This document shows positions 1 through 64,000 of a stretch of DNA of 64,000 bases, piece after piece; positions within the stretch are counted from its first letter, which is position 1; the number at the start of each line of letters is the position of its first letter. The translations under genes were made by a program, and so were the position numbers. The notes beneath the pieces are model-generated. The model saw only the letters and a program-made list of their open reading frames with translations, did not search any database and was not told where the DNA came from. The DNA is from Agromyces sp. SYSU T00194 (GTDB lineage: Bacteria; Actinomycetota; Actinomycetes; Actinomycetales; Microbacteriaceae): positions 310,001 to 374,000 of the forward strand of contig NZ_JBEPJZ010000001.1 of NCBI RefSeq assembly GCF_040496035.1, read 5' to 3'.

Positions 1-43
1 CGTGCTCGGGCCGGACGAGGCCTCGGCCGCGCTGCTCGCCTGA
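1..43 (+). CDS. 3' end of an unidentified gene
   Basis: Only the last 13 codons of a plus-strand gene are inside the window, reading VLGPDEASAALLA before a TGA at 41-43. This is too little to name the protein. The frame is supported by its codon use (G or C at nearly every third position) and by the stop codon lying just before the promoter of the next gene. The start is beyond the left edge. Confidence 0.5.
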   Translation, partial: VLGPDEASAALLA

Positions 44-53
44 GGCGCTCGGG

Positions 54-59
54 TAGCGT
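54..59 (+). promoter_or_regulatory. -10 box of a leaderless promoter
   Basis: TAGCGT lies 6 bases before the ATG at 66, so transcription should begin at or next to the start codon. There is no Shine-Dalgarno sequence in this short gap. Confidence 0.55.
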
Positions 60-65
60 GGGCGC

Positions 66-932
66 ATGCCAGACGACGTGCCCGAGCGCACCCTCGCCGC
101 GAGCGGGCACCGCGCGCGACTCGAGGAGGACCGCGCCCGCCCGGGGTCGTGGACGCTCTACGTCGACGGCACGCCGCAGTCGCACGTCGACCTCGAGCGA
201 CCGGAGTGGCTGGGGTTCGAGTACGTGCGCCGCATCGGGCACGCCGTCGACCTGGTCGCCGAGCCCGGCGCGGCGATCACCGCCGTGCACCTGGGCGCCG
301 GGGCGCTCACCCTGCCGCGGTACGTCGCGGCGACCCGGCCCGGCTCGCGCCAGCAGGTCGTGGAACTCGAGTCGGAGCTCGTCGAGCTGGTGCGCGAGCA
401 CCTGCCGCTCCCCCGCACCGCGCAGATCCGGGTGCGCCACGGCGACGCCCGCGAGGTGGCGGCCCGGTTCCCGCGCGGGCTGCACGGCGCGGCCGACATC
501 GTCGTGGTCGACATCTTCTCGGGCGCGCGCACGCCCGCGCACGTGACCTCGACCGAGTTCTACGAGCTGCTCACGCCGCTGCTCGCGCCACGGGGCATCC
601 TCGTCGTGAACATCGCGGACGGGGCCGGCCTCGCGTTCGCGCGCAGCCAGGTGGCGACGCTGTCGCACGTGCTGCCGGAGGTCGCGATCGCCGCCGACCC
701 GGGCATGCTGAAGGGGCGCCGGTTCGGCAACGTCGTCGCGTACGCCAGCCCCCACGAGCTGCCGTTCGCGCAGCTCCCGAGGCTGCTCGCGAGCGATCCC
801 GCGCCGGCGAAGGTCGTCTCGGGCGAGGAGCTGCGCCGATTCGTGGCGGGTGCGTCGTTCGTCACCGACGCGACCGCGGTGCCGTCGCCGCCGCCCGCGC
901 GCTCGGTGTTCCTCACCAAGCCGAACGCCTGA
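66..932 (+). CDS. Spermidine-synthase-like SAM-dependent methyltransferase-fold protein
   Basis: A cytosolic Rossmann-fold protein of 288 residues. The segment VHLGAGALTLPRY (about residues 78-90) is the nucleotide-binding loop of the spermidine synthase/methyltransferase superfamily. An acidic strand end (VVELE) and the later VVVDIFSGA motif match the family's substrate-side Asp. Proteins of this actinobacterial type are annotated as spermidine synthase-like or fused-MFS/spermidine synthase but often do not make polyamines, so the substrate is unknown. There is no membrane segment. The ATG at 66 follows a -10 box by 6 bases, which suggests a leaderless mRNA. It is not visibly in an operon: the next gene converges on it. 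Confidence 0.8.
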   Translation: MPDDVPERTLAASGHRARLEEDRARPGSWTLYVDGTPQSHVDLERPEWLGFEYVRRIGHAVDLVAEPGAAITAVHLGAGALTLPRYVAATRPGSRQQVVELESELVELVREHLPLPRTAQIRVRHGDAREVAARFPRGLHGAADIVVVDIFSGARTPAHVTSTEFYELLTPLLAPRGILVVNIADGAGLAFARSQVATLSHVLPEVAIAADPGMLKGRRFGNVVAYASPHELPFAQLPRLLASDPAPAKVVSGEELRRFVAGASFVTDATAVPSPPPARSVFLTKPNA

Positions 933-954
933 GCCGGCGGCGCCCGCTCGCAGC

Positions 955-1821
955 TCAGGCGTGCCCGTGCCGGAAGCGCACCGTCTGTCCCGGCCGCAAC
1001 TGCGCGAAGCGGTCGACCGAGGCATCCGACACCACCGCGATCACGGGGTAGCCGCCCGTCACCGGATGGTCGGCGAGGAGCACGGTCGGCGTGCCCTCCG
1101 GCGGCACCTGCACCGAGCCGCGCACGACGCCCTCGCTGGCGAGCTCCCCCGGCACGAGCCGCTCGAGCGCCGGACCCTCGAGGCGCACGCCGATGCGGTC
1201 GGAGCGCGGCGAGACGCGCCAGTCGGTCTCGAACAGCGCGAGGCGCGCCGCGTCGGTGAACCAGTCGGCACGGGGGCCCGGAGCCAGCTCGGCGACCACC
1301 TCGTCGTCGACGGGCGCCCACCGCGTGAGCGAGTCCACCACGGGGATGGCGCCTGCGACCTCGTCGCCGACCGGCAGCACGTCACCGGCTGCGAGGGGCG
1401 CGGGGCCGAGGCCCGCGAGCGTGTCGCGCGAGCGTGAGCCGAGCACGCGCGGCACCGCGATGCCGCCGCGCACCGCGACGACGTAGCGCAGCCCGTGGGC
1501 GGCGATCGGCAGCACCAGTTCCGCGCCCGGGGCCGCGCGCGTCGCGGTCTCCGGGTGCACGGGCGCACCGTCGAGCGCGACCTCGCCCCACGCGCCCGTC
1601 ACCGCGAACCAGCCGCCGTCGTCGAGCCGCAGGCGCAGGCCGCCCACCGTGCACTCGAGCGCCGCCGCCTGCGGCGCGTTGCCGACGAGGCGGTTCGCGA
1701 GGCCGAGCGCTGCGCGATCGGCCGCCCCCGAGCCGCCGACGCCGAGGTGCGCCCAACCCGGGCGCCCGCGGTCCTCCACCAGCGTGAGGGGCCCGGGCTC
1801 GAGCACGGTCAGCCGGGTCAT
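955..1821 (-). CDS. pxpC: 5-oxoprolinase subunit C (biotin-dependent carboxyltransferase-like, KipA family)
   Basis: A 288-residue protein of the KipA/PxpC family, third subunit of the prokaryotic ATP-dependent 5-oxoprolinase that opens 5-oxo-L-proline (pyroglutamate) to glutamate. The N-terminal stretch LTVLEPGPLTLVEDRGRPGW, then GVGGSGAADR, and the C-terminal LLADHPVTGGYPVIAVV are hallmark segments of the family. The ATG overlaps the end of pxpB by 4 bases (ATGA), so the two are translationally coupled. It is last in the pxpA-pxpB-pxpC operon. No pyroglutamate permease gene is next to it, so uptake must be encoded elsewhere, or the enzyme repairs internally formed 5-oxoproline. Confidence 0.92.
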   Translation of the reverse strand: MTRLTVLEPGPLTLVEDRGRPGWAHLGVGGSGAADRAALGLANRLVGNAPQAAALECTVGGLRLRLDDGGWFAVTGAWGEVALDGAPVHPETATRAAPGAELVLPIAAHGLRYVVAVRGGIAVPRVLGSRSRDTLAGLGPAPLAAGDVLPVGDEVAGAIPVVDSLTRWAPVDDEVVAELAPGPRADWFTDAARLALFETDWRVSPRSDRIGVRLEGPALERLVPGELASEGVVRGSVQVPPEGTPTVLLADHPVTGGYPVIAVVSDASVDRFAQLRPGQTVRFRHGHA

Positions 1822-2462
1822 GCGCCGCCCTCGCTCCGCACGAAGCGCACGAGGGCGCCGGGCACGAGTCGCGCAGGCGGGTCCGCCGCGGCGTCCCAGA
1901 GGGGCACGTCGGTGCGCCCGATGAGCTGCCAGCCGCCGGGGCTCTCGCGCGGGTACACGCCGGAGTACGGGCCGGCGAGGCCGATCGAGCCGGCCGGCAC
2001 GCGCGTGCGCGGACTTGCCAGGCGCGGCACGTCGTAGGGCCAGTCGTCGCTCACGAGGTAGCCGAACCCGGGGGCGAACCCCGTGAACGCGACGCGCCAG
2101 GTGGCCGCGAGGTGCGCGGCGACGAGGACGTCGGCGGCGAGGCCGATCGCCGCTGCGGCACCCGCGAGGTCGTCGCCGTCGTAGCGGGCGGGCAGCTCGA
2201 CCGGCTCGGCGGATGCGGCGGCGGCGGTCGCGGCGGGCGTGCGGGCGACCCAGGCCGACGCGGTCTCGAGCGCGATGTGCGCCGGGTCGACGGTCACCAG
2301 CACCGTGCGCGCCGCGGGCACCAGGTCGACGACGCCGTCGGGCCGGGTCGCCGTGAGCGCCGCGTGCAGCCCGAGGACGTCCTCGTCGGGCCCGCACTCG
2401 ACGAGCACGGCGCGCTCCCCCGAGGGCAGGATGCGTCGACCCGCGGACACCGCCGCCGTCAT
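1818..2462 (-). CDS. pxpB: 5-oxoprolinase subunit B (KipI / allophanate hydrolase subunit 1 family)
   Basis: A 214-residue protein of the KipI/PxpB family. Family features include RILPSGERAVLVECG near the N-terminus and the conserved block VAFTGFAPGFGYL, which is followed by the PRLASPRTRVPAGSIGLAG segment. With PxpA and PxpC it forms the ATP-dependent 5-oxoprolinase. Both ends are coupled: it overlaps pxpA by 4 bases and pxpC by 4 bases. In Bacillus the homologue KipI inhibits the KinA sporulation kinase, but the three-gene context here supports the metabolic role. Confidence 0.92.
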   Translation of the reverse strand: MTAAVSAGRRILPSGERAVLVECGPDEDVLGLHAALTATRPDGVVDLVPAARTVLVTVDPAHIALETASAWVARTPAATAAAASAEPVELPARYDGDDLAGAAAAIGLAADVLVAAHLAATWRVAFTGFAPGFGYLVSDDWPYDVPRLASPRTRVPAGSIGLAGPYSGVYPRESPGGWQLIGRTDVPLWDAAADPPARLVPGALVRFVRSEGGA

Positions 2463-3220
2463 GCGAACGGCTCCACCGGGACGCCCGCATCGGCGAGCGC
2501 TGCGCGCACCGCCCGGGCGATGCCGACCGCGCCCGGGGTGTCGCCGTGCACGCAGACGGATGCGGCGTCGAGCCGCACGACCCCGCCGTCGACCGCGACC
2601 ACCTCGCCCGTCTCCAGCATGCGCACGACGCGCCGCGCGGCGGTGTCGGGATCGGTGACGAGCGCGCCCTCGGCGCTGCGCGGCGCCAGGCGGCCGTCGG
2701 GCAGGTACCCGCGGTCGGCGAAGGCCTCGGCGACGAAGCGCAGGCCCGCGTCATCCGCCGCCCGCTCCACCGCGGAACCGGGCATGCCGAGCACCGCGAG
2801 GTCGCGATCGAACGCGGCGACGGCGCCGGCGAACGCCGCGGCCAGGTCGGGGTCGGCGGCCACGGCGGCGTACATGGCGCCGTGCGGCTTCACGTAGCGC
2901 ACGGCGGCCGAGGCGGTCGCGGCGATGCCGGCGAGCGCACCGAGCTGGTAGAGCGTGTCGGCGGCGAGCTCGGAGGGCGAGACGTTGAGGTGCCGGCGGC
3001 CGAACCCGACCAGGTCGGGGAACGACGGATGCGCGCCGACGACGACGCCCGCCGCGGCCGCGGTGCGGCAGGTCGCGAGCATGGTCGCGGGGTCGCCGCC
3101 ATGGAAGCCGCAGGCGACGTTCGCGCTGGAGACCGCGCCGAGCATGGCCTCGTCGTCGCCCATGCGCCAGCTGCCGAACGACTCGCCGAGGTCGCTGTTC
3201 AGGTCGATGCTGCCCGCCAC
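2459..3220 (-). CDS. pxpA: 5-oxoprolinase subunit A (LamB/YcsF family)
   Basis: First gene of the 5-oxoprolinase operon and a member of the LamB/YcsF family, 253 residues from a GTG start. The family signature is at the N-terminus (IDLNSDLGESFG), followed by SSANVACGFHGGD, VGAHPSFPD and YVKPHGAMY, which carry conserved Asp/His residues of the deacetylase-like fold. I chose the GTG because it places IDLNSDLGE at residue 5, as in the family. An open frame continues upstream but is low-complexity and Arg-rich. GACAAT lies 6 bases before the GTG and could be a weak -10 box for a leaderless message. Confidence 0.9.
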   Translation of the reverse strand: MAGSIDLNSDLGESFGSWRMGDDEAMLGAVSSANVACGFHGGDPATMLATCRTAAAAGVVVGAHPSFPDLVGFGRRHLNVSPSELAADTLYQLGALAGIAATASAAVRYVKPHGAMYAAVAADPDLAAAFAGAVAAFDRDLAVLGMPGSAVERAADDAGLRFVAEAFADRGYLPDGRLAPRSAEGALVTDPDTAARRVVRMLETGEVVAVDGGVVRLDAASVCVHGDTPGAVGIARAVRAALADAGVPVEPFA

Positions 3221-3321
3221 GTCTCCATTGTCTCGCGCGCGAACCCGCACCGCACCCGCGGCGGCGCGGCGCTGCCCGGCGCGTCGCGCCGTGCCCCGGC
3301 CGCGATGACGTCGGCGCCGCA

Positions 3322-3327
3322 TATCCT
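3322..3327 (+). promoter_or_regulatory. -10 box of a leaderless promoter
   Basis: TATCCT ends 6 bases before the ATG at 3334. Confidence 0.55.
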
Positions 3328-3333
3328 CGTGCC

Positions 3334-3834
3334 ATGGCCGAACTCGATCGGGTGCGACGGTGGGCGGATGCGCTCATCGCGCTGCACCTCGACCCCGCGG
3401 CGTGGACCTTCGCCTTCGACAACGCGAAGAAGCGCGCCGGCCTGTGCGACTTCCAGGCGCGCCGCATCTCCGTCTCGCGATACCTGGCGGCGCGCTACGA
3501 CGACGACGAGATCCACCAGATCCTGCTGCACGAGGTCGCGCACGCGCTCGCCGGGCCGAACGCCGGGCACGGCCCGCGCTGGAAGGCCGAGGCCGCGCGC
3601 ATCGGCTACGTCGGGCGCCGCACGCACGACGGCGAGATCGCCGACGAGCTCGCACCCTGGGTCGGCACCTGCCCGTCGGGGCACCGGCACGTGCGCTACC
3701 GCCGGCCGACGCGCTCGCTGAGCTGCGGCGTGTGCGCCCGCGGCTTCGACGACCGCAACCTCATCACCTGGCGCCACCGGGAGATCACCCCCGCCATGCG
3801 GCGGCGGGCCGCGGCGAGCGCCGAGCCGCGCTGA
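3334..3834 (+). CDS. SprT-like zinc metalloprotein
   Basis: A 166-residue protein of the SprT-like family. HEVAH at residues 66-70 is the zincin motif (two His ligands and the catalytic Glu), and GHGPRW with His79 fits the third ligand. A C-terminal zinc ribbon is suggested by Cys113, His117, Cys131 and Cys134. The human relative Spartan cleaves DNA-protein crosslinks, and bacterial SprT-like proteins are poorly characterised; an intracellular protease role is a guess from the fold. Leaderless start predicted. Its neighbours are unrelated. Confidence 0.85.
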   Translation: MAELDRVRRWADALIALHLDPAAWTFAFDNAKKRAGLCDFQARRISVSRYLAARYDDDEIHQILLHEVAHALAGPNAGHGPRWKAEAARIGYVGRRTHDGEIADELAPWVGTCPSGHRHVRYRRPTRSLSCGVCARGFDDRNLITWRHREITPAMRRRAAASAEPR

Positions 3835-3856
3835 GCCGGCCTCGGAGCGGCGCCGA

Positions 3857-4600
3857 TCAGGCCCGGAACACGCCGTGCTGCAGCACCGGCACGACCCGGG
3901 TCACGTCGACCTTCGTGGCGAACGCGACGTCGGCGCGACGGCCGTCGGCGGCGAGCTCGCGCGCGCTGCCGGTGGCACTGATGAGGTGGTGCGCCGCGCG
4001 GCCGAGGCCGGTGTACGCGGCCGACGCCACGGCCGCCTCGGGAGAGGTGTGGTCGATGCCGAGCTCCATGAGCGCGTCGACCACGGCGCCCGCGGTCAGC
4101 TGGTCCTCGACCGAGACGCGCAGCGAGCCGTCGGGCCACTGCTCGCCGGCGGCGACGATGGCGATCGAGGTACGCGCCTGCCGCTCCTCCTGGTAGGCGT
4201 GGATGTACCGTGCGACCGCGGCCCGGTTGCGCAGCGACGCGGCGATCACGCGCGCCGGCGAATCGGCCAGGCGTTGCGCGAGGCGCGAGCCGTTGACCGA
4301 CGGCACCACCACGATGCGGTCGCCGTCGGCAGGCGGCTCCGCGGCGAGCGCCGCGGTGGACGGGCGGTCCGCCAGCTCGGCGCCGAGCTCGGCGGCGCGG
4401 GCCTCCGCGCCCTCGCCCCACCACGGGGCGACCGCGATGCCGCGCTCGGCGGCGACCACCACCGCGGTGCTGAACTGCACCGCGTCGACGATCACCACGA
4501 CGTCGGCGTGGGCGGCCACGGCGTCGACGCCCGCATCGCCCCACTCGAGGCGCACCTGGTACGTGGTCTGGTCGAACGGATCGGTCTGCGGGGCACTCAC
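3857..4600 (-). CDS. 2-phosphosulfolactate phosphatase family protein (ComB-like), orphan
   Basis: A 247-residue protein of the ComB family. In methanogens ComB is a Mg-dependent phosphatase in coenzyme M synthesis. Recognisable parts are the strand VVIVDAVQFSTAVVVAAERG, VVVPSVNGSRLAQ, VIAASLRNRAAVA and VEDQLTAGAVVDAL. There is no ComA or other coenzyme M gene near, and actinobacteria of this group are not known to make coenzyme M, so the real substrate is probably another phosphate ester. It starts with GTG, with a -10 box 6 bases upstream. Confidence 0.75.
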   Translation of the reverse strand: MSAPQTDPFDQTTYQVRLEWGDAGVDAVAAHADVVVIVDAVQFSTAVVVAAERGIAVAPWWGEGAEARAAELGAELADRPSTAALAAEPPADGDRIVVVPSVNGSRLAQRLADSPARVIAASLRNRAAVARYIHAYQEERQARTSIAIVAAGEQWPDGSLRVSVEDQLTAGAVVDALMELGIDHTSPEAAVASAAYTGLGRAAHHLISATGSARELAADGRRADVAFATKVDVTRVVPVLQHGVFRA

Positions 4601-4606
4601 CCGGAC

Positions 4607-4612
4607 AGGCTA
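4607..4612 (-). promoter_or_regulatory. -10 box of a leaderless promoter
   Basis: On the minus strand TAGCCT ends 6 bases before the GTG at 4600. Confidence 0.5.
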
Positions 4613-4644
4613 GCCGCCCCCTTCCGCCCCGCCCGACGCACACG

Positions 4645-4650
4645 TAGCGT
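4645..4650 (+). promoter_or_regulatory. -10 box of a leaderless promoter
   Basis: TAGCGT ends 6 bases before the ATG at 4657. It is back to back with the -10 box of the divergent ComB-family gene, so the two promoters share about 57 bases. Confidence 0.55.
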
Positions 4651-4656
4651 GGGGTC

Positions 4657-5217
4657 ATGCGGCTGCTGCTGAAGCTGGTGCTCGACTGCACCCCGGATGC
4701 CGCGTGGCGTGCGCTGCACAGCCCCGCGGTGCTCCGCGAGGTCGTCGCGCCGTGGCTCGACTTCTCGTCGCTCGAGGAGGGAGGCCTGCCCACGCGCTGG
4801 GAGGCCGACGGCCCGCACCGGGTGATGTCGCTGGCGTTCCGCCGGTTCCCGACGGGCGAGGAGGTCATCGACCTCGACCACCCCGACGGGCTGCCGGCGG
4901 GGGTGCGGATGCTCCGCGACACCGGCGGCGGCCGCAGCGGCCTGTTCGCCGCCCTCGACCGCTGGGACCACCGCATGGCGGTCTCACCCGCGCCCGACGG
5001 CAGCGGCCGCACGCTGTACCGCGACCAGCTGCTCGCCGGCGGCGGCGCGATCGACCTCGTCGCCTGGTACCCGACCTGGGCGTTCTGGCAGTGGAGGGGG
5101 GCGCGCCTGAAGCAGCTCGCGCCGACCTGGTCGTACGACCCGCCGGGCACCGCCGACGCCGACGCCGCGGCCGCCGCCCGCGAGGCGCACAGCGCGCGCA
5201 CAGCGCACCTGGGCTAG
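4657..5217 (+). CDS. SRPBCC (START-like) domain protein
   Basis: A 186-residue protein whose N-terminal pattern (LVLDCTPDAAWRALHSPAVLREV) is typical of SRPBCC/polyketide-cyclase-like proteins, a fold with a deep hydrophobic pocket. The ligand cannot be read from sequence. The C-terminal third is Ala-rich and probably disordered. It is expressed from its own leaderless-type promoter, and its stop codon overlaps a candidate promoter for the downstream helicase gene. Confidence 0.65.
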   Translation: MRLLLKLVLDCTPDAAWRALHSPAVLREVVAPWLDFSSLEEGGLPTRWEADGPHRVMSLAFRRFPTGEEVIDLDHPDGLPAGVRMLRDTGGGRSGLFAALDRWDHRMAVSPAPDGSGRTLYRDQLLAGGGAIDLVAWYPTWAFWQWRGARLKQLAPTWSYDPPGTADADAAAAAREAHSARTAHLG

Positions 5218-5399
5218 GCTGGCCCTCGGCCGGTGCGCCGTTGCGCCCGCCACGCGTCGTAGAACGCTTCTGCCGGGCACCCGCCCGATGACTCTTCGTA
5301 CGGCGAATCGGATGCGCGGAATCCCGCGCCTTCGCCACCCGCTCCCCCGCAGCACCCTGCCCGGGCGGAGCTCGATGCCCCGAAAGGCACCACACCTCC
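5215..5399 (+). promoter_or_regulatory. Candidate promoter and about 170-base leader of the DEAD-box helicase gene
   Basis: TAGGCT at 5215-5220 overlaps the preceding stop codon and is the only good -10 box before the helicase. If it is used, the mRNA has a leader of roughly 170 bases, unlike the leaderless genes around it. The stretch holds no convincing reading frame. It contains GC-rich inverted segments (for example GCCGGGC/GCCCG around 5273-5286), which is the sort of leader often seen on cold-induced helicase genes. The regulation is inferred, not shown. Confidence 0.35.
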
Positions 5400-6938
5400 G
5401 TGACCACGCACACCTTCAGCACGCTCGGCGTGCCCGCCCCGCTCGTCGCCGCCCTCACGGCCGACGGCAAGACCACCCCGTTCCCCATTCAGCAGGACAC
5501 GCTGCCCGACACGCTCGCCGGCCGCGACGTGCTCGGCCGCGGCAAGACCGGCTCGGGCAAGACCCTCGCGTTCTCGCTGCCCATGGTCGCGCGCCTCGGC
5601 GGCGAGCTCGCCGGCGGCCGCCGCCGCGCGGGCCGCCCGCTCGGCCTCGTGCTCGCCCCGACGCGCGAGCTCGCCACCCAGATCGCGGCGACCATGCAGC
5701 CGCTCGCCGACGCGTACGGCCTGGCCACCACCACGATCTACGGCGGCATCAACCAGAAGCGCCAGGTCGAGGCCCTGAACCGCGGCGTCGACATCGTCGT
5801 GGCCTGCCCGGGCCGCCTCGAGGACCTCATGAAGCAGGGCTTCGTGACCCTCGACGCCGTCGAGATCACCGTGCTCGACGAGGCCGACCACATGGCCGAC
5901 CTCGGGTTCCTGCCGGTCGTCACCCGCATCATGGACAAGACCCCGAACCGCGGCCAGCGCATGCTGTTCTCCGCGACGCTCGACAACGGCGTGGACAAGC
6001 TCGTCAAGCGCTACCTCGAGAACGAGGTGCTGCACTCGGTCGACGAGGCCAACTCGCCCGTCGCCGCGATGACCCACCACGTGTTCGAGGTCGCCGACGT
6101 CGACGCGAAGAACGACCTCGTGCGCGCACTCGCGTCGGGCTCCGGCCGTCGCATCCTGTTCATGCGCACCAAGCACCACGCGAAGAAGCTCGCGAAGAAG
6201 CTGACGGATGCCGGCATCCCGGCCGTCGACCTGCACGGCAACCTGTCGCAGCCGGCGCGCGACCGCAACCTCGCGGCGTTCCACGACGGCTCGGTCAAGG
6301 TCATGGTCGCGACCGACGTCGCCGCCCGCGGCGTGCACGTCGACGACGTCGAGCTCGTCATCCACGTCGACCCGCCGATGGAGCACAAGGCGTACCTGCA
6401 CCGCTCGGGCCGCACCGCCCGCGCCGGCAGCGAGGGCGACGTCGTCACGATCTGCCTGCCCGCCCAGCGCTCCGACCTGAAGTCGCTGCTGCGCAAGGCC
6501 GCCATCACCGTCACGCCCGAGCAGGTCACGCCCGACTCGGCGTCGGTCGTCGCCCTCATCGGCGAGGTCGCCGCGTACGTGAAGCCCGCGCCGCGCGAGC
6601 AGCGCCAGCCGCAGGGCGGCGGCCGGTCGCAGGGCGCCAACGCGCAGCGCAAGCGCGCAGCGCGCGACGCCGGTCAGGGCCAGGGGTCGCAGGGCTCGCG
6701 CCGCGGCGGCCGCGGACGCGGTTCGCGCGACGCGGTGCCCGCCGGCACGGCCGACCAGGCGCCCGCGCGTCCCCGGCGGGACCGCTCGGGCCGCCCCGCC
6801 GACGTGAAGTCGCAGGCCCCCCGCCGCGGCTCCGGCCAGAGCCGCGGCGCGCAGACCACGGGCGCGCAGCGCCAGCAGCGCGCCCAGGCCCCGCAGGGGT
6901 CGGGCGGGCAGCGCACGAACCGCCGCGCGCAGGGCTGA
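5400..6938 (+). CDS. DEAD-box ATP-dependent RNA helicase
   Basis: A 512-residue superfamily 2 RNA helicase. All motifs are present in order: Q motif (FPIQQDTLP), motif I (GKTGSGKT), Ia (PTRELATQ), II (DEAD, residues about 159-162), III (SAT), V (ATDVAARGVHVD) and VI (HRSGRTARAG). Residues from about 395 to the end form a basic Gly/Arg/Gln-rich tail, likely an RNA-binding disordered region. The product acts on structured RNA (ribosome assembly or mRNA decay). The start is GTG at 5400, preceded by a long leader. A strong hairpin follows the stop codon. Confidence 0.92.
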   Translation: MTTHTFSTLGVPAPLVAALTADGKTTPFPIQQDTLPDTLAGRDVLGRGKTGSGKTLAFSLPMVARLGGELAGGRRRAGRPLGLVLAPTRELATQIAATMQPLADAYGLATTTIYGGINQKRQVEALNRGVDIVVACPGRLEDLMKQGFVTLDAVEITVLDEADHMADLGFLPVVTRIMDKTPNRGQRMLFSATLDNGVDKLVKRYLENEVLHSVDEANSPVAAMTHHVFEVADVDAKNDLVRALASGSGRRILFMRTKHHAKKLAKKLTDAGIPAVDLHGNLSQPARDRNLAAFHDGSVKVMVATDVAARGVHVDDVELVIHVDPPMEHKAYLHRSGRTARAGSEGDVVTICLPAQRSDLKSLLRKAAITVTPEQVTPDSASVVALIGEVAAYVKPAPREQRQPQGGGRSQGANAQRKRAARDAGQGQGSQGSRRGGRGRGSRDAVPAGTADQAPARPRRDRSGRPADVKSQAPRRGSGQSRGAQTTGAQRQQRAQAPQGSGGQRTNRRAQG

Positions 6939-6960
6939 CGCACCCCGCTCCACGACACCC

Positions 6961-7002
6961 CGGATGCGGGTGCCCGCGCACCGCGCCGGGCACCCGCATC
7001 CG
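6961..7002 (+). terminator. Terminator hairpin after the helicase gene
   Basis: A perfect 16-bp stem (6961-6976 with 6987-7002) around a 10-base loop, 22 bases after the stop codon. The stem begins CGGATGC and ends GCATCCG, the motif that recurs across the window. No U-tract follows, as is common in GC-rich actinobacteria. Confidence 0.7.
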
Positions 7003-7032
7003 CTCGATTTCGCATCGGGGCCGAGGCTGGCC

Positions 7033-7038
7033 TACCCT
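7033..7038 (+). promoter_or_regulatory. -10 box of a leaderless promoter
   Basis: TACCCT ends 7 bases before the ATG at 7046. Confidence 0.5.
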
Positions 7039-7045
7039 CTGAGCC

Positions 7046-7549
7046 ATGGGCACCGAGGTCGTTGCAGAAGTCGTCATCCGTCCGATCCGCGATGTGGACG
7101 CCGAAGCGCTCGGCAGGGTCCACGCGCAGTGCTGGCACGAGGACTACGACCAGCTGGTCGACGCCGCGACGCTGGCGAACCTGTCGCCCCGCCGCATGGC
7201 CGAGCTCTGGACCCACTGGGTCAACCAGGGTGACGACTACACGCACGTCGCAGCCCTCGTCGACGGCGAGATCGTCGGCTTCGCCGGCGCCGGCCCCGCC
7301 CGCGACGAGGACGCCCCGCGCGAGCGCGAGCTGTTCTTCATCCACCTGCTCGACGCCTTCCACGGGCGCGGCATCGGCCAGCAGCTGTTCGACGCGGCCG
7401 TCGGCGAGGCATCCGTCTACTGCTGGGTGCCCGACAGCAACGAGTACGCGCTGCACTTCTACGACCGCAACGGCTTCGCGCGCGACGGCGTGGAGCACGA
7501 CGAGCCGTTCCTCGGCGAGACGATCCACGAGGTGCGCCTGGTCCGCTGA
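7046..7549 (+). CDS. GNAT family N-acetyltransferase
   Basis: A 167-residue acetyltransferase. The acetyl-CoA-binding loop is HGRGIGQQLFDAAV (about residues 108-121), preceded by the strand LFFIHLLDAF and followed by the C-terminal ALHFYDRNGFARDGV, the usual GNAT motif B region. The N-terminus (VIRPIRDVDAEALGRVHAQCWHE) is typical of RimI/PhnO-like enzymes that take small-molecule or N-terminal amine substrates; the acceptor is unknown. Leaderless start predicted. Confidence 0.85.
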   Translation: MGTEVVAEVVIRPIRDVDAEALGRVHAQCWHEDYDQLVDAATLANLSPRRMAELWTHWVNQGDDYTHVAALVDGEIVGFAGAGPARDEDAPRERELFFIHLLDAFHGRGIGQQLFDAAVGEASVYCWVPDSNEYALHFYDRNGFARDGVEHDEPFLGETIHEVRLVR

Positions 7550-7567
7550 CCCGGCGAGGCGGATGCC

Positions 7568-8152
7568 CTAGGGCAGGCGGCCGACCGAGGCGAGCGCCTG
7601 GCGGATGAGCGTGCCGCGGCCGCCCTCCATCTCGGCGGCGACCTCGGGCGCGCACGCCTCCTCGGGGGTCATCCAGGTGACCTCGAGCGCATCCTGGCGC
7701 GGCTCGCAGGTGCCCGTGACGGGCACCACGTAGGCGAGCGACACGGCGTGCTGGCGGTCGTCGGTGAACGGCGAGATGCCCGGCATCGGGAAGTACTCGG
7801 CGACCGCGAACGGCACGGGGCTCGCCGGCAGCAGCGGGAACGCCATCGGCCCGAGGTCCTTCTCGAGGTGGCGGAACAGCGCATCGCGCAGCGTCTCGCC
7901 GTAGAGCACGCGACCGGAGACCAGCGTGCGGGTGATCTCGCCGGTGGGAGTGCCGCGCAGCAGCACGCCCACCTCCACGACCGTGCCGAGGCCGTCGACG
8001 CGCACCGGCACCGCCTCGACGTAGATCAGCGGGAGGCGCTGGCGCACCTCCTCGAGCTCGATGTCGCTCAGCCAGCCCGGGTTGGCCGGCGGCGCGGCCG
8101 GCTCGCCCTCGGGCTCCCAGTCGGGATCGGGGTCGGGGGTGCGCACGCTCAT
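7568..8152 (-). CDS. NUDIX-like protein of the DUF4916 family
   Basis: A 194-residue protein matching the actinobacterial DUF4916 family, which has a NUDIX-like fold. NPGWLSDIELEEVRQRLPLIYVEAVPVRVD is the family's diagnostic opening, followed by EVGVLLRGTPTGEITRTLVSGRVLYGE. The classical NUDIX box GX5EX7REUXEEXGU is not intact, so hydrolase activity is doubtful. I placed the start at the ATG giving MSVRTPDPD, since the upstream frame is Arg/Pro-rich noise. CACAAT lies 8 bases before it as a possible weak -10 box. It is divergent from the esterase gene. Confidence 0.75.
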   Translation of the reverse strand: MSVRTPDPDPDWEPEGEPAAPPANPGWLSDIELEEVRQRLPLIYVEAVPVRVDGLGTVVEVGVLLRGTPTGEITRTLVSGRVLYGETLRDALFRHLEKDLGPMAFPLLPASPVPFAVAEYFPMPGISPFTDDRQHAVSLAYVVPVTGTCEPRQDALEVTWMTPEEACAPEVAAEMEGGRGTLIRQALASVGRLP

Positions 8153-8286
8153 GGCTCCATTGTGTCTCAGCGTCCGCGCGTGTCCAGCCCGCATCGCAGC
8201 ACCTCGGCGGGCGGCCGGATGCGAGGATGGACCCCACGCCCTGCGGGGCACGACGGGAGGGGCGAACCATCGACGCACGCGAACCG

Positions 8287-8934
8287 GTGACCATCGACGA
8301 GGCATCCGTGCTGTGGTCGTCGTCCGACGCCGACCGCGAGGGGCGCCCGCTGCTGGTGCTGCTGCACGGCTACAACTCGCACGAGGGCGACCTGTTCGGG
8401 CTCGCGCCCTACCTGCCGCTGCAGCCGGTCATCGCGTCGCTGCGCGCCCCGATCGATACCGGCTACGGGTTCGCGTGGTTCCCGCTGCAGGTGCGCGCCG
8501 ACGGGGGCGTCGGACTCGGCGAGGCGGAGGCGCGGCGCGCGGAATCGGCGGCCGACGCGGTGATCGCGTGGGCGGAGGCGCTCGACCCGGCGCCGACCGC
8601 GATCGGCCTGCTCGGCTTCTCGCAGGGCGGGGCGCTCTCGATCGAGCTGCTGCGCCGGCGCAGCGACCTGTTCGACTTCGCCGTGTCGCTGGCGGGCTTC
8701 GTGCTGCCCGGCGAGCGCGCGGGCGACGCGGAGCTCGCGGAGCGGCGGCCGCCGGTCTTCTGGGGCCGCGGCACCGACGACCAGGTGATCCCCGCCGACG
8801 CGATCGCGCGCACCCAGGAGTGGCTGCCGGGTCGGGTCGGCCTCGACGCGCGCATCTACGAGGGGCTCGGGCACGCCGTGTCCGAGCGCGAGCTCGGCGA
8901 CGTGACGGCCTTCCTCAGCGCGCGCTACGCCTGA
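8287..8934 (+). CDS. Alpha/beta hydrolase, phospholipase/carboxylesterase type
   Basis: A serine esterase of the YpfH/carboxylesterase group. The oxyanion segment LVLLHGYNSHEGDLF, the nucleophile elbow GFSQGG, the Asp loop GTDDQVIP and the catalytic His in GLGHAVSEREL are all present. The start is uncertain. The GTG at 8287 (VTIDEASVLW) gives 215 residues, the family length. An ATG at 8227 would add 20 residues that do not look like protein. The best Shine-Dalgarno (GGGAGGGG, 8255-8262) points at an in-frame ATC at 8269. The 3' end overlaps the converging DUF5997 gene by 10 bases. Confidence 0.82.
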   Translation: MTIDEASVLWSSSDADREGRPLLVLLHGYNSHEGDLFGLAPYLPLQPVIASLRAPIDTGYGFAWFPLQVRADGGVGLGEAEARRAESAADAVIAWAEALDPAPTAIGLLGFSQGGALSIELLRRRSDLFDFAVSLAGFVLPGERAGDAELAERRPPVFWGRGTDDQVIPADAIARTQEWLPGRVGLDARIYEGLGHAVSERELGDVTAFLSARYA

Positions 8935-9407
8935 GCGTCGCCGGGTCGATCGACGGATGCCCCGGAGCTGCGCGGCCCCGCGGCATCCGCTCGCCCCGAG
9001 CGCCCGCCGCCGCCCGACTCGTCCGCGCGCCGCGCGGCGCGCTCGGCGTCGCGCTCCTTGACCCGGCGGTTCTCGGCCCGCACGGCGGCCTGCGTCGACC
9101 GCTCGGCGGAGAGCCACTCGGGCATCTCGGCGAGGAGGTCCTGGATCTGCGCGGTCGTGAGCGGTTCGTCGATGCCCGCGCGGGCGAGGCCGGAGTTGGA
9201 GACGCCGAGCTTGCGCGCGACCTCCTGACGCGGGTGCGGGCCCTCGCGCCGCAGCACCTGCAGCCACTCGGGCGGGTCGGCCTGCAGCTCGTCGAGCGTC
9301 GCGCGGGTCACCGGCCCGTCGCGGAACTCCTCGGGCGCCGCGGACAGGAGGATGCCCAGCTTCTTCGCCGCCGTCTCGGGCTTCATGGTCTGGCCGCCTG
9401 CACTCAC
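8925..9407 (-). CDS. DUF5997 family protein
   Basis: A 160-residue protein of the actinobacterial DUF5997 family, recognised by MKPETAAKKLGILLSAAPEEF and PEWLQVLRREGPHPRQEVARKLGVSNSGLARAGI; the latter looks like a helix-turn-helix-like segment. The tail is charged and Gly-rich. In many actinobacteria this gene stands head to head with a LysR-type substrate-binding gene, as here, so the pair may form a two-protein sensor; that is inference. GTG at 9407 is preferred over the ATG at 9386 because TACGCT ends 6 bases upstream of it. Confidence 0.72.
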   Translation of the reverse strand: MSAGGQTMKPETAAKKLGILLSAAPEEFRDGPVTRATLDELQADPPEWLQVLRREGPHPRQEVARKLGVSNSGLARAGIDEPLTTAQIQDLLAEMPEWLSAERSTQAAVRAENRRVKERDAERAARRADESGGGGRSGRADAAGPRSSGASVDRPGDAQA

Positions 9408-9413
9408 CGGACC

Positions 9414-9419
9414 AGCGTA
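9414..9419 (-). promoter_or_regulatory. -10 box of a leaderless promoter
   Basis: On the minus strand TACGCT ends 6 bases before the GTG at 9407. Confidence 0.5.
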
Positions 9420-9472
9420 TAGCCTTGGCATGGCCGCGACACCGGGTGCGGCCGGGGAGGCGATCGGGGCTC

Positions 9473-10153
9473 GTGGCGCTCAGGATGAGCTACGTCGAGG
9501 GCGTGAGCCCGTCGAAGTGGTTGCGTGCGTGGGCCGATCGGCGCCCCGACCAGCCGCTCGAGGCGACCCGCGTGCCCGAGGCCGAGCAGCTCGCGGGTCT
9601 CGCGTCGGGCGAGGTCGACCTCGCCTTCGTGCGCCTGCCGGTGCCGACCGACGACCTGCACGCGATTCCCCTCTGGGAGGAGGTCGCGGTGGTCGTCGCC
9701 CCGAAGGACCACGCGATCGCCGCGGTCGACGAGGTCACCCTCGCCGACCTGGAGGACGAGCCGCGCGCGCCGGTGCAGCCGAGCCCGGCCGGCACGATCG
9801 AGCTCGTCGCCGCGGGCACGGGCGTGGCGATCGTGCCGCACTCGATCGCGCGCCTGCACCACCGTCGCGACGTGGTGGCGGTGCCGGTGACGGATGCCCC
9901 GACGACGCGCATCGCGCTGGTCTGGCGCATCGCGCGCGACGACGACGACATCCAGGAGTTCGTCGGCGTCGTGCGCGGGCGCACGTCGCGCTCGTCGCGC
10001 GGGGCCGCCGACGAGGCATCCGCCGCCGCCGAACCGAAGCCCGACGATCGCCGCGGTCGCCGCAGCGCACGGCCGGGCCGCGAGCGCCACGACCGGCGCG
10101 GCACCACCTCGGCGCGCGACGGCCGCAGCAGCCGACGGGGGCGCCGCCGGTGA
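9473..10153 (+). CDS. LysR-type substrate-binding domain protein lacking the DNA-binding domain
   Basis: The 226 residues match the effector-binding half of LysR regulators: MSYVEGVSPSKWLRAW at the start, GEVDLAFVRLPV (the usual LDVA...R segment), and GTGVAIVPHSIARLHHRRDVVAVPV near the end of the fold. The winged helix that normally occupies residues 1-60 is absent, so it cannot bind DNA as LysR proteins do. From about residue 175 the chain is a basic Arg/Ser/Gly tail. The start is GTG at 9473. It overlaps the following amidotransferase gene by 4 bases and is divergent from DUF5997. Confidence 0.78.
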   Translation: MALRMSYVEGVSPSKWLRAWADRRPDQPLEATRVPEAEQLAGLASGEVDLAFVRLPVPTDDLHAIPLWEEVAVVVAPKDHAIAAVDEVTLADLEDEPRAPVQPSPAGTIELVAAGTGVAIVPHSIARLHHRRDVVAVPVTDAPTTRIALVWRIARDDDDIQEFVGVVRGRTSRSSRGAADEASAAAEPKPDDRRGRRSARPGRERHDRRGTTSARDGRSSRRGRRR

Positions 10154-10878
10154 AGCCGTTCCTGTTCCTCTCCGCCAGGCCCGAGGTCGAGGCCGTCGGG
10201 CCCGAGTACGAGTCGGTGCGCTCCGCGATGGACCTCGATGCGGGCCGCCTCGAGCACCACCGGCTCGACGTGGCGGGCCTCGAGCGCCAGGACCTCTCCG
10301 CGTTCGCGGGCGTCGTGGTCGGCGGCAGCCCGTTCAACGTGACGACCGCGCCCGAGCACGTCTCCGACGTGCAGCGGCGCGTCGAGGACGACCTCGCCTG
10401 GGTCGCCGAGCGCGGCCTCGCCGGCGAGGTGCCCGTGCTGTTCACCTGCTACGGCATCGGCGTGCTCACGCGCGTGCTCGGCGGCGAGGTCGGGCTCGAC
10501 CACGGCGAGGAGGCGCAGGCCGTGCGCGTGGAGCTGACCGACGAGGGGCGGCTCGACCCGCTGACCGGCGTGCTGCCGCCCGAGTTCGAGGCGCTCGTCG
10601 GGCACAAGGAGGCGACCGTGCGGCTGCCGGAGCGGGCCACGCTGCTCGCCGGCTCGGCGACCTGCCCGGTGCAGGTGTACCGCGTGGGCACGCGCGTCTA
10701 CGCCACCCAGTTCCACCCCGAGGTCACCTCGGCCGACTTCGTGGCGCGGGCGCGGGTGTACCGCCACCACGGGTACTTCCCGGCGCGCGAGATGGCCGCG
10801 GTCGAGGCCCGCATCAACGGCGCGTCCGTCACCTGGCCGCGCACGATGCTCGCGCGGTTCGCCGAGCTGTTCGGGTAG
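10150..10878 (+). CDS. Class I glutamine amidotransferase-like protein
   Basis: A 242-residue stand-alone GATase1 domain of the GMP-synthase-like group. The nucleophile is Cys100 in FTCYGIGVL, with His189 and Glu191 in QFHPEVT completing the triad; FAGVVVGGSPFNV is the oxyanion-side loop. Such free-standing proteins hydrolyse glutamine or act on gamma-glutamyl compounds, and the real substrate is unknown. It is translationally coupled to the LysR-like gene (GTGA overlap), which suggests the two are made together. Confidence 0.85.
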   Translation: MKPFLFLSARPEVEAVGPEYESVRSAMDLDAGRLEHHRLDVAGLERQDLSAFAGVVVGGSPFNVTTAPEHVSDVQRRVEDDLAWVAERGLAGEVPVLFTCYGIGVLTRVLGGEVGLDHGEEAQAVRVELTDEGRLDPLTGVLPPEFEALVGHKEATVRLPERATLLAGSATCPVQVYRVGTRVYATQFHPEVTSADFVARARVYRHHGYFPAREMAAVEARINGASVTWPRTMLARFAELFG

Positions 10879-10890
10879 CGGGCCGGCCGG

Positions 10891-13413
10891 TCACGCCTCC
10901 TCGGTGACGTCGGCGGGGTCGACGTCGGGGCGCAGTCCGCGCCAGGTGGGGTGGCGGGCGAGGCCCGCGGGCGTCCACTCGCCGAACGCGATCTCGCCGA
11001 CGAGACGCGGGTCGACCCACACGGCATCGGATGCCTCGGCCGGCGGCATCTCGACGAACGGGCTGTCCGCCCGGCGCAGCGGCTCCAGCAGCCCCGCGAT
11101 GCGGGTGAGCTGCGCGTCGCTGAAGCCCGTGCCGACCCGCCCCGCGTAGCGGAGTCCCCCGGCGCCGGGGATGCCGATGAGCAACGAACCGAACGTGCCC
11201 TCGCGCATGCCCTTGCCCGGCCGCCAGCCGCCGACGACCACGGACTGCACGCGCTCGTGCTTGACCTTCAGCCAGTCGGGCGAGCGGGCGCCGGGCCGGT
11301 AGCGCGAGTCGGCGTCCTTCGCCACGACGCCCTCGAGGCCGAGCGCGCGGCTCTGCTCGATCGCGGCGGCGACGTCGCCGACGAACGCGGGCGGCACCTG
11401 CACGGGCGATGCGGGGTCGGGCGGCACGAGGCGTTCGAGCAGGTCGCGGCGGTCGCGGTACGGCCGGTCGACGACCGACTCGCCGTCGACGGCGAGCACG
11501 TCGAACAGCAGCAGGCGCACGGGCACGCGCTCGGCCGCGGCGCGGATCTCGCGCGGCGCGGTGAGGTGCATCCGCTGCTGCATGCGCCCGAAGTCGGGGC
11601 GGCCGCTCGCGTCGAGCGCGACGACCTCGCCGTCGAGCACCGCTTGAGCGGCATCGACGCGGGTCGGCAGGCCGGCGAGCTCGGGGTAGCGCGCGGCGAC
11701 TTCGACGCCGTTGCGCGTGAACATCCGGAGCCCGCCGTCGTCGACCTCGACGAGGGCACGCATGCCGTCCCACTTCATCTCGGCGACCCAGTCGCCCTCG
11801 CGGAGATCGAGCGGTCGGGCCACGGTGGCGAGCATGGGGCGCCACGTGAAGGGGCGATCGGGCTCGGGGGCCGCAGCCCCGGGCGCCCGCGTGGCGGGAG
11901 CCGGCGCGGAGGTCGACGGCGCGGCGGGCTCGGTCGACTCCACGACGCGCGGGCGCGGCGCCGGCCGCATCCGCGCGGGCCGCTTCATGCGGTGCAGCAG
12001 CCAGGTCGACTTCTCGCCCGACCCGTCGGTGCGGATGAGCGCGAACCGCCCGTCGCCCGCCGGCCCGCCGCGGTCGGTGTGCAGCGTCACGATCACCTCG
12101 TCGTCGCGCCACTTCTCGAGGTCGTAGACCCCGGTATCCCACAGGTCGACCCGGCCGGCGCCGTATTCCCCTGTCGGAATGGTGCCCTCGAAGGTGGCGT
12201 ACTCGAGCGGGTGGTCCTCGGTCATGACCGCGAGGTGGTTGCGCCCCGACTCCTCGGGCAGCCCCTTCGGCACGGCCCAGCTCACCAGCACGCCGTCGTG
12301 CTCGAGGCGGACGTCGTAGTGCTCGCGGCTGGCGAAGTGGTGCTGGATCACGAATCGCGGCAGGTCGCCCGGCGCGGGCGGCGCGGCACCGGCGGCGGGC
12401 ACGGGTTCTGGCGTGCGGTCGGCCGAGCGCTTCTCGCGGTAGCGGCCGAGGCGATCGGATGCCCCCTGGGCGGCGGCGTCCGCCACGGTCGCCATGAACT
12501 CCCCCGGCGACGCGCCCACGTGTCCCTGGCGGAGCGGCTCCATGGGATCGCCGCGCTCTGCGACCAGCGCGAGCACCTCGCCGTACTCGAGGTGGCGCAG
12601 CTCGGCGTCGGCGAGCTCCTCCCACGTGCGGGGCGCCGCGACCGTCGGCCGGAACCGGCCGCGCAACGAGTACGGCGCGATGGTCGTCTTCTTGCCGTTG
12701 TTCTGGCTCCAGTCGAGGAACACCCGGCCGGGCCGGACGGACTTGCTCATGGAGCTCACGACGAGCTTCGGGTGGTCGGCCTCGAGGCTGCGGGCGAGCT
12801 CGCGGGCCAGGGCGCTCGCCTGGTCGCTCGAGAGCGTCCCGTCGAGGGGGGCGTAGAGGTGGATGCCCTTGGACCCGCTCGTCACGGGCACCGAGGCGAG
12901 GCCCATGCCGTCGAGGATCTCGCGGACGAGGAACGCCACCTCGGCGCATCCGCCGAGCCCCACCCCCTCGCCCGGGTCGAGGTCGAGCACCAGCCGGTCG
13001 GGGTGCTGCGGAGTGCCGGCCGCGTCGAACCGCCACTGCGGCACGTGCAGTTCGAGCGCCGCGAGCTGGGCGAGCCAGACCAGCGTCGGCAGGTCGTCGA
13101 CCACGGGGTAGGTGTTGTCGTGGTCGGAGTGCGGGATGCGCGCCCGCCGCACCCAGTCGGGAGTGCCCTGGCCGAGGTCCTTCGCGAAGAACGTGCCGCC
13201 CGGGGCATCCGCCGTGCCCACCCCGTCGACCCAGCGCTTGCGGGTGCACGGGCGCCCGGCCACGTACGGCAGCAGCACCGGCGCGATCTCGGCGTAGTAG
13301 CCGATCACGTCGCCCTTGGTCGTGCCCGCCTCGGGGTACATGACCTTGTCGAGGCTCGTGATGCGCAGGCGGCGTCCGCCCACCTGCACGACCTGCTCCC
13401 CCGACCCCGGCAT
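10891..13413 (-). CDS. ligD: Multifunctional ATP-dependent DNA ligase of NHEJ (LigD)
   Basis: An 840-residue LigD with the mycobacterial domain order: polymerase/primase domain first (from about residue 10, with LVLDLDPGEG and KGIHLYAPLDG), then the 3'-phosphoesterase (FVIQHHFASREHYDVRLEHDG and EDHPLEYATFEGTIP, about 360-480), then the ligase (EMKWDGMRALVE with the catalytic Lys, and EGVVAKDADSRYRPG). With Ku it repairs double-strand breaks without a template. Linkers between domains are Pro/Ala-rich. ATG at 13413 has AGGA upstream. It is divergent from ku across 60 bases. Confidence 0.95.
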   Translation of the reverse strand: MPGSGEQVVQVGGRRLRITSLDKVMYPEAGTTKGDVIGYYAEIAPVLLPYVAGRPCTRKRWVDGVGTADAPGGTFFAKDLGQGTPDWVRRARIPHSDHDNTYPVVDDLPTLVWLAQLAALELHVPQWRFDAAGTPQHPDRLVLDLDPGEGVGLGGCAEVAFLVREILDGMGLASVPVTSGSKGIHLYAPLDGTLSSDQASALARELARSLEADHPKLVVSSMSKSVRPGRVFLDWSQNNGKKTTIAPYSLRGRFRPTVAAPRTWEELADAELRHLEYGEVLALVAERGDPMEPLRQGHVGASPGEFMATVADAAAQGASDRLGRYREKRSADRTPEPVPAAGAAPPAPGDLPRFVIQHHFASREHYDVRLEHDGVLVSWAVPKGLPEESGRNHLAVMTEDHPLEYATFEGTIPTGEYGAGRVDLWDTGVYDLEKWRDDEVIVTLHTDRGGPAGDGRFALIRTDGSGEKSTWLLHRMKRPARMRPAPRPRVVESTEPAAPSTSAPAPATRAPGAAAPEPDRPFTWRPMLATVARPLDLREGDWVAEMKWDGMRALVEVDDGGLRMFTRNGVEVAARYPELAGLPTRVDAAQAVLDGEVVALDASGRPDFGRMQQRMHLTAPREIRAAAERVPVRLLLFDVLAVDGESVVDRPYRDRRDLLERLVPPDPASPVQVPPAFVGDVAAAIEQSRALGLEGVVAKDADSRYRPGARSPDWLKVKHERVQSVVVGGWRPGKGMREGTFGSLLIGIPGAGGLRYAGRVGTGFSDAQLTRIAGLLEPLRRADSPFVEMPPAEASDAVWVDPRLVGEIAFGEWTPAGLARHPTWRGLRPDVDPADVTEEA

Positions 13414-13473
13414 GCCCCCATCCTGCCGCGCGAGGGCTGGCCGTGGCATCCGTTCGGGTGTTCACTAAGGGGT

Positions 13474-14274
13474 ATGCGTTCCATCTGGAAGGGCGCGCTG
13501 ACCTTCGGGCTCGTCAACGTGCCGGTGAAGTTGTACAGCGCCACCGAAGACCACGACGTGTCGCTGCACCAGGTGCACGAGGCCGACGGCGGGCGGATCC
13601 GCTACGAGCGGCGCTGCGAGGTGTGCGGCAAGGTCGTGAAGTACCAGGACATCGACAAGGCGTACGACGACGGCGAGCACACCGTCATCCTCACCAAGGA
13701 CGACTTCGACGCGCTGCCCGCCGAGCGCAGTCGCGAGATCGAGGTCGTCGAGTTCGTGCCGAACGATCAGATCGACCCGCTCATGTTCGAGCGCAGCTAC
13801 TACCTCGAGCCCGACTCGAAGTCGCCCAAGGCGTACGTGCTGCTGCGACGCACGCTCGAGTCGACCGACCGCACCGCGATCGTGCGCTTCGCCCTGCGGC
13901 AGAAGACGCGGCTGGCCGCCCTGCGCGTGCGCGACGACGTGCTCGTGCTGCAGACGCTGCTCTGGGCCGACGAGGTGCGCGAGGCGAAGTTCGGTTCGAT
14001 CGACGAGGAGGTGAAGATCTCGCAGAAGGAGCTCGACCTCTCGAACAGCCTCGTCGAGAGCTTCGCCGACGACTTCCACCCCGAGAACTTCGAGGACGAG
14101 TACCAGGTCGAGCTGCGCAAGCTCATCGACGCGAAGATCGAGCAGGGCGAGGCGATCGACACCGCCGCGACCTTCGGCGAGCGCGAGGAGGGTGAGCCAG
14201 GCGGCGAGGTCATCGACCTCATGGAAGCGCTGCGGCGCAGCGTCGACTCGGCGCGGGCGCGCAAGAGCGGGTAG
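13474..14274 (+). CDS. ku: Non-homologous end joining protein Ku
   Basis: A 266-residue bacterial Ku, the homodimeric ring that binds DNA ends and recruits LigD. The opening MRSIWKGALTFGLVNVPVKLYSAT is diagnostic, followed by CEVCGKVV and the core YVLLRRTLESTDRTAIVRFALRQK. The C-terminus is short, with few Lys, so it is a minimal Ku without the long basic extension. AAGGGG precedes the ATG. It is divergent from ligD, and a perfect palindromic terminator follows the stop. Confidence 0.96.
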   Translation: MRSIWKGALTFGLVNVPVKLYSATEDHDVSLHQVHEADGGRIRYERRCEVCGKVVKYQDIDKAYDDGEHTVILTKDDFDALPAERSREIEVVEFVPNDQIDPLMFERSYYLEPDSKSPKAYVLLRRTLESTDRTAIVRFALRQKTRLAALRVRDDVLVLQTLLWADEVREAKFGSIDEEVKISQKELDLSNSLVESFADDFHPENFEDEYQVELRKLIDAKIEQGEAIDTAATFGEREEGEPGGEVIDLMEALRRSVDSARARKSG

Positions 14275-14299
14275 GGATGGCGGGCGTCAGGGCCCGGAG

Positions 14300-14343
14300 A
14301 CGACGGATGCCGCGGCGGAACGTTCCGCCGCGGCATCCGTCGT
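14300..14343. terminator. Bidirectional terminator, perfect 44-bp palindrome
   Basis: An uninterrupted inverted repeat of 22 bp per arm centred between 14321 and 14322, between the converging ku and glsB-like genes. Both arms carry the CGGATGCC/GGCATCCG motif. Symmetry suggests it serves both genes. Confidence 0.75.
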
Positions 14344-14349
14344 TCGTGC

Positions 14350-14607
14350 TCAGCGCTTGCGCGTGAACAGGCTGAAGATGAGGATGACGACGATCGAGCC
14401 GAGGATGGCGACGATCCAGGTCTGCCAGCTCCAGAACTCCTCGAGTCCGACGCCGAAGAGGACGCTGCCCAGCCAGCCGCCGAGGAGCGCGCCGACCACG
14501 CCGAGCAGCAGCGTGATGAACCATCCTCCGCCCTGCCTGCCGGGGAGGATCAGCTTGGCGATCGCGCCGGCGAGGAGGCCGAGGATGAGAAATGCGAAGA
14601 ATCCCAT
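14350..14607 (-). CDS. GlsB/YeaQ/YmgE family stress-response membrane protein
   Basis: An 85-residue integral membrane protein with three predicted helices. FLILGLLAGAIAKLILPGR, the following GGGWFITLLLGVVGALLGGWLG and a basic tail (FTRKR) match the GlsB/YeaQ/YmgE family (transglycosylase-associated protein family). Members are induced by envelope or general stress, but no biochemical activity is established. The ATG at 14607 is preceded by GAAAGAAGGG, a strong ribosome-binding site. Confidence 0.9.
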   Translation of the reverse strand: MGFFAFLILGLLAGAIAKLILPGRQGGGWFITLLLGVVGALLGGWLGSVLFGVGLEEFWSWQTWIVAILGSIVVILIFSLFTRKR

Positions 14608-14751
14608 TGGGGTGCCCTTCTTTCATTCAGGTAGTGCTCAGCAAACCACCACCGAGCGTGCGGGGGAAGCCCTTGCCCCGGGTGTGCTCCGACTGGTAAC
14701 CGGCCGGCCATGATCGGTCGGACGACCGATGCCGGGGCGGATCGGTCGCCG

Positions 14752-14757
14752 TAGCGT
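14752..14757 (+). promoter_or_regulatory. -10 box of a leaderless promoter
   Basis: TAGCGT ends 7 bases before the ATG at 14765. Confidence 0.5.
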
Positions 14758-14764
14758 TCGGCGC

Positions 14765-15760
14765 ATGCGCACCGCACCACCCGCCACCGCCGTCCATTCG
14801 TCCACCCGCCGCACCCCGGGCCGACGCACCGCCGTCGCCGGCGCGACGCTCGTCGCGCTCGTCGCGGTGCTCGTCACCGGCACCGCCGTCGCCGCCGACG
14901 AGACGCCGGAGTCGTTCCACGCCTGCATCGACGACAAGGGGCGACTCAGTGACGTGACCTTCGGGGGTGAGCCGGCCGAGTGCGGGCCGAAGGCCGCTCC
15001 GGTGTCGTGGAGCGCGGGCGGCGAGACCGGGCCGCAGGGGCCGCAGGGCGAACCCGGCCCGCAGGGCGAACCCGGCCCGACGGGCGACACTGGCCCGCAG
15101 GGCCCGCAGGGCGAGCCCGGCGAACTGCCCGACCAGATGTGCCCCGACGGCGAGTTCGTCATCGGGGTCGCGGACGGCGCGCTGGTGTGCGGTCCGCTCG
15201 ACGGCGGCGGGCCCGGGCCGGACCCCGAGCCGGAGCCGCTCGCGCCGCTGCGGGTCAGCGTGCAGCCGATCTCGGTCTGCCTCGACGACGGCACCGAGTG
15301 CGCGCCCGTCTCGATCGACGAGACGCTGCTCGACGAGATCTGGGCGCAGGCCGCGGTCGACGTCGAGGTGCTGCCGACGACCACGCTCGACTCGACCCGG
15401 CTGGTCGAGACGCAGTGCGGCGGACCGTTCCTCGACGCGGTCGAGGACGTGCTGCCCGACAGCCTCCGCGAGGACGCACCGCTGAAGCTCTTCGTCGCGA
15501 ACTGCATCGAGGCGGGCGGGAACGCGTGGGTGGGATTCAACGGCATGAACGCGCACCCCGACCTGATCACCGCCGTGCCCCTGGTCGTCGCGAGGCACGT
15601 CGGGTACAACCTCGGGCTGTCGACCCGGAGCATCTACGATCCCGCGTACCAGCCGGGCGCGTTGATGAATCCGACGCTGGCCGACGCCGGGAACCTGCTC
15701 CTCGAGGACGAGATCGCACAGGCCCGGGAATCCCGGTTCCTGGAGCCGGTCGCTGGTTAG
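14765..15760 (+). CDS. Secreted collagen-like protein with a degenerate metzincin-like C-terminal domain
   Basis: A 331-residue exported protein. Residues 1-44 form a signal peptide (Arg-rich start, hydrophobic core, cleavage near AVAA). Residues 50-85 resemble the Cys-pair module before many bacterial collagen-like stalks (FHACIDDKGRL...C...VSWSAGG). A Gly-X-Y stretch (GPQGPQGEPG...) spans about residues 89-119. The rest, from VSVQPISVCLDDG, resembles secreted metzincins: ARHVGYNLGL occupies the place of the zinc motif HExxHNLGL and ALMNP that of the Met-turn, but no zinc ligand remains. The last two thirds are paralogous to the next gene. I infer a non-catalytic surface protein; the function is unknown. 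Confidence 0.6.
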   Translation: MRTAPPATAVHSSTRRTPGRRTAVAGATLVALVAVLVTGTAVAADETPESFHACIDDKGRLSDVTFGGEPAECGPKAAPVSWSAGGETGPQGPQGEPGPQGEPGPTGDTGPQGPQGEPGELPDQMCPDGEFVIGVADGALVCGPLDGGGPGPDPEPEPLAPLRVSVQPISVCLDDGTECAPVSIDETLLDEIWAQAAVDVEVLPTTTLDSTRLVETQCGGPFLDAVEDVLPDSLREDAPLKLFVANCIEAGGNAWVGFNGMNAHPDLITAVPLVVARHVGYNLGLSTRSIYDPAYQPGALMNPTLADAGNLLLEDEIAQARESRFLEPVAG

Positions 15761-15769
15761 GGCGGCCGG

Positions 15770-16654
15770 ATGAGCGACGGAGCCGACCAAGAGCCACGCA
15801 CCGACGACGCTGCCCCGGTGAGCGAGCAGCCTCGCACCGGCGGAGGGCCTTCGAAGCGCACGATCGGGCTCATCGCGGCAGGCGCGGGGGTGCTGGTGCT
15901 GCTGATCTCGGGATCGGTCGCGCTGGGCATGGTCGCGGGAGCGGCGATGTTCCGGTCGCAGGCTGCGCCCGTGGTCGAGGCGGCGAGCGCGACGGATGCC
16001 CCTGAGACGACGGCTCCGGAAACGCCATCGGCGTCGCCGACCCCGTCGCCCGACGGCTCGACGGCCGCCGCGCCGGCGCCTGCGCCTCCCGCCGGCGGCG
16101 CCGACGACGACAGCGACGGCGACGGCGACGGCGGCACCACGGACGGTGGAGTGCAGCAGCTGCACGTGAGCGTGCAGCCGATCTCGGTCTGCTACGACGA
16201 CGGCAGCCAGTGCGCTCCGGTGGGCGCGTTCGAGGCGCGAACCAACGAGATCCTCGAACCGGCCGGCATCACCGTCGAGGTCCTGCCGACGGTCGAGCTG
16301 TACCGGTCGTCACTCGTGACCGGCGGGTGCGGCCGGGAGTTCCTGACCGCGGCGCACGTCGCCGGCGACAGCTACGAGGACCCGGCGCCGATCCGGTACT
16401 ACGTCGCCGACTGCGAGCGCGTGGGCGCGGGGCACGCCTGGACGGGCTTCAACGGCTTCGTGGTGAAGTACGGTGAGCCCGACCCGGCCGGGAAGCTCCC
16501 CGCGATGTACCTCGCGGCGAACCTGGGGGTGCCGTACACCTACGATCTGGACTCACCCGCGCGACTCATGGAGCGCAGTACCTACGGCGTCGCCCTCACC
16601 GAGGCGGAGATCGAGATGGCCCGCGCGAGCCACTTCCTCGCGACCGTGGGCTGA
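15770..16654 (+). CDS. Membrane-anchored protein with a degenerate metzincin-like domain, paralogue of the preceding gene
   Basis: A 294-residue type II membrane protein: cytosolic residues 1-29, a transmembrane helix at about 31-58, then a Pro/Ala/Ser/Thr- and Asp-rich linker to about residue 127. The extracellular domain starts VSVQPISVCYDDGSQCAPV, nearly the same as in the upstream protein (VSVQPISVCLDDGTECAPV). Near the end, AANLGVPYT sits where active metzincins have HExxHNLGLPHT, and RLMERSTYG is the Met-turn region; all His and the Glu are gone. It begins 9 bases after the upstream stop, so the two are co-transcribed. Function unknown; probably a binding protein derived from a protease. 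Confidence 0.6.
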   Translation: MSDGADQEPRTDDAAPVSEQPRTGGGPSKRTIGLIAAGAGVLVLLISGSVALGMVAGAAMFRSQAAPVVEAASATDAPETTAPETPSASPTPSPDGSTAAAPAPAPPAGGADDDSDGDGDGGTTDGGVQQLHVSVQPISVCYDDGSQCAPVGAFEARTNEILEPAGITVEVLPTVELYRSSLVTGGCGREFLTAAHVAGDSYEDPAPIRYYVADCERVGAGHAWTGFNGFVVKYGEPDPAGKLPAMYLAANLGVPYTYDLDSPARLMERSTYGVALTEAEIEMARASHFLATVG

Positions 16655-16729
16655 CGCGCCCCCGGGCGCCCGATTCAGTGCCACCCCCGGGATCGCCGGG
16701 AATCGACCGTCGCGGAGATCGCCCGCCGG

Positions 16730-16735
16730 TAGGCT
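16730..16735 (+). promoter_or_regulatory. -10 box of a leaderless promoter
   Basis: TAGGCT ends 7 bases before the GTG at 16743. Confidence 0.5.
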
Positions 16736-16742
16736 CGCCCCC

Positions 16743-17960
16743 GTGGCCGGCGAGACCTACCTGTTCGATGCGTATGCGCTCGACACCGCGCGCCTGCAGC
16801 TGCGCCGCGACGGCGACCCCGTGCACGTCGAGCCCCGCGCGTTCGACGTGCTCGTGCACCTCGTCGAGCGCCGCGAGCGGGTGGTGACCAAGGAGGAGCT
16901 GCTCGACGCCGTTTGGGGCGACCGGTTCGTCAGCGAGGCCGCGCTCACCACCGCCCTGCGCACCGCGCGTCGCGCGGTCGGCGACAGCGGCGAGGCCCAG
17001 CGGGTCGTGCGCACGGTGCACGGGCGCGGGTACCAGTTCGTGGCGGATGCCGCGCTCGAGCGCCCGGCCGCCGAGGCATCCGCTGCGGAGGCATCCGTCA
17101 CCGCCGCTCCCCCGCTCGCCGCCCGCCAGGACATCCGCTTCTGCCGGGCCGCCGACGGCGCCCGCATCGCCTACGCGAGCGTCGGCGACGGACCGCCGCT
17201 GCTGAAGGCCGCGAACTGGATCACCCACCTCGACCTCGAGTGGCGCAGCCCCGTGTGGGGGCACTGGATGCAGGGGCTCGCGCAGGGCCGCACGCTCGTG
17301 CGCTACGACGAGCGGGGCTGCGGCCTCTCCGACTGGGACGTGGGCGAGTTCACGTTCGACGACTGGGTCGACGACCTCGAGACCGTCGTCGACGCGGTCG
17401 GCATCGAGCGCTTCCCGCTGATCGGCGTGTCGCAGGGCGCCGCGGTGGCGCTCGCGTACGCGGTGCGCCATCCCGAGCGCGTGACCAAGCTGATCCTCGC
17501 CGGCGGCTACGCACGCGGGCGCCTGGTGCGCGCGACCAGTGCCGAGGAGCGCTCCGAGGCGGCACTCGACCTCGACCTCGCCCGCGTGGGCTGGGCCCGG
17601 CAGGACCCGAGCTTCATGCGCGTCTTCGCCTCGCAGTTCCTGCCGCAGGGCAGCCAGCAGGAGTGGGACGACTTCACGACCTTCCAGCGGGCGACCACCT
17701 CGGGCCAGAACGCCGTGCGGTTCCTCGAGGAGTTCGCCCGCATCGACGTGTCGGACATCGCGCACCTGGTGCGATGCCCGACCCTCATCGTGCACTCGCG
17801 CGACGACGTGCGCGTGCCCGCGTCGCAGGCCACCGAGCTCGCCGCGCTCATCCCCGACAGCCGGCTCGCGCTGCTCGACAGCGCGAACCACCTGCTCGGG
17901 GCCTCAGAGCCCGCGTGGCCGCAGTTCCTGGCGCACGTGGACGACTTCCTCGCCGCCTGA
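16743..17960 (+). CDS. OmpR-type winged-helix domain fused to an alpha/beta hydrolase
   Basis: A 405-residue fusion. Residues 1-105 are a winged helix of the OmpR/CadC type (HVEPRAFDVLVHLVERRERVV, TALRTARRAVGD, RTVHGRGYQFVA) without a receiver domain. After a short linker with two Glu-Ala-Ser repeats comes an alpha/beta hydrolase (about 125-405) with nucleophile elbow GVSQGAAVALA, Asp in HSRDDVRVP and His in DSANHLLG. A DNA-binding domain joined to a hydrolase suggests a regulator that binds or cleaves a small ester or lactone; this is inference. GTG start with a leaderless-type promoter. The 3' end overlaps the converging gene by 57 bases. Confidence 0.8.
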   Translation: MAGETYLFDAYALDTARLQLRRDGDPVHVEPRAFDVLVHLVERRERVVTKEELLDAVWGDRFVSEAALTTALRTARRAVGDSGEAQRVVRTVHGRGYQFVADAALERPAAEASAAEASVTAAPPLAARQDIRFCRAADGARIAYASVGDGPPLLKAANWITHLDLEWRSPVWGHWMQGLAQGRTLVRYDERGCGLSDWDVGEFTFDDWVDDLETVVDAVGIERFPLIGVSQGAAVALAYAVRHPERVTKLILAGGYARGRLVRATSAEERSEAALDLDLARVGWARQDPSFMRVFASQFLPQGSQQEWDDFTTFQRATTSGQNAVRFLEEFARIDVSDIAHLVRCPTLIVHSRDDVRVPASQATELAALIPDSRLALLDSANHLLGASEPAWPQFLAHVDDFLAA

Positions 17961-18176
17961 GCGCCCCGCGTCGGGGCGCGGGCGTGCGAGGTGGAACGCG
18001 TTGACCGCGACCAGCACGATGTTCAGCGCCACCATCGACGCGATGCCGATGATCGCGTTGAAGACGACCAGCACCACCGCGGCCGCGAGGCCGATCCAGC
18101 GGAGCCGGCGCACGTCGCGCTGCATGAGCGAGCAGACGATGAGGGCCGAGCCGACCCAGCCGAGCGCCTCGATCAT
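17904..18176 (-). CDS. Small YgjV/CBU_0592-like membrane protein
   Basis: A 90-residue membrane protein with about three helices. ALGWVGSALIVCSLMQRDVRRLRWIGLAAAVVLVVFNAIIG resembles the CBU_0592/YgjV-like domain (a Trp-Gly start, then Tyr/Met-Gln-Arg-Asp, then a second helix). Role unknown. Its ATG overlaps the stop of the FAD oxidoreductase gene by 4 bases, so the two are one transcript. The last 19 codons overlap the converging hydrolase gene, which is unusual but both frames look real. Confidence 0.6.
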   Translation of the reverse strand: MIEALGWVGSALIVCSLMQRDVRRLRWIGLAAAVVLVVFNAIIGIASMVALNIVLVAVNAFHLARPRPDAGRSGGEEVVHVRQELRPRGL

Positions 18177-19654
18177 GCGCGCGCCCGGTAGTCGCCCACC
18201 CAGCGGATCGCGGCGCCGCCGGTGAGCGCGCTGCGCAGCAGGTGGTCGGCGGATGCCACGGGGCGGGCGGGCACGCGCCACGGGCGCGTCGAACGTGCGA
18301 CGTGCTCGCGGTCGCCGGCCGGCGGCTCGGCGTGGTGCCGGGCGGTGAGCACGCGCCACACGATCGGCGGCGACAGCAGGAGCGCCGGCGACGCCAGCAG
18401 GTTCTGGACGCGCATCATCGCGTCGGCGACCGGCACCGAGACCTGGCAGGCGCGCAGCACCCGCAGCAGGTAGGCGTTGAGCAGGCGCGTGCCGCGCGGC
18501 ATGTCGCCGGTGGTGCGCGGATCGGCGAAGTCGCCGCCGGCGGCGATCCGCCACGGGGCGTCGACGACCTTCGCGGCGCGCCGGTAGTACGCGCGCGGCA
18601 GGGCAGGGTCGTCCGGCGTCATGCCGTCGAGCACGCGGCCCAGCTGCTGCGCCTGCAGGGCCGCGGACGACATGCCCTGGCCGTACACCGGGTCGAACGT
18701 GCAGAGCGCGTCGCCCAGCAGCACGAGGCCGGCCGGAACCTGCCGCAGCCGCTCGAGGCGGTTCCGTCGGCTGGCGCGCATGCCGTAGCGCTCGACGACG
18801 TCGGAGCCGTCCGGGTGCGCGCTCGAGCGATCGACGACGTGCGTGAGCTCCGCGGAGGGCAGCCCGTAGGCGAACCGCTCGAACGCGAGGGCGTCGTCGG
18901 GTGCCGGGTCTCCGTGGAAGCTGGCGGCGGTGAGCATCCACCGGTCGCCCTCGATCGGCGTCATCGTCGCGCCCCCGCCGCCGTGCTCCACGTCGCGCAG
19001 GATCACGGCTGCGGTGCCGTCCATGTCACGGCGCCGGCGCGACACCGTCCGCGTGCGGTAGGCCACGTCGATGCGGACCTCCTCGCGCTCGGGCTCGGGG
19101 TAGCCGGTGCGGGCGAGCTCGGCGAGCATGCGCGAGTTCCTGCCCGAGCAGTCGACGACGAGGTCGGCGTACCGGTCGACGCCGTCGGCGACGACGCCGA
19201 CGACGCGTCCCTCGCCGTCGAGGAGCGGGCGCTCGACGCGCACGCCGTCCTCGAGGGTCACGTCGTGGTCCTCGAGCAGGCGCGTGCGCACCGCGCACTC
19301 GAGCATCGGACGCGACAGGGACATGGCGAGGAAGCCGATGCCGGAGCGCACGCGGTGCCCGCCGGCCTGGTGCCAGACGAGGTCGCCGGCGTCGAGCGGC
19401 ACGGCGCCGCGATCGCGGAGCTCGTAGGAGAGCAGCGGGAACCACTCCTCGAGCAGGCGCTGGCCCGACGCCAGCAGCACGTGCGCGTGACGCCCCTGCG
19501 GCACCCCGCGGCGGGGCGCGGGCGTCCACGGGACGAGGTCGCGCTCGAGCATGGTGACGCGGTCGACGTGGCCGCTCAGGACCCGGGCCGCGAGGAGCCC
19601 GGCGATGCCGGACCCGATGACGATGGCGGAGCTGCCGCCGCTGGACGTGTGCAT
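18173..19654 (-). CDS. FAD-dependent oxidoreductase / monooxygenase-like
   Basis: A 493-residue flavoprotein. IVIGSGIAGLLAARVL (about residues 10-25) is the FAD-binding GxGxxG motif, and LLGDALCTFDPVYGQGMSSA is the second flavin motif of the p-hydroxybenzoate hydroxylase/squalene epoxidase/geranylgeranyl reductase group. The GRNSRMLAELARTGYPEPE segment supports the epoxidase-like subgroup that acts on hydrophobic substrates; the substrate is unknown. Divergently transcribed from an MFS exporter, which hints at shared handling of one compound. It is followed in the operon by a small membrane protein. Confidence 0.78.
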   Translation of the reverse strand: MHTSSGGSSAIVIGSGIAGLLAARVLSGHVDRVTMLERDLVPWTPAPRRGVPQGRHAHVLLASGQRLLEEWFPLLSYELRDRGAVPLDAGDLVWHQAGGHRVRSGIGFLAMSLSRPMLECAVRTRLLEDHDVTLEDGVRVERPLLDGEGRVVGVVADGVDRYADLVVDCSGRNSRMLAELARTGYPEPEREEVRIDVAYRTRTVSRRRRDMDGTAAVILRDVEHGGGGATMTPIEGDRWMLTAASFHGDPAPDDALAFERFAYGLPSAELTHVVDRSSAHPDGSDVVERYGMRASRRNRLERLRQVPAGLVLLGDALCTFDPVYGQGMSSAALQAQQLGRVLDGMTPDDPALPRAYYRRAAKVVDAPWRIAAGGDFADPRTTGDMPRGTRLLNAYLLRVLRACQVSVPVADAMMRVQNLLASPALLLSPPIVWRVLTARHHAEPPAGDREHVARSTRPWRVPARPVASADHLLRSALTGGAAIRWVGDYRARA

Positions 19655-19895
19655 GATGGTCGGTGTTTCCCCTGGGTTCGGCCGTCGCCCGATCAGGCTC
19701 CGGCGGTGTGTCCGGGCGCCGTCGTGTGGCGCCCAGTCGATGCTCGCGGCAACGCGGCACCGCGTACTCCGTGGGGTGGTGGCGAACTCCTGAGGAACCC
19801 TGCGGGCGCCTCGGGACCGGGATCGCAACCTTCGGTTGCAGCGCCGCACGCCCCACGAGTTGCCTCGCGGCGCCGGCGCGGGCGATGCTGGAGCG

Positions 19896-21155
19896 ATGGG
19901 GACCGTCGTGCACTCCCTCGATCCGGGGACCAGCCGCATGCTCGCGCGCTTCGCCCCGATGATCTACGGCCCCACGCTGCTCTTCGGGCTCGGAGAAGGC
20001 GCCCTGCTCCCCCTCCTGCCCGTGATCGCCACGTCGCTCGGCGCGGATGTCGCGCAGGCCGCGCTCGTGGCCGCGGCGATCGTCGTCGCCCGGCTGATCG
20101 GCAACCTCCCCGCCGGCTGGCTCGTCGCGCGCATCGGCGAACGCCGCACGATGGCGATCGCCGGCTGCCTCGCCCTCGCCGGCGGCATCGGCGTGCTGCT
20201 CGCGCCGAACCTCGCCGTGCTCGGCATCGCCGTCTTCTGCATCGGCCTGTGCGCCGCAGCGTTCGGCCTGGCCCGGCACGCCTTCATGACCACCCGGGTG
20301 CCGCTGCACTACCGCGCGCGGGCGCTCTCGGTGCTGGGCGGCGCGTTCCGGCTCGGCATGTTCGTCGGCCCCTTCCTCGCCGCCGCCCTGCTCGCGCTCA
20401 CCGGCACCGAGACCGCCGCCGTGTGGTGCTTCATCGTGACGCTCACCGGCCTGGTCGCACTCGTGCTGCTCGGGCGCGACCCCGAGGAGCAGCTGCGCGA
20501 CGAGGGGATGCTCCCCGCGCCGCGCCGACCGCGCGACGGGCGGCGCTCCCGGTCGGCGGGCGTGCTGCCCACGATGTGGCGCAACCGCGGCATGCTCGCG
20601 AGGCTCGGCCTCCCGGCGGCATCCCTCTCGGGCCTGCGCCAGGCGCGCGTGTACCTGCTGCCGCTCTGGGGCGTCTCCCTCGCGCTCGCCCCCGAGACCA
20701 TCGCGCTCGTCGTCGGCGTGACGGGCGCACTGGAGTTCGCCCTGTTCTACTCGAGCGGGCAGATCATGGACCGCTGGGGACGCCTGTGGGCGGCACTGCC
20801 GTCGATGGTGCTCATGGGCGGGGCGTTCGTCGGCCTCGCGTTCACGCACGACCTCGACGCCGCGTTCGGCTGGTTCGTCGCCGGGGCGGTGGTCGTCGGC
20901 ATCGGAAACGGGCTCTCGAGCGGCATCCTCATGACCCTCGGCGCCGACCTCGCCCCACCCGACGACCCGGCGCCGTTCCTGGGCTCGTGGCGCACGCTCA
21001 CCGACGCCGGCGCGGCGGCGGCGCCCCTGCTCATCGCCGGCGTCGCCGCCGTCATCGGCCTGCCGGTCGCGACGGCGGCCATCGGAGTCGCCGGACTCCT
21101 CGGCGCCGCCGGATTCGGCGTGTGGGTGCCGCGGTACGTGCCCCACGGCGACTGA
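19896..21155 (+). CDS. MFS transporter
   Basis: A 419-residue major facilitator with about 12 transmembrane helices. The loop between helices 2 and 3 reads GWLVARIGERRTMAIAG, the MFS signature for drug:proton antiporters and sugar porters. The central cytosolic loop (PEEQLRDEGMLPAPRRPRDGRR) is basic. The substrate cannot be read from sequence. ATG at 19896 has GGAG 5 bases upstream. It shares a 241-base divergent promoter region with the FAD oxidoreductase gene; I see no clear operator there. Confidence 0.85.
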   Translation: MGTVVHSLDPGTSRMLARFAPMIYGPTLLFGLGEGALLPLLPVIATSLGADVAQAALVAAAIVVARLIGNLPAGWLVARIGERRTMAIAGCLALAGGIGVLLAPNLAVLGIAVFCIGLCAAAFGLARHAFMTTRVPLHYRARALSVLGGAFRLGMFVGPFLAAALLALTGTETAAVWCFIVTLTGLVALVLLGRDPEEQLRDEGMLPAPRRPRDGRRSRSAGVLPTMWRNRGMLARLGLPAASLSGLRQARVYLLPLWGVSLALAPETIALVVGVTGALEFALFYSSGQIMDRWGRLWAALPSMVLMGGAFVGLAFTHDLDAAFGWFVAGAVVVGIGNGLSSGILMTLGADLAPPDDPAPFLGSWRTLTDAGAAAAPLLIAGVAAVIGLPVATAAIGVAGLLGAAGFGVWVPRYVPHGD

Positions 21156-21183
21156 GGCCCAACGGCGACCACGCACGCCGGTC

Positions 21184-21193
21184 GGGGGGGGGG
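21184..21193. repeat. Ten-base G homopolymer
   Basis: An uninterrupted run of ten G, two bases beyond the stop codon of the DUF2461 gene. It is non-coding on both strands in my annotation. It could be a slippage hotspot or a sequencing problem. Confidence 0.9.
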
Positions 21194-21194
21194 A

Positions 21195-21854
21195 TCAGCG
21201 GCGCCGCGAGCCCCCGTCCCCGATCTCGGCACCGAGGTTCTCACGCAGCCACTCGCACCAGATCGACACGGTGCGCCAGCGCTCGCGCACGACGTCGATC
21301 GCCTCGGGCGTCCACATCCAGTCGGCGAGCGGGTCCGCGCGGCCGACGGCGAGGTGCTTCAGCTGCAGCAGGGCGATGCGCGGGTGGTCGACCGAGTAGC
21401 CGCGCGGGGCGGTCTTCAGGGCGTCGTCGCGCATGAGCGCGAAGCCCTGCTCGCCGACCTCCTCGATCGTGGCCTCCACGTCGCCCGACAGCCGGGAGTC
21501 GTCGACGATCTCGCGGAACCGTGCCAGCGCGGCCGTCGGCACCTCGAAGCTGCCGCCGCCGACGAGCATCCCCTCGGCGCTCAGCTGGAGGTAGTGCGCC
21601 ACCGGCGCGCGCGACACCATGCCGATGTGCAGCTTGTAGGGCGTCTTGTCGGCACTGAAGCGCACGTCGCGGTAGGGGCGGAAGATCTTCAGTGGCCCGA
21701 ACTCGGCCGCGAGCTCCTCGCCGAGCGCCTCGAACGGGCCGCGCACGTGCGCGTCGTAGCGTTCGCGGTTGGCCGCCCACCAGGCCTTGGAGTTGTCCGC
21801 GGCGAGCTCGGCGTAGAAGCGCGGGGCGTCGGGGTGGAGGCCGGTGAATGCCAT
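21195..21854 (-). CDS. DUF2461 domain-containing protein
   Basis: A 219-residue protein of the DUF2461/TIGR02453 family. FYAELAADNSKAWWAANRERYDAHVRGPFEAL, then RPYRDVRFSADKTPYKLHIG and YYLQLS-like YLQLSAEGMLVGGG, are diagnostic. No function is established. ATG at 21854 gives MAFTGLHPDAPRFY, the usual start, and TACCAT ends 6 bases before it, so the mRNA may be leaderless. A G10 tract follows the stop. Confidence 0.85.
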   Translation of the reverse strand: MAFTGLHPDAPRFYAELAADNSKAWWAANRERYDAHVRGPFEALGEELAAEFGPLKIFRPYRDVRFSADKTPYKLHIGMVSRAPVAHYLQLSAEGMLVGGGSFEVPTAALARFREIVDDSRLSGDVEATIEEVGEQGFALMRDDALKTAPRGYSVDHPRIALLQLKHLAVGRADPLADWMWTPEAIDVVRERWRTVSIWCEWLRENLGAEIGDGGSRRR

Positions 21855-21860
21855 GCGCCG

Positions 21861-21866
21861 ATGGTA
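21861..21866 (-). promoter_or_regulatory. -10 box of a leaderless promoter
   Basis: On the minus strand TACCAT ends 6 bases before the ATG at 21854. Confidence 0.5.
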
Positions 21867-21900
21867 GCGCCGACGCGTACCGGTCGGCGGCGGGCCGACC

Positions 21901-22275
21901 CTAGGCGGCCCCGGCGAGGGCTCGGACGGCCGGGGCGACGCGATCGGGGTGCGCGGCCGCCATGCGCCGGGCACCCGCGAGCGCGGGCGAGCCGTCGTCG
22001 CCGAGCACGGCGATGACGTGCTCCCCGGGCAGGAGCACCTCGCTCTCGAGGCGCTCGTCGAACCCGACCACGCGCAGCACGCCCGACCCGACCTGCTCGC
22101 CGATCCATCGCTGCGCGAGTTCCGGTCGCACCCCCGCCAGTTCGGCGAATCCGGTCGCGGTGATCGGTCCGGCGTCGAACAGCAGCGCGAACCAGTGGCG
22201 GCGCGAGGCGAGCGAGGTCCGCGGACGCCACTCGTGGCGGACCTGGGAAGCGGCGGGCACGGGAGCAGTGGTCAC
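21901..22275 (-). CDS. Stand-alone winged-helix protein
   Basis: A 124-residue protein. SRRHWFALLFDAGPITATGFAELAGVRPELAQRWIGEQVGSGVLRVVG looks like the winged-helix front domain of a group of class I methyltransferases (LAxxTGxxxRYVxEWLxxxxAxGYL), but no methyltransferase domain follows. The C-terminal half (VLLPGEHVIAVLGDDGSPALAGARRMAAAHP) is short and helical. It may be a remnant of a larger protein or a small regulator. I chose GTG at 22275 because AAGGAG lies 6 bases before it; an upstream in-frame GTG at 22290 lacks one. Confidence 0.55.
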   Translation of the reverse strand: MTTAPVPAASQVRHEWRPRTSLASRRHWFALLFDAGPITATGFAELAGVRPELAQRWIGEQVGSGVLRVVGFDERLESEVLLPGEHVIAVLGDDGSPALAGARRMAAAHPDRVAPAVRALAGAA

Positions 22276-22416
22276 GGTGGTCTCCTTCACGATCTTCGGG
22301 CACGCTCGTGACGTCCCCGCATCCGATGCTCCCGAATGCGCGTTCCCGAGTCCTCGCGGTCACCTGAGGAGCTCCTGAGGGATGCCCGCGTGAGGCGTCC
22401 GGCGAGGTCGGGAGCG

Positions 22417-22430
22417 TACCCTAGGGGTAT
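22417..22430. promoter_or_regulatory. CsoR/RicR-like copper-responsive operator candidate
   Basis: TACCCTAGGGGTAT is an almost perfect inverted repeat of the form known for Cu(I)-sensing CsoR-family repressors (TACCC...GGGTA). It stands about 48 bases before the multicopper oxidase ATG, a sensible place for an operator. No csoR gene is in the window. Confidence 0.55.
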
Positions 22431-22477
22431 CCGCGCGGCGGGTCCGATCGCCGCGGGCGACCTCGGATGGGAGCAGG

Positions 22478-23953
22478 ATGGCCGACCGCAGGATCACGCG
22501 GAGACAGGCGCTCGCGATCGGCGGCGCGGGCGTGGGAGTGCTGGCGCTGGGCGCTGCGGGCGTGGTCGGCGTGCGCGAGCTGGTGGGCGGGCCCCTCGGC
22601 GCTGCGGCGCCCGGGGCGGCCCCCTGGCTGGAACCCGAGGTGCGGAGCTCGGACGGCGGCGTGCTGGACCTGGAACTGGTGGCCGCGCCGGTCGACGTCG
22701 ACCTCGGCGACGGACCGGTGCGGATGCTCGGCTACAACGGATCGGTGCCCGGACCGACGCTCCACCTGCGACCCGGAGACACCCTGCGCGTGCGACTGGT
22801 CAATGCACTGGACGCCCCGACCAACCTCCACACGCACGGTCTCGTCGTCTCTGCGGCGGACAACTCGGACAACCCGTTCCTCAGCATCGCGCCCGGCGAG
22901 TCGTTCGACTACGAGATCGCGTTGCCGGACGACCACCCGCACGGCACGTACTGGTACCACCCGCACCGCCACGGCTCGGTCGCCGACCAGCTCTTCGCGG
23001 GGCTCGCCGGCGCCATCGTCGTCGACGAGGACGACTGGTCGAGCGGCGCTCCGCGCGTGGTCGTGGTCTCCGACGTGACGGTCGCCGGCGGGGCGGTCGC
23101 CGCGGTCTCCGCGATGGAGCGGATGCAGGGCCGCACGGGCGAGACGCTGCTCGCCAACGCGCGGGTGGCACCTGCGATGCACGCCCGCCCCGGCGCGCAG
23201 GAACGGCTGCTGCTCGTGAACGCGTGCACGAGCAGGTACCTGGACCTCGGGCTCGCCGGCCTCTCGGCCGCGGTGCGCCGGGTGGACTCGGGCGCCGTGA
23301 CGCCGCCGGCGGAGCTCGACCGCCTCGTGCTCGCCCCGGGCAATCGCGCCGACCTCGTGGTGACCGTGCCCGAGGACGCCCGCGTCATCACCGCGGCAGC
23401 CTACGACCGCGGGGCCGCGGGGATGGGAATGATGGGCGGGACCTCGAACGCCGGCTCGGACGCAACCGTCCTGACGCTGGTGCCGGATGCCTCGGCGGAA
23501 TCCGCGCCGGTCGCGGAGCCGGTCGCCGACGGCCCGCGCGATCTGCGCGGGCTCGACGTCGACACCGTGCGCACGCTCACGCTCTCGATGGGTGCGGGCA
23601 TGGGGATGGGCGGCGGCATGGGGTTCGCGATCGACGGGCGGTCGTTCGACCCGGACCGCGTCGACCAGTCGGTGCGGCTCGGCACCCTCGAGGAGTGGAC
23701 CATCCGCAACGACTCCCCCATGTCGCATCCGTTCCACCTGCACATCTGGCCGATGCAGGTCGTACGCGCCGGCGGCCGGGTGGTCGACACGGTCGCGGTG
23801 CGCGACGTCGTCGACGTGCCGGCCGGCGGCGAGGTCGTGGTGCGGATCGCGTTCGACCGCTTCCCCGACCGCACGGTCTTCCACTGCCACATCCTCGACC
23901 ACGAGGACCTGGGCATGATGGGCGTGGTCGAGGCGACCGCCGCGGGCGGATAG
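22478..23953 (+). CDS. Multicopper oxidase (CueO/laccase-like), Tat-exported
   Basis: A 491-residue three-domain multicopper oxidase. The N-terminus (RRITRRQALAIGG plus a hydrophobic stretch) is a Tat signal, fitting export of a folded copper protein. All four copper-ligand motifs are present: HTHG (residues 118-121), WYHPHRHG (159-166), HPFHLH and HCHILDHEDLGMM. Two Met-rich patches (GMGMMGG and MGAGMGMGGGMG) resemble the Cu(I)-binding segments of CueO-type oxidases. The likely role is oxidation of Cu(I) at the cell surface. ATG has GGGAGCAGG upstream. A CsoR-like operator precedes it and a formylglycine-generating enzyme gene follows 9 bases later. Confidence 0.9.
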   Translation: MADRRITRRQALAIGGAGVGVLALGAAGVVGVRELVGGPLGAAAPGAAPWLEPEVRSSDGGVLDLELVAAPVDVDLGDGPVRMLGYNGSVPGPTLHLRPGDTLRVRLVNALDAPTNLHTHGLVVSAADNSDNPFLSIAPGESFDYEIALPDDHPHGTYWYHPHRHGSVADQLFAGLAGAIVVDEDDWSSGAPRVVVVSDVTVAGGAVAAVSAMERMQGRTGETLLANARVAPAMHARPGAQERLLLVNACTSRYLDLGLAGLSAAVRRVDSGAVTPPAELDRLVLAPGNRADLVVTVPEDARVITAAAYDRGAAGMGMMGGTSNAGSDATVLTLVPDASAESAPVAEPVADGPRDLRGLDVDTVRTLTLSMGAGMGMGGGMGFAIDGRSFDPDRVDQSVRLGTLEEWTIRNDSPMSHPFHLHIWPMQVVRAGGRVVDTVAVRDVVDVPAGGEVVVRIAFDRFPDRTVFHCHILDHEDLGMMGVVEATAAGG

Positions 23954-23956
23954 CGT
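23951..23956 (+). promoter_or_regulatory. -10 box overlapping the multicopper oxidase stop codon
   Basis: TAGCGT begins with the TAG stop of the oxidase gene and ends 6 bases before the ATG at 23963, so the next gene may also be transcribed on its own as a leaderless mRNA. Confidence 0.5.
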
Positions 23957-23962
23957 GGGCGC

Positions 23963-24877
23963 ATGGACTCATCGACCCGGGACATGGTGCTCCTGCCGGG
24001 CGGCACGTTCCGCATGGGCTCCGACGACTTCTACCCGGACGAGCGGCCGGTGCACGAACGCACGGTTGCGCCGTTCCTCCTCGACCGCACCGCGGTGACG
24101 AACGCGCAGTACGCCGCGTTCGTCGACGCGACCGGGTACGTGACCGTCGCCGAGCGCGACCTCGACCCGGCCGAGTTCCCGGGCGTCGACCCGGCCGACC
24201 TCGTGCCCGGCGCGATGGTCTTCACGCCGACGGACGGGCCGGTGGACCTGCGGAACTGGCGGAACTGGTGGCGGTGGCAGCCGGGCGCCTCGTGGCGGCA
24301 TCCGTTCGGGCCCGACTCGTCGATCGACGACCGCCTCGAGCACCCGGTCGTGCACGTCGCGTTCGCGGACGCCACGGCGTACGCCGACTGGGCGGGCCTG
24401 CGGCTGCCCACCGAGGCGGAGCACGAGTACGCGGCCCGCGGCGGGCTCGTCGGCGCCCGGTTCGCCTGGGGCGACGAGCCCTACCCCGACGGCGCGGCGC
24501 TCGCCAACTCGTGGCTGGGCCGGTTCCCGTACGACAACCAGGGGGTCGGCGGCACCGCCCCGGTCGGTTCGTACCCGGCGAACGGCTACGGCCTGTACGA
24601 CATGACCGGCAACACCTGGGAGTGGACGAGCGACTACTACACGCCCCGGCACGTGCAACTGTCGGATGCCCCGGTCGACCCCGGCCGCCGCACCAACCTG
24701 CTCGCCGCCGCGAGCGCCCAGGAGGGCCTCCCGGGCATCCCCCGGCGGGTGCTCAAGGGCGGGTCGCACCTGTGCTCGCCCGACTACTGCCTCCGGTTCC
24801 GTCCGGCGGCGCGCTCACCGCAGGCCGAGGACACCGGCATGTCGCATGTCGGCTTCCGGTGCGCGCGCGACGCCTGA
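23963..24877 (+). CDS. Formylglycine-generating enzyme (sulfatase-modifying factor)
   Basis: A 304-residue FGE-sulfatase domain protein that oxidises a sulfatase Cys to formylglycine. LLPGGTFRMGSDDFYPDERPVH is the family opening. VKGGSHLC-like LKGGSHLCSPDYCLRFRPAAR carries the paired active-site Cys271 and Cys276, equivalent to Cys272/Cys277 of Streptomyces coelicolor FGE, which bind Cu(I). Family length is normal and there is no signal peptide, so it acts in the cytosol. It lies between a multicopper oxidase and a sulfatase, its evident substrate, and has a leaderless-type promoter at the oxidase stop. Confidence 0.93.
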   Translation: MDSSTRDMVLLPGGTFRMGSDDFYPDERPVHERTVAPFLLDRTAVTNAQYAAFVDATGYVTVAERDLDPAEFPGVDPADLVPGAMVFTPTDGPVDLRNWRNWWRWQPGASWRHPFGPDSSIDDRLEHPVVHVAFADATAYADWAGLRLPTEAEHEYAARGGLVGARFAWGDEPYPDGAALANSWLGRFPYDNQGVGGTAPVGSYPANGYGLYDMTGNTWEWTSDYYTPRHVQLSDAPVDPGRRTNLLAAASAQEGLPGIPRRVLKGGSHLCSPDYCLRFRPAARSPQAEDTGMSHVGFRCARDA

Positions 24878-24991
24878 GGCATCCGCTCGACCCTCGCTGT
24901 TGACCCGCACCCCTGTCGCCGCGCGGCCGGGGATGGTTGGATGACGGTGTCCCCACTCGACGGTTCCCCCGCCATGCAGGAAGGACTCGTC

Positions 24992-26491
24992 ATGGCCGAC
25001 CGCCCGAACATCCTCGTCATCTGGGGTGACGACATCGGCATCTCCAACGTCAGCGCCTACTCCGACGGGTTGATGGGGTATCGCACCCCCAACATCGACC
25101 GGGTCGCCGACGAGGGCATGCGCTTCACCGACTACTACGGCGAGCAGAGCTGCACCGCCGGGCGCGCCGCGTTCATCACGGGCCAGAACCCGTACCGCAC
25201 GGGGCTCACGAAGGTCGGGATGCCCGGTGCCGACGTCGGCCTGCGGGCGGAGGACCCGACCATCGCGACCGCGCTCAAGGAGCAGGGGTACGCCACCGGG
25301 CAGTTCGGCAAGAACCACCTCGGCGACCGCGACGAGTTCCTGCCCACCGCACACGGGTTCGACGAGTTCTTCGGCAACCTCTACCACCTGAACGCCGAGG
25401 AGGAACCCGAGCACCCCGACTACCCGACCGACGACGAGATCCCCGACTTCACGGCGCGGTTCCGGCCGCGGGGGGTCATCCGCTCCTGGGCGAACCCCGA
25501 CGGCAGCCAGCGCATCGAGGACACCGGGCCGCTCACCCGGAAGCGCATGGAGACCTGCGACGAGGAGTTCCGCGACGCGGCAGCCGACTTCATCCGCCGC
25601 CAGGCCGACGCCGACACCCCGTTCTTCGTCTGGTTCAACTCGACGCACATGCACTTCCGCACCCACACGAAGCCCTCGTCGGTCGGGCAGGCCGGCAGGT
25701 GGCAGTCGGAGTACCACGACACGATGATCGACCACGACCGCGTCGTCGGGAGCCTGCTCGACCTGCTCGACGAGCTCGGCCTCGCCGAGGACACGATCGT
25801 CGTCTACTCGACCGACAACGGGCCGCACATGAACAGCTGGCCGGATGCCGGCATGACCCCGTTCCGCAACGAGAAGAACTCGAACTGGGAGGGCGCCTAC
25901 CGCGTGCCGGCGATGGTGCGCTGGCCAGGTCATGTCCCGGCGGGCAGCGTACGCAACGGCATCGTGAGCCACGCCGACTGGTTCGTGACCCTGCTGTCGG
26001 CAGCGGGCGACCACGACGTGGCGGAGCGGCTGCGGGCGGGCACCACGCTCGCCGGACGCGAGTACCACGTGCACCTCGACGGGGTCGACCAGCTCGACTA
26101 CGTCACCGGCGTCGTCGACGAGAGCCCGCGCAGGCACTTCTTCTACGTCTCCGACGAGGGCGACCTCACCGCCCTCCGCTACGACAACTGGAAGGTGGTC
26201 TTCCTCGAGCAGCGCACCCAGGGCACGCTCGCGGTCTGGCTGGACCCGTGGGTCGTGCTGCGCGCGCCGAAGCTGTTCAACCTGCGCACCGACCCCTTCG
26301 AGCGGGCGGACCGCACCTCGAACACCTACTACGACTGGGTGCTCGACCGGGTCTTCCTGTTCCTGCCCGCGCAGGCGTACGTGGCGAAGATGCTCGAGAC
26401 CTTCGCCGAGTTCCCGCCGCGGCAGCGGCCCGCGTCGTTCACGATCGACCAAGTGCTCGAGAAGCTGGTGAGCGTCGCCGGCAACTCCTGA
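24992..26491 (+). CDS. Arylsulfatase-type sulfatase with a CxAxR modification site
   Basis: A 499-residue type I sulfatase. Metal ligands WGDD are at residues 11-14. Cys54 in SCTAGRAAFITGQ is the residue turned into formylglycine; the motif is CxAxR rather than the usual CxPxR. GKNHLGD, STHMH and TDNGPH supply further active-site residues, and NWEGAYRVP is the family's C-terminal anchor. No signal peptide is visible, so it is either cytosolic or exported by piggyback. ATG at 24992 has AGGAAGGA upstream; upstream ATGs at 24941 and 24974 lack one. Substrate unknown. Confidence 0.9.
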   Translation: MADRPNILVIWGDDIGISNVSAYSDGLMGYRTPNIDRVADEGMRFTDYYGEQSCTAGRAAFITGQNPYRTGLTKVGMPGADVGLRAEDPTIATALKEQGYATGQFGKNHLGDRDEFLPTAHGFDEFFGNLYHLNAEEEPEHPDYPTDDEIPDFTARFRPRGVIRSWANPDGSQRIEDTGPLTRKRMETCDEEFRDAAADFIRRQADADTPFFVWFNSTHMHFRTHTKPSSVGQAGRWQSEYHDTMIDHDRVVGSLLDLLDELGLAEDTIVVYSTDNGPHMNSWPDAGMTPFRNEKNSNWEGAYRVPAMVRWPGHVPAGSVRNGIVSHADWFVTLLSAAGDHDVAERLRAGTTLAGREYHVHLDGVDQLDYVTGVVDESPRRHFFYVSDEGDLTALRYDNWKVVFLEQRTQGTLAVWLDPWVVLRAPKLFNLRTDPFERADRTSNTYYDWVLDRVFLFLPAQAYVAKMLETFAEFPPRQRPASFTIDQVLEKLVSVAGNS

Positions 26492-26506
26492 GGGCCGGAT
26501 GCACCG

Positions 26507-26584
26507 TCAGGCGAACACCCCCAGCAGGGCGTCGAGTTCGGCGCTCCTGCCCACCATGATCGGGGCGGACACCGTCGCGGGCAT
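26507..26584 (-). pseudogene. Remnant of the 5' end of a LuxR-type AAA regulator gene
   Basis: A 25-codon frame, MPATVSAPIMVGRSAELDALLGVFA, ends at a stop just where the AAA domain should begin. MVGRSAELDALLGVF is the standard opening of large ATP-binding LuxR-family regulators, in which a Walker A motif follows about 15 residues later. Nothing resembling the rest is found in any frame downstream, where the sulfatase gene ends 16 bases away. Either most of the gene was deleted or this is a chance likeness. Confidence 0.45.
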
Positions 26585-26682
26585 GCCCTCATGATGGCAG
26601 TTCGCGCGTCGCGCGACCCCTCCCAATATCGGGGGCACGCGGGGCTGCCGCGCCATAGAGTGACTGGCGAGGGGAGGGCGTG

Positions 26683-27396
26683 ATGATCGCAGCGGCATCC
26701 GATTCGGTCGGGGCGGCGCTCGGCATCGTGCAGGCGTCGCTCGAGTACACCGGCACCGTGGCGTTCGCGATCTCCGGCGCGGTCGCGGCCGGGCGCAAGC
26801 AGATGGACCTCGTGGGGGTCGTCGTGCTCGCGTGCATCGTCAGCGTCGGCGGCGGCACGGTGCGCGACCTGCTGCTCGGCAACACGCCCGTGTTCTGGGT
26901 CGCCAACCCCACGTTCCTGCTCGTCGGCGCGGTCACGGCGCTGGTCGTCGTGCCGCTCACCCGCACCCGGGCGATCGACCTGCTGCGGCGCTACCGCATC
27001 GTGCAGCTGTCGGATGCCGCGGGCATGGCGCTGTTCGTCGTCGTCGGCACGAACGTGGCGATCCAGGCCGGGGCCGACCCCGTGGGCGCGGCGATCATCG
27101 GCGTCATCGCGGGCGTCGGCGGCGGCATCATCCGCGACATGCTCGCCAACGAGATCCCCGACGTGCTGCGCGGCGGGCAGTTCTACATCACCGCGGCGCT
27201 CGTCGGCGCGCTGGTCTACGTGCTGCTGCTCCAGCTCGACGTGCCCGAGCTCGTCGTGTTCTGGGTGCCGATCGTGATCATCCTCACGATCCGCATCGTG
27301 TCGGTGCTCGCCCGCTGGGGCGTCCCGACCTTCACCTACGACGCCCCGCCGACCGGCCAGCTGCCGCTGATCGACCCCGACGACCTGCGCCGGTGA
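26683..27396 (+). CDS. TRIC-type cation channel / UPF0126 membrane protein
   Basis: A 237-residue membrane protein with seven predicted helices in two repeats, each carrying the glycine hinge of the trimeric intracellular cation channel fold: SVGGGTVRDLLLG in the first and GVGGGIIRDMLAN in the second. Prokaryotic members are homotrimeric K+-permeable channels of uncertain role. GGGAGGG precedes the ATG at 26683; a GTG three bases earlier is also possible. A 12-bp hairpin follows 66 bases after the stop. Confidence 0.88.
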   Translation: MIAAASDSVGAALGIVQASLEYTGTVAFAISGAVAAGRKQMDLVGVVVLACIVSVGGGTVRDLLLGNTPVFWVANPTFLLVGAVTALVVVPLTRTRAIDLLRRYRIVQLSDAAGMALFVVVGTNVAIQAGADPVGAAIIGVIAGVGGGIIRDMLANEIPDVLRGGQFYITAALVGALVYVLLLQLDVPELVVFWVPIVIILTIRIVSVLARWGVPTFTYDAPPTGQLPLIDPDDLRR

Positions 27397-27462
27397 GCCA
27401 CTCCCGCGCGGCACCCACGCCTCGCGGCATCGCGGCTCGCGCGGCCGGAGTGACGTTTCTTG

Positions 27463-27492
27463 GCCTGAGGGCGAAATCTCTCGCCCTCAGGC
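27463..27492 (+). terminator. Hairpin after the TRIC-like gene
   Basis: A perfect 12-bp stem (27463-27474 with 27481-27492) with a 6-base loop. No U-tract. Between it and the tRNA-Ser terminator I see nothing coding. Confidence 0.55.
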
Positions 27493-27537
27493 GAAGAGTC
27501 CGCCCTCGAGCGCGGTCCAGCACTCCCTCGGAACGAC

Positions 27538-27563
27538 GAAACCCCCTCCGGAGAGGGGGTTTC
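27538..27563 (-). terminator. Rho-independent terminator of tRNA-Ser
   Basis: An 11-bp stem with loop CGGA, ending in TTTC in the minus direction, 6 bases beyond the tRNA 3' end. Confidence 0.75.
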
Positions 27564-27569
27564 AGCGAG

Positions 27570-27656
27570 CGGTACCGGTGGGATTTGAACCCACGGTGGG
27601 CTTTCACCCACACAACTTTTCGAGAGTTGCACCTTAGGCCGCTCGGACACGGTACC
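27570..27656 (-). tRNA. tRNA-Ser (anticodon CGA)
   Basis: An 87-base class II tRNA on the minus strand. The acceptor stem GGTACCG pairs with CGGTACC, the anticodon loop is CTCGAAA giving CGA (reads UCG), and a long variable arm (GTGGGTGAAAGCCCAC) is typical of tRNA-Ser. The T loop is TTCAAAT. CCA is not encoded. Confidence 0.95.
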
Positions 27657-27761
27657 GCCGACTATCCTAACCGCGACGGCGGCCTGCGCCAAAACGAGGG
27701 CGGATGCCCCGGACGGGGGCGGCACGCGCGGAGCATCCGCTGCCGTGTCGGCGGCCGCGCC

Positions 27762-27767
27762 TACACT
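27762..27767 (+). promoter_or_regulatory. -10 box of a leaderless promoter
   Basis: TACACT ends 6 bases before the radA ATG at 27774. Confidence 0.55.
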
Positions 27768-27773
27768 CGCAGC

Positions 27774-29138
27774 ATGGCCCGCCCCTCCACGTCGTTCCGC
27801 TGCTCCGAGTGCGGCTGGAGCACCGTCAAGTGGGTGGGCCGCTGCGGCGAGTGCCAGCAGTGGGGCACCGTGGTCGAGCACGGTGCCGCGGCGGCCGAGG
27901 CGAAGGCCGTGCGGCCGGCGGCGGTGGCGGATGCCTCGCGGGCGCGCCCCATCACCGAGGCGGTGGCCGACGACTCGCGGCATCGCCCGACGGGCGTCGG
28001 CGAGTTCGACCGGGTGCTCGGCGGCGGCATCGTGCCGGGCGCGGCCATCCTGCTGAGCGGCGAGCCGGGCGTCGGCAAGTCGACGCTGCTGCTCGAGGTC
28101 GCGGCCCGCGCCGCGGCATCCGGTCGCCGCGTGCTCTACGTGAGCGCCGAGGAGTCGGTGGCGCAGGTGCGGCTGCGCGCCGAGCGCACCGGCGCGCTGC
28201 ACGACACCCTCTTCCTCGCCTCGGAGACCGACCTCGCGACGGTGCTCGGGCAGGTCGACGCGGTCGCGCCCGACCTGCTCATCGTCGACTCGGTGCAGAC
28301 GGTCTCGAGCGCCGAGTCCGACGGCGTCGCCGGGCAGCCGAGCCAGGTGCGCGAGGTCGCCTCCACGCTGATCCGGCTCGCGAAGCAGCGGCACCTGCCG
28401 GTGCTGCTCGTCGGGCACGTCACCAAGGACGGCACCATCGCGGGGCCGCGCCTGCTCGAGCACCTCGTCGACGTGGTCTGCCAGTTCGAGGGCGACCGGC
28501 ACACGGCGCTGCGGTTCGTGCGGGCGCTGAAGAACCGCTTCGGGCCCACCGACGAGGTCGGATGCTTCGAGATGACCGGCGAGGGCATCTCGGAGGTGCC
28601 CGACCCGAGCGGGCTGTTCCTCTCGCGGTCGCGGGTCGCGGTCAGCGGCACCTGCGTGACCGTCGCGCTCGAGGGGCGCCGCGCGCTTCCCGTCGAGGTG
28701 CAGGCGCTCGTCGTGTCGACCAACGCGCCCCAGCCGCGACGCGTGGTGAGCGGCGTCGACTCGTCCCGCGTCGCGATGATCATCGCCGTGCTCGAGCGAC
28801 GCGCCGGGTACTCGCGGCTCGGCGCGCACGACGTGTACGTCTCCACCGTCGGCGGGGTGCGGCTCGCAGAGCCGGGTGCCGACCTGGCCATCGCGGTGGC
28901 CATCGCGAGCGCCATGAGCGACCGCGCCGTGCCCGCCGAGATCGCCGCCGTCGGCGAGATCAGCCTCGCCGGCGAGGTGCGACCGGTCGCCGCCGCCCGC
29001 CAGCGCGCCGCCGAGGCCAGGCGCCTCGGCTACCGCCGCCTCATCGACGACGAGGTCGGCAGCGTCAAGGCGGCCGTCGAGCACGCGCTCATGACCCGTG
29101 CCTCCGCCCGCGAGCAGGAACTCGACGCGGTCTTCTGA
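27774..29138 (+). CDS. radA: DNA repair protein RadA/Sms
   Basis: A 454-residue RadA that promotes branch migration during homologous recombination. The N-terminal C4 zinc finger has Cys10, Cys13, Cys24 and Cys27. A RecA-like core follows with Walker A GEPGVGKS, Walker B LLIVDSVQ and the RadA-specific KNRFG motif. The C-terminus (from about residue 300) is a Lon-protease-like P domain (EVQALVVSTNAPQPRR, LGAHDVYVSTVGG, AEISLAGEVRPV). Leaderless start predicted. Confidence 0.96.
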   Translation: MARPSTSFRCSECGWSTVKWVGRCGECQQWGTVVEHGAAAAEAKAVRPAAVADASRARPITEAVADDSRHRPTGVGEFDRVLGGGIVPGAAILLSGEPGVGKSTLLLEVAARAAASGRRVLYVSAEESVAQVRLRAERTGALHDTLFLASETDLATVLGQVDAVAPDLLIVDSVQTVSSAESDGVAGQPSQVREVASTLIRLAKQRHLPVLLVGHVTKDGTIAGPRLLEHLVDVVCQFEGDRHTALRFVRALKNRFGPTDEVGCFEMTGEGISEVPDPSGLFLSRSRVAVSGTCVTVALEGRRALPVEVQALVVSTNAPQPRRVVSGVDSSRVAMIIAVLERRAGYSRLGAHDVYVSTVGGVRLAEPGADLAIAVAIASAMSDRAVPAEIAAVGEISLAGEVRPVAAARQRAAEARRLGYRRLIDDEVGSVKAAVEHALMTRASAREQELDAVF

Positions 29139-29196
29139 GGCGCACCGCCGGTGGGCGCGGCCAGCTCGGGGCATCCGCTCGCCCCGCACCCGGGAG

Positions 29197-29604
29197 CTAC
29201 GCGTCGAGTGCGGCGAGCAGGTCGTCGGGCGACGCCTGCATGGGGTGCGGGCCGGCGATGTCGAGGAACACGGTCGTGATCGCCTGCCGGTGCGTGGTGA
29301 GGAACGAGCGCAGCCACGCCGGGCTGTGCAGGCCGACGGCGGGCGGCAGGTTCGCCGGCTTGTTCGCCGCGTCGCTGAAGAGCAGCAGCGCGACCTCGGA
29401 GGTGTTCGGGTCGCGGTAGGTCCAGACCTCGCCGCCGTCGAGCGGCTTGTCGCGCGGGCCCGGCTTCAGGAGGGGCACGACGGTGTTGCCGTGGCGCAGG
29501 GCGAGGGCGACCGCCGCCATGTCCTGCCGCTCGAGGGCCTCGGCGAGCGCCTGCGAGCGGAACTCCTGCGGGCGCGCCGGTTGACGCTTCTTCTTGGAGG
29601 CCAT
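29197..29604 (-). CDS. Small SseB-like protein
   Basis: A 135-residue protein. The middle (NTVVPLLKPG, then SEVALLLFSDAANKPANLP, then HRQAITTVFLDIAGPH) has the strand pattern of the SseB N-terminal domain (VPL...G..ALLLFTDEA.KP). A basic start (MASKKKRQPARPQE) precedes it. Function unknown in actinobacteria; SseB-like domains also occur in type VII secretion accessory proteins. Leaderless start predicted. A 25-bp inverted repeat lies upstream. Confidence 0.6.
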   Translation of the reverse strand: MASKKKRQPARPQEFRSQALAEALERQDMAAVALALRHGNTVVPLLKPGPRDKPLDGGEVWTYRDPNTSEVALLLFSDAANKPANLPPAVGLHSPAWLRSFLTTHRQAITTVFLDIAGPHPMQASPDDLLAALDA

Positions 29605-29610
29605 CCCCCC

Positions 29611-29616
29611 ACCCTA
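29611..29616 (-). promoter_or_regulatory. -10 box of a leaderless promoter
   Basis: On the minus strand TAGGGT ends 6 bases (all G) before the ATG at 29604. Confidence 0.5.
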
Positions 29617-29632
29617 CGTTCCGCACGCTCCC

Positions 29633-29688
29633 AGACCCGTCGATTTCCTGCGCTCTGATCGCGCAGAGCGCAGGGAATCGACGGGTCT
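29633..29688. repeat. Long inverted repeat, probable terminator of the upstream gene
   Basis: Two 25-base arms (29633-29657 and 29664-29688) complementary except for one G-T pair, around the loop ATCGCG. It lies 13 bases beyond the stop of the membrane-anchored gene at 29702. The stem is much longer than a typical terminator, and the arms avoid the GGATGC motif found in the other hairpins. Confidence 0.75.
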
Positions 29689-29701
29689 CGCACCCGAACG
29701 G

Positions 29702-30346
29702 TCAGTAGAGGAGCATCTGCTTCGTCATCGACGAGTCGAAGCCGTCGACCGAGACCGACAGGTGGTACGAGGCACCACCGGCCGGCACGGGCTCGCGCGC
29801 GTCGTCGTCGCAGGTCTCCGGATCGGAGCGCGTGCGGTCCCACACGATCGGCGCCGCCGAGCTCAGCGGCTCGTTCGGGGTGAGGCTCACGTCGGCGTCG
29901 ATCGGGTCGACCTGGCAGTCCGACGAGGTCCAGTACACGTCGCTGCCGCTCGTGATCGTGAACACCTGGGCGGCGGTGCCGGCGTTCAGCACGCACACGT
30001 TCGGGCCCGTGTTGGTGATCGTCACCGACAGCTCGGGCAGTTCGCCGGCACCGTAGGACGTCGCGTCGGTCACGGGCTCGACCACGATGTGCTCGGGTGC
30101 GCACGGCGCGCCGTCGACGGCGGCCTCCTCGGTGGGCAGCGTCGTCGCCGACGGGTCGTCGGTCGCGACGACCGGCGACCCCGATGCGCCGTCGGGGTCG
30201 GGCTGCGCGCCCTCGCTGGCACCGGGCCGCACGATGATGAGCACGACGACCGCGATCACCGCCACGAGGCCCAGCAGCACCAGGATGCGACGACGCCAGT
30301 ACACGCGGGGCGGCTGCGGCCCCACCGGCGTGCGGATCGTCGACAT
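29702..30346 (-). CDS. Membrane-anchored protein with a DUF4232-like extracellular domain
   Basis: A 214-residue protein: cytosolic residues 1-20, one transmembrane helix (about 21-41, ILVLLGLVAVIAVVVLIIV), a Pro/Ser/Thr/Asp-rich linker to about 75, then an extracellular beta domain with four Cys (AVDGAPCAPEHIVV, NTGPNVCVLNAGTAAQVFTIT, SSDCQVDP, DPETCDDD). The NTGPNxCxLNAGTAAQ pattern resembles DUF4232-type domains of actinobacterial lipoproteins. Function unknown. Leaderless start predicted. Confidence 0.65.
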   Translation of the reverse strand: MSTIRTPVGPQPPRVYWRRRILVLLGLVAVIAVVVLIIVRPGASEGAQPDPDGASGSPVVATDDPSATTLPTEEAAVDGAPCAPEHIVVEPVTDATSYGAGELPELSVTITNTGPNVCVLNAGTAAQVFTITSGSDVYWTSSDCQVDPIDADVSLTPNEPLSSAAPIVWDRTRSDPETCDDDAREPVPAGGASYHLSVSVDGFDSSMTKQMLLY

Positions 30347-30352
30347 GGCCTC

Positions 30353-30358
30353 AGGGTA
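30353..30358 (-). promoter_or_regulatory. -10 box of a leaderless promoter
   Basis: On the minus strand TACCCT ends 6 bases before the ATG at 30346. Confidence 0.5.
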
Positions 30359-30426
30359 CGGCGGCGGATGCGCCGGGCCGGGCCTTCCCCGCGGCGTGCC
30401 GCGCCCTCCGCGGCGAGGCGGGGGTG

Positions 30427-30951
30427 CTAGGGCGCGTCCACGCCGCCGAGCAGCTTCAGCATGCGGGTGTTGCCGAGCGTGTTCTGCTTCACGCGGGCGA
30501 GGTCGAGGAACTCGGCCACGCCCTCGTCGTGCGAGCGCACGAGCTCGGCGTACAGCGCGGGGTCGACCGTCTCGTGGCCCATGTCGCGGAACCCGTGCCG
30601 GCCGAAGAAGTCGACCTCGAACGTGAGGCAGAACAGCCGCGACAGCCCGAGCTCCACCGCATCGGCCTCGAGCCCGTCGAGCAGCGCGTGCCCGATGCCG
30701 TGCCCGAGCCACGCCTCCGAGACGGCGAGGGTGCGCACCTCGCCGAGGTCCTCCCACATGACGTGCAGCGCGCCGCAGCCGATGAGCGTGCCGTCGCCGG
30801 CCTCCGCCACGCGGAACTCCTGCAGTGCCCCGTAGAGGTCGACGCGCTCCTTGCCGAGCAGGATGCGCCGCTCGACGAACGGCTCGACCAGGCCCATGAT
30901 GCCGGTGACGTCGGCGGCACGCGCGCGGCGCACGCGGAAGTCGTCGGTCAT
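30427..30951 (-). CDS. argA: Amino-acid N-acetyltransferase (short GNAT-type ArgA)
   Basis: A 174-residue GNAT enzyme of the same length and character as Mycobacterium tuberculosis Rv2747, which makes N-acetylglutamate for arginine synthesis. Diagnostic segments are VRRARAADVTGIMGLVEPFVERRILLGKE, the acetyl-CoA loop WLGHGIGHALLDGL and FFGRHGFRDMGHETV. It lacks the kinase-like domain of Escherichia coli ArgA. No other arg genes are near. Leaderless start predicted; divergent from a phosphotransferase gene. Confidence 0.88.
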   Translation of the reverse strand: MTDDFRVRRARAADVTGIMGLVEPFVERRILLGKERVDLYGALQEFRVAEAGDGTLIGCGALHVMWEDLGEVRTLAVSEAWLGHGIGHALLDGLEADAVELGLSRLFCLTFEVDFFGRHGFRDMGHETVDPALYAELVRSHDEGVAEFLDLARVKQNTLGNTRMLKLLGGVDAP

Positions 30952-30957
30952 CCCGCC

Positions 30958-30963
30958 AGACTA
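30958..30963 (-). promoter_or_regulatory. -10 box of a leaderless promoter
   Basis: On the minus strand TAGTCT ends 6 bases before the argA ATG at 30951. Confidence 0.5.
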
Positions 30964-30990
30964 GCGTCCGTGGATGCTCCGGAGGCCGAG

Positions 30991-31860
30991 GTGACGATCG
31001 ACGCGTCGCTCATCGACCGGCTCGTGCGGGCGCAGCACCCCGACCTCGCAGGGCCCGTGCGCATCGTCGCGAACGGCTGGGACAACGTCGTCGCCCGGCT
31101 GGGCGACGACCGCTGCGTGCGGATGCCCCGGCGCGCCGTCGCCGCGCCGCTCATCGAGCACGAGGCGACCTGGTTGCCACGCCTCGCGCCGCACCTGCCG
31201 GTGCCGGTGCCCGCCGCCGAACGCCTCGGCGCCCCGGGGCTCGGCTACCCGTGGGCGTGGGTGATCTGCCCGTGGTTCGCGGGCCGCTCGCTCACCGAGG
31301 TGCCGGTCGCCGAGCGCGGTGAGACGGCCGTCGACCTCGCGCGGTTCCAGGTCGCCATGCACCTGCCGGCCCCGCCCGACGCGCCGCACAACCCGGTGCG
31401 CGGCACCCCGCTCGCGGCCACCCGCCCGCGCGCCGAGCAGCGCCTCGCCCACCCGGGCGTTCCGGAGCCCGCACACCTGCGACGGCTCTGGGAGGCGGGG
31501 CTCGCCGCCCCGGAGCATCCGGGCCCGCCGCTCTGGCTGCACGGCGACGCGCACCCCGGCAACCTGCTCGTCGGGGCCTCGGATGCCCGACTGGCGGCCG
31601 TGCTCGACTTCGGCGACCTGACCTGGGGGGACCCTGCGAGCGACCTCGCCGCGGCGTGGCTCGCGCTCGACGCGCCGGGACGCGCCGCGTTCCGCGAGGC
31701 GTCCGCCGACCGGCATCCGCCCGACGACCCCGTGTGGCTGCGCGCCCGCGCCTGGGCCGTGGTGCTGGGGCTCGCGCTGCTGACGATGAACGACGACACC
31801 CCGCGCATGACCGCGATCGGTCGGCACGCGATGGCGCAGCTGCTGGCAGAGACGCCCTGA
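30991..31860 (+). CDS. Aminoglycoside phosphotransferase family protein
   Basis: A 289-residue APH-fold kinase. The catalytic loop HGDAHPGNLLVG and the metal-binding DFGDLTWGDPASDLA are intact, as is the N-terminal nucleotide-binding NGWDNVVARLGDD...RMPRR. This subgroup (PHP-box phosphotransferases with WxxGxxL features) includes macrolide 2'-phosphotransferase-like proteins but most members are uncharacterised, so resistance should not be assumed. GTG at 30991 is preceded by GGAGG at the ideal 5-base spacing. Confidence 0.82.
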   Translation: MTIDASLIDRLVRAQHPDLAGPVRIVANGWDNVVARLGDDRCVRMPRRAVAAPLIEHEATWLPRLAPHLPVPVPAAERLGAPGLGYPWAWVICPWFAGRSLTEVPVAERGETAVDLARFQVAMHLPAPPDAPHNPVRGTPLAATRPRAEQRLAHPGVPEPAHLRRLWEAGLAAPEHPGPPLWLHGDAHPGNLLVGASDARLAAVLDFGDLTWGDPASDLAAAWLALDAPGRAAFREASADRHPPDDPVWLRARAWAVVLGLALLTMNDDTPRMTAIGRHAMAQLLAETP

Positions 31861-31910
31861 GCCGCTCAAGGACGCCCGTCGCCGCGAGTCGTCACCCAGC
31901 ACGGACACGA

Positions 31911-31943
31911 CGACGCCCCCGGCGGCCGGAGCCGGGGGCGTCG
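31911..31943. terminator. Terminator between the phosphotransferase and clpC genes
   Basis: A perfect 13-bp GC-rich stem (31911-31923 with 31931-31943) with loop GGCCGGA, between converging genes 15 bases from the clpC stop; probably bidirectional. Confidence 0.7.
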
Positions 31944-31957
31944 AACGATCGTGCGGG

Positions 31958-34483
<2,526 letters not shown>

Positions 34484-34566
34484 TCGTCACACTCCTCACG
34501 GTGCCGGGCAGGGTTGCGGCTTCCGATACAACGAGGGTAGCCACGGCCCTGCACAGGGAGGGCCGT

Positions 34567-34580
34567 GTTCGCCGTGGGCG
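34567..34580. promoter_or_regulatory. ClgR-box candidate upstream of clpC
   Basis: GTTCGCCGTGGGCG fits the published ClgR operator form GTTCGC-N5-GCG that controls clp genes in streptomycetes and corynebacteria. It is 84 bases upstream of the clpC start. It also lies 30 bases before the divergent gene, so it could affect both. Confidence 0.5.
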
Positions 34581-34596
34581 CATCACGGTTTCGCCC

Positions 34597-34602
34597 TACG
34601 AT
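34597..34602 (+). promoter_or_regulatory. -10 box of a leaderless promoter
   Basis: TACGAT ends 7 bases before the ATG at 34610. Confidence 0.5.
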
Positions 34603-34609
34603 GTGCGGC

Positions 34610-36160
34610 ATGCCCGAGGTCGCACGCCCCCGCACCCCGACCGCGCCGGCAGTCGCCTCGGTGGCGGTCCCGATGCTCCTCGCCGTGCTCGTCGCCCTCG
34701 TGCGGGCATCGACCAAGCCCCTCTGGCGCGACGAGTACGCCACGGCGATGCACGCGTCGCTCGACTCCGGCGGCCTCGCACGGGCGGTCTCGCACGTCGA
34801 CGCCGTGCTCGGCCCCTACTACGCGCTGGTGCATCCGCTCCAGCCGCTCGGCAGCATCGACGAGGCCTGGTACCGCGTGCCGTCGATCATCGCCTTCGTC
34901 GTCGCAGTGGGCGGCACGGCACTGCTCGCCCTGCGCTGGTGGGGCGCGCCCGCCGCGCTCGTCGGGGGCGCGGTGCTCGCGCTGAACCCCGTGATGCTCT
35001 CGCAGGCGACGAACGCCCGGCCGTATGCGATCTCGGTCGCGTTCCTCGTGCTGGCGCTCCTCTCGCTCGACGTCGCACTCCGGGCCGGAACGCGCGGGTG
35101 GCTCGCCTGGCTCGGATACGGGCTCGGCGCCGCGTTCGCGACGCTGCTGCACCCCTTCGCGGCGGTCGCGGTCGCCACGAGCGCGATGCTCCTGTTCGGT
35201 CGGCCCGCGCGCACCGTCGTGCACTGGCTGCTCGCCAGCGTGCCGGCGGGCGCCGTCGGCGTCACGATGCTCGTCGCCAACTCCGGCCAGAGCCGCCAGC
35301 TGGCATGGCTCGACCGATACGACCTCCGGCGGACGATCGCCACCCTCGCCGACGTCGCCGCGGTCTCGCCGGGACGCGCCGTCGCGTTCGACCTCGCCGC
35401 GCTCGCGGTCGTCGGCGTCATGACGGTCGCGACGCTGCTCGCCCTGCTCCGGGCGGACTCGGATGCCGGCGACGATCGCCTCGGCCGGGTCCGACCGGTG
35501 GCCTTCGCCGCGGTGCTGCTGCTCGCCCCGGCGGTCGTGCTGTTCGCGGGCTCCTGGCTCGTCTCGCCCATGCTCACCGAGCGCTACCTCATCTGGTCGG
35601 CCGTGGGCGGCGCGCTGCTCGTCGGCGCTGCGGCCGGGGCGGCCGCGGCGCACGTCGGGGCCCGGAGCCTCGCCGCCGGGATGCTGGCCGTGGTCGTCGC
35701 CACGGGCGTGCTCGCCTTCGCGCTGGAGCGGGGCATCGCTCGCCCGGCGGGTCCGAGCAGCGTCGCGCAGATCGTCGAGGCGCTGGAGGCGTCGGCAGCG
35801 CCGGGCGACCGGCTGGTGGTCGTGCAGCGCTACTGGGAGGGCGGTGTCGCCTACGAGTTCGCCCGGACCGCGGGCGACGACGCGTACGCCGGTGCCATCC
35901 GCGACCGGGCGCCCGACGGCGCACAGCCGCTGGCCGACCTCCGCGTGGTGACCGGTGTCGATCCGCTGACGACGGCGCCCGCCGCGGACCTCAGCGGCGA
36001 CGGCGCGCTCTGGCTGGTGATGACCGCACCGATCACGGAGGACGATCACGCGGGGCTCGGCGCCGACCTCGCCGGGTGCATCGCCGGGATCGACTCGGAG
36101 CCCACGATGCAGGTCGGGGCGTTCCGCCTGGAGCAGGTGGACTGCGGCGGCGCGAGCTGA
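34610..36160 (+). CDS. Multi-pass membrane glycosyltransferase-like protein (GT-C type)
   Basis: A 516-residue protein with about 10 transmembrane helices in its first 370 residues, then an extracytoplasmic domain. The first outside loop carries LWRDEYATAMHASL; an Asp-Glu pair just after helix 1 is the hallmark of GT-C enzymes that use polyprenyl-phosphate sugars (PMT/ArnT-like). LVSPMLTERYLIW near helix 9 fits the family's Arg-Tyr motif. A role in cell-wall or protein glycosylation is inferred. Leaderless start predicted; a start three codons earlier (34601) is possible. Confidence 0.72.
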   Translation: MPEVARPRTPTAPAVASVAVPMLLAVLVALVRASTKPLWRDEYATAMHASLDSGGLARAVSHVDAVLGPYYALVHPLQPLGSIDEAWYRVPSIIAFVVAVGGTALLALRWWGAPAALVGGAVLALNPVMLSQATNARPYAISVAFLVLALLSLDVALRAGTRGWLAWLGYGLGAAFATLLHPFAAVAVATSAMLLFGRPARTVVHWLLASVPAGAVGVTMLVANSGQSRQLAWLDRYDLRRTIATLADVAAVSPGRAVAFDLAALAVVGVMTVATLLALLRADSDAGDDRLGRVRPVAFAAVLLLAPAVVLFAGSWLVSPMLTERYLIWSAVGGALLVGAAAGAAAAHVGARSLAAGMLAVVVATGVLAFALERGIARPAGPSSVAQIVEALEASAAPGDRLVVVQRYWEGGVAYEFARTAGDDAYAGAIRDRAPDGAQPLADLRVVTGVDPLTTAPAADLSGDGALWLVMTAPITEDDHAGLGADLAGCIAGIDSEPTMQVGAFRLEQVDCGGAS

Positions 36161-36204
36161 TCGCGACCTGGTCGCGGGCCGACCCGGCGGTCGATGCGCG
36201 GGCA

Positions 36205-36210
36205 TAGGAT
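36205..36210 (+). promoter_or_regulatory. -10 box of a leaderless promoter
   Basis: TAGGAT ends 6 bases before the ATG at 36217. Confidence 0.55.
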
Positions 36211-36216
36211 CTGCGC

Positions 36217-37224
36217 ATGAGCAACCTGGAGCGGGACCCCCGCGAACTGCTCTGCGACCCGGATGCCCCGAGCACGTCGCGCATCGAGATCCTGTCGGCG
36301 CGCGCGGTGCCGCTCGGCGGGCCGCGCGCGATGACCGTGCGCCGCACGTTGCCGCAGCGCGGGCGCACGACCATCGGCGCGTGGTGCTTCATCGACCACT
36401 ACGGTCCCGACGACGTCGCCGCGACCGGGGGCATGGTCGTCCCGCCGCATCCGCACACCGGGCTGCAGACCGTGAGCTGGCTCTTCGAGGGCGAGATCGA
36501 GCACCGCGACTCCGCCGGCAGCCACGCCCTCGTGCGCCCCGGCGAACTGAACCTCATGACCGCCGGGCACGGCATCCAGCACTCCGAGGTGTCGACTCCG
36601 GCGGCCACCACCCTCCACGGCGTACAGCTCTGGACGGTGCTGCCGGACGCCTCGCGCGACGCCACCCCGTTCTTCGAGCGCCACGAGGCGGTGCGCGTCG
36701 CGGTCGACGACGCCGACGTGCGCGTGTTCGTCGGGTCGCTCGCCGGCGTCGACACCGGGGTCACGGTGTTCTCCCCGATCGTCGGTGCGCAGGTCGACCT
36801 GCCGCCGCACGGGTCCGTCGCGCTGGACCTCGACCCGGCCTTCGAGCACGGCGTGCTGGTCGACGCCGGGCCGGTGCGCATCGAGGCCACCGGCACCGCC
36901 GCCGATGCCGCCGACGTGGCGGATGCCGAGCCGAGCGAGCTCGCCTACCTCGCGCCCGGGCACCGCGGCATGCGCCTGGCCGCCGACGACGCGCCCGTGC
37001 GCGTGCTGCTGCTCGGCGGCGAGCCGTTCGGCGAGCAGATCGTGATGTGGTGGAACTTCATCGGCCGCAGCCACGACGAGGTCGTCGCGTTCCGGCAGCG
37101 CTGGCAGGACGACGTGATCGCCGATCTCGACCCCGAGGGCCGGTTCGGCCACGTCGAGGGGTACGACGGCGACCCGCTTCCCGCGCCCGAACTGCCGACG
37201 GTGCGCCTGAAGCCCCGGGGCTGA
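36217..37224 (+). CDS. Pirin family protein
   Basis: A 335-residue bicupin of the pirin family. The N-terminal cupin has the metal-binding motif PPHPHTGLQTVSWLFEGEIEHRDSAG, whose two His and downstream Glu, with His in TAGHGIQHSE, are the Fe/Ni ligands; RGRTTIGAWCFIDHYGP is the family opening. The second cupin ends in LLLGGEPFGEQIVMWWNFIGRSHDEV, the pirin C-terminal signature. Bacterial pirins act as quercetinases or bind metabolic enzymes; which applies here is unknown. Leaderless start predicted. Confidence 0.92.
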   Translation: MSNLERDPRELLCDPDAPSTSRIEILSARAVPLGGPRAMTVRRTLPQRGRTTIGAWCFIDHYGPDDVAATGGMVVPPHPHTGLQTVSWLFEGEIEHRDSAGSHALVRPGELNLMTAGHGIQHSEVSTPAATTLHGVQLWTVLPDASRDATPFFERHEAVRVAVDDADVRVFVGSLAGVDTGVTVFSPIVGAQVDLPPHGSVALDLDPAFEHGVLVDAGPVRIEATGTAADAADVADAEPSELAYLAPGHRGMRLAADDAPVRVLLLGGEPFGEQIVMWWNFIGRSHDEVVAFRQRWQDDVIADLDPEGRFGHVEGYDGDPLPAPELPTVRLKPRG

Positions 37225-37300
37225 CGCGGTTCCGCCGCGCGGACGATGAGCGGCGGGTGCGTGCGCCGGAGGCATCCGCCCGCCCCGGCACCGCCCGGCG

Positions 37301-38776
37301 CTACTGCAGCGCCGAGGTGAGCCGCGCGAGGTTGTCGAGCACCGTCGAGCGCAGCGGCTGCCGCAGCCACTCCTCGAGGGTGAGCTCGCGGCTGTCGGCG
37401 CGGTACTTCGCCTCGACCGCGCGCATGTCGGTGACGAACTGCTCGCCGCGCACGAGCAGCGAGATCTCCATGTTGAGCAGGAACGAGCGGATGTCCATGT
37501 TGCTCGTGCCGATGACCGCGACGTCGTCGTCAATCGACAGGTGCTTGGCGTGCAGGATGTACGGCGCCTTGTACATGTAGATGCGCACGCCGGCACGCAG
37601 CAGCGCCTCGTAGTAGGAGCGCTGCGCATGGTAGACGAGCGCCTGGTCGCCGATCTCCGAGACGAACAGCTCGACGTGCACGCCGCGCTGCGTGGCCGAC
37701 GAGATCGCCGAGAGCATCGCGTCGTCGGGCACGAAGTACGGGCTCGTGATGATGATCTTCTCGCGCGCGGCGAAGAACAGGGTGAGGAACAGCTTGAGGT
37801 TGTTCTCGTTCTGGTACCCGGGGCCCGACGGCACGACCTGGCAGTCGAGGTTCTCCGAGGCGGCCTCCTGCGAGAACGGCACGATGTCGCGTTCGAGCAG
37901 CACGTCGGTCTCGAGGTACCAGTCGGTCAGGAAGATCGTGTTGAGGCCCGAGACGATCGGGCCCTCGAGCCGCGCCATCAGTTCCTGCCACTGCAGGCCG
38001 CGCTTGATGTTGCCCGGCTTGTTGTAGCTGCGGTCGATGACGTTCTGCGAACCCGTGAAGGCGACCTCGCTGTCGACCACGAGGAGCTTGCGGTGGTTGC
38101 GCAGGTCGGGCCGCTGGTACTTGCCCTTCAGCGGCTGCACCGGGAGCATCAGGTGCCAGTCGATGCCCGCATCGGTGAGGAACTTCACCGTGTCGCGGTA
38201 CCCCTTCACCCGCACGGATGCCACGTGGTCGAGCAGCACCCGCACCGTGACGCCGCGCGCGGCGGCGCGCGCCAGCGCCTCGAAGAACGGACGGGTCGTC
38301 GGGTCGAGCGCGAAGATGTAGAACTCGACGTGCACGAACCGCTTGGCCCGGTCGATCGCGTCGGCCATCGCCAGGATGGACGCCTCGTAGTCGTCGATGA
38401 GCGTCGCGGAGTTGCCGCCGATCAGCGGCATCGACCCGAGGTTGCGGTTCATGCGCACGAGGCCCTCGAACCAGACCGGCCAGCCGTCGGTGCTCGTCAC
38501 GCGCTCCATGCCGTGGGTCGACTCGCGGATGTACCGGTCGACCTCGGACTGCTTCTCACGCCGGTGCTTCGGGAGCTTCGGATTGCCGATCAGCAGGAAG
38601 AAGAGCACGCCGATGAACGGGATGAAGAAGATGGCGAGCAGCCACGCCATGCCGGCGGTGGGCTTGCGGTTGCGCGGGACGACGATGATCGCGACGATGC
38701 GGATGACCAGGTCGAGCAGCAGCGCGACGCCGGCGACGATCAACGTGATGAACGCGTCCTGGCCCGCCTCAGTCAT
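37301..38776 (-). CDS. cls: Cardiolipin synthase (phospholipase D type)
   Basis: A 491-residue membrane enzyme that joins two phosphatidylglycerols, or a PG and another phospholipid, into cardiolipin. Two N-terminal helices (FITLIVAGVALLLDLVIRIVAII and MAWLLAIFFIPFIGVLFFLLIG) precede two HKD motifs: NHRKLLVVDSEVAFTGSQN and LHAKHLSIDDDVAVIGTSN. The family length is normal. Its ATG lies 3 bases after the stop of a small membrane protein gene, so the two form one operon. Confidence 0.94.
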   Translation of the reverse strand: MTEAGQDAFITLIVAGVALLLDLVIRIVAIIVVPRNRKPTAGMAWLLAIFFIPFIGVLFFLLIGNPKLPKHRREKQSEVDRYIRESTHGMERVTSTDGWPVWFEGLVRMNRNLGSMPLIGGNSATLIDDYEASILAMADAIDRAKRFVHVEFYIFALDPTTRPFFEALARAAARGVTVRVLLDHVASVRVKGYRDTVKFLTDAGIDWHLMLPVQPLKGKYQRPDLRNHRKLLVVDSEVAFTGSQNVIDRSYNKPGNIKRGLQWQELMARLEGPIVSGLNTIFLTDWYLETDVLLERDIVPFSQEAASENLDCQVVPSGPGYQNENNLKLFLTLFFAAREKIIITSPYFVPDDAMLSAISSATQRGVHVELFVSEIGDQALVYHAQRSYYEALLRAGVRIYMYKAPYILHAKHLSIDDDVAVIGTSNMDIRSFLLNMEISLLVRGEQFVTDMRAVEAKYRADSRELTLEEWLRQPLRSTVLDNLARLTSALQ

Positions 38777-38779
38777 GCG

Positions 38780-38968
38780 TCAGGCGGCCGTGCCGTCGGC
38801 CGGGGCGTCGAGGCCGAGCTTCGCGCGCTCCTCGGCCTCGATGCGGGCGTACGCGCGGCGCTCGTTGCGGTCGGCGCGGATGACCGCGCGCATCACGAAC
38901 CAGAACACCAGCCCGATGAGCACGGTCGGCGCCAGCGACCAGATCGCGTTCGCCCAGAAATCGTCCAT
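38780..38968 (-). CDS. Small single-pass membrane protein upstream of cardiolipin synthase
   Basis: A 62-residue protein with one helix (WSLAPTVLIGLVFWFVMRAVI, about residues 10-30) and a charged C-terminal tail rich in Arg, Glu and Ala. I do not recognise a family with a known role. GAAGGGG precedes the ATG. It is co-transcribed with cls, which hints at a link to membrane lipid synthesis, but that is context only. Confidence 0.65.
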   Translation of the reverse strand: MDDFWANAIWSLAPTVLIGLVFWFVMRAVIRADRNERRAYARIEAEERAKLGLDAPADGTAA

Positions 38969-39032
38969 AGCCCCTTCAGGATACGTGCTGGCGCGGCGCG
39001 CGCGCGACTCGCCCGATCGGGGGGCTGCGCGT

Positions 39033-39056
39033 TGTCGTGGAAACATGCAGATCTGC
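39033..39056. repeat. 24-bp repeat, copy A (downstream of the fru operon)
   Basis: TGTCGTGG followed by AAACATGCAGATCTGC; 21 of 24 positions match the copy at 43109-43132, with the last 15 identical. The core contains the palindrome GCAGATCTGC. It lies in the 185-base gap between the small membrane protein gene and the fruA terminator; nothing else is visible in that gap. Confidence 0.7.
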
Positions 39057-39105
39057 GCGTCCGCTGCGGGGGCGGGGCGAGGCGAACGGGCAGTGGGCGA
39101 GCAGG

Positions 39106-39142
39106 CGGATGCCCCGGGGCGAGCACCGCCCCGGGGCATCCG
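39106..39142 (-). terminator. Terminator of the fru operon
   Basis: A perfect 15-bp stem (39106-39120 with 39128-39142) with a 7-base loop, starting 11 bases beyond the fruA stop. The stem ends are again CGGATGCC/GGCATCCG. Confidence 0.75.
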
Positions 39143-39153
39143 TCGTCTCGTGG

Positions 39154-41214
39154 TCAGGCGGCGGCGGGCACCGTGGCGGCCGGGAGTTCGGCCTCCGCGG
39201 GCGCGCGGCGCGTCCACTTCTTCAGGGCGATCACGGCCAGCGCCGAGACGACCATGCCCGCGAGGATCGCGATGACGAACCAGAGCAGGTTGCCGATCGC
39301 GAAGAACACGAAGATGCCGCCGTGCGGGGCCTGCGAGGTGACGCCCATCGCCATGCAGATCGCGCCGGTCGTCATGCCGCCGAGGATGCCCGCGGGCAGC
39401 ACGCGCAGCGGGTCGGCCGCGGCGAACGGGATGGCGCCCTCGGAGATGAAGGCGGCGCCCAGCAGCCAGGCCGCCGTGCCGTTCTCGCGCTCCAGCTCGT
39501 TGAACTGCTTGGGCGCCAGCACCGTCGCGAGCGCGAGGGCGAGCGGCGGCACCATGCCTGCCGCCATGACGGCGGCCATGATCATCCACGGGGTCTGGTT
39601 GTCGATGGAGCCGGCGGACAGGCCCGCCACCGCGAACGCGTACGCGGTCTTGTTGATCGGGCCGCCCAGGTCGAACGCCATCATGAAGCCGAGCAGCGCG
39701 CCGAGCGCGACCACCCCGACTCCCGTGAGCGAGTTCAGCCAGTCGGTGAGGGCCGCCATGAGCGTCGCGATCGGGCCGCCGAGCAGCATGAGCATGATGC
39801 CCGAGGCGACGATCGAGGCGAGCAGCGGAATGATCACCACCGGCATGAGGCCCTGCAGCCAGCGCGGCCCGCGGAGCTTGCCGATCCAGTAGGCCGCCGC
39901 GCCGGCGAGCAGGCCGCCGACGAGGCCGCCGATGAAGCCCGCGTTCATGATGAGCGCGACCGCGCCCACCGTGAACCCGGGGGCGATGCCCGGCCGGTCG
40001 GCGATCGCGTAGGCGATGTACCCCGCGAGCGCCGGCACCAGGAACGCCATCGACGCGTTGCCGATCGTGAAGGCGACCGCGCCGAGGTACTCGCCGAGCC
40101 CGCCGGGCGGGAGGTTCCAGAGTGCACTGCTCAGCACGATCTCGCCCGCGTTGCTGGAGATGTCGTAGCCGCCGAGCAGGAAGCCGAGCGCGATGAGCAG
40201 GCCGCCGCCGGCGACGAACGGGATCATGTAGCTCACGCCGGTGAGCAGCCAGCGCTTGAGCTTGCCGCCGATCGACTCGTTCGCCGCGGCCGACGTCGCC
40301 GCCTGGGCGCCGCCGCCGGTGGCCGCGACCCGCGCGGCATTCGGGTCGGATGCCGCGGCGAGCGCCCGCGCGACCAGCTGGTCGGCCTCGTCGATGCCGC
40401 GCTTGACGGGGACCTGGATCACCGGCTTGCCGGCGAACCGCCCCTTGTCCCGGACGTCGACGTCGACCGCGAAGATGACGGCGTCGGCGGCGGCGATCAC
40501 CTCTGGCGGGATCGGGGTCGTGCCCGCGGAGCCCTGCGTCTCGACGTGGTAGTCGGCGCCGGCCCGCTCGGCTGCCGCGGCCAGGGCGTCCGCCGCCATG
40601 TAGGTGTGGGCGATGCCGGTGGGGCAGGCGGTCACGGCGATGATCGACGGGCGGGGTGCGGCGGCCGCGTCCGCCGTGGCGGTGGCGGCAGGGCCGGTCG
40701 ACCCGGTGGCGCCCGCCGCGGCGGCGCCGGCCGCAGCACCCGCGGCCGCGGGAGCGGGCTCCGCGTCCTCGTGGAGTGCCCCGCGCACGATCTCGACGAC
40801 CTCCTCGGGCGTCGCGGCAGCGCGCAGCGACGCCACGAAGTCCTCCTTCATGAGCGAGCGCGCGAGGAGGGCGAGGAGGGCGAGGTGGTCCTGTGCCGCA
40901 CCCTCGGGGGCGGCGATCATGAACACGAGGTCGGCGGCCTCGCCCTCGTCGAACTCGACGCCCGGGCTCAGGCGCGCGACGGCGAGGCTGGCGCGCGTCA
41001 CGGCGGCGGACTTGCAGTGCGGGATGGCCATGCCGCCCGGCAGGCCGGTCGCCGACTGCTGCTCGCGCTTCCAGGCATCGGCGTACAGCGCCTCCGCGCT
41101 CGTCGCGCGGCCGGCGGCGGCGACACGACCCGCGAGCGCACGGATGACGTCGGACTTCTCCGGGCCGAGGTCGGCGTCGAGGACGACGAGCCCGGGCTCG
41201 ATGAGCTCACTCAT
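39154..41214 (-). CDS. fruA: Fructose-specific PTS permease, fused EIIA-EIIB-EIIC
   Basis: A 686-residue fusion. EIIA (residues 1-150) has the phosphorylated His in MAIPHCKSAAV. After an Ala/Gly-rich linker, EIIB has the phosphocysteine in VTACPTGIAHTYMAADAL, the fructose EIIB signature. EIIC (from about 310) has about 9 transmembrane helices with MMAFDLGGPINKTAYAF and the GAAFISEGAIPFAAADP sugar-binding loop. It imports fructose as fructose 1-phosphate, the substrate of the adjacent FruK. The ATG overlaps the end of fruK by 8 bases. Confidence 0.96.
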   Translation of the reverse strand: MSELIEPGLVVLDADLGPEKSDVIRALAGRVAAAGRATSAEALYADAWKREQQSATGLPGGMAIPHCKSAAVTRASLAVARLSPGVEFDEGEAADLVFMIAAPEGAAQDHLALLALLARSLMKEDFVASLRAAATPEEVVEIVRGALHEDAEPAPAAAGAAAGAAAAGATGSTGPAATATADAAAAPRPSIIAVTACPTGIAHTYMAADALAAAAERAGADYHVETQGSAGTTPIPPEVIAAADAVIFAVDVDVRDKGRFAGKPVIQVPVKRGIDEADQLVARALAAASDPNAARVAATGGGAQAATSAAANESIGGKLKRWLLTGVSYMIPFVAGGGLLIALGFLLGGYDISSNAGEIVLSSALWNLPPGGLGEYLGAVAFTIGNASMAFLVPALAGYIAYAIADRPGIAPGFTVGAVALIMNAGFIGGLVGGLLAGAAAYWIGKLRGPRWLQGLMPVVIIPLLASIVASGIMLMLLGGPIATLMAALTDWLNSLTGVGVVALGALLGFMMAFDLGGPINKTAYAFAVAGLSAGSIDNQTPWMIMAAVMAAGMVPPLALALATVLAPKQFNELERENGTAAWLLGAAFISEGAIPFAAADPLRVLPAGILGGMTTGAICMAMGVTSQAPHGGIFVFFAIGNLLWFVIAILAGMVVSALAVIALKKWTRRAPAEAELPAATVPAAA

Positions 41215-42196
41215 GAGGTGCTCCTTGTGGTGCGGAGGCGGCGTCGGCGCCGGCCTCGGTGACGACGACCCGGTCGGGGTCGACCTGTGATCGGGTGGGC
41301 ACGACGCTGCCCGGCAACGAGGCCGCCGCGGCGCCGTAGGCGACGGCGCTCGCCAGCGCCGCCGATGGATGCGCACCCTCGACGGATGCGATGAGGTAGC
41401 CCGCGAGCGAGCAGTCGCCGGCGCCGACGGAGCTCCTCGCGGTGATCTTCGGGGCGGCGGCGAACCACGACCCCTCCGGCGCCACGACCGCGGCGCCCAC
41501 GGCGCCCAGCGTGACGAGGCTCGTGCGCACGCGCGACGCGGGGATCGTGCGGGCGAGCGCGATCGCGGCATCCGGCCCGGCCTCGAGCTCGGCCTCGCTC
41601 GAGCGCCCGAGCAGCTCGGCGAGCTCCTCGGCGTTCGGCTTGATCACGTCGATGGCGAGTTCGGCGTCGACGAGCGCGGCGAGCGCCGGGCCCGACGTGT
41701 CGACCGCGATGCGCGGGGCCGGGTGCGTCTCCGCGCGGACCGCGCGGACGACCCGCGCGTAGAAATCGTCGGGCGCGCCGGGCGGGAGCGAGCCCGCGAG
41801 CACCAGCCACTCGGCACCCTGGGACGCCTCCACGACGGCATCGACGACGGCGCGCTGCGCGGCCTCGTCGAGCTCCGGCCCGGGCTCGTTGATCTTGGTC
41901 GTGGGACCGCCCGCCTCGGCGATCGTGAGGTTGGAGCGGATGCGACCACGGATCGGCACCGCACGATACGGCACCGACTCCGCGTCGAGCGCCGCGAGCA
42001 TCGGGTCGCCGGGAGCGGCGGGGAGCACGGCGATGGAGGTCACCCGCGCGGCACGGAGCGCCCGGGTCACGTTGACCCCCTTGCCGCCCGGGTCCTCGCG
42101 CGTCGCGACGGCACGCTGCACGGCGCCGCGCTCGAGCGGCTCGTCGAGCTCGACGGTGCGGTCGATCGAGGGGTTGGCGGTGAGCGTGACGATCAT
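41207..42196 (-). CDS. fruK: 1-phosphofructokinase
   Basis: A 329-residue PfkB-family kinase converting fructose 1-phosphate to fructose 1,6-bisphosphate. It opens MIVTLTANPSIDRTVEL, has the sugar-binding DPGGKGVNVTRAL, and near the C-terminus the anion hole and catalytic Asp in SSVGAGDCSLAGYL. It is coupled to fruR (4-bp overlap) and to fruA (8-bp overlap). Confidence 0.95.
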   Translation of the reverse strand: MIVTLTANPSIDRTVELDEPLERGAVQRAVATREDPGGKGVNVTRALRAARVTSIAVLPAAPGDPMLAALDAESVPYRAVPIRGRIRSNLTIAEAGGPTTKINEPGPELDEAAQRAVVDAVVEASQGAEWLVLAGSLPPGAPDDFYARVVRAVRAETHPAPRIAVDTSGPALAALVDAELAIDVIKPNAEELAELLGRSSEAELEAGPDAAIALARTIPASRVRTSLVTLGAVGAAVVAPEGSWFAAAPKITARSSVGAGDCSLAGYLIASVEGAHPSAALASAVAYGAAAASLPGSVVPTRSQVDPDRVVVTEAGADAASAPQGAPHE

Positions 42197-42981
42197 GCGA
42201 GGACCACCTCCACGTCGGCAGCGGCGAGCGCCGCGGCCAGGTCGGCCTGCGGCGGGGTGTCGGTGATGAGCGTGTCGACGTCGGCGAGGTCGGCGAAGCG
42301 CACCAGCGCCTCGGACGCGAGCTTGGTCGAGTCGGCCAGCACGACGACGCGGCGGGCCGCGCGCACCATGGCGGCCTTCGCCGCCGCCTCGGCCTCGTCG
42401 GGCGTCGACAGCCCGAACTCGACGCTCACGCCGTTCGTGCCGATGAACGCGATGTCGGGGCGCAGCTCGGCGAGCTGGCGGACGGTGGCCGGCCCCACCG
42501 CGGCACCGGTGATGCCGCGCACGGCCCCGCCCAGGATGCGCAGGCGCAGGTGCGGACTGCCGTGCAGGGTCGAGGCGATGGGGAGCGAGTTGGTCGACAC
42601 GTCGATGGTCGCGTCGCTCGCGGCGGGCTGCCAGGAGGCGAGCAGGTCGGCCAGCCGCGAGGTGGTGCTGCCCGCGTCGAGCAGCAGCGACCCTCGGAAG
42701 CTGCCGGGGACGAGGCGGACGGCGGCCCGGGCGATGCGATCCTTCTGGTCCGAGCGCTGCGGGAGTCGTTCGCCCAGGGACGTCTCGGCCAGCGTGGTGC
42801 TGCCCGCGCCGACGGCGCCGCCGTGGACGCGACGGAGCCGGCCCTGCTGCTCGAGCTGGTCGAGGTCGCGCCGGACGGTCTCCGCGGTGACCCCGAACTC
42901 GCGCGAGAGCTCGGCGACCGAGACGCGGCCGACCTGTGCGATCGCACGTGCGATGTGCTCGTGCCGCTCCGTCGCGTACAT
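42193..42981 (-). CDS. fruR: DeoR-family transcriptional regulator of the fructose operon
   Basis: A 262-residue DeoR-type repressor. The N-terminal winged helix is ERHEHIARAIAQVGRVSVAELSREFGVTAETVRRDLDQLEQQGRLRRVHGGA, the DeoR signature. The C-terminal sugar-phosphate isomerase-like domain carries LLLDAGSTTSRLADLL and FIGTNGVSVEFGLSTPDEAEA. It is first in fruR-fruK-fruA and probably represses its own operon until fructose 1-phosphate binds. The ATG is preceded by a GGGGGG ribosome site. Repeats that may be its operator lie 50-100 bases upstream. Confidence 0.92.
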   Translation of the reverse strand: MYATERHEHIARAIAQVGRVSVAELSREFGVTAETVRRDLDQLEQQGRLRRVHGGAVGAGSTTLAETSLGERLPQRSDQKDRIARAAVRLVPGSFRGSLLLDAGSTTSRLADLLASWQPAASDATIDVSTNSLPIASTLHGSPHLRLRILGGAVRGITGAAVGPATVRQLAELRPDIAFIGTNGVSVEFGLSTPDEAEAAAKAAMVRAARRVVVLADSTKLASEALVRFADLADVDTLITDTPPQADLAAALAAADVEVVLA

Positions 42982-43030
42982 GCGCCCCCCGCTGGTCCCC
43001 TCGTCGCGGTGGTCACCGGCGACGTTCCTC

Positions 43031-43080
43031 AGAGTCCCACAGATTCCCACATTTAGCAACACATACGCAGAATCACCCAC
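43031..43080 (-). promoter_or_regulatory. fruR promoter with direct-repeat operator candidate
   Basis: Three copies of an AGA(N)TCCCAC-like element (43031-43040, 43041-43050 and 43069-43080, the last with two extra bases) overlap a possible minus-strand promoter, TTGCTA (-35), a 17-base spacer and GACTCT (-10). Repeats that cover the spacer fit autorepression by the DeoR-family FruR. Confidence 0.45.
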
Positions 43081-43108
43081 AGAATCGCGGCATGGGAGCG
43101 ATCGACGC

Positions 43109-43132
43109 TGTCGCGAGAACATGCAGATCTGC
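43109..43132. repeat. 24-bp repeat, copy B (upstream of the fru operon)
   Basis: TGTCGCGAG followed by AACATGCAGATCTGC, matching copy A at 39033-39056 in the same orientation. TGCAGATCTGCA here is a full 12-bp palindrome. The two copies bracket the fru operon 4.1 kb apart. Confidence 0.7.
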
Positions 43133-43140
43133 AGGTTGGC

Positions 43141-43192
43141 GGCGAGCACATGCAGACACGCCGCGCTTCGCGCGCGATCGCATGTGCTCGCC
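43141..43192. repeat. Inverted repeat with 13-bp arms
   Basis: GGCGAGCACATGC (43141-43153) pairs with GCATGTGCTCGCC (43180-43192) around a 26-base spacer. The left arm repeats part of the neighbouring ACATGCAG element. Confidence 0.65.
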
Positions 43193-43206
43193 ACGCGGCG
43201 GGTCAC

Positions 43207-43270
43207 GCACGGCGGGACGCCGGCGAGGCGTGCGGGACGCACGGCGGGACGCCGGCGAGGCGTGCGGGAC
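43207..43270. repeat. Two perfect tandem 32-bp repeats
   Basis: Unit GCACGGCGGGACGCCGGCGA plus 12 further bases, at 43207-43238 and 43239-43270, followed by the first bases of a third copy. Non-coding. There are no spacers, so it is not CRISPR. Confidence 0.85.
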
Positions 43271-43277
43271 GCACGAC

Positions 43278-43308
43278 GGCGCCGGCCGGGACGAACCCGA
43301 CCGGCGCC
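43278..43308 (-). terminator. Terminator of the M14 peptidase gene
   Basis: A 13-bp stem with one mismatch (43278-43290 with 43296-43308), 17 bases beyond the stop codon. Confidence 0.6.
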
Positions 43309-43325
43309 GCCGGCTCACCCGATGG

Positions 43326-45899
43326 TCAGGGGGCGGGGACCTCCGCTCCCTCGGCACCGGCCCAGAGGAGCCCGCGGCCGATCTGGCTGAACATGCCGAC
43401 GGGATGGGTGCGGAAGTTCATCGACGTGCCGAACATGAGCACCCGGTTGCCCGCGTCGGTCTCCGCGGAGACCGCGGACGCCTGGCCCGCGGCATCCGTC
43501 GTGGAGCGGCCCGTCTGGTCGCGCCAGTGGCCGGCGATGAACGGATCGGCGGCGTAGGTCTGCTCGACCACCGCGTTCGGTCCGAGGTCGCTGTACCAGA
43601 CCGCCGGGTAGACGAAGGCCGTGTCCTGCGGGTACGTGCCGAGCAGTCCGCCGTCGACCGGGTCGACCGAGACGACGCCGTTCGAGCCGTTGCGGCCCGA
43701 CGTCGCCGTCGATTCGACGAGGCCGAACGAGTTCGCGAAGGACGAGATCGCCGTACCCTCGCCGACCACGCCACCGCCGGCGGCGAGGTACTCCTCGACC
43801 TCCGCGCGAGCCACCGAACCCTCGCCGAGGTTCAACGAACCGCCGACCCAGAGCACCTCGACGTCGTCCAGCTGGAGTCCGCCCTCGAGCGCTCCCGACG
43901 AGATCGACACCGGGTCGTCGAAGCCGAGCTTCTGCAGGGTGAGGAGCTCCTCGCCGCCACCGGTGTAGCCGACCGTGAGCGCGTCGAGCCCGCTGCTCTC
44001 CTCACCGGCGAGTCGCGAGCCGTCGGACGCCGTGAAGGCGACCCCGTACGCGTCGGCGACCTCGACGGCCGCCGCGTGGCTCGCGGCGTCCGCACCGAGG
44101 ATCACCGAGCCGTCGGCGAAGACGGACACCGGAATCTCGGACTCGAGCAGCGCGTTGATCGCCTGATACTCGGCGACGCCGCTCGTGGCGAGCTCGAGGT
44201 AGCTGCCGGCCGCGGGCACGAAGCCGGTCGGCACGGCCTCGGCCACCGGCTTCAGCTTCGCCGTGAGCGCCGGGTCTCCCGTCGACCCGATCGCGTCGAC
44301 GTCGGCGCCCCACAGCAGCGCGAGGCTCCACGCGGAGATGTCGTACATCGACGGCACGCGGTCGGAGATGTCGGACCCGTCTGCGAGCAGCACGTTCGCC
44401 ATGCCGCGCAGCGGCTGGTGCATGTCGACCACGTACGATCCGGCCGGGTAGCTCGTGCCGCCCGCCGTGAAGGCCGCGCTCGCGCGCTGCACCTCGACGC
44501 CGTTCGCGATGAGCTGGTCGACCAGGGTCGCCGCGTCGGTGTCCGAGCGCTGTCCGTCGCCCATCGGGATGACGTAGGCGCGTGGGAACTCGGCCGTGTA
44601 CACGTCGGTCTCGTCCCAGATCTCGGCCCACTCGCTCGGCTCGGCGACCGAGGTCGGGTCGACGTCGGCGGGGATCTCGACCAGGGGGTCGCCCGCGAGG
44701 CCACGGCGGAAGATCTCGATCTGGTTCGACAGCAGCGCCGACGAATGCTCCATCACGTAGTCCACCGAGGTGTCGATCACCACGCCCGCGACCTCGATGT
44801 TGATCGCCGCGCGCTCCTTGCCCAGCTCGGTGTTCGAGGTGCGGCCGAGCGGGAGCTCGACGGTGTTCGTGATGGCGCCCTGGTAGGCGACGTACTGCGG
44901 CGTGAAGATGGGGGGCCAGTCGTCCCAGCCCGACCGGATGTCGCGGTACGGGATGCGGATGTGACCGGTGTTCTCGGTCGTCACGCGGTTGGTCGCGAGG
45001 TCGAGGTAGGTGTTGCCCGGGATGTCGGCCTCGGTCACCGCCTCCTCGATCTCGAGGGCCGCGGCGTAGGCGTGCGGCAGGAACAGGTCGTACTCGTAGT
45101 TCTCGCCGTGCGGCGGCCCGCAGGGCTCGATCTGGAGCACGCTCGTGTAGCCGTGCAGGTCGATGTAGAAGGTCGGCTGGAGCACGCCGGAGAGGTCGCG
45201 GATGATGCGCGCCTCGCTCGTGGCACCGGTGACCATGTCGCGATTCGCGTCGAAGCCGTCGGCCGTGGCCCGCTGTCCGAGTGCACGGCCGTCGGGGTTG
45301 TTGGTGACCGTGAAGTAGAGGCGGTTGCGCTCCAGCGTCTCGGCCACCTCCTCGTAGGGCGCCGTGGCCAGGTACTCGATGTACTCGAGCACCGCGTCGG
45401 TGCCCTCCCACTCGTTGCCGTGGATGTTGGCGTTGAACCAGATCGGCACCTTGTAGTGCTCCATGAGCGACTGGTTCTTCGCCGCGGCGGTCGGGTTCTG
45501 CTTGATCATCTCGCGGAACTTCGCCTGCCGAGTCGTCTCGCCGCGCGTCTCCGGCGCGGTCAGCGTGACCAGGTGGATGTCCTTGCCGAGCGCGGACTGG
45601 CCGACGACCTGCACCGAGATGCGGTCGCTGACCGCGGTGAGGTCGTTCAGCATCGGTGCGATCTCGTCGTAGGGAATCACGCCGCGGTCGAGCGACGCGT
45701 CGGACGGGTCGTCCGGGACGGTGTCGAGCAGGGGCTGGAACGGGTAGCTCGTCGGTGCCGCGACGAGCGACGACACCGGAGTGACGATGGGGACGGCGGG
45801 TGCACCGTCGAGGGCGGCCGCGGGTGCGGCTCCGGCGACGAGTGTCGCGGCGAGGATCGCCGTGATGCCCGCGCCGGCGGTGGCGCGATGGAACGACAT
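43326..45899 (-). CDS. Large secreted M14-family zinc carboxypeptidase
   Basis: An 857-residue exported peptidase. A signal peptide (MSFHRATAGAGITAILAATL, cleavage near AAALD) is followed by an M14 domain. Zinc ligands are His and Glu in NIHGNEWEG and His in IDLHGYTSV; the substrate-binding TNNPDGRAL and Arg in FDANRDM fit carboxypeptidases, and the general-base Glu is in TNTVELPLG. The C-terminal half is a beta-rich glutamine-amidotransferase-like fold (VEVLWVGGSLNLG, VEEYLAAGGGVVGEG), common in long bacterial M14 proteins. GGAG precedes the ATG. It probably degrades peptides outside the cell. Confidence 0.9.
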   Translation of the reverse strand: MSFHRATAGAGITAILAATLVAGAAPAAALDGAPAVPIVTPVSSLVAAPTSYPFQPLLDTVPDDPSDASLDRGVIPYDEIAPMLNDLTAVSDRISVQVVGQSALGKDIHLVTLTAPETRGETTRQAKFREMIKQNPTAAAKNQSLMEHYKVPIWFNANIHGNEWEGTDAVLEYIEYLATAPYEEVAETLERNRLYFTVTNNPDGRALGQRATADGFDANRDMVTGATSEARIIRDLSGVLQPTFYIDLHGYTSVLQIEPCGPPHGENYEYDLFLPHAYAAALEIEEAVTEADIPGNTYLDLATNRVTTENTGHIRIPYRDIRSGWDDWPPIFTPQYVAYQGAITNTVELPLGRTSNTELGKERAAINIEVAGVVIDTSVDYVMEHSSALLSNQIEIFRRGLAGDPLVEIPADVDPTSVAEPSEWAEIWDETDVYTAEFPRAYVIPMGDGQRSDTDAATLVDQLIANGVEVQRASAAFTAGGTSYPAGSYVVDMHQPLRGMANVLLADGSDISDRVPSMYDISAWSLALLWGADVDAIGSTGDPALTAKLKPVAEAVPTGFVPAAGSYLELATSGVAEYQAINALLESEIPVSVFADGSVILGADAASHAAAVEVADAYGVAFTASDGSRLAGEESSGLDALTVGYTGGGEELLTLQKLGFDDPVSISSGALEGGLQLDDVEVLWVGGSLNLGEGSVARAEVEEYLAAGGGVVGEGTAISSFANSFGLVESTATSGRNGSNGVVSVDPVDGGLLGTYPQDTAFVYPAVWYSDLGPNAVVEQTYAADPFIAGHWRDQTGRSTTDAAGQASAVSAETDAGNRVLMFGTSMNFRTHPVGMFSQIGRGLLWAGAEGAEVPAP

Positions 45900-46139
45900 G
45901 TTGCTCCGATCTGGGAAGGTAGGGACCAGTCCGACCGTGCGGCGCCGGAGGATGCCCGGCGACCGTCCCGGCCGGTCACACCATCCGGTTGCGGAATCGT
46001 GCGCCATACAGGGGGTACAGCCAGCCTGTCATTCGGCTGAATCGGTCAACCAGACCAGTTCATTGCGTCCTGTGCATACTCGCGCATGGATCGTGCGTTT
46101 GCATTTCGTGCAGGTTTCGTGCGGGTCGATTCGCTTCGA

Positions 46140-46391
46140 TCAGCTCCCGGAGAGCAACTGCCAGAGGCCCAGGCCGATCAGCCAGAGACCCATCGCGGAT
46201 GCCACGATCCAGCCGCGCACGCGGTTGCGATCGGCACGTGCGCGCGCCTCGGCCGCCTCGCGCTCCGCCCGCTCGGCCTCGGCCCCGCGCTGCTCGGCGT
46301 CGCGCTCCTGCTGCTCGGACTCGGGCTCGGGGTCCGGGTCGGAGCCGGGCCCGGGCTCCGGCTCGGGGCGGTCGGCGCTCACCGGGGGCAT
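46140..46391 (-). CDS. Small coiled-coil membrane protein downstream of lysS
   Basis: An 83-residue protein. Residues 1-25 are Pro/Glu/Asp-rich, residues 26-58 form a charged helix (Glu/Ala/Arg) likely to coil, and residues 60-80 (WIVASAMGLWLIGLGLWQLL) are one transmembrane helix, so it is a tail-anchored type. It starts 4 bases after the lysS stop, consistent with co-transcription. No family recognised. Confidence 0.55.
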   Translation of the reverse strand: MPPVSADRPEPEPGPGSDPDPEPESEQQERDAEQRGAEAERAEREAAEARARADRNRVRGWIVASAMGLWLIGLGLWQLLSGS

Positions 46392-46395
46392 CCGC

Positions 46396-47916
<1,521 letters not shown>

Positions 47917-48088
47917 GCTCTCTCTCACGGGTCGTCGAGTGGTGGTGGATGCCGCGGAACGGCGCCCGACGAGAAGCGGGCGCGCGCGGCGCGCGATGCG
48001 CGGACCCCAGCCTATCGCCGCGCGCCGGGAATGCCGTGGTCGGTGCGCCGTCCGGAAGGCGTGGGGCGATTCCCCGGAGGGTGGGGCG

Positions 48089-48970
48089 TCAGCCGAGGAC
48101 GATCTCGGCGTTGTCGATGAGCCGGGTGCCGGCCACGTCGGCCGCGACCAGCACGCGCGCGGGGCCGCGGTGGTCGTCGTCGACGGGCAGGAGGGTCGCG
48201 GGGTCCACCACGACGAGGTAGTCGAGCACGGCCGCCTCGTGGTCGCCGAACGCGCCCGCCGCTTCGGCGAGCACCTCCGCGAGGCCGGAGCCCGCGACCT
48301 CGCGCGCCGCCTGCAGCGCGTCGGGCAGGGCGCGCGCGGCGACCCTGGCCTCGGCGTCGAGGTAGCGGTTGCGGCTCGAGCGGGCGAGCCCGTCGGCCTC
48401 GCGCACGGTCGGCACGGGAACGATCTCGACGGGGAGGTCGAGGTCGGCGACCATGCGGGCGACGAGGAAGCACTGCTGGGCGTCCTTCTGGCCGAACATG
48501 GCCAGGTCGGGCCCCGCGATGTGCAGCAGCTTCGCCACCACCGTGAGCACGCCGTCGAAGTGACCGGGACGCGACGCGCCCTCGTAGCGGGCGCCGATGG
48601 GGCCCGCGACGACGCGCGTCTCGCTCGGGCCGTTCGGGTACATCTCCGCGGCGGTCGGCGCGAACACCAGGTCGACGCCCTCGGGCGCGAGGGCGGCCAG
48701 GTCGGCATCGAGGGTGCGCGGGTAGCGGTCGAGGTCCTCGGTGGGGGCGAACTGCAGCGGGTTCACGAAGATCGAGACCACGACCACGTCGGCCAGTTCG
48801 CGGGCGCGGCGCACGAGTGCGAGGTGCCCCTCGTGCAGCGCGCCCATGGTGGGGACGAGGGCGACCCGACCGGCGTGCTCCCCCGCCGCGCGCTCGGCGC
48901 GGAGGGCGGCGATCGCCGCGCGGAGGTCGCCGATGGCGCCGATCACCCGCGGTGCGTCTGGCGTGCTCAC
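48089..48970 (-). CDS. panC: Pantothenate synthetase
   Basis: A 293-residue PanC that joins pantoate and beta-alanine using [21 protein letters not shown] carries the HIGH-like motif, [20 protein letters not shown] and [19 protein letters not shown] bind substrate, and SSRNRYL is the KMSKS-like loop. A GTG start overlaps the DUF2520 stop by 4 bases. panB and panD are not in the window. Confidence 0.95.
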
Positions 48971-49704
48971 TCGTCCTCCTCCGCGAACGGTTCGGCGAGC
49001 GCGGACAGGTCGATCGTACTCGGGGCCCAGCGGGCGAGCGCGTTCTCGACGGCCGACCGCACCAGCGGCGCGATCACCCGGCCGGGCTCGTCGACGCCGA
49101 TGCCTGCGAGCAGGCCGGTGGCCTGCTCGACGATCGCCGTCGAGAACGAGGTGGCCGTCTCGATCGCCTCCGCGTAGGCGGGCCGGTCGGCCTCCGCGAA
49201 CACGAGCGGCTCGCCGCCCATCTCGACGACGAGCGCCTGCGCGATCGGCAGCACGGGCGTCGGCGCGGTCACGCCGAACCACGCACCCGCGAGCCGCGTG
49301 CGATCGACGCTCGTGCCGGTGAACGTCAGCGCCGGGTGGATCGCCAGCGGGATGGCGCCGCGCCGCAGTGCCGGCGCGAGCACGTCCGTGCCGTACCGCG
49401 CCGAGGTGTGCGCGACGAGCTGCCCGGGCTGCCATGCGCCGGTCTCGGCGAGGCCGGCCACCAGCGCCGCGAGCTCGGCGTCGGGCACCGCCAGCAGCAC
49501 GAGCTCGCTGCGCTCGACCACCTCCGGCACGGTGAGCACCGGCACGCCCGGCAGCATGGCATCGGCCCGCTCGCGGCTGGCCTCGGAGACGGCGCTAATG
49601 CCGGTCAGCGCGTGACCGGCCCCGGCCAGCGCGGAGGCCAGGACCGGGCCGACCCGGCCCGCGCCCACCGTGCCGACGCCCAGGCGCCCGGTGCGCTCAG
49701 CCAT
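48967..49704 (-). CDS. DUF2520 / Rossmann-like oxidoreductase-type protein
   Basis: A 245-residue two-domain protein: an N-terminal NAD(P)-binding Rossmann fold (GTVGAGRVGPVLASALAGAGH, then VVERSELVLLAVPDAEL) and a C-terminal helical DUF2520 domain (AIHPALTFTGTSVDR, SFSTAIVEQATGLLAGIGV). It resembles ketopantoate reductase and pyrroline-5-carboxylate reductase in layout. Its position directly before panC suggests a role in pantothenate synthesis, as a possible replacement of PanE; this is context-based. It overlaps panC by 4 bases and the PH-domain gene by 8. Confidence 0.82.
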   Translation of the reverse strand: MAERTGRLGVGTVGAGRVGPVLASALAGAGHALTGISAVSEASRERADAMLPGVPVLTVPEVVERSELVLLAVPDAELAALVAGLAETGAWQPGQLVAHTSARYGTDVLAPALRRGAIPLAIHPALTFTGTSVDRTRLAGAWFGVTAPTPVLPIAQALVVEMGGEPLVFAEADRPAYAEAIETATSFSTAIVEQATGLLAGIGVDEPGRVIAPLVRSAVENALARWAPSTIDLSALAEPFAEEDE

Positions 49705-51403
49705 GGGCGCCTCCGACCGCGGGCTCGCCGCCGGCGGCGCTCCCGCCGCGTTCCCCGGACGCCGCGACCGCCGCGTGCGCGCCCGCCCAGTGGTCGCTGA
49801 CGTCGAGCCGGGCCCAGGTGATCGCCCCGGCCGCCACGGCGTCGAAGAGCGCCTCTGCGTCGGCGAGGCCGATGACCGGCAGCGTCGCGGTGATGGGACC
49901 CGCCACCGTGTGCACGCGCACGAGCGAGAGCCCGAGCGCCCGGCGGAGCGGCCCGCGGTGCACCGCGACCGACTGGGTGCGCGCGAGCGGCACGATGACG
50001 AGCTCGCGCCAGGCCACACCGCGGCGGATCAGGGCCACGTCGGCGTCGACCGCGTAGCCGGTGCGGCGCCACGAGAACGGCCGCAGCCAGGCCGCGCGCC
50101 GCGGCGCGCCCACGTAGGTCGCGTCGCCGCCGGGGCCGACGAGGCCGGTCTCCGTGACCGCATCGAGCACCTCGGGCGGGGTCTCGGGCAGCAGCAGGCC
50201 GAGCACGCGGCGCACGTCGTCGAGCGTGCCGACCGGCAGCACGAGGCTGCGGCGCGCGGCGTCGCCCGAGGCGCCGGCGCTCTGCCCGGCGACGTTGATG
50301 CGGATCGTCCACCAGCCGAACGGACGCCAGAGCAGCGGCTGCCCGACCTGGATCGCGTGGATGCGTCCCGGGGGCAGCGTGTCGTTCTGAGTCGACAGGA
50401 GCCCGTACCCGATGCGCACCCCGTCGGGCGTCGCGGCGATCGTGTACCGCAGCGACTTCGTGATGCGCGACCACATGTAGGTGACGAGGCCGATCACGGC
50501 CGGCACGAAGGAGAACAGCACCCAGGCCGATCCCGACGTGAGTCCCCAGGTGATGACGCCCGCGAAGATGAGCACGGCCAGCGTCGATCCGCCGAGTACC
50601 GAGGAGCCGACGATGCGGCCGAGCGGGATGTGCACGACCGACTCCGGCGGCGCGAGGTCGGGGTCGAGTTCGGGGGCGAGCAGCTCGTCGACGCGGCGGT
50701 GCACCAGCCCCGGCGCGTGCGATGCGCCGTCACCGGCCCGGCCCGAGGCATCCGTCACCGGCTCGCCCGAGGCATCCGTCACCGGCGCACCACCGGCCGC
50801 TCGAACGGTCCCGGCCCGCTCGGCCTTCGCCCCCGACGCGAGCCGGAGGATGTCGGCGCGCAGCGCGTCGGCGAGGCCCGACTGCAGGTACGACAGCTGC
50901 ACGCTGGCCGACTGCCCGGCGACCGCGACCTCGAGCTTGGCCGCACCGAGCAGCCGCGGCACGAGCGACCGGGAGATGCTGATGCCCTGGATGCGGTCGA
51001 GCCGCGCGCTGCGGTGCGAGCGGAACAGGATGCCGCTGCGCACCTCGACCGCCTCGCCCGTGATGCGGAAGGTGTGCATGCGCCAGCTCAGGGTGAAGCC
51101 GCCGAGCAGCAGGAAGAGGATGCCGAGCACGATGAGCAGGCCCCACCCGACGTTGCCGGTGCGGACGAGGATCGAGATCGGGTCGCCGTCGAAGTCGTCG
51201 GCATCGATGGGCGAGTCGGGCGAGATCCCGATGAGGAACAGGTCGACCACGCGCTCGCGCAGGTTGGCGATCACGAAGCCGATCAGCGCGATCAGGAAGA
51301 TGCCGCCGCGCAGCAGCGGGGTGAGCGGGTGCAGGCGGTGCCACTGCCCGTCGGCGAGATCCGTCGACAGGCCCGCGCGCGCTCCCGGGGCGGGTGCGGT
51401 CAC
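49697..51403 (-). CDS. YdbT-like membrane protein with three bacterial PH domains
   Basis: A 568-residue membrane protein with two pairs of transmembrane helices and three bPH2-type domains: TFRITGEAVEVRSGILFRSHRSARLDRIQGISI, then YTIAATPDGVRIGYGLLSTQNDTLPPGRIHAIQV, then YAVDADVALIRRGVAWRELVIVPLARTQSVAV. This is the YdbT architecture of Bacillus, where YdbST gives resistance to antimicrobial peptides. It is coupled to the preceding YdbS-like gene by a GTGA overlap, so the two probably form a complex. About 35 residues of Ala/Gly/Asp-rich linker sit after the first PH domain. Confidence 0.85.
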   Translation of the reverse strand: MTAPAPGARAGLSTDLADGQWHRLHPLTPLLRGGIFLIALIGFVIANLRERVVDLFLIGISPDSPIDADDFDGDPISILVRTGNVGWGLLIVLGILFLLLGGFTLSWRMHTFRITGEAVEVRSGILFRSHRSARLDRIQGISISRSLVPRLLGAAKLEVAVAGQSASVQLSYLQSGLADALRADILRLASGAKAERAGTVRAAGGAPVTDASGEPVTDASGRAGDGASHAPGLVHRRVDELLAPELDPDLAPPESVVHIPLGRIVGSSVLGGSTLAVLIFAGVITWGLTSGSAWVLFSFVPAVIGLVTYMWSRITKSLRYTIAATPDGVRIGYGLLSTQNDTLPPGRIHAIQVGQPLLWRPFGWWTIRINVAGQSAGASGDAARRSLVLPVGTLDDVRRVLGLLLPETPPEVLDAVTETGLVGPGGDATYVGAPRRAAWLRPFSWRRTGYAVDADVALIRRGVAWRELVIVPLARTQSVAVHRGPLRRALGLSLVRVHTVAGPITATLPVIGLADAEALFDAVAAGAITWARLDVSDHWAGAHAAVAASGERGGSAAGGEPAVGGAHG

Positions 51404-51924
51404 AGCCCCGCCCGGCGGGTCTCGGCGAGCGCCACGAGCCGGTCGCGCAGCGCCTCCGCCTCGGCGAGCGGGAGCCCCGGCACGGCGACGCCGCTCGCGG
51501 CCGCGGCGGTCACCAGCTTCAGGTCGGCGAGGCCCAGCCAGCGCGCCACCGGCCCGCGCGTGATGTCGACGAGCTGCATGCGCCCGTAGGGCACCGCCAC
51601 CCGGCGCTGGTACAGGATGCCGCGGCGGAAGAGCAGGTCGTCCTCGCGCAGCCGGTACGCGATGGAGCGCACGCGACGCGGCTCGAACGCGATCGAGACG
51701 AGCGAGACCAGGATGATCGCGCCGGCGACGGCGGCGATCCACCAGGCCTGGAAGATCCACCAGAGCACGGATCCGATCGCCGCGACGACCAGGACGCCGA
51801 TCACGGAGCCGACGACCTCGACTACCACGTACCGGGGCGACACCCGCCGCCAGCCGTCGTCGATCACGGACGGGGCCGGCGCCGCGGCATCCGCCCCCTC
51901 GGCGGGGACCTCGGGCTCAGACAT
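51400..51924 (-). CDS. YdbS-like membrane protein with one PH domain
   Basis: A 174-residue protein with two transmembrane helices (VVEVVGSVIGVLVVAAIGSV and AAVAGAIILVSLVSIAF) and one bPH2 domain (YRLREDDLLFRRGILYQRRVAVPYGRMQLVDI). It is the partner of the YdbT-like protein encoded next. The ATG overlaps the end of the DUF3180 gene by 8 bases. Confidence 0.86.
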   Translation of the reverse strand: MSEPEVPAEGADAAAPAPSVIDDGWRRVSPRYVVVEVVGSVIGVLVVAAIGSVLWWIFQAWWIAAVAGAIILVSLVSIAFEPRRVRSIAYRLREDDLLFRRGILYQRRVAVPYGRMQLVDITRGPVARWLGLADLKLVTAAAASGVAVPGLPLAEAEALRDRLVALAETRRAGL

Positions 51925-52384
51925 GCGCCTCCTCCTGCTGTTCGTCGTCGTCGGGCGGGAGGGTGCAGAAGTGCTCGGCCACGAGGCCCGCCGCGAGCAG
52001 CGCGCCGGCGGCCAGCAGCGACGCGAGCGAGAGCCAGGTCGCGCCGCCGCCCGGCAGCACCGTGCGGGTCACGAGGTACAGCAGCACGCCCGCGCCGAAG
52101 CCGAGCAGCAGCGCGCCGCTCAGGCTGCACGCCTTGGCGAGCACGGCCACGCGCATCGCGCGGAACGGGTCGACGTGCCGCGGGCCCGTGCCCTTCACCG
52201 CCCGGCGGATCGGCCAGGCCAGCGCGACCACCACGGCGCCGACGCCGACGAGGGTGACGGCGAGCGAGATCGGGGGCACGATGGCGGCCCGTCCCGCATT
52301 CACGACCAGCACCTCGAGCAGGAAGGCGACGGCCGCGCCGCCCACGGCGAGCAGCAGCACGGTGGGAGTCCCGGTGCGCCTCAC
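51917..52384 (-). CDS. DUF3180 membrane protein
   Basis: A 155-residue membrane protein with four helices, matching the actinobacterial DUF3180 family that is encoded right after folK in many genomes. RRTGTPTVLLLAVGGAAVAFLLE opens it and LAKACSLSGALLLGFGAGVLLYLV is its most conserved part. Function unknown. GTG at 52384 overlaps the folK stop by 4 bases. Confidence 0.85.
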   Translation of the reverse strand: MRRTGTPTVLLLAVGGAAVAFLLEVLVVNAGRAAIVPPISLAVTLVGVGAVVVALAWPIRRAVKGTGPRHVDPFRAMRVAVLAKACSLSGALLLGFGAGVLLYLVTRTVLPGGGATWLSLASLLAAGALLAAGLVAEHFCTLPPDDDEQQEEAHV

Positions 52385-52923
52385 GCGTCCTCCCCGCCCG
52401 GCTCGTAGGGCGTGACCTCGTCGTAGGCGACCGCGCGGAGCTCGTCGATGCGCCCGTAGCCCGGGATCACCGCCCTCGGCTCGATGTCGAGCCACGGCTG
52501 CAGCACGAATGCCCGCTGCCAGGCCCGCGGATGCGGGATGACGAGCGTCTCGTCGGAGAGCTCGAGCGTGCCGAAGGCGATGATGTCGATGTCGAGCGTG
52601 CGCGGACCCCAGTGCTCGTCGCGGACCCGGCCGTGCCCCCGCTCGATGGTGTGCACTGCGTCGAGGAGCGCGTGCGGGCTGAGGTCGGTGCGGATCGAGA
52701 TCACGCAGTTCAGGTACGCCGGGGCATCGGGATCGGCGCCGTCGTCGGTGATCGCGACGGTCTCGTAGGTCGGCGAGATGTCCTCGACGCGCGTCTCCCG
52801 GAGCATGTCGACGTCGGCGATGGCCTGCCCGATGGTGCCCTCGCGGTCGCCGAGGCTGCTGCCGAGGGCGAGCACCACCCGGGTGCCGGGCTCGCGGCGC
52901 CGCGGCCGGAACAGGGCGCTCAC
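52381..52923 (-). CDS. folK: 2-amino-4-hydroxy-6-hydroxymethyldihydropteridine pyrophosphokinase
   Basis: A 180-residue HPPK, the folate-pathway enzyme that activates the pterin with ATP. VVLALGSSLGDREGTIGQAI is the N-terminal signature, and GPRTLDIDIIAFG is the Mg/ATP-binding motif, followed by LVIPHPRAWQRAFVLQPW. GTG start overlaps folB by 4 bases. Confidence 0.95.
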   Translation of the reverse strand: MSALFRPRRREPGTRVVLALGSSLGDREGTIGQAIADVDMLRETRVEDISPTYETVAITDDGADPDAPAYLNCVISIRTDLSPHALLDAVHTIERGHGRVRDEHWGPRTLDIDIIAFGTLELSDETLVIPHPRAWQRAFVLQPWLDIEPRAVIPGYGRIDELRAVAYDEVTPYEPGGEDA

Positions 52924-53291
52924 CCGCGGCCCCGCACGATCGTGACGGCGACGTCGTCGAAGGGCACCGAGATGGGCGCCTGCGGCTTGTGCACGGTGAC
53001 CGTGGTCTCCTCGACCGCCTCGTGCGCGAGCACGACGGCCGCGATGCGCTCGGCGACGGTCTCGATGAGGTCGACCGGGTCGTCGCTCACCGCGGCGGCC
53101 ACCTGCTCGGCGAGCTCGCCGTAGTGCACGGTCGCGGCGAGCGCATCGCCGGCGGCGGCGGGGGCGAGGTCGAGGCGCGCGTCGACGTCGATGACGAACT
53201 CCTGCCCCTGCTCGCGCTCGAAGTCGAAGACGCCGTGGTGGGCTCTCACGCGGATGCCGCGCAGCGAGATGCGGTCTCGGGCACTACTCAC
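52920..53291 (-). CDS. folB: Dihydroneopterin aldolase
   Basis: A 123-residue FolB. DRISLRGIRVRAHHGVFDFEREQGQEFVIDVD is the family opening; TVHYGELAEQV carries the substrate-binding Tyr, DLIETVAERIAAVVL the Glu, and TVHKPQAPI the catalytic Lys. GTG at 53291 overlaps the folP stop by 8 bases; a GTG at 53300 is also in frame. Confidence 0.94.
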   Translation of the reverse strand: MSSARDRISLRGIRVRAHHGVFDFEREQGQEFVIDVDARLDLAPAAAGDALAATVHYGELAEQVAAAVSDDPVDLIETVAERIAAVVLAHEAVEETTVTVHKPQAPISVPFDDVAVTIVRGRG

Positions 53292-54135
53292 GCGCACCAC
53301 TCTGCCACGCCTCGGAGACCGACAGCGCGATGCGTGTGGACGCGACGTCGTGCACGCGCACGGCCCACGCGCCCGCGCGGGCGCTCAGCACGCTGACGAC
53401 CGCGGTCGGCAGGTCGCGGGCCGCGACGGGGGCGTCGTCCGGGAGCAGTGCCCCGAGGAACCGCTTGCGCGAGGCGCCGACGAGCACCGGCAGGCCGAGC
53501 GCGGCGAGCTCGTCGAGTCGTGCGAGCAGCTGCCAGTTGTGCTCGGCGCGCTTGGAGAACCCCAGGCCGGGGTCGACGACGATGCGCTCGCGCGGCAGCC
53601 CGGCCGCGCCGAGCGCGTCGATGCGGGCGGACAGCTCGTCGCGCACCTCGGTGACGACGTCGTCGTACTCGGCGAGGGCGTCCATGCGGTCGGAGTGGCC
53701 GCGCCAGTGCATGGCGACGTAGGTGGCATCCGATCCGGCGACGACCTGCGCCATGTCGCGGTCGGCGAGCCCGGCCGACACGTCGTTGACGATCACGGCG
53801 CCGGCCTCCACTGCGGCTGCGGCGGTCGCGGCGCGCATGGTGTCGACGCTGACGCGCAGCCCCATCGCGGCGAGCTCGCGCACCACGGGCACGACCCGGC
53901 GCAGCTCCTCGGCGGGGTCGACGCGCGCCGCGCCCGGCCGCGTCGACTCGCCGCCCACGTCGATCAGGTCGGCGCCGTCGCGCACGAGCTCCAGCGCGTG
54001 CGCCACGGCCGCGTCGGTGCCGAACCAGCGGCCGCCGTCGCTGAAGGAGTCGGGGGTGACGTTCACCACGCCCATGATGAGCGGGTACCCCGGGCGGGCC
54101 TCCCGCGCACCGGCCGGGGCGTCGGGCTCAGGCAT
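53284..54135 (-). CDS. folP: Dihydropteroate synthase
   Basis: A 283-residue TIM-barrel enzyme, the sulfonamide target. MGVVNVTPDSFSDGG and DLIDVGGESTRPGA are the two DHPS signatures, NDVSAGLADRDM and DPGLGFSKRAEHNW follow, and VGASRKRFLG binds the pterin and phosphate. The ATG overlaps folE by 8 bases. Confidence 0.96.
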   Translation of the reverse strand: MPEPDAPAGAREARPGYPLIMGVVNVTPDSFSDGGRWFGTDAAVAHALELVRDGADLIDVGGESTRPGAARVDPAEELRRVVPVVRELAAMGLRVSVDTMRAATAAAAVEAGAVIVNDVSAGLADRDMAQVVAGSDATYVAMHWRGHSDRMDALAEYDDVVTEVRDELSARIDALGAAGLPRERIVVDPGLGFSKRAEHNWQLLARLDELAALGLPVLVGASRKRFLGALLPDDAPVAARDLPTAVVSVLSARAGAWAVRVHDVASTRIALSVSEAWQSGARE

Positions 54136-54727
54136 CCGCCCGCCCCAGGATGAGCGCCATCGCCTCGGCGCGCACCGCCGCCTCGGCGAGGGTGCCGCGG
54201 GCGACCACCGTGACGGTCGAGCTCGTGACCTGACGGGGGCCGCGCGTCGTGACGCAGCCGTGCACGGCGTCGAGGACGACGAGCACCCCGTGCGGGTCGA
54301 GCACCCGCTCGAGCACGTCGGCGATCTCCTCGGCGAGGCGCTCCTGCACCTGGGGGCGCGCCGCGAGGGCGTCGATGGCCGCGGGGATGCGGCCGAGCCC
54401 GACCACGCTGCCGGCGGGCGCGTACGCCACGTGCGCGGTGCCCGTGAACGGCAGCAGGTGGTGCTCGCAGACCGAGCGGAAGGCGAGGTCGCGCACGACG
54501 ACGGTGTCGGACGTGGTCGCACCGCCGTCGCCGGTCACGCCGAGCGGCACGGCGTCGCCGAGCGCTTCGACGGGGTCGAGCGCGAGGCCGCCGAACAGCT
54601 CGCCATACGCGTCGGCGACGCGGGCGGGCGTGCGCTCGAGGCCGGGGCGTTCCGGGTCCTCGCCGATCGCGAGCAGCAGCTCGCGCACGGCGGCCTCGAT
54701 GCGCGGCCGGTCGATCGCCTCGCCCAT
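54128..54727 (-). CDS. folE: GTP cyclohydrolase I
   Basis: A 199-residue FolE1, first enzyme of folate synthesis. Zinc ligands are Cys and His in RSVCEHHLLPFTG and the Cys in HGCVTTRGP. VGLGRIPAAIDALAARPQVQERLAEEIADVL is the family core. The second Cys motif reads CVTTRG rather than the usual CMTMRG, a mild change that keeps the ligand. It lies 8 bases after the ftsH stop. Confidence 0.95.
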   Translation of the reverse strand: MGEAIDRPRIEAAVRELLLAIGEDPERPGLERTPARVADAYGELFGGLALDPVEALGDAVPLGVTGDGGATTSDTVVVRDLAFRSVCEHHLLPFTGTAHVAYAPAGSVVGLGRIPAAIDALAARPQVQERLAEEIADVLERVLDPHGVLVVLDAVHGCVTTRGPRQVTSSTVTVVARGTLAEAAVRAEAMALILGRADA

Positions 54728-54735
54728 GGCGCGCG

Positions 54736-56754
<2,019 letters not shown>

Positions 56755-56865
56755 GGTGCTGCAAGGCTACCCCGCGGGTCCTCAGCGTCTGCCGAGTGTT
56801 CGCTGTGGGCGGTGCGTGCGTCGCATGCCGCCGCGGGGCCGCCGGAGCGGCGCGGCGGGCGGATG

Positions 56866-57417
56866 CTACGAGTAGACGTGCGGCGCGAGCACGCCGACGT
56901 CGCGCAGGTTGCGGTACTTCTCCGCGTAGTCGAGGCCGTAGCCGACGACGAACTTGTTCGGGATGTCGAAGCCGACGTACTTCACGTCGACGTGCACCTT
57001 GAGTGCCTCGGGCTTGCGGAACAGGGCGCAGATCTCGACCGATGCGGCGCCGCGCGTGCGCAGGTTCGACGTGAGCCACGAGAGCGTGAGCCCGGAGTCG
57101 ATGATGTCCTCGACGATGAGGACGTCACGGCCGGAGAGGTCGGTGTCGAGGTCCTTCAGGATGCGCACGACGCCGCTGGAGACCGTGCCCGCGCCGTAGC
57201 TCGAGACGGCCATCCAGTCGGTCTGCACGTGCCGGTCGAGCTCGCGCGCGAGGTCGGCCATGACCATGATCGCGCCCTTCAGCACCCCGACGAGCAGCAG
57301 GTCGCGGCCCGCGTAGTCGGCCTCGATGCGCCGGGCGAGTTCGGCGAGCTTGCCGTGGATCTCGTCCTCGGTGCAGAGCACCTCGGTCAGGTCTGCCTCG
57401 ATGTCGCTCGCGCGCAT
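56866..57417 (-). CDS. hpt: Hypoxanthine phosphoribosyltransferase
   Basis: A 183-residue purine salvage enzyme making IMP and GMP. LLLVGVLKGAIMVMADLAREL, the flexible loop SSYGAGTVSSG, and the PRPP motif VLIVEDIIDSGLTLSWL are all in place, as is FVVGYGLDYAEKYRNLRDVGVL at the C-terminus. It lies in the common tilS-hpt-ftsH neighbourhood, here separated from tilS by a plus-strand gene. Confidence 0.96.
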   Translation of the reverse strand: MRASDIEADLTEVLCTEDEIHGKLAELARRIEADYAGRDLLLVGVLKGAIMVMADLARELDRHVQTDWMAVSSYGAGTVSSGVVRILKDLDTDLSGRDVLIVEDIIDSGLTLSWLTSNLRTRGAASVEICALFRKPEALKVHVDVKYVGFDIPNKFVVGYGLDYAEKYRNLRDVGVLAPHVYS

Positions 57418-57536
57418 GGTGGGTCCGCTCCTCGTTCGTCGCCCGACGGTTCCGCCTCCGAGCCTACGAGTCCGCGGCGCGCGGCGCATGTCCGGCGCCG
57501 GCGCCGGCGAGGGCGAGCGGATGCACCGGGCGCACG

Positions 57537-57542
57537 TAGGAT
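57537..57542 (+). promoter_or_regulatory. -10 box of a leaderless promoter
   Basis: TAGGAT ends 7 bases before the ATG at 57550. Confidence 0.5.
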
Positions 57543-57549
57543 GCCCGTG

Positions 57550-57768
57550 ATGCCCGAGATCCTCGCCGCCGTGCTGCTGTTCGCCAACGCGCTGTTCAAC
57601 CTCGTCGTCTGGCCGCGCTTCCTCCCCCGCATCGCGAACGACCCACGGGCGCGCGACGCCGAGGGCCGCCGCACGCCGTTCTACACGGTGCACGTCGTGC
57701 TCATCGCGATCGCGCTGGTGCTCGGCGTCGCGTCCGTCGTCGCCGGCATCGTCGTGCTCGCCGCCTGA
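57550..57768 (+). CDS. SCO4848-family small membrane protein
   Basis: A 72-residue protein with two transmembrane helices: ILAAVLLFANALFNLVVWPRFL and VHVVLIAIALVLGVASVVAGIVVL. FNLVVWPRFL...IANDPRA...TPFYTVHVVLI is the SCO4848 family pattern of actinobacteria. Function unknown. It is a lone plus-strand gene between tilS and hpt, with a leaderless-type promoter. Confidence 0.8.
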   Translation: MPEILAAVLLFANALFNLVVWPRFLPRIANDPRARDAEGRRTPFYTVHVVLIAIALVLGVASVVAGIVVLAA

Positions 57769-57785
57769 CCGCCCGCGCGGGCCGG

Positions 57786-58847
57786 TCAGCCCGCGGCGGT
57801 GAACTCCAGCCGCCCGCCCGCTCGCGCCGCGCGGCAGCCCGGCAGGTCGATGGGGCCCTGCCCGTGCCAGTCGGTGACGAGCCGCGCCACCTCGAGCGTC
57901 TGCACGCGTGAGAGCGACGTGCCGAACTCGCTGGCGACGACATGGCGGATGATGCGCTGCCGGAGCGCGGCCGGATTCGCCGCGAGCGCCTGCACCGACA
58001 CCGCGATGCCCGCCTCGGCCGGCTCGCAGATCTCCTCGATGAACTCGTCGATCTGGTCGGCGAACGCCGCCTCGTCCTCGCGCAACTGCTCGGCCGTGCG
58101 TGCGAGCGCCTCGGCCACGCCCGGACCGAGCGCGTGCTCGAGCACCGGCAGGACCTGCTCGCGCACCCGCACGCGCGCGGAGGCGGGGTCGAGGTTCTGC
58201 GGGTCGTCCCACGGGTCGAAGCCGGCGTCGTGGCAGGCCTGCCGGGTGGTGCGGCGCCGGATGCCGAGGAGCGGCCGGGCGTACTGTCCGTTGTCGGCGG
58301 ACATGCCCTGCAGGCTGCCGGCGCCCGAGCCGCGGGCGAGCCCGAGCAGCACGGTCTCGGCCTGGTCGTCGAGCGTGTGCCCGAGCAGCACCCGCACGGC
58401 GCCGTTCCGCCGCGCCACCGCGTCGAGCGCGGCGTAGCGCGCGGCGCGGGCGGATGCCTCGGGGCCGTCGCCGCCGGCGCGCACCTGCACCGGGTGCACC
58501 ACGACCGGCTCGAGCCCGAGCGTGCGGGCCTGGTTCGCGGCCGCGGCCGCCGCATCCGCCGACCCCTCCTGCAGTCCGTGGTCGACGATCACGGCACCGG
58601 CGCGCAGGCCCGCGCGGGGCGCCTCGAACGCGGTGCCCGCGGCGAGCGCGAGCGAGTCGGGGCCGCCGGAGAGTGCGACCAGCACGAGCGGCGCGTCGCC
58701 TGCGGGCCCGTCGCCGCCCGGGGCATCCGGCACCAGCCCCTCCAGCGCCTCGCGCACCGCGCGACGCACGTCCGCGATCGGCGGCGTGAGGCGCGGCCGG
58801 CGGTCGTCGGGGGCCGCGCGCTCGTCCATCGGCGGGTCGGAAGGCAT
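57786..58847 (-). CDS. tilS: tRNA(Ile)-lysidine synthetase
   Basis: A 353-residue PP-loop ATPase that turns C34 of the CAU-anticodon tRNA-Ile into lysidine. The PP loop is [29 protein letters not shown] and [22 protein letters not shown] are the other diagnostic segments, and the helical C-terminal domain follows. The start is ATG at 58847; TAAGGT ends 6 bases upstream. It is divergent from ppa. Confidence 0.94.
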
Positions 58848-58853
58848 CAAGTA

Positions 58854-58859
58854 ACCTTA
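58854..58859 (-). promoter_or_regulatory. -10 box of a leaderless promoter
   Basis: On the minus strand TAAGGT ends 6 bases before the tilS ATG at 58847. Confidence 0.5.
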
Positions 58860-58915
58860 TTCCCGTCTTCCCGCGCGGCCGCGAGCCCCGGGGCACCTCA
58901 CACACAAGGAGAACC

Positions 58916-59401
58916 ATGGGCGAGTACGCCGCGATCATCGAGATCCCGAAGGGCAGCCGCAACAAGTACGAGGTCGACCACGAGACCGGGCGCGTCTTCC
59001 TCGACCGCGTGCTGTACACGAACTTCGTGTACCCGACCGACTACGGCTTCTTCGAGCACACCCTCGGCGACGACGGCGACCCCCTGGACGTGCTCGTGCT
59101 CACCCAGTACCCGCTGTTCCCCGGCGTCGGCGTGACGGTGCGCCCCGTGGGCGTGTTCCTCATGGAGGACGACGGCGGCGGCGACGCCAAGGTCATCGCG
59201 GTGCCCGCGGGCGACCCCCGCTGGGACGGGATCCAGGACGTCGCCGACGTGCCCGAGTACACCAAGAAGGAGATCCAGCACTTCTTCGAGCACTACAAGG
59301 ACCTCGAGCCCGGCAAGTGGGTCAAGACCGAGGGCTGGGCGGATGCCGCCGAGGCCGAGCGCCTCATCGCCAAGGCGATCGAGGCCTACCCCGGTCACTG
59401 A
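58916..59401 (+). CDS. ppa: Inorganic pyrophosphatase
   Basis: A 161-residue class I pyrophosphatase. [24 protein letters not shown] opens it; the signature [10 protein letters not shown] holds the Mg-binding Asp residues, and [15 protein letters not shown] follows. AAGGAG sits at ideal spacing before the ATG, a strong ribosome site that contrasts with the leaderless genes around it and fits high expression. Confidence 0.97.
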
Positions 59402-59421
59402 CCCCGCGGGTTTCCCCGCAT

Positions 59422-59452
59422 GACGGCCCGGCGCGCGATGCGCCGGGCCGTC
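59422..59452. terminator. Bidirectional terminator between ppa and the NlpC/P60 gene
   Basis: A perfect 13-bp stem (59422-59434 with 59440-59452) with loop GCGAT, between converging genes. Confidence 0.75.
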
Positions 59453-59473
59453 GTCATGCCGTGGGCGGGACGC

Positions 59474-60883
59474 TCAGCCCGCCGGCCGTGCGGCCGCCGA
59501 CGGCGAGCCCCAGATGTAGTACTCGCGCACGGGCTTCGTGGGGTTCGGCGCCTCGATGATGCGGCCCCCGCCCAGGTAGATCGCGACGTGGTAGTAGTTG
59601 CCCGGCACGCCCCAGAACAGCAGGTCGCCGCGCTGGACCTGCGAGAGCGGCACGGCCTTCCCGCGCGACGCGAGGGTGGCGTACTGGTTGGTGGCCGAGT
59701 GGGTGCCGATGGCGATGCCGGCCGCGCGGTACGACATGAGCGTCAGCCCCGAGCAGTCCCACACGTCGGGTCCGGCGCCGCCGAGCTGGTAGCGCTCGCC
59801 GAGCTGGGCGCGCGCGTAGGCGATCGCGGTCTCGACGGCGGTCGTGTTCGGCGCCGCCGGGGCGGGTTCCGGTTGCGGCGTCGGGGTCGGGGTCGAGCCG
59901 CCGGATGCCCCCGACGAACCACCCGACGAACCCGACGAGCTCCCGCCCGACGACGACCCGCTCGAGCTCCCCGAGCCGGCGGCACCCGAGTCTGCGTCGG
60001 CGTCGGCACCCGAGTCTGCGTCGGCGTCGGCCTCCGCCTGCTCGCGCGCCGCCTGCTCGGCGGCCTCGCGGGCGGCCTGCTCGCGGGCGACCTGCTCGCG
60101 CAGCGCCAGCTCCGCAGCCTCCTGCCGCTGCCCCTCTGCACGCTCGCGCTCGAGGGCGGCCGTCGTGTCCTTCAGCGAGGCGAGCTGCGCGTACAGCTCG
60201 ACCGAGCGCTGCTCCTGCTCGTCGACCGCTGCCTGCGCGGCGACGGCGGCCGCCTCGGCCTCGTCGGCACGCGCCTCGGCCGCCGTCGCGAGCCGCTCCC
60301 GCTCCGCGGCGGCATCCGCCGCCTCCGCCGTCAGCGCATCGGCCGTGTTCCGGTCGGCCACGGCCTCGTCGTACACGAGCTGCGACTGCTCGCCGACCTT
60401 GCTCGCGCGCCCGAGCTCGTCGAGCAGCGTCTCGGCGTCCGCCCCGCTCAGCACGAGCTGCAGCGACAGGTCGGTGCCCGCGGTGCGTGCGAGGTGGGCG
60501 ACCAGGAGCCCTGCGCGCATCTTCGAGATCTCGGCGCGCGCCTCGGCCTCGTCGGCCTGGGCGGCGAGCTCCGCCTCCCGCGCGAGGGCCGCGTCGAGCT
60601 CGTCCTGCGCGAGGTGGAACGCCTCCGCGGCGACCTGCGCGTCGCGCACCGCGGCATCCGCGGCGTCCTGGAGCCCGGCGAGGAGCTCGGACACCCGGTC
60701 GATCTCCGCCTGCGTCGCCGCCTCGTCGCCCTTCGCCGCCTCGATCTCGGCCCACGACGGGTAGTCGGGTGCCGCGAAGGCGGGAGCGGCGACGCCGCCC
60801 GACGCCGCGAGCACCCCCACCGCGACGCCGGAGAAGAGCGTCGCGGACTGCCGCCGCCGCAGCGGCCCGCGGGCGTCAGCCAA
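59474..60883 (-). CDS. Secreted NlpC/P60 peptidoglycan hydrolase with N-terminal coiled coil
   Basis: A 469-residue exported endopeptidase. The signal peptide ends near AFAAPDYP. Residues about 45-285 form a long coiled coil, then a low-complexity Asp-Ala-Asp, Gly/Ser and Thr-Pro linker, then a C40 domain with catalytic Cys in VWDCSGLTLMSYR and His in YYHVAIYLG; the third position is Asn in EAPNPTK. I start it at TTG (60883), which has GGAG 7 bases upstream, overlaps the M23 stop by 8 bases, and gives a proper signal peptide. It is co-transcribed with the M23 gene and shares its coiled-coil module. Confidence 0.85.
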   Translation of the reverse strand: MADARGPLRRRQSATLFSGVAVGVLAASGGVAAPAFAAPDYPSWAEIEAAKGDEAATQAEIDRVSELLAGLQDAADAAVRDAQVAAEAFHLAQDELDAALAREAELAAQADEAEARAEISKMRAGLLVAHLARTAGTDLSLQLVLSGADAETLLDELGRASKVGEQSQLVYDEAVADRNTADALTAEAADAAAERERLATAAEARADEAEAAAVAAQAAVDEQEQRSVELYAQLASLKDTTAALERERAEGQRQEAAELALREQVAREQAAREAAEQAAREQAEADADADSGADADADSGAAGSGSSSGSSSGGSSSGSSGGSSGASGGSTPTPTPQPEPAPAAPNTTAVETAIAYARAQLGERYQLGGAGPDVWDCSGLTLMSYRAAGIAIGTHSATNQYATLASRGKAVPLSQVQRGDLLFWGVPGNYYHVAIYLGGGRIIEAPNPTKPVREYYIWGSPSAAARPAG

Positions 60884-62234
60884 GCGGCACTCCGCGCGCG
60901 GCCATGAACGGCTGCGGGTTGATGCGGTACCCGTTCTGGAACACCTCGAAGTGGAGGTGGCACCCGGTGGACGCACCCGTGCTGCCGGAGCTGGCGATGT
61001 TCTGCCCGGCGCTCACGGTCTGCCCGACACCGACGAAGACGCCGCCGTACCGGATGTGCGCGTAGCCCGTGGCGATGCCGTTGCCGTGGTCGATCTTGAT
61101 GAAGTTGCCGTAGGTGCCGGAGTAGCCCGCGTAGACGACGACGCCGGAGTGGGCGGCGTAGATGGGCGCGGAGCATCCGGTCGCCAGGTCGGTCGCGTAG
61201 TGGAAGCCGCCGGAGCACCCGCCCGGGGTGCAGATGCTGGTGCGCGGGCCGTAGGTGCCGCTGATGTACCCGTACGCCGGGATCGCCCAGCCCTGGCTGC
61301 TCGTGGTGCCGCCCGCGAGGCCGCCTCCACCGCCCGACGCCGCCGCTGCGGCGGCCGCCGCAGCGGCCCGCGCCGCCGCCGCAGCCGCAGCCTTGCGCCG
61401 GCGCTCCTCTTCTTCCTTGCGCTTGCGCTCGCCCTCCTGGTAGGCGGCGATCGTGGTCGCCTCCTTGTCCTTGAGGTACTTCAGCTGCTGCTCGAGCTCG
61501 ATCTTCTTGTCCTCGGACTCGGCGAGCGCCGCCTCGGCGGCGGCCTGCGCCTCCTGCGCGGCGACGAGCGCCTCCTCCGCCGCGATGCGGAGCTGTTCGC
61601 GCTCGTCGCGCGCGACGGCGGCCTGCTCCCCGAGCGCCTTCGCGGTGTTCGCGGCCTGCTGCGCCTCCTCGTAGACGCCTGCCGTGCGCTCGACCATCTT
61701 GCTCATGTTGCCCAGCTTCGAGAGCAGCTCGTCGGTCTCGGCCGCGGTGCCGGCCTCCAGCATCATGTTGATGCCGAGGTCGGTGCCGCCTGCGCGGTAC
61801 AGCTGCGCGGCGAGCTGGCCGGCGTTGTCCTCGGCCTCGGCCGCCTCGGCCGCGGACTCGTCGGCCTGCTGCTGGATCTCCTCGGCACGCCGGTTCGCCT
61901 CGTCGAACGCCTGCTGGGCGGCGAGCAGCTCGTCGGTACGCCGCTCGGCCTCGGCCCGGGTCTCCTCCACGCGCACCTCGAGCTGCGCGATCAGGTCGGT
62001 GATCTCCGAGACCGCGGCAGCGCCGGCGGCGGTGTTCGCCTTGGCCTTCTTGACCTCGTCCCAGGTCGGGTAGTCGGCGGCGTTCGCGGGTGCGGGCGCG
62101 GCGACGGACATCGACGCGACGATGAGCAGGGCGCCGAACACCCCGATGGCGCGGCGGAGGCCGGGCAGGGCGGTTCCGACGCGCCGCGCGCGTCGCGGTG
62201 CGACCTGCGTCGCCTCCCCCGCCCCGTCTGCCAT
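60876..62234 (-). CDS. Secreted M23 peptidoglycan endopeptidase with N-terminal coiled coil
   Basis: A 452-residue exported protein. The signal peptide ends near ANAADYP. A coiled coil of about 270 residues follows, with two helical hairpins and an Ala-rich end. The LytM/M23 domain has zinc ligands in GFHYATDLATG (His and Asp) and the HLH of GCHLHFEV, so it looks catalytically intact. EnvC-like and RipA-like hydrolases with such coiled coils are switched on by FtsEX during division; that is the likely use here. The promoter region has 9-bp repeats. Confidence 0.92.
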   Translation of the reverse strand: MADGAGEATQVAPRRARRVGTALPGLRRAIGVFGALLIVASMSVAAPAPANAADYPTWDEVKKAKANTAAGAAAVSEITDLIAQLEVRVEETRAEAERRTDELLAAQQAFDEANRRAEEIQQQADESAAEAAEAEDNAGQLAAQLYRAGGTDLGINMMLEAGTAAETDELLSKLGNMSKMVERTAGVYEEAQQAANTAKALGEQAAVARDEREQLRIAAEEALVAAQEAQAAAEAALAESEDKKIELEQQLKYLKDKEATTIAAYQEGERKRKEEEERRRKAAAAAAARAAAAAAAAAASGGGGGLAGGTTSSQGWAIPAYGYISGTYGPRTSICTPGGCSGGFHYATDLATGCSAPIYAAHSGVVVYAGYSGTYGNFIKIDHGNGIATGYAHIRYGGVFVGVGQTVSAGQNIASSGSTGASTGCHLHFEVFQNGYRINPQPFMAARGVPLG

Positions 62235-62264
62235 GGTTCCCCGTTCCCGCCGTTCGGCCGGTTT

Positions 62265-62297
62265 CGTCACGATCGTCACATCCGTCACATCCGCAAC
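62265..62297. promoter_or_regulatory. Four 9-bp direct repeats upstream of the M23/NlpC operon
   Basis: CGTCAC at 62265, 62274 and 62283 and CGCAAC at 62292, each 9 bases apart, 30-65 bases before the M23 start. The arrangement looks like a multi-site operator. MtrA, which controls such hydrolases in relatives, binds GTCACA-like direct repeats, but with a different spacing. Confidence 0.45.
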
Positions 62298-62456
62298 GTC
62301 AGCCACAGTAACAACGGACCGCCTGATCCTCGGTATTGCCGGCCGACGTGGTGCTCGGCCCCCGGACGAGGGACGTGCCGAGCGCGACGCTACCCGGGGT
62401 CCGGGCCCCCGCCGGGAGCGCCGACGGCCCGTCGCGGGATCGGTTCCGGCCTCGTT

Positions 62457-62485
62457 TTGGAATCTGGCGGAACTGCCCGTATGCT
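62457..62485 (+). promoter_or_regulatory. Promoter of the tRNA-Glu gene
   Basis: TTGGAA (62457-62462), a 17-base spacer, then TATGCT (62480-62485): close to the housekeeping sigma consensus, about 33 bases before the tRNA. Confidence 0.65.
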
Positions 62486-62518
62486 TGGCTGTCGGCGGTC
62501 GCGTCCAGCGCGACACCC

Positions 62519-62591
62519 GGCCCCATCGTTTAGCGGCCTAGGACACCGCCCTTTCACGGCGGCAGCACGGGTTCGAATCCCGTTGGGGTCA
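62519..62591 (+). tRNA. tRNA-Glu (anticodon TTC)
   Basis: A 73-base cloverleaf. Acceptor GGCCCCA pairs with TGGGGTC, the anticodon loop CTTTCAC gives TTC, and the T arm is ACGGG-TTCGAAT-CCCGT. CCA not encoded. Confidence 0.95.
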
Positions 62592-62622
62592 CGCTGAACG
62601 AAGGTTACAATTCAATACGCAA

Positions 62623-62696
62623 GGCCCTGTGGCGCAGTTGGTTAGCGTGCCGCCCTGTCACGGCGGAGGTCGCGGGTTCAAGTCCCGTCAGGGTCG
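62623..62696 (+). tRNA. tRNA-Asp (anticodon GTC)
   Basis: A 74-base cloverleaf. Acceptor GGCCCTG pairs with CAGGGTC, the anticodon loop CTGTCAC gives GTC, and the T loop is TTCAAGT. CCA not encoded. Confidence 0.95.
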
Positions 62697-62704
62697 CTTC
62701 GGCG

Positions 62705-62729
62705 GATGGGCTCTCCTCGAGAGCCCATC
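62705..62729 (+). terminator. Hairpin after tRNA-Asp
   Basis: A perfect 11-bp stem (62705-62715 with 62719-62729) with loop CTC, 8 bases beyond the tRNA. It may end a Glu-Asp tRNA transcript. Confidence 0.6.
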
Positions 62730-62785
62730 TCCGTATGGGGAACATCTTCGGATGCCCCGCCTGAAACGCATCGTCGGATGCACCA

Positions 62786-62861
62786 GGCTCTGTAGCTCAG
62801 TTGGTAGAGCGCACGACTGAAAATCGTGAGGTCACGGGATCGACGCCCGTCGGAGCCACCA
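62786..62861 (+). tRNA. tRNA-Phe (anticodon GAA)
   Basis: A 76-base gene including an encoded CCA. Acceptor GGCTCTG pairs with CGGAGCC, the anticodon loop CTGAAAA gives GAA. The T loop reads ATCGACG in place of the usual TTCGANN, a small departure worth noting. Confidence 0.92.
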
Positions 62862-62867
62862 GAACGA

Positions 62868-62891
62868 GAAGCCCGGGTTCGCCCGGGCTTC
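62868..62891 (+). terminator. Terminator after tRNA-Phe
   Basis: A perfect 10-bp stem (62868-62877 with 62882-62891) with loop TTCG, 6 bases after the tRNA. Confidence 0.7.
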
Positions 62892-62934
62892 TTCGCGTCT
62901 CCGGGTGCCGCGGCGCGGCACCGCCCCGCCGCGC

Positions 62935-64000
62935 TCAGCACTCGATGACGTTCACGGCGAGTCCGCCGAGCGAGGTCTCCTTGTACTTGCGCTTCATGTC
63001 GGCGCCGGTCTCGCGCATGGTCGCGATGGCCTGGTCGAGCGAGACGTGGTGCGTGCCGTCGCCGTGCAGGGCGATGCGCGCGGCGTTGATCGCGGTGCTG
63101 CTCGCGATGGCGTTGCGCTCGATGCACGGGATCTGCACGAGCCCGCCGATCGGGTCGCAGGTGAGGCCGAGGTGGTGCTCGATGCCGATCTCGGCGGCGT
63201 TCTCGACCTGCTCCGGGGTGCCGCCGAGCAGCGCGCAGAGCCCCGCGGCCGCCATGGAGCAGGCCGAGCCGACCTCGCCCTGGCAGCCGACCTCCGCGCC
63301 CGAGATCGACGCGTTGCGCTTCAGCAGCAGGCCGATGGCCGCGGCCGTCAGCAGGAAGCGCACCACGGCGTCGTCGCCGAGCTCGCCGACGAACCGGTCG
63401 GCGTAGTGCAGCACCGCGGGCACGATGCCCGCCGCGCCGTTCGTCGGCGCGGTCACCACGCGGCCGCCCGCGGCGTTCTCCTCGTTGACCGCGAGCGCCC
63501 ACAGGCTGACCCAGTCCATCGCGCCGCTCGGACCCGACTCGCCCGCCGCGGACAGCTTCCGGGCGAGGCCGGGCGCGCGCCGGCGCACGCGCAGCGATCC
63601 CGGCAGGAACTCCGCCTCCGCGGAACATCCGCGCTCGACGCACTCCCGCATGACGCGCCAGACCCGCAGCAGCTCCTCGCGGACCTCGGCCTCGGGCCGC
63701 CGCGCGCACTCGTTCGCGAGCATCGCCTGCGCGATGTCGATCCCCTCGGCTCGACACGTCGCGAGCAGCTCGGCGCCGGACGCGAACGGGAACGGCACGT
63801 CCGCGCGCTGCTCGACGACGGTCGGGCGGCCGCCGAGGTCGTCGGCGACGAAACCGCCGCCCACGGAGTAGTACGTCGCCGTGCGCAGCGTCGCGCCGGC
63901 GCCGTCGAACGCCTCGCAGGTCAGGGCGTTCGGGTGCCCCGGCAGCCGCTTCCGGCGGTGGAGGACCACGTCCTCGTCGGGATCGAACGCGATGCGCTGC
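62935..64000 (-). CDS. sdaA: L-serine ammonia-lyase, iron-sulfur type (5' end outside the window)
   Basis: The C-terminal 354 residues of a single-chain L-serine dehydratase that converts serine to pyruvate and ammonia. Cluster Cys residues lie in [17 protein letters not shown] and [35 protein letters not shown] is the alpha-domain signature. The chain ends in Cys (NVIEC), the C-terminal residue that occupies the active site in the resting enzyme of this class. The start and the N-terminal beta domain lie beyond the right edge. Confidence 0.93.

Follow-up and report, generated by a model that had tools for sequence, protein, structure and literature searches.

Two adjacent genes of the soil bacterium Agromyces sp. 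SYSU T00194 encode proteins, P1 and P2, that both terminate with a pseudo-metzincin domain, a metzincin protease fold from which the catalytic zinc site has been lost. We consider it likely that this inert scaffold was reused as an extracellular binding domain, which would make P1 and P2 a pair of extracellular pseudoenzymes in two display formats. Fold, ancestry, active-site loss, architecture and frame conservation were shown computationally. The window referred to below is the whole stretch analysed (64,000 nucleotides of contig NZ_JBEPJZ010000001.1), numbered from its first base.

Architecture and distribution of the pair

Both reading frames lie where the initial annotation had placed them, with starts that match those of the orthologues (Table 1). 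The P1 stop and the P2 start are separated by 9 bases, and the two genes are probably co-transcribed. P1 consists of a hydrophobic N-terminus resembling a signal peptide, a Cys-containing segment, a Gly-X-Y stalk (12 triplets counted) and the C-terminal domain. The collagen stretch matches PF01391 with an E-value of 9.2e-6 and 25.8 bits, 1.4 below the Pfam cut-off of 27.2, and a weak DUF2613 match (E 0.09) covers residues 23-66. The P1 and P2 domains share 42% identity over 172 columns.

Table 1 Features of the P1 and P2 genes and their products (feature; window position; strand; evidence)
P1: putatively exported collagen-stalked pseudo-metzincin, 331 aa	14765..15760	+	ORF, translation, orthologues in G335 and G350
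P1 predicted signal peptide, residues 1-44: basic stretch, hydrophobic core within 21-47, TAVA-ADE at end	14765..14896	+	Hydropathy; cleavage site by eye
P1 collagen-like Gly-X-Y stalk, residues 86-121, 12 triplets	15020..15127	+	Pfam PF01391, triplet count
P1 pseudo-metzincin domain, residues 160-331	15242..15757	+	AlphaFold2, Foldseek and VIA-align metzincin matches, alignment with intact enzymes
P1 former zinc/catalytic motif, residues 277-287 (RHVGYNLGLST); R, H, Y, T at H, E, H, H	15593..15625	+	Alignment, codons
P1 Met-turn methionine, residue 301 (LMNP)	15665..15667	+	Alignment
P2: putatively membrane-anchored pseudo-metzincin, 294 aa	15770..16654	+	ORF, translation, orthologues
P2 predicted single membrane anchor, residues 30-61, behind acidic N-terminus	15857..15952	+	Hydropathy; kept in four genomes; presumed orientation
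P2 Pro/Ala/Thr/Ser/Gly/Asp-rich linker, residues 62-128	15953..16153	+	Sequence
P2 pseudo-metzincin domain, residues 129-294	16154..16651	+	AlphaFold2, metzincin matches, identity to P1 domain
P2 former zinc/catalytic motif, residues 246-256 (MYLAANLGVPY); M, Y, A, Y at H, E, H, H	16505..16537	+	Alignment, codons
P2 Met-turn methionine, residue 267 (LMER)	16568..16570	+	Alignment

A profile of the domain finds it in 4 of 60 Agromyces genomes: that of the window, G335 (with proteins identical to those found in Agromyces rhizosphaerae), G350 (assembled from an uncultured Agromyces) and G326 (whose protein is one of Agromyces mangrovi). The search for the pair in related genomes proposed in the initial annotation thus recovered it, in the same gene order, in G335 and G350. 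G326 carries a single gene, whose product resembles P2 at the N-terminus (77% identity over 77 residues) and has a domain of 26-31% identity; no P1 was found in that genome. When the P2 domain was searched against 299 sampled genomes of the family, a sample that did not include G335, G350 or G326, only the window's own match was returned. Across 396 sampled genomes of the phylum, a seven-row profile matched 2 and a ten-row profile 1, the window's own. A match in G483 (E 0.002 with the seven-row profile) was rejected, as its frames are unlike a metzincin by eye and it is absent with the ten-row profile; weak matches in G301, in G323 and at another site of G326 (E 0.04-0.08) were not recovered by the profile.

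The pair is adjoined by a small gene (14350-14607, minus strand) that is presumably GlsB/YeaQ-like, with two further genes upstream that we take, from their sequences, to be Ku and LigD. This order is common to all four genomes; in G335 the YeaQ-like gene is set off from Ku by an insertion of 6-7 kb. The Ku proteins of G335, G350 and G326 are 98.5-99.2% identical to the window's. The frame after P2 (16473-17960) fuses a Trans_reg_C DNA-binding domain with an alpha/beta hydrolase. This regulator/hydrolase gene and one for an FAD oxidoreductase come directly after P2 in the window; in G335 (L043, about 8637-18000) both are absent from the interval separating P2 from the MFS gene. A segment of 44 bases (14300-14343), located between Ku and the YeaQ-like gene, matches its own opposite strand. 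Segments resembling it are present at other loci in several further Agromyces genomes, with three such sites in G302, and the element is perhaps a dispersed palindromic repeat.

Upstream of the G326 gene, a stretch resembles the 3' end of P1 and might be a remnant of a P1 lost from this genome: its full 62 bases score 27, a value reached by none of 5000 shuffles. Without the ten bases before the ATG, the score is reached by 10 of 5000 shuffles, and higher scores are obtained elsewhere within these 19 kb. The P1 end of G335 and that of G350 both give a score of 32, run without a control.

A phage or plasmid origin was considered and rejected. No relative of the domain was found among viral contigs and phages, and a plasmid search gave three weak matches (E 0.1-0.7). 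Of the two that were inspected, the Cupriavidus stretch has no NLG in its forward frames, and the Sphingobium stretch reads as another protein by eye. The intact relative P0008 (see below) had no plasmid match as query. In PHROGs, the best stretches of P1's best 25 of 26 matches all span the collagen part and P2 has no match; PADLOC returned nothing for P1 or P2.

Fold and intact relatives

The AlphaFold2 model of the P1 domain (pLDDT 88.5), built from an input of sequences without the intact motif only, matches metzincins in both Foldseek and VIA-align, and that of the P2 domain (pLDDT 75.5) matches metzincins too. Both domains are thus modelled with the metzincin catalytic-domain fold, in agreement with the initial annotation, which had assigned the fold by eye and proposed this check. 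In the model, the former motif of P1 lies along helix 114-123 and continues just past its end. Chains of ADAM22 are among the structure matches of both models, at 9-11% identity. No Pfam model matches the domain at E<=10 in any of the 7 Agromyces domains, Reprolysin_3 (PF13582) included, and no solved structure matches it by sequence at a meaningful E-value.

A profile search over 5.8 billion proteins, with scoring confined to the 7998 candidates that had the most words in common, returned the four Agromyces proteins together with P0007 (E 6.4e-11), P0008 (2.3e-8), P0009 (5.7e-7) and the weakest candidate, P0010 (4.5). All four of these additional proteins carry intact motifs: HEIGHNLGLTH in P0007, HEIGHNLGLNH in both P0008 and P0009, and HELGHNLGLGH in P0010. 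The Reprolysin_3 cut-off is passed by P0007-P0009 and not by P0010, and that of the VPLPA-CTERM tail by P0008 and P0009. The seven-domain profile scores P0007-P0009 at 47-60 bits and P0010 at 24.9 bits. With the motif columns cut out, the scores are 49.9 (P0007), 39.5 (P0008), 34.6 (P0009) and 14.7 bits (P0010), compared with at most 7.6 bits for the best of 2000 shuffles per protein. Since the motif-cut profile still scores the intact enzymes above shuffles, the resemblance does not depend on the motif. Direct alignment of P0007 gives 29% identity to P1 over 140 columns, the first Cys pair included, and 29% to P2 over 112 columns. Common descent with intact HEIGHNLGLxH enzymes, as the initial annotation had supposed, is therefore supported by the profile with and without the motif and by direct alignment, and P0007-P0009 are homologues with an intact HExxH, as sought in the search that it had proposed.

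P0007-P0009 share the domain from its first strand to the closing helix with P1 and P2, and P0007 also has the VQPI-VC-x6-CA and NLGL of P1. They differ in their intact motif and in having no collagen match at E<=1, as well as in the VPLPA-CTERM tail of P0008 and P0009. Four Cys residues are invariant across the seven Agromyces domains, the first two being present in P0007 as well. No intact relative was found in the phylum when 7 candidates were scored in each of the 396 sampled genomes.

Loss of the zinc site and constraint on the genes

The strings on which the initial annotation rested are all present: VSVQPISVC-DDG--CAPV, ARHVGYNLGLST and AMYLAANLGVPY in P1 and P2, LMNP and LMER, and AR-S-FL. 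Aligned with the HExxHxxGxxH of intact enzymes, which neither protein retains, P1 has R277, H278, Y281 and T287, and P2 has M246, Y247, A250 and Y256, with the Gly kept in both. Loss in the window is thus complete, as had been claimed, with no zinc ligand and no catalytic Glu remaining; NLG, the Met-turn Met and the closing helix are kept despite it. All 7 Agromyces domains and all 4 aligned intact relatives have the L-M of the Met-turn.

At the positions of the first His, the Glu, and the second and third His, P1 of G335 has R, Y, Y and T, and P1 of G350 has K, Y, H and T, retaining the second His. The P2 motif residues of G335 and G350 are identical to those of the window. In the A. mangrovi homologue all four residues are gone (R, M, L, E), and no His is invariant across the seven domains.

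The suggestion that the two neighbours lost these residues independently is not supported. Tyr occupies the Glu position in all three P2 and in 2 of the 3 P1, the His of the window's P1 is one base from Tyr by its codon, and the A. mangrovi homologue lacks all four residues too. Because Tyr is shared by the paralogues and G326 is also without all four residues, it is most simply assumed that at least the Glu was lost once, probably before the duplication. Loss of the second His may be a later and separate event, since that residue is still present in P1 of G350, where a reversion by one base could also account for it. A tree separates the pseudo from the intact rows (79/81) and leaves the placement of G326 unsupported; it is too weak for timing and serves as a hint only.

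No broken frame was found among the seven genes. In the three pair-bearing genomes, domain dN/dS is 0.33-0.36 for P1 and 0.15-0.37 for P2, and pN/pS between the window and the other two is 0.16-0.43. The dN/dS values lie in the range of the neighbours, those downstream having a pN/pS of 0.22-0.55. The frames are under purifying selection: they are maintained with ordinary constraint, neither decaying nor unusually variable, and this conservation fits the retained non-catalytic role proposed in the initial annotation. The A. mangrovi domain gave dN/dS of 1.06-1.29 (above 1 against P2) and pN about equal to pS; with silent sites perhaps near saturation and an alignment of 26-31% identity, positive selection is not claimed. 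A hypervariable locus, suspected from the 98-99% identity of Ku, was rejected, the downstream neighbours being equally divergent at silent sites in G350 (pS 0.36-0.41).

The P2 domain of the window (16154-16651) is 97% identical to that of G335 (L014, 616-1113), with a pS of 0.09, and the nearby P1 (pS 0.30) and MFS gene (pS 0.40) are far more divergent between the same two genomes. This disparity points to P2 having been exchanged recently by the window species and G335.

Proposed function of the pair and its precedents

Because the zinc site is absent, the domain should not act as a metzincin. An extracellular binding role is suggested by the invariant cysteines, the export signal or anchor, and the occurrence of two display formats. 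The metzincin domain, probably stabilised by disulphides, would serve as a rigid binding scaffold. P2 would be held on the membrane by one N-terminal anchor followed by a flexible linker, acting as a tethered receptor or adhesin. P1 would be exported, and its short collagen-like stalk should gather three copies of the domain into a trimer, giving a multivalent soluble or wall-associated form. Both would most likely bind the same kind of partner, an extracellular protein or peptide. Several points weigh against parts of this proposal. A ligand shared across species is doubtful because the A. mangrovi domain is so divergent and P1 was not found there; the domain, found in only four genomes of Agromyces, leaves little scope to infer function; the collagen stretch is short and just below the Pfam cut-off; and a substituted site could in principle hold metal another way.

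An inert role, as a spacer or building block of a wall coat that is selected for folding only and binds no specific ligand, is rather improbable. The marked divergence seen in A. mangrovi, where pN and pS of the domain are about equal (silent sites maybe near saturation), would fit such a role, but both the constraint between the window and the other pair-bearing genomes and the duplication of the domain onto two different display formats argue against it. Slightly less probable still is regulation of an active metzincin in trans, in which the domain, as a decoy or subunit, would draw inhibitors or propeptides away from a genuine protease of its own cell. Other metallopeptidase families, M16 among them, are known to have inactive partners, according to a review (PMC11266112). 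In the window's own genome, however, the P1 domain as query found only the two domains and one match at E 0.18, PF13583 gave none, and PF05572 gave only one match (E 0.56). Matches over the PF13583 cut-off do occur in 4 of the 60 Agromyces genomes, but in no genome with the pair. Regulation of a metzincin in the same cell is thus less likely, as these queries, covering the sole families searched, gave no credible intact candidate.

That the domain is still an enzyme, with another metal site or other chemistry, seems very unlikely: the fold and Met-turn are kept and the second His is retained in P1 of G350, but there is no His common to all seven domains, and the paralogues disagree at the motif positions. 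A chance likeness of the NLG and LM strings in some different fold, for which only the missing Pfam and solved-structure matches speak, can be dismissed at the computational level given the fold matches of the models, the homology that persists with the motif cut out (shuffle control) and the intact relatives.

For a binding role of the pseudo-metzincin pair, ADAM22 is the closest mechanistic precedent: it is catalytically inactive, and its metalloprotease-like domain binds LGI1 (PMC5906670). In Table 2 of the review, which lists the substitutions of inactive metzincins, the motif reads QTLGQNLGMMWN in ADAM11 and QSLAHNIGIISD in ADAM22, patterns that closely resemble those of P1 and P2 (PMC11266112). 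As in P1 and P2, the metzincin domain of the pseudopeptidase ADAMs (ADAM11, ADAM22 and ADAM23) is without the His and Glu residues and keeps N-[LI]-G and the Met-turn, and ADAM22 retains its second His, as does P1 of G350 (PMC11266112). These ADAMs are also single-pass membrane proteins. They differ in being animal proteins with no collagen stalk, and ADAM22 has disintegrin, Cys-rich and EGF-like domains (PMC5906670), for none of which was a Pfam match found in P1 or P2.

Inactive metzincins in animals and substituted zincin sites in bacteria are already known (PMC11266112, PMC3650047). The sections of the 2024 review at hand treat inactive metzincins as animal ADAMs, its prokaryotic case being M16, another family (PMC11266112). 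The survey excerpt reports that substituted sites occur in bacteria too, His often being replaced by Arg or Lys, as at the first His of P1; the CLCA and other zincins it describes belong to different zincin families, and no collagen-stalked and membrane-bound pair is named in that excerpt (PMC3650047). Among the matches listed from the open-licence literature, none described a comparable bacterial pair. P1 also matches the collagen part of the models of bacterial collagen-like adhesins (Scl1/SclA, Lcl), and falls far below their family cut-offs. The globular domains of these adhesins are not known to be metzincins.

More tentatively, by analogy, P1 and P2 might be a bacterial counterpart of an ADAM22-type receptor, in which one dead scaffold was duplicated into trivalent collagen-stalked secreted and membrane-tethered forms whose joint extracellular target is particular to a small clade of Agromyces; we regard this as possible, though not the expected outcome. 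P1 and P2 most likely grip an extracellular target rather than cut it. With intact relatives, an orthologue that keeps one zinc His and two display formats, they offer a small, tractable case of the passage from a secreted protease to a probable binding protein.
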